Assembly: GCA_021826035.1 (NCBI GenBank)
Contig: JAKBBE010000104.1
Span: forward strand, 1 to 9,722
Reading direction: 5' to 3'
Source: Pseudomonadota bacterium
GTDB lineage: Bacteria > Pseudomonadota > Gammaproteobacteria > Steroidobacterales > Steroidobacteraceae
Length of the DNA stretch: 9,722 bases
Shown: positions 1-9,722 of the stretch, in pieces
How positions within the stretch are numbered: the stretch's first letter is position 1
Layout: the number at the start of each line of letters is the position of its first letter
The notes under the pieces: generated by a model
What the model was told of the DNA's origin: nothing
Seen by the model: the letters and a program-made list of their open reading frames with translations, nothing else
Databases searched by the model: none
Translations under genes and position numbers: made by a program

Positions 1-3
1 CGC

Positions 4-20
4 GTCGAGATTCTTAACAG
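4..20 (+). promoter_or_regulatory. candidate activator-binding site upstream of the sigma-54 promoter
   Basis: GTCGAGATTCTTAACAG lies about 65 bases upstream of the -24 element. A close relative, GTCGATAATTCTTACAC, lies at 974-990 upstream of the second PEP-CTERM promoter. The shared core is GTCGA, then ATTCTTA, then CA. Position and sharing fit an enhancer-binding protein site, but no palindrome is obvious and two examples are few. Confidence 0.3.
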
Positions 21-80
21 ACTCCACTGAACATAATAGAATTCGCGCTCATCTACTTGATTTTAAAGTCAAAAAAATCA

Positions 81-94
81 GGCACGAGATTTGC
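81..94 (+). promoter_or_regulatory. sigma-54 (-24/-12) promoter of first PEP-CTERM gene
   Basis: The element reads GGCAC, five bases (gagat), then TTGC, followed by T. The GG at 81-82 and the GC at 93-94 are 12 bases apart, which is the invariant sigma-54 spacing, and every consensus base of GGCAC-N5-TTGC is present. Transcription would begin near 106, about 30 bases before the preferred ATG at 137. Sigma-54 needs an enhancer-binding activator upstream; only 80 bases upstream are visible here. The same geometry recurs before the other two PEP-CTERM genes in the window. Confidence 0.85.
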
Positions 95-136
95 TTTATT
101 TTCCGGAGTCAGCCGAACAGGACGATGAAGGACGCC

Positions 137-874
137 ATGAAGCTCAAATATGCAGGATTTGTTGCGATTGCGATCGTACTCGCTGGCGCAGGTGCTCAAT
201 CGGCGCACGCAGGCGCGATCAACTGGAGTTTCAACGCGCTGAACGGATCGCCCGCGCAGCCCGGCAAGAGCCTGCTGACCCAGGAGACGTACACTCAAGA
301 TGGCGAGACGTTGACCGCGACGTCCACTCGTTACACATGCCGGTACTTCCTGTGCGGGTGGGCCGGTTCGACGGTCGATCTATATGCCAAGAACGGCGGA
401 ACGGCCGCCGAGCAGGGCTTGGGGCTCACCAATGACCCTTCGGGCGACCACGAGATCACTGACCCGTACGGCATCAGCATCTCCTTGAGCAGCGGCACGT
501 TCACGAGTATCAACATCGGCTCGGTGCAATCCGGGGAAACCTGGGCGGTCTGGGGCACCCACGACGGCGGGTGGCAGAAGCTCGGCTCCGGAATGGGCAC
601 CGAGACGAGCAACCCGCTCGTGACATTCGACCTGACCGGACTCTCCGCCCGCTACTCCCAGCTGATCCTCACCGATCCTCAGCAAGGCAATGGGTACAGC
701 AGCTGGTGGTGCAACACCTCGGGTTCGAACAACATCCTGCTGCAAGGCGTCTCCAGCACCGGCGAGGTGCCGGTGAGCACTCCGGAACCGGGTGCGCTCG
801 CGATGTTCACCGCCGGCCTGCTCGGCTGCGCGCTGTTCATCAACCGCCGCCGGCGCGCCGCGCGCGAAGGCTGA
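137..874 (+). CDS. PEP-CTERM sorting domain-containing protein (first of three)
   Basis: This is a secreted protein of 245 residues predicted to be handled by an exosortase, probably of the XrtA/EpsH type encoded elsewhere. An N-terminal signal peptide (residues 1-25, cleavage after AHA) is followed by a Ser/Thr/Gly-rich body with a few Cys and Trp and no fold I can name. The C-terminal sorting signal begins at residue 216: PEPGALA, a hydrophobic helix containing GLLGCALFI, then the basic tail RRRRAAR. I chose ATG 137 because AAGGA at 128-132 sits four bases before it and the protein then starts directly with the signal peptide; ATG 125 is in frame and would add four residues. It is monocistronic, with its own sigma-54 promoter and terminator. 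Its last 30 codons and its terminator stem closely match those of the next gene although the bodies are unrelated. The role of the mature protein is unknown; PEP-CTERM proteins in general are tied to exopolysaccharide, biofilm or floc formation. Confidence 0.9.
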   Translation: MKLKYAGFVAIAIVLAGAGAQSAHAGAINWSFNALNGSPAQPGKSLLTQETYTQDGETLTATSTRYTCRYFLCGWAGSTVDLYAKNGGTAAEQGLGLTNDPSGDHEITDPYGISISLSSGTFTSINIGSVQSGETWAVWGTHDGGWQKLGSGMGTETSNPLVTFDLTGLSARYSQLILTDPQQGNGYSSWWCNTSGSNNILLQGVSSTGEVPVSTPEPGALAMFTAGLLGCALFINRRRRAAREG

Positions 875-916
875 TCGGTAGAGCGCAGCGCGTTGCTCAG
901 AGATCCTGTGTCCCGC

Positions 917-942
917 AGAACGGCCCCGCAAGGGGCCGTTCT
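917..942 (+). terminator. hairpin terminator after the first PEP-CTERM gene
   Basis: A perfect 11-bp stem (AGAACGGCCCC paired with GGGGCCGTTCT) closes a GCAA tetraloop of the GNRA class. It is followed by CGTTG, so there is no real U-run. The stem is identical to the one after the second PEP-CTERM gene at 1975-2000. Confidence 0.75.
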
Positions 943-973
943 CGTTGGACGAGGCGTTGCAGTGTCGGAAAAT

Positions 974-990
974 GTCGATAATTCTTACAC
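974..990 (+). promoter_or_regulatory. candidate activator-binding site before the second PEP-CTERM gene
   Basis: GTCGATAATTCTTACAC resembles the element at 4-20. It lies about 20 bases further from its promoter than the first copy does, close to two helical turns, so both would face the same side of the DNA. This is a weak inference from two examples. Confidence 0.3.
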
Positions 991-1073
991 CCCAGGCGGC
1001 TCCGCCCTGCCAGTCGCTATGTTAAATAGATAACACATTGAATTTACTTGCCTTCTTCCGTCGCCTCTCTGGT

Positions 1074-1087
1074 GGTACAATTTTTGC
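1074..1087 (+). promoter_or_regulatory. sigma-54 (-24/-12) promoter of second PEP-CTERM gene
   Basis: The element reads TGGTAC, then AATTT, then TTGCT. GG at 1074-1075 and GC at 1086-1087 have the exact 12-base spacing. The -24 box differs from TGGCAC by one base (T for C). The predicted transcript start is near 1099, leaving a leader of about 70 bases before ATG 1169. Confidence 0.8.
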
Positions 1088-1168
1088 TCAAATTCAGGGT
1101 GAACGACCTGGGCTGGAGTGCCGGTCCGGCGGGTCGTGACAACAGGCAGGTCCAGAGGTGAATTCGTT

Positions 1169-1933
1169 ATGAGATCGCCCTTCAATCGCAGCGCCCTGGC
1201 CGGTAGCGTCATTGCACTGGGTGCGGCATTTGCCCTGCTCGGAACGGCACAGGCGAGCATCCTGTACACGGTGAACACCGGAACGAACGGGAACGCCAAT
1301 CAGTCTGCCCTGGCCACCTTCGACTTCTCCTCGCCGGGCACCTTCAGCCTGACTCTGAACAACACCGGTACGGTCGTCGGTATCGCATCGGTGCTCGACG
1401 GGTTCAATTTCAGTCAGTCGGGCCTGAGCAGCTTCAGCTTGAGCAGCATCGATAGCGCTGAAGGACTGGTCACCTGCACGTCCTCATCGGCCAAGACCGG
1501 CTCCTGCACCGAGGCCAACGGGGGCATGCAACCGCTGTCCGAATGGGGTGTCAGCAGTACCGGCACTTCAGTGTTCATGAGCGCAGGCCAGGGCCTGCAT
1601 CCCTATGGGATCATTAACGATTCCGCCAATGCCTGGGTCGCGTCGAACGGCCAGAAAGGCGGGGTGACGAACGCCGAGCACAATCCCTACCTGGAAGGGC
1701 CGGTGACGTTTACCTTCAACGTCGGTGCGGACTCGACGGTACCGACCTTGTGGAACGTCCAATTCCTCTTCGGCACCGAGCCAACCACCATCGACGGAAC
1801 GTGCGCGTCCAGTAATGAGTGCTCGCCGCCTGTCGCGACGCCGGAACCCGGCGCGCTGGCGATATTCGGCGCCGGACTCCTCGGCTGCGCGCTGTTCATC
1901 CACCGCCGCCGTCGCGCCGCGCGGCAGAGTTGA
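1169..1933 (+). CDS. PEP-CTERM sorting domain-containing protein (second of three)
   Basis: This is a predicted exosortase substrate of 254 residues. The signal peptide covers residues 1-29 (cleavage after AQA). The body is rich in Ser, Thr, Gly and Asn and contains short stretches typical of extracellular beta-structure, with four Cys (one pair around residues 105-115, another just before the sorting signal) that could form disulfides. The sorting signal starts at residue 225 with PEPGALA, then a hydrophobic segment with GLLGCALFI, then RRRRAAR. I chose ATG 1169 because GAGGTGA (1155-1161) sits seven bases upstream and the signal peptide starts there; a GTG at 1118 is in frame but would put 17 arginine-rich residues ahead of the signal peptide. 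It is monocistronic with a sigma-54 promoter and hairpin terminator. I recognise no fold in the mature part. Confidence 0.9.
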   Translation: MRSPFNRSALAGSVIALGAAFALLGTAQASILYTVNTGTNGNANQSALATFDFSSPGTFSLTLNNTGTVVGIASVLDGFNFSQSGLSSFSLSSIDSAEGLVTCTSSSAKTGSCTEANGGMQPLSEWGVSSTGTSVFMSAGQGLHPYGIINDSANAWVASNGQKGGVTNAEHNPYLEGPVTFTFNVGADSTVPTLWNVQFLFGTEPTTIDGTCASSNECSPPVATPEPGALAIFGAGLLGCALFIHRRRRAARQS

Positions 1934-1974
1934 TCGGCGATCCGAGCCTTTCGCTAGAGACCCCGGCGTCCGGT

Positions 1975-2000
1975 AGAACGGCCCCTTGCGGGGCCGTTCT
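1975..2000 (+). terminator. hairpin terminator after the second PEP-CTERM gene
   Basis: The same 11-bp stem as at 917-942 (AGAACGGCCCC/GGGGCCGTTCT) is present here with a TTGC loop and is followed by CGTTTC. Both copies also share the next five bases, CGTTN-like, and lie about 42 bases after their stop codons. The U-run is poor. Confidence 0.75.
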
Positions 2001-2042
2001 CGTTTCAGCCTTCCGCCCGCTGCCCTCGCCGCCCAAATCCTC

Positions 2043-2048
2043 TACAGT
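2043..2048 (+). promoter_or_regulatory. possible -10 box for the deacetylase
   Basis: TACAGT ends nine bases before ATG 2057, at about the distance expected for a leaderless transcript. That would explain the missing Shine-Dalgarno. No convincing -35 box is present 16-18 bases upstream, so this is weak. Confidence 0.25.
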
Positions 2049-2056
2049 GACGCCCC

Positions 2057-2965
2057 ATGGATAGCCCCACCGCTCCGGCGCGCCCGCGCGGCCCCGTGAA
2101 TGCCTTTACCGTCGACGTCGAGGACTACTTCCATGTCGCCGCCTTGGCCTCGGCCGTCTCGCGCGACAGCTGGTCGAGCCGCGAATGCCGCGTCGAGCGC
2201 AATACCGAGCGGTTGCTCGGGCTGCTCGAGGAGCGCGGCGTCGCCGGCACGTTCTTCGTGCTGGGCTGGGTGGCCGAGCGCTACCCGGCGCTGGTGCGGC
2301 GCATTGCCGAGTGCGGCCATGAGGTCGCCTGTCACGGCTATTCACATCAGCTGATCTACGAGCAGAGCCCGGAGGTGTTCCGCGAGGAGACCGCCCGGGC
2401 CAAGAGCATGCTCGAGGAGGCGCTCGGTGAACCGGTGCTCGGCTACCGGGCCGCGAGCTTCTCGGTCATCCGCAAGACGCTCTGGGCACTCGATACGCTG
2501 ATCGACCTGGGATTCACCTACGACTCCTCGATCTTCCCGATCCGGCACGACCGCTACGGCATTCCGGACGCCTCACCCGAACCGGGGCACTTCACGGCCC
2601 CCTCGGGCCGTACGCTGGTGGAATTTCCGATGGTCCCGGCGAGTGTCTTCGGCACCAAGGTGCCGGTGTGCGGCGGCGGCTACTTCCGCATCTTCCCGTA
2701 CTGGCTGACCCGCGCCGGGTTGCGCCAGATCAACCGGCGCGGCCAGGCCTTCCCCTTCTACCTGCATCCCTGGGAGATCGACCCCGAGCAGCCGCGCATC
2801 CGGGTCGGTGCGCTCTCGCGCTTCCGCCATTACACCAACCTGCACCGCTGCGAGGCACGGCTGCATCGAGTGCTGCGGGAATTCGCCTTCGCCCCGATGC
2901 GCGAGGTGTTGCGCGCGCGCGGGCTCATGGACCCACACGTTCCGCTCACCGCTGCGGCCTCATAG
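2057..2965 (+). CDS. XrtA/PEP-CTERM-associated polysaccharide deacetylase
   Basis: This is a NodB-fold carbohydrate esterase 4 protein of the exosortase-associated family (TIGR03006-like), expected to remove N-acetyl groups from a polysaccharide that is being made or exported. Visible motifs are TVDVEDYFHV (residues 18-27, acidic catalytic/metal residues), HGYSH (93-97, metal-binding histidines), RAASFS (from 131), DSSIFP, and LHPWE (His237). The 302-residue length fits a single-domain enzyme, and there is no signal peptide or membrane segment, as in related cytoplasmic or peripheral members. ATG 2057 has no clear Shine-Dalgarno. GTG 2096 would give MNAFTVDVEDYF, the more usual N-terminus of this family, so the true start is uncertain. 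It normally sits in an exopolysaccharide cluster next to exosortase genes; here it stands alone, flanked by a PEP-CTERM gene and a decayed toxin operon. No sigma-54 element is visible upstream. Confidence 0.92.
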   Translation: MDSPTAPARPRGPVNAFTVDVEDYFHVAALASAVSRDSWSSRECRVERNTERLLGLLEERGVAGTFFVLGWVAERYPALVRRIAECGHEVACHGYSHQLIYEQSPEVFREETARAKSMLEEALGEPVLGYRAASFSVIRKTLWALDTLIDLGFTYDSSIFPIRHDRYGIPDASPEPGHFTAPSGRTLVEFPMVPASVFGTKVPVCGGGYFRIFPYWLTRAGLRQINRRGQAFPFYLHPWEIDPEQPRIRVGALSRFRHYTNLHRCEARLHRVLREFAFAPMREVLRARGLMDPHVPLTAAAS

Positions 2966-2994
2966 TGATCCCGCGCTCTCCGTCGCTGCGCAGG

Positions 2995-3055
2995 GATGCG
3001 AATCGCGGATGCGCACACTCGATGCGCATGAACTGATGCGATACGACTGCGCATC
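2995..3055 (+). repeat. spaced GATGCG repeats upstream of the ccdAB fossil
   Basis: GATGCG occurs at 2995, 3008, 3021 and 3035 (spacings 13, 13, 14) and in inverted form, CGCATC, at 3050-3055. The copy at 3021 is part of the palindrome ATGCGCAT. The array ends 19 bases before the ccdA Shine-Dalgarno, where an autoregulatory operator would be expected. It could also be chance in GC-rich DNA. Confidence 0.4.
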
Positions 3056-3086
3056 TACGCCCCCCACTCCAGCGGGAGGTCTGACG

Positions 3087-3329
3087 GTGAAGTCCTCCCC
3101 GAGCACGTCGACCAAGAAGGCGGTCACTCTCAGCCTCCACGGTGACGTTCCCGATGAAGCGCGTGCGCATCGGATCACCCTTTCGGCCGTCTTGGAGAGC
3201 GCCGCACTGTAGGCCATCCGGCCAGCGCGCCAACGCCGGCGGCGGGAAGAGAATCGCCCCGCCATCGACGCCTACCATGCGCAGGGTGCGCAACACCGGG
3301 TCTTCTCCGACGGCGTGCGGCGGTTTTGG
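3087..3329 (+). pseudogene. ccdA: decayed CcdA-family antitoxin
   Basis: One continuous frame from GTG 3087 reads as a CcdA homologue interrupted by a single stop. The N-terminal part contains TKKAVTLSLHGDVPDEAR then RITLSAVLESAAL, matching the family's DNA-binding half (typically KKAxNLSxxxDLLxxAR then INLSATLE). After TAG 3210-3212 the same frame continues with ENRPAIDAYHAQGAQHRV then FSDGVRRF, the conserved CcdB-wrapping tail (typically ENxxAIxAYN ... GVFSDGLRxF). A good Shine-Dalgarno, GGGAGGT at 3074-3080, lies six bases before the GTG. The ancestral length would be about 80 codons, normal for CcdA. Two lesions are seen: the TAG, probably from CAG or GAG, and TGG at 3327-3329 where the terminal stop should be. 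The identification rests on motif recall, not a database search. Confidence 0.82.
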
Positions 3330-3647
3330 TGGCTCAGTTCGACCTCCATCGCAATGCCAAGCCGATCACTCGAGAGATTTTGCCCCTCGTGCGCGATGTG
3401 CCGTCGGACGGGCTCGAAGACCTACGGACTCGAGTCGTGATTCCGCTGACTCCATCGCAGACGCGGTCTAGAAATCCCCTGGAGACGCTCACACCCGCAA
3501 TCGGGGTGAGCGGGACACGTTATATTCTGGTCACCCTCCAACCTGCCGGTATCCCCCCGAGGGATCCGGGCCCGTGAATGGACGCCCTTCCCGAGGAGCG
3601 GCTGAAGATCATTGCAGCGATGGGGTCTGCCCATCACGGGCCACTGA
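3329..3647 (+). pseudogene. ccdB: decayed CcdB-family gyrase-poisoning toxin
   Basis: The frame from GTG 3329 reads VAQFDLHRN then ITREILPLVRDVPSDGLEDL, RTRVVIPL, ETLTPAIGVSGTRYILVT and AGIPPRDPGP, matching the order and spacing of CcdB proteins (MAQFDVYRN ... DVQSDLLDDLxTRVVVPL ... LxPVFxVxGxxYVLVTPxLAGVPRRELG). A TGA at 3575-3577 interrupts it. The same frame resumes with MDALPEERLKIIAAM, the penultimate helix. One extra base in the G-run at about 3622-3625 then shifts the last codons; in the shifted frame they read LPITGH and stop at 3645-3647, close to the family's usual LLxTGx ending. A terminator follows ten bases later, which supports this end. Family members bind DNA gyrase; this copy should make no full-length toxin. 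Confidence 0.85.
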
Positions 3648-3656
3648 CTCCAATTC

Positions 3657-3680
3657 GCGACATTCAGATGTCGCCTTTTT
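3657..3680 (+). terminator. Rho-independent terminator of the former ccdAB operon
   Basis: A perfect 7-bp stem (GCGACAT/ATGTCGC) with a TCAG loop is followed by CTTTTT. It begins ten bases after the inferred ccdB stop, so it marks the original end of the operon. Confidence 0.75.
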
Positions 3681-3876
3681 CTGACGTCTATCGCCTCGCA
3701 AAGGTCTGAGGCACCATCGCCCGCGGGTACACGAACGCCGCCGGTGCACCGTCAACGTCTCAGGCGGCCAGGCGTTATGACCCGGTGTGCATCGCGCTGC
3801 GCTCTGCCCGGCATACTCCCGCGCCGAGTCAGCGTTGCGGTTTGCCTCAACACTCTCCCTTGCAGAGGTCACTCCC
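3681..3876. other. intergenic stretch before the lipoprotein gene
   Basis: About 200 bases without a supportable gene. I see no sigma-54 element (GG-N10-GC with TTGC) and no convincing -35/-10 pair. The Shine-Dalgarno AGAGG at 3864-3868 belongs to the following gene. Confidence 0.5.
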
Positions 3877-5859
3877 ATGAAACGCGTGCGTTCCCATTCC
3901 GCCTGGACCCTGGGCGCCCAACATCTGCTGACCGGCCTGCTCGTGGCCGCAGCGCTCGCGCTGGCCGGCTGCGGCGGCTCGAGCATGAGTCCCTCGGCGG
4001 TCGTCAGTCCGCCCACCTCGACCAAACAGACCCCGTGCACCAGCGGCTGCGGGACGGCCTTGGTATCCCTCACGGATGCGCCCGGGGACTTCGTCAGCTA
4101 CATCGTCACCGTCGACTCCCTGACGCTCACCCGCACCGACGGCACGGTGGTGCAGACCGTACCGACCACCTCGCAGGTGGATTTCGCGCAATTGGTGAAT
4201 CTGTCCGAAGTCCTGAGTGCGCAGCAGTTGCCCCCGGGCACCTACACCTCCGCGCAGCTGACGCTCGATTACAGCACCGCGGACATCGTCGTGAGCACGG
4301 CGAGCGGCAACGTCACCGTGCCGGGGGCGGACCTGATCAACGGCGCGACGAACAGCCCGATCAGCGCTCCGATCACCGTTACGCTGTCGTTCGGAAGCGC
4401 CCCGCTCGTGATCACCGACGGGACCGTCTCGAACCTCGCGCTCGATTTCAACCTCGCGGCCTCCAATACCGTCGACCTCACGGCCAACCCGATCACCGTC
4501 ACGGTCGACCCGGTGCTCAGCGCGAGCCTCGCACCGGCGAGCAGCAAACAGATCCATGTCCGCGGACCGCTGCAGAGCGTGAGCGTCGGCAGCAGCGACT
4601 ACGTCGTCAATGTCCGGCCCTTCGCCGATGACCAGGACGACTTCGGGCAGTTCACCGTCTACACGAACGCCTCGACCACGTATCTCATCAATGGAACGAG
4701 CTACACCGGCTCGGCGGGCTTGAGCGCGCTGCAGGGACTCTCGACCGGCACGCTCACCACCGCCTACGGCACCTGGGACACCACCGCGAACACGTTCACC
4801 GCCAGCATCGTGCACGCCGGAACCAGCGTCGCGGGCGTTTCGGGTGATGCGGTGATCGGCACCGTGGCGGCACGCACCGCGGATACGCTCACGGTGGACA
4901 ACGCGCTCGTCTACCAGGCGCCCTCCAGCAGTTCGAGCAGCGGCGACACCCAGAGCGACGACGATCTGCACTTTACGCACCAGGTGACCGTCACGATCGG
5001 CTCGGGCACGACCGTCAGCGCCGAAGGCGAGACCGGAACGTTCAGCCCCTCGGACCTCTCCGTGGGTCAGCGCGTACGCTTCACCGGGACACTGAGCTCG
5101 AACGTCACCGGAACGTCGCTCGATGCGACCAGCGGGAGCGCACTGATGAAGCCGACCCGCGGCACGGGCCTGTACACCGGCGCGAGCTCCGGGGCGATCG
5201 CGGTGAACCTGCAGTCCCTCGGCGGGGTCGATGCCGGGTCCCTCCTGTTCGCCGGGACCGGGGCGAGCGCCGCGACCGACGCGACCGCCTCGAGTTACCT
5301 GGTCGGCATCCCCTCGAGTTTCTCGACCACCGTGCTCGCGGTCGGACTGCCGGTCGAGTTCACCGGGTTCGTCACGCCGTTCGGTACCGCACCGCCGGAC
5401 TTCGCGGCGACCACGGTGGTCAGCTACGCCCAGGCGCATGCCGAGCTGCAGGCGAACTGGACGAGCCCGGGTACGACCACGGCCTTCACCGCACTCAGCT
5501 CGACGCAGTTGGTGATCGGTCAGCCGGCGCTCACCAGTGCCACGACTCACACCATCCGGATCGGGGAGACGATGATCGACGCCTCGACGCTCAGCGGCGG
5601 CGTGACGCTGATCCCGGCCACCGCCACCAGCTCGAGCACTCCGACCGAGCCGAGCGATGACGGGGGCGAGGACTTGGCCTTTGCCATCGCGCACCAGTCG
5701 AGCGACTCGGTCGATACCTTCGGGACCTTCAGCGACTTCACCAGCGCGCTGAACACGGACCTCAGCACCGCCTCGGTGCTCGGGATCTGGGCCAACGGGC
5801 TGTACGGCTCGAACGGGACGATCACCGTGAATCGGGTCTACGTGGTGCTGAACAACTGA
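3877..5859 (+). CDS. DUF4382 domain-containing lipoprotein
   Basis: This is a predicted lipoprotein of 660 residues. The N-terminus has a basic region, a hydrophobic stretch and the lipobox LAGC with Cys32 as the lipidation site; Gly at +2 suggests transfer to the outer membrane. Residues about 60-215 match DUF4382, starting with VSLTDAPGDF and rich in short beta-strands (VTVDSLTLTRTDG and similar). The remainder is Thr/Ser/Gly-rich beta-structure with segments resembling DUF5666 (GDAVIGTVAARTADTLTVDN, then VGQRVRFTGTL). Two low-complexity acidic linkers (Ser-rich then Asp-rich) occur near residues 349-365 and 580-600. ATG 3877 was chosen because AGAGG lies eight bases upstream and it places the lipobox at a normal distance; the open frame extends 30 codons further upstream without a signal-like sequence. 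It is monocistronic with a strong terminator. Its function is unknown; the build suggests a surface-exposed structural or binding protein. It has no PEP-CTERM signal. Confidence 0.88.
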   Translation: MKRVRSHSAWTLGAQHLLTGLLVAAALALAGCGGSSMSPSAVVSPPTSTKQTPCTSGCGTALVSLTDAPGDFVSYIVTVDSLTLTRTDGTVVQTVPTTSQVDFAQLVNLSEVLSAQQLPPGTYTSAQLTLDYSTADIVVSTASGNVTVPGADLINGATNSPISAPITVTLSFGSAPLVITDGTVSNLALDFNLAASNTVDLTANPITVTVDPVLSASLAPASSKQIHVRGPLQSVSVGSSDYVVNVRPFADDQDDFGQFTVYTNASTTYLINGTSYTGSAGLSALQGLSTGTLTTAYGTWDTTANTFTASIVHAGTSVAGVSGDAVIGTVAARTADTLTVDNALVYQAPSSSSSSGDTQSDDDLHFTHQVTVTIGSGTTVSAEGETGTFSPSDLSVGQRVRFTGTLSSNVTGTSLDATSGSALMKPTRGTGLYTGASSGAIAVNLQSLGGVDAGSLLFAGTGASAATDATASSYLVGIPSSFSTTVLAVGLPVEFTGFVTPFGTAPPDFAATTVVSYAQAHAELQANWTSPGTTTAFTALSSTQLVIGQPALTSATTHTIRIGETMIDASTLSGGVTLIPATATSSSTPTEPSDDGGEDLAFAIAHQSSDSVDTFGTFSDFTSALNTDLSTASVLGIWANGLYGSNGTITVNRVYVVLNN

Positions 5860-5904
5860 CCGATACCCGGGGATAGCCCGGGCTGCACACTCCGGGGGAG
5901 ATCT

Positions 5905-5958
5905 CCCGACGGCTGCCGAGGATCCTCCAAGGACCCTCGGTCGCCGTCGGGTTTTTTT
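5905..5958 (+). terminator. strong Rho-independent terminator after the lipoprotein gene
   Basis: The outer stem CCCGACGGC (5905-5913) pairs with GCCGTCGGG (5943-5951). A 2x2 mismatch separates it from the inner stem CCGAGG/CCTCGG (5916-5921 with 5935-5940). Seven T follow at 5952-5958. Just upstream a smaller inverted repeat, CCCGGG at 5866-5871 and 5877-5882, may add to it. Confidence 0.9.
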
Positions 5959-5993
5959 ACACTCGTTGAAAACTCTTCGGTGAAAATGATCTT

Positions 5994-6022
5994 AATCAAT
6001 TGATTTGGAAATAAAATTTCCA
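5994..6022. repeat. two adjacent AT-rich palindromes upstream of the third sigma-54 promoter
   Basis: AATCAATTGATT (5994-6005) is a perfect 12-bp palindrome. It is immediately followed by TGGAAAT-AAA-ATTTCCA (6006-6022), a perfect inverted repeat with 7-bp arms. They end three bases before the -24 box. Such sites could bind a repressor or a bending protein such as IHF or H-NS, but no known consensus is assigned. Confidence 0.55.
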
Positions 6023-6025
6023 TCT

Positions 6026-6039
6026 GGCCCAGATTTTGC
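6026..6039 (+). promoter_or_regulatory. sigma-54 (-24/-12) promoter of third PEP-CTERM gene
   Basis: The element reads TGGCCC, AGATT, TTGCT. GG at 6026-6027 and GC at 6038-6039 have the exact 12-base spacing; the -24 box has one change from TGGCAC. The predicted start of transcription is near 6051, giving a leader of about 30 bases. This rules out any translation start at 6005 and supports GTG 6083. Confidence 0.78.
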
Positions 6040-6082
6040 TGATTCACGCGCAGCGCCTTTCTCAACCCATAAGGAAAATCCT

Positions 6083-6910
6083 GTGCGTATTCCTGCAGTC
6101 CTTTGCGCGACGGCCCTGACGGCGATCACCGCCGGCGTGGCGCACGCGAACATGATCCAGAACGGCACCTTCGCTCAGACCAGCCCGACGAAGACCGTGA
6201 GCACCCAATTCGGCACGTCGTATTCGGCCGGCAATTTCATCACCAGCTGGACCGGCAACAACGGTTACGAGATCTGGTATCCGAGCGCCTCAGCCGCGAC
6301 CAGCGAAGATGCGGTGGGGCAGTACACCGGCACGGGTCGGGAGTTTCTCTGGTCCGCGATGGCGCCGCCGAACGGCAGCACCACCTTCGTGGGTCTCGAC
6401 GGCGATAGCAGCAACGGCGTCGCGTCCAGCATTTCGCAGTCGGTCACCGGCCTGACCGTCGGGACGACCTACGCGGTGTCGTTCAACTGGGCGGGCGCGC
6501 AGATGGCGAGCCGCACCGGCGCCACCACCGACATGCTCGCGGTGAGCTTGAGCTCGAACTGGATGAGCAACGGGAGCTACAACTACGGCAGCACCATCAA
6601 CCCCGCCAATGGCGGCATCGGCTGCGGCTCGAACGGCAGCTGGCAGGTCACCTGCGCGCTGAGCAACGCGAGCGAAGGGTTCACCGGCTGGAAGAGCGAC
6701 ACGATGACGTTCACCGCCACCTCGGGCAGCGAGTGGCTGAACTTCCTCTCGGTCGGCACGCCCTCGAGCTTCCCGCCGATGGCCCTGCTCACCAACGTCT
6801 CGTTGGTGCAGGCGCCGGAGCCGGGTGCCCTGGCGCTGCTCGGTGGCGGCCTGCTGGCGCTCGGCTTTGCGCTGATCCAGCGCCGCCGCGCGCAGCGCGA
6901 TCGCGCCTGA
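6083..6910 (+). CDS. PEP-CTERM sorting domain-containing protein (third of three)
   Basis: This is a predicted exosortase substrate of 275 residues. It has a short signal peptide (residues 1-22, cleavage after AHA). A body follows that begins NMIQNGTFAQ and contains SISQSVTGLTVGTTYAVSF; this pattern is typical of galactose-binding-like jelly-roll domains found in many PEP-CTERM and DUF642-like proteins. The sorting signal starts at residue 245: PEPGALALLGGGLLALGFAL, then a basic RRRAQR tail. GTG 6083 was chosen because AAGGA at 6071-6075 sits seven bases before it and the signal peptide begins exactly there; the open frame runs back to 6005, but that part lies upstream of or within the predicted promoter. 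It is monocistronic, controlled by sigma-54 like the other two. Carbohydrate binding is a plausible inference from the fold, not shown. Confidence 0.9.
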   Translation: MRIPAVLCATALTAITAGVAHANMIQNGTFAQTSPTKTVSTQFGTSYSAGNFITSWTGNNGYEIWYPSASAATSEDAVGQYTGTGREFLWSAMAPPNGSTTFVGLDGDSSNGVASSISQSVTGLTVGTTYAVSFNWAGAQMASRTGATTDMLAVSLSSNWMSNGSYNYGSTINPANGGIGCGSNGSWQVTCALSNASEGFTGWKSDTMTFTATSGSEWLNFLSVGTPSSFPPMALLTNVSLVQAPEPGALALLGGGLLALGFALIQRRRAQRDRA

Positions 6911-6925
6911 TCGGATCGAGCGCAC

Positions 6926-6964
6926 CTCCGATCGCCCGGACCGTTGCGGTCCGGGCGATCGGAG
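6926..6964 (+). terminator. long perfect hairpin after the third PEP-CTERM gene
   Basis: Bases 6926-6943 and 6947-6964 form an uninterrupted 18-bp stem (left arm starts CTCCGATCG, right arm ends CGATCGGAG) with a TTG loop. No U-run follows. It probably ends the PEP-CTERM transcript, or acts as a stabilising 3' hairpin; its end lies only 16 bases before the next gene's ATG, so it may also affect that gene. Confidence 0.7.
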
Positions 6965-6980
6965 TCGATGATGGGCTCAG

Positions 6981-7793
6981 ATGAGCTCGCTGCTGACTCA
7001 ATCGTTCCACCTCGCCGTCTGGCTCGCGCTGCTCTGTGCACTGTTCGTGCCGCTCGAGCGCGTGGTGGGGGTTCGGCGCCAAGCGCTGCTGCGGCCGCAG
7101 TTCGTGACCGATCTCGGCTACTACGCCCTGAATTCCCTCACGATCGGATTTCTGCTCGGCGTACCGCTGATGCTGCTCGGGGGTGCGCTGTACCGCCTGA
7201 TGCCCGCGGGGATTCTCTGGCGGGTCGCCGCCCTGCCCTTTGCCGCGCGTCTGGCGCTCTCGGTGCTGATCGCCGAGGTGGGCTTCTACTGGGGACACCG
7301 GTTGAGCCACCAGATCCCGCTGCTGTGGCGCTTCCATTCCATCCACCACAGCCCGGCCGAGATCGATTTTCTCACCAATACCCGCGCTCACCCCCTCGAC
7401 ATGGTGTTCACGCGCCTGTGCGGTTTCGTGCCGGTGGTCGCCCTCGGGCTCGCCTCCGGAGCGGGGATCCCGGCGCTGGTGCTGGTGCTCGGCACGCTGT
7501 GGGGCTTTTTCGTGCACGCCAACCTGCGCTGGCGCTTCGGTCCGCTCGAGCACGTGATCGCGACCCCGTTCTTCCACCGCTGGCATCACACTCAGGATGC
7601 ACTGCGAGACCGCAATTACGCGGCCATGATCCCACTGGTTGATCACCTCTTCGGCACCTACGTGCGCCCCGACCAGTGGCCGCACCACTACGGGATCGAT
7701 ACCCCCATGCCGGCCACCCTCGGTGAGCAGTTGGTGCATCCGTTCCTGCCCCGCCCGGCGCTGACCCCCTCCGACCGCCACGCCAGCTCCTGA
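6981..7793 (+). CDS. sterol desaturase / fatty acid hydroxylase superfamily protein
   Basis: This is a membrane-bound di-iron oxygenase of 270 residues, a length usual for the family. The three histidine boxes are present: HRLSH (residues 106-110, HX3H), HSIHH (119-123, HX2HH) and HRWHH (199-203, HX2HH), with an extra conserved HANLRW at 179. Hydrophobic segments at about 10-27, 50-72, 88-103 and 145-175 give the expected integral-membrane layout with the histidines facing the cytoplasm. Family members hydroxylate or desaturate C-H bonds of sterols, hopanoids, fatty acids or other lipids; the substrate here cannot be told from sequence. ATG 6981 is the first possible start because TGA at 6969-6971 is in frame just before; only a weak GGG at 6973-6975 precedes it. 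It converges with the DUF4010 gene, 27 bases apart, with no clear terminator between. Confidence 0.9.
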   Translation: MSSLLTQSFHLAVWLALLCALFVPLERVVGVRRQALLRPQFVTDLGYYALNSLTIGFLLGVPLMLLGGALYRLMPAGILWRVAALPFAARLALSVLIAEVGFYWGHRLSHQIPLLWRFHSIHHSPAEIDFLTNTRAHPLDMVFTRLCGFVPVVALGLASGAGIPALVLVLGTLWGFFVHANLRWRFGPLEHVIATPFFHRWHHTQDALRDRNYAAMIPLVDHLFGTYVRPDQWPHHYGIDTPMPATLGEQLVHPFLPRPALTPSDRHASS

Positions 7794-7820
7794 ACCGCCC
7801 CGTGCGAGCGCGCTGCCCGT

Positions 7821-9095
7821 TCAGTGCGGCAGCGTCAGAAACGCCAGCACCAAACCCACCGCCGCGGTCGCAAACAGCGCGAGCGCCGCGCGCCGGCAGG
7901 GCCGCACGCCGCCGAAGGCGAGCGCATACAGTCCGTTCATGATGTTGTTCGACGCCGCCGCAATGAGAATCGCCGCAGCGATCCCGGCGGCGGACATTCC
8001 GGTCACGCTGCCCTGCGCGAGACTCAGCACGAAGGGGTTGATGTCCGACACCCCGGCAATGCCGCCGAGGGCATAGAGGCCGGGGCTGCCGAAATGACTG
8101 CGCACCCAGCTCGAGGCGAGCGCAACCACAATGAAGAGGACCGCGAAGGTCACCGCCGCCGGCAGCTGCAGCGGGTTCATGGCCGGCAGCGTGCCGGTGG
8201 CGGCGGCGGGCTCCGGCCCGCGCCGCCACCACTGCACCAGGGCGATCGCGCCGGCAACCCCCGAGAGCACGAGCACCCTCGGCAGCAGAACCCACGCCAC
8301 GGGCCGGTTGAACAGCGCCACCACCAGATCGATGCGCAGATACATGACGGCCGTGGCCACGATGATGCCGACGGTGATCTGCGGTCGTGCGGCGCCGGCG
8401 GCCTTCTGCTCCCGTGCCAGCGCCACGGTGGTCGCCGTCGAGGAGTACGCCCCGCCGAGAATCGCCGGCACCAGCGCGCCGCGGTGCGGCAGGTAGCGCT
8501 GCAGCAGGTAACTGAAGTAGGAGAGGCTCGAGACCGCCACCAGCGCCAGCCAGACTTCGAACGGCGTGATCGGGGTGGCCGCGACCACCGGCTGGTTCGG
8601 CACCAACGGCAGGATGATGCCGACCAGGATGAGGAATTTGCCGAGGGTGTAGATCTCCTCGCGGGCCAGCTGGCGCACCGCCCGATGCAGCACCTCGCGT
8701 CCCTCGATCAGGAGCACCGCCACCACGGCCACCGACACCAGCAGCCAGGACGGCTGGGTGAGGGCCACCGGACCGAACAGATAGGCGAGCACGTTGGCCG
8801 CCGGCACGATGAGCGTCGGACGCTGGGTCTCGGGCGCCCCGGCGGTGCGCAGGTGCGCATACAACCACACGGCGAGTGCGCCGAGGCCCACCGCGTAGAG
8901 CACCAGGGTGTGCGGATCGAGCAGGTACAGGAGCGCCCCGACGATCGCGAGCATGGGGAAGGTGCGGATGCCCCCGGGACTGCTGTGCGCTTCCTGCTTG
9001 TACAGGCCCTCGAAGGCCAGTCCGAGGAAGATCGCCATGCCGAGCCCGAGACCGAGCTTGCCGGCCAATTGCACTGGAGTCTGCCCGTCGATCAC
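7821..9095 (-). CDS. MgtC/DUF4010 family integral membrane protein
   Basis: This is a multi-pass membrane protein of 424 residues. The N-terminal part resembles the MgtC/SapB family (GLGLGMAIFLGL, then GGIRTFPMLAIVGAL near residues 40-55). The larger remainder matches DUF4010: FLILVGIILPLVPN, ITPFEVWLALVAVSSLSYFSY, LGGAYSSTATTVALAR, and the C-terminal AASNNIMNGLYALAFGG. About ten or more hydrophobic helices are visible. The function of DUF4010 proteins is not established; a transport role is only inferred. I chose GTG 9095 because GGAGA at 9101-9105 (minus strand) sits five bases upstream and it precedes the conserved MgtC start; the open frame continues back to 9173, but that extension (rich in Arg and Ser) has no ribosome-binding site. 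The family often contains GLERE near the start; here it is replaced by GLAFEGLYK. Confidence 0.88.
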   Translation of the reverse strand: MIDGQTPVQLAGKLGLGLGMAIFLGLAFEGLYKQEAHSSPGGIRTFPMLAIVGALLYLLDPHTLVLYAVGLGALAVWLYAHLRTAGAPETQRPTLIVPAANVLAYLFGPVALTQPSWLLVSVAVVAVLLIEGREVLHRAVRQLAREEIYTLGKFLILVGIILPLVPNQPVVAATPITPFEVWLALVAVSSLSYFSYLLQRYLPHRGALVPAILGGAYSSTATTVALAREQKAAGAARPQITVGIIVATAVMYLRIDLVVALFNRPVAWVLLPRVLVLSGVAGAIALVQWWRRGPEPAAATGTLPAMNPLQLPAAVTFAVLFIVVALASSWVRSHFGSPGLYALGGIAGVSDINPFVLSLAQGSVTGMSAAGIAAAILIAAASNNIMNGLYALAFGGVRPCRRAALALFATAAVGLVLAFLTLPH

Positions 9096-9349
9096 GCCTG
9101 TCTCCGGCTCATGGGATCTGCCTGCCCGCCGGGTCCGTTCGGCCGTCGGGATCGAACAACTGAACCGCCTCACGGTCAGCAGTCAAAGATACCTGCGTTC
9201 TCGCCCCCTGCACATGCACGTTGTGGGGATCGCGCGCCGCTCATCGACGGGCGAGCGCACTGGGCCCACCTGGGCGAGCGTACCTCGACTCCTGAACAGA
9301 CCGAATGAACTGCTTTACAGCAATACAGTAATACAGGTGCGATCTCTCC
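9096..9349. other. divergent intergenic region between DUF4010 gene and toxin-antitoxin pair
   Basis: It carries the start-proximal region of the DUF4010 gene on one side and the antitoxin control region on the other. A direct repeat GGGCGAGCG occurs at 9249-9257 and 9272-9280, flanking the palindrome TGGGCCCA. I see no convincing gene here. Confidence 0.5.
9316..9339 (+). promoter_or_regulatory. three tandem 8-bp repeats, probable antitoxin operator
   Basis: TACAGCAA, TACAGTAA and TACAGGTG follow one another without gaps, so TACAG recurs every eight bases at 9316, 9324 and 9332. They end ten bases before the antitoxin ATG. Ribbon-helix-helix antitoxins often bind short, regularly spaced half-sites in their own promoter, so self-repression is likely. 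TACAGT at 9324-9329 could serve as a -10 box, and the third repeat overlaps the weak Shine-Dalgarno AGGTG at 9335-9339. Confidence 0.6.
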
Positions 9350-9616
9350 ATGAAGGTGACAATTGAGATCCCTGAACCGCTCTATCGCAAGGTCAAAGCC
9401 AAGAGTGCCCTGCTCGGACACTCCGTTCGAGAGGTAACGACCGATCTGTATCAGCAATGGCTGGGAGACGCGCACCCTGCAGATGAAAATGCCTCGCCAG
9501 AGGCGTGGCTTGAGAGTTGGCTTACCGACGCGGATGCGGCGGGGCGCAGTGCCCGGGCAGGTCCTTCAGCCCGCCAAATCCTCGACGAAGACCGCGACCG
9601 CTTGGAACGTTCGTGA
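9350..9616 (+). CDS. VapB-like type II antitoxin
   Basis: This is a small acidic-tailed protein of 88 residues. The first 37 residues (MKVTIEIPEPLYRKVKAKSA then LLGHSVREVTTDLYQQWL) have the beta-strand plus two helices of a ribbon-helix-helix DNA-binding domain, as in many antitoxins that begin with a line such as MKVTIxIPExLYRxVKxxAA. The rest is a flexible acidic region (DADAAGRSARAGP then ARQILDEDRDRLERS) that would wrap the toxin. Its stop overlaps the start of the PIN-domain gene by the GTGA motif at 9613-9616, a typical coupled antitoxin-toxin arrangement. ATG 9350 has only AGGTG ten bases upstream as a ribosome site. VapB is an assumption from the partner; antitoxin families are mixed and the exact type is unsettled. 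Confidence 0.85.
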   Translation: MKVTIEIPEPLYRKVKAKSALLGHSVREVTTDLYQQWLGDAHPADENASPEAWLESWLTDADAAGRSARAGPSARQILDEDRDRLERS

Positions 9617-9722
9617 GACCGTGGGTCATCGACGCGAACGTCTGGGTCGCCGCTGCAGACCCTCAGGACCCTCGCGCCACCGTCAGCCGACGATTTCTGC
9701 TGGCGATGACGCGCTCACGGGA
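9613..9722 (+). CDS. vapC: PIN-domain (VapC-like) toxin, 5' part only
   Basis: The frame opens at GTG 9613, overlapping the antitoxin stop, and is still open at the window end after 36 codons. It begins MRPWVIDANVWVAAADPQDP, the characteristic first strand of PIN-domain ribonucleases with the first metal-binding Asp at residue 7 (VIDANVWVAA). It continues with an S-x-x-F-L segment. VapC proteins cleave tRNA or rRNA and are held by their antitoxin. A GGAA at 9604-9607 may serve as ribosome site, but translation is probably coupled. The remaining acidic catalytic residues lie outside the window, so activity cannot be judged. Confidence 0.85.
   Translation, partial: MRPWVIDANVWVAAADPQDPRATVSRRFLLAMTRSR

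Follow-up and report, generated by a model that had tools for sequence, protein, structure and literature searches.

Candidate three-part sigma-54 promoters, with a PrsR-type box and an IHF-type site, upstream of three PEP-CTERM genes

PEP-CTERM genes and their sigma-54 elements

The window, by which we mean the whole 9,722-nucleotide stretch analysed, carries three PEP-CTERM genes on the forward strand: PEP1 (137..874), PEP2 (1169..1933) and PEP3 (6083..6910, with a GTG start). TIGR02595 scored over its cut-off in all three, so a PEP-CTERM gene lies downstream of each of the three predicted promoters of the window. PF07589 was likewise over its cut-off in PEP2 and PEP3, and in a profile search it fell just below it in PEP1 (20.1 against 20.7). 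PEP2 also exceeded the cut-off of NF045504 and encodes an XDD4 family exosortase-dependent surface protein. For PEP1, ATG 125 is a possible alternative start; ATG 137 is favoured because several homologues begin MKLK. Homologues of PEP3 were found at L124/L002, L125 and L138. The forward strand also holds the gene of an XrtA-system polysaccharide deacetylase (2057..2965; TIGR03006, 386 bits against a cut-off of 276.2) and a DUF4382 lipoprotein gene (3877..5859; PF14321), and a fatty-acid-hydroxylase gene starts at 6981.

A sequence-only reading of this DNA had proposed sigma-54 promoters of identical geometry before the three PEP-CTERM genes. The -24/-12 elements indeed lie where it placed them, as GGCACGAGATTTGC at 81-94, GGTACAATTTTTGC at 1074-1087 and GGCCCAGATTTTGC at 6026-6039, each running into TTGCT. 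We delimit the predicted elements, all on the forward strand, as AGGCACGAGATTTGCT for PEP1 (80..95), TGGTACAATTTTTGCT for PEP2 (1073..1088) and TGGCCCAGATTTTGCT for PEP3 (6025..6040). With the C of GC set as -12, the predicted +1 positions fall near 106, 1099 and 6051, giving leaders of 31 nt for PEP1 (19 to ATG 125), 70 nt for PEP2 and 32 nt for PEP3, in agreement with the proposed 30, 70 and 30 or so. The deacetylase and lipoprotein genes were said to lack such an element, and no GG-N9-TGC match was found within 300 nt upstream of 2057 or 3877, nor within 300 nt upstream of the fatty-acid-hydroxylase start; a composite scan and a pattern search also found no PrsR/sigma-54 promoter upstream of the deacetylase or the lipoprotein. 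Identity of geometry holds for the -24/-12 distance, but not for the spacers that separate the promoters from their upstream boxes (60, 83 and 63 nt).

This geometry is too common to carry the argument. GG-N10-GC occurs 208 times in the window against 198 expected, and we therefore rejected geometry alone as evidence. Further forward-strand GG-N8-TTGC matches lie at 947, which scored only 3.4, and at 1202 and 1220, both inside the PEP2 gene. By sigma-54 score alone, sites 2 and 3 (21.3 and 20.5) exceed 16.6, the 95% point obtained by shuffling the whole window 300 times, although one shuffle scored 25.4. Site 1, at 12.3, is not significant alone and becomes so only in combination with its upstream box. 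It is the weakest of the three promoters: an A replaces the T of TGG, its box has one mismatch, and the matching -24 element in L002 is without the second G, before a gene that is broken there.

PrsR-type boxes and their recurrence in relatives

Most of the evidence for the promoters comes from PrsR-type boxes, which were absent from the sequence-only reading. Each predicted element is preceded on the forward strand by a candidate box related to GTCR-N6-YTTACA: CGTCGAGATTCTTAACA for PEP1 (3..19), which has one mismatch and ends TTAACA; TGTCGATAATTCTTACA for PEP2 (973..989), which ends CTTACA and is largely preserved in L002; and CGTCGGGTTTTTTTACA for PEP3 (5945..5961), which ends TTTACA and is preserved in L002 and L138. 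We scanned both strands of the window with a composite model trained on other genomes, requiring a sigma-54 score above 6, a box score of at least 2 and a spacer of 38-91 nt. Only three pairs were returned, scoring 49.7, 48.1 and 28.6, whereas the best of 300 whole-window shuffles reached 14.1. When each promoter was compared with 300 shuffles of its own intergenic region, none reached the observed score. Omitting the 14 nearest genomes from training gave 27.9, 50.9 and 48.5, and still none of the 300 local shuffles scored as high.

The 16-nt core of the PEP1 box, GTCGAGATTCTTAACA, is identical in L002; this is a weak footprint only, because the surrounding 38 nt are likewise 89% identical there. 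The blocks of the PEP3 promoter that are common to the window, L002 and L138 include TGGCCC..TTGCT, the box and TAATCAATTG, this last together with an A/T tract. The PEP3 box overlaps a terminator-like hairpin and T-run 3' of the lipoprotein gene. As a general rule such an overlap was rejected: among the 41 sites open to testing, 2 had a stem scoring at least 8, where 1.0 was expected, in a search that demanded near-perfect pairing and so returned none for the PEP3 site itself.

Related genomes were collected with the deacetylase as query; with PEP2 as query, 46 stretches matched a pattern, none of them encoding a relative. The box-plus-promoter pattern matched 45 times, in 12 of the 14 relatives, where the reversed control matched once; across 31 further genomes the corresponding counts were 58 (in 17 of them) and 5. 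Among the distinct sites in close relatives, 36 of 44 precede PEP-CTERM genes when the encoded C-termini are read by eye. An automatic count arrived at 36 of 44 too, although its loose pattern wrongly accepted L096, L105, L108 and L137 and overlooked the second site of L111 as well as L122, L124 and L128, where genes are cut by the end of the locus. In a phylum-wide sample the reversed control matched about 44 times against 150 among the matches listed, and part of that set is therefore chance. PrsR (TIGR02915) was over its cut-off in all 14 relatives' genomes and RpoN in 13; TIGR03109 (XrtA) gave matches in 12 of the 14, none over its cut-off. Together, the upstream boxes, the presence of PrsR and RpoN in relatives and the recurrence before PEP-CTERM genes lend good support to the earlier proposal that these promoters belong to sigma-54 and the PrsK/PrsR system.

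Spacer lengths and an IHF-type middle element

The distances between box and promoter fall into classes of about 51, 63, 74 and 84 nt, that is, steps of about 11 bp. Spacers outside 58-68 nt were found at 89 of 194 sites (nine at 43-44). For these 89 the best of 140 periods tried was 10.8 (Rayleigh 2.9e-11, uncorrected), and their phase is close to that of the main class. A redundancy-reduced set without the 43-44 spacers (n=74) gave a best period of 11.2 and a permutation p of 5e-5 at 10.5; these p values are optimistic, since the counts include related promoters. The phylum-wide sample contributed 147 of its 150 listed places to the periodicity, the other three (G005) being counted already among the 14 relatives. 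The 55 weaker-box matches showed no periodicity of their spacers. PEP2, at 83 nt, belongs to the long class, as do both of its homologues found (L132, 86; L112, 83). The spacer is still 63 in the PEP3 homologues of three genomes, and in two of these the site itself is identical.

Within the spacers of the window we found matches to an IHF consensus, all on the reverse strand and likewise absent from the sequence-only reading. The PEP1 site (50..62) agrees at 8 of 9 consensus positions; 30 nt separate it from the box upstream and 17 nt from the -24 element downstream. For the PEP2 site (1031..1043; 8 of 9) the distances are 41 nt from the box and 29 nt to TGG, and for the PEP3 site, TAATCAATTGATT (5993..6005; 9 of 9), they are 31 nt and 19 nt, respectively. 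An equal match arose in shuffled spacers with a chance of 0.115 for PEP1, 0.022 for PEP2 and 0.0096 for PEP3. As a match as good as that of PEP1 appears in 11.5% of shuffles, its support rests on its placement. The homologous PEP2 promoters L112 and L132 have a similarly placed site.

At this fixed place, 59 of 111 sites carry a match of at least 8 of 9, against 1.4 expected from composition-keeping shuffles, and 52 fall under 8 of 9. Ten loci, L201-L210, were excluded from the matrices and from this count, nine with spacers of 43-44 nt and L202 (53 nt) dropped likewise. The same rule applied to held-out sites fetched later, which comprised 60 of the 67 remaining strong-box places of the phylum-wide sample, gave 22 of 60 against 0.79 expected. 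The IHF-type site also occurred at 9 of the 28 held-out sites that a crude pattern did not mark as PEP-CTERM, so it may not be specific to PEP-CTERM genes. Spacers of 80-90 nt gave 0 of 12 at 8 of 9 under the fixed-place rule; some carry a match further upstream. The two orientations of the site peak 12 bp apart, an offset that would fit one conserved bend centre. IHF alpha was over its cut-off in 10 of the 14 relatives and below it in 4, including G002, which shares the gene order of the window. These data suggest that the IHF-type element, set at a constant position between the box and the promoter, is probably a site of DNA bending.

Instead of an IHF site, the middle element might be A/T-rich DNA with an intrinsic bend, or might be bound by some other protein, which we regard as rather unlikely. 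A+T makes up 67-70% of the spacers at sites 1 and 3, A/T-rich bends can stand in for IHF (PMC3897727, accessible text), and the Geobacter data on IHF in the accessible part of PMC7962754 show no loss of expression. There, one PEP substrate rose about 3-fold in two IHF mutants, which, judged without comparing its promoter, is opposite to a simple activating role of IHF. Composition alone, however, predicts the 1.4 sites of the shuffles and not the 59 observed; the matrix retains both halves of WATCAANNNNTTR while the 4-nt gap between them is poorly conserved; and the 12-bp displacement of the two orientations is what a kept bend centre would produce.

That the promoters depend on sigma-54 but answer to an enhancer-binding protein other than PrsR appears improbable to us, even though each relative's genome has 21 to 50 NtrC-like regulator matches of any strength and we found no report of PrsR binding to the box in the accessible open-access literature: all 14 relatives have a PrsR above the curated cut-off, and the phylogenetic profile of the motif is described as matching exactly that of PrsR, PrsK and PrsT (PMC1569441, accessible text). 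Still less probable is that the -24/-12 matches arose by chance in DNA rich in GC and that sigma-70 promoters drive the genes. GG-N10-GC does occur at chance frequency, site 1 alone is not significant, and a sigma-70-like hexamer pair lies at 14-42 before PEP1, overlapping the site 1 box. Yet this pair is the single sigma-70-like match in the window, where 1.1 are expected, with none before PEP2 or PEP3, whereas the box-promoter pairs score far above whole-window and local shuffles and recur before homologous genes in relatives, the PEP3 promoter being footprinted.

A model for PrsR-dependent transcription of PEP-CTERM genes

Based on these results we propose, with a probability of roughly 0.85, that each PEP-CTERM gene of the window is transcribed independently, from a three-part sigma-54 promoter that depends on an activator. 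We predict that the membrane kinase PrsK activates the response regulator PrsR, which would then bind the upstream box GTCR-N6-YTTACA. IHF would bind in mid-spacer and bend the DNA, and PrsR would touch the sigma-54 RNA polymerase waiting at TGG-N8-TTGCW and open it. This contact would need matching helix faces, and the distance between box and promoter would therefore shift mainly in whole turns. PEP1 and PEP3 have the standard spacer (60 and 63 nt), in which 17-19 nt separate the IHF-type site from the promoter, and PEP2 has a spacer about two turns longer, with one more turn to each side of its IHF-type site. We lean, with less assurance, towards a wider view in which PrsR-controlled PEP-CTERM promoters across Proteobacteria would be one three-part machine (PrsR box, IHF bend of either orientation around one centre, sigma-54 promoter), subject to a helix-face rule and evolving as entire turns are gained or lost to one side or the other of the IHF site, the long PEP2-type variant being inherited in its gene family.

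The promoters of the window belong to an already known class, since that class was described in 2006 (PMC1569441) and the RpoN dependence of one gene in 2023 (PMC9850573). According to the accessible text of PMC1569441, Haft et al. reported a proteobacterial PEP-CTERM promoter class with two motifs, motif 1 and the sigma-54 motif 2, at a mean spacing of 62.8 (SD 10.6; range 32-92). The likeness extends to a 17-nt upstream motif ending TTTACA, the sigma-54 motif, PEP-CTERM genes downstream and the link to PrsR/PrsK. Our three boxes fit motif 1, and their distances to motif 2 (60, 83 and 63) lie within 32-92 nt, as judged against the text description and the relatives' sites rather than the published logo, with spacer boundaries set here. 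Unlike that description, as far as its accessible text goes, the sites considered here have spacers in helical steps and a third, IHF-type element; the terms "Integration host" and "periodic" are absent from the text of PMC1569441, and in the open-access literature we found no earlier account of the fixed-place IHF-type site or of spacer steps of about 11 bp. In Aquincola tertiaricarbonis RN12, pepA has a start mapped by primer extension and is rpoN1-dependent (PMC9850573, accessible text). Its promoter resembles ours in a -24 TGGCAC, a -12 that is CTGCTT in pepA and a predicted upstream enhancer, and differs in being experimental and from one gene, with no middle element mentioned in the accessible text, whereas the promoters of the window are known from sequence alone. 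An IHF site between an activator box and a sigma-54 promoter also occurs at orp1/orp2 of D. vulgaris, where the accessible text of PMC3897727 gives both IHF binding and its requirement as measured; our sites are known from their sequence only.

A loose description, two motifs with a spacer of 63 plus or minus 11, thus gives way to an exact architecture that can be tested and with which the regulon would be better predicted across genomes. Evolution itself, through the natural helical-step variants of many genomes, also allows the face-of-the-helix rule in enhancer-dependent transcription to be tested. One exosortase-dependent surface protein is involved in floc formation by Aquincola (PMC9850573, accessible text), and from our analysis IHF emerges as a likely second input to surface proteins of this kind. 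If the three-part machine is true, surface-protein output would also follow the level of IHF, and hence growth phase.

Sigma-54 elements and PrsR-type boxes before the PEP-CTERM genes

A sequence-only reading had proposed sigma-54 promoters before the three PEP-CTERM genes PEP1, PEP2 and PEP3 (137..874, 1169..1933 and 6083..6910, all + strand), and all three -24/-12 elements were confirmed where it had placed them (81-94, 1074-1087 and 6026-6039); its starts, near 106, 1099 and 6051, agree with counting from the GC and are predicted starts. The identity of the genes also held, TIGR02595 scoring above cut-off in all three, while PF07589 was above cut-off in PEP2 and PEP3 and slightly below in PEP1 (20.1 vs 20.7). 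As it had also claimed, the deacetylase gene (2057..2965, +) and the DUF4382 lipoprotein gene (3877..5859, +) lack such an element, with no GG-N9-TGC match in the 300 nt upstream; the same stretch before the fatty-acid hydroxylase gene has none either. GG-N10-GC was counted 208 times where shuffles predict 198, so the geometry on its own is no proof. Using a sigma-54 matrix trained on sites from other genomes, and as a null the best match per shuffled window (300 shuffles; 95% point 16.6, maximum 25.4), PEP2 and PEP3 scored 21.3 and 20.5; the PEP1 element, at 12.3, is not significant alone.

In PMC1569441, 99 of 167 PEP-CTERM genes from proteobacteria are described as having, upstream, a 17-nt motif 1 that ends in TTTACA, separated from the sigma-54 motif 2 by a mean of 62.8 (SD 10.6, range 32-92), and the phylogenetic profile of the promoter motif matches PrsR, PrsK and PrsT. 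The window resembles this class in that an activator box of PrsR type (GTCR-N6-YTTACA) precedes each of the three sigma-54 elements, at 3-19 (one mismatch), 973-989 and 5945-5961, with box-to-promoter spacers of 60, 83 and 63. The training set for a combined model of box, spacer and promoter comprised 111 sites of other genomes, with the relatives' homologous promoters included and the window excluded. Applied to both strands, the model placed only the PEP1, PEP2 and PEP3 pairs above thresholds, with scores of 28.6, 48.1 and 49.7; the best score in 300 dinucleotide shuffles of the window was 14.1. As the intergenic stretches differ in composition from the window overall, separate shuffles were made of each, and none of 300 attained the observed score at any of the three sites. 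Training on the 70 sites outside the 14 nearest genomes gave 27.9, 50.9 and 48.5, again with 0/300 per site.

The PEP3 promoter was aligned between the window and loci L002 and L138 of other bacteria, the latter two being near-identical to one another. Three blocks are kept amid much divergence: GTCG..TTTT.TTACA; TAATCAATTG, with an A/T tract after it; and TGGCCC.GA..TTGCT. Least secure of the three promoters is site 1: its box core is the same in L002, yet the surrounding 38 nt are also 89% identical, the L002 counterpart has a -24 element without the second G, and the PEP1 copy there (L002 477-1300) is broken by in-frame stops and a frame change, through either true decay or assembly error. 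Gene order in L002 is that of the window (PEP1, PEP2, deacetylase, lipoprotein, PEP3). Behind the lipoprotein gene (5905-5961), a terminator-like structure has a hairpin and T-run that overlap the PEP3 box, an arrangement similar in the corresponding part of L002; such overlap was rejected as a general rule.

Elsewhere in the window are a fatty-acid-hydroxylase family gene (6981-7793; PF04116, with the OlsE model far below cut-off) and, on the other strand, a DUF4010 membrane protein gene (7821-9173), neither with any connection seen to the three promoters. By eye, 9350-9722 holds a small antitoxin-looking gene, which has no Pfam match, and the start of a PIN-type-toxin-like frame truncated by the window end.

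Recurrence of the box-promoter pair

Relatives' loci were retrieved via the deacetylase (TIGR03006), and among the best 80, which were kept, the nearest is 92% identical. In the genomes of the 14 nearest relatives, PrsR was above cut-off in all 14 and RpoN in 13, all but G001, where just a short fragment is present. IHF alpha exceeded its cut-off in 10; the other four, including G002, have a weaker match only. The XrtA exosortase model TIGR03109 matched in 12 of these genomes with none above cut-off, in contrast with the XrtA-system family of the window deacetylase.

The box-promoter pattern had 45 matches in 12 of the 14 genomes, compared with one for the reversed pattern. A PEP-CTERM gene lies downstream of 36 of the 44 distinct sites, as judged by eye from encoded C-termini; in four of the 36 the gene is truncated by the locus end (the motif is retained in one, two correspond to PEP-CTERM frames of locus L010, and one is the L002 PEP3 homologue, its C-terminus outside the locus). 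Of the other eight sites, four precede a conserved frame of 61-64 residues and two lie close to an orphan PrsR-like DNA-binding domain; the last two, both in G013, have no PEP-CTERM gene and are taken as chance. A further 31 genomes yielded 58 matches in 17 genomes, compared with 5 controls. Phylum-wide, at least 91 of 398 genomes had a match; the reversed control gave about 44 matches, and part of this set is therefore chance.

The conserved frame (MRxTSxDERM...WLGDRYLLAKPV) begins 31 to 217 nt after a PrsR/sigma-54 promoter in L098, L105, L123 and L131, and the two scanned (L098 and L131) had no NCBIfam match. Beyond prsR, L127 (G005:C103:162400-164700) and L137 (G009:C180:14700-17000) each encode a stand-alone PrsR-like DNA-binding domain, preceded by a PrsR box, an IHF-type site and a sigma-54 element of its own. 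The L127 domain, 96 residues from an internal ATG, shares 62% identity with the C-terminus of PrsR across 74 residues, and that of G009 matches PrsR more weakly. Such a domain may act as a competitor, damping the regulon.

An IHF-type site and helical phasing within the spacer

Spacers contain YAANNNNTTGATW; reversed, this is the IHF consensus, which we take to be WATCAANNNNTTR. A near-identical consensus, WATCARxxxxTTR, appears in PMC3897727 and PMC7962754. A match of at least 8/9 anywhere in the spacer was present at 73 of 121 sites (16.3 expected). When its position was fixed, at 17-20 nt from the following TGG for the reverse orientation or 5-8 nt for the forward one, 59 of 111 sites had such a match (1.4 expected; ten loci left out). 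Since this placement rule was derived from the first data, 60 further sites were fetched later; 22 had a fixed-place match (0.79 expected). A crude pattern for PEP-CTERM flagged 32 of the 60, of which 13 had the match, as did 9 of the 28 unflagged. The window's own sites lie at 50-62 (8/9), 1031-1043 (8/9) and 5993-6005 (9/9), with shuffle probabilities of 0.115, 0.022 and 0.0096, and the case for IHF therefore stands on the class and not on the window alone. In L141, L143, L162, L172, L188 and L200 a forward-orientation IHF-type site lies about 12 bp closer to the promoter, a shift that would preserve the bend centre.

Among the matches listed for the 14 relatives, the 31 genomes and the phylum-wide sample, 194 sites have C or T before TTACA, and their spacers cluster near 51, 63, 74 and 84. 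For the 89 spacers outside 58-68 (nine of them 43-44), the best of 140 trial periods was 10.8, with an uncorrected Rayleigh value of 2.9e-11, and their phase nearly coincides with that of the main class. No periodicity was seen in 55 matches from the same pool that carry A or G before TTACA. With redundancy reduced by keeping a single value for each genome-spacer combination (31-genome and phylum-wide sets) or for each spacer (14 relatives), and with 43-44 omitted, the 74 remaining values had a best period of 11.2, and a permutation p of 5e-5 at 10.5. Of the 19 spacers that measure 69-79 nt, 14 have their best IHF match 41-42 nt past the box, with 18-20 nt left to TGG, which places the extra turn between box and IHF site. 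At 80-90 nt, 3 of 12 have one turn on each side of the IHF site, and in L182 both turns precede it. The PEP2 spacer of 83 (41 + 29 around the IHF site) is of the one-turn-each-side kind, as are both homologous promoters found (L112, 83; L132, 86). The PEP3 homologues of three genomes share a spacer of 63, with identical sites in two of them. The nine spacers of 43-44 nt (L201, L203-L210) have no IHF match better than 7/9; in L201, L204, L207 and L210 the site precedes a GAKxLD-containing frame of some 80 residues, not a PEP-CTERM gene.

A proposed looped promoter scheme and the known class

At sigma-54 promoters the activator reaches the polymerase by looping, and bending by IHF is common. PMC3897727 and PMC7962754 likewise describe an activator looped to polymerase, often via IHF bending. 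In the scheme that we propose, PrsR would occupy the upstream box, IHF would bind in mid-spacer and bend the DNA, and sigma-54 polymerase would sit at the promoter, contact between PrsR and polymerase being restricted to one helix face. The promoter anatomy fits this scheme, binding and bending being what we infer from the sequence. A Geobacter PEP substrate that rose about 3-fold in two IHF mutants (PMC7962754) points away from it; that promoter is not known to be of the PrsR class.

The PEP-CTERM promoter class and its link to sigma-54 and PrsR are already described in PMC1569441, and PMC9850573 reports RpoN dependence and a mapped start for one PEP-CTERM gene. A term search of the PMC1569441 text and a search of the open-access literature gave no sign of a periodic spacer, and in the open-access literature we found no paper joining PEP-CTERM with IHF, three co-mentions dealing, by title, with biofilms of Geobacter and gut symbionts of fruit flies. 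The description of these promoters as three-part and phase-locked is a refinement added to the known class.
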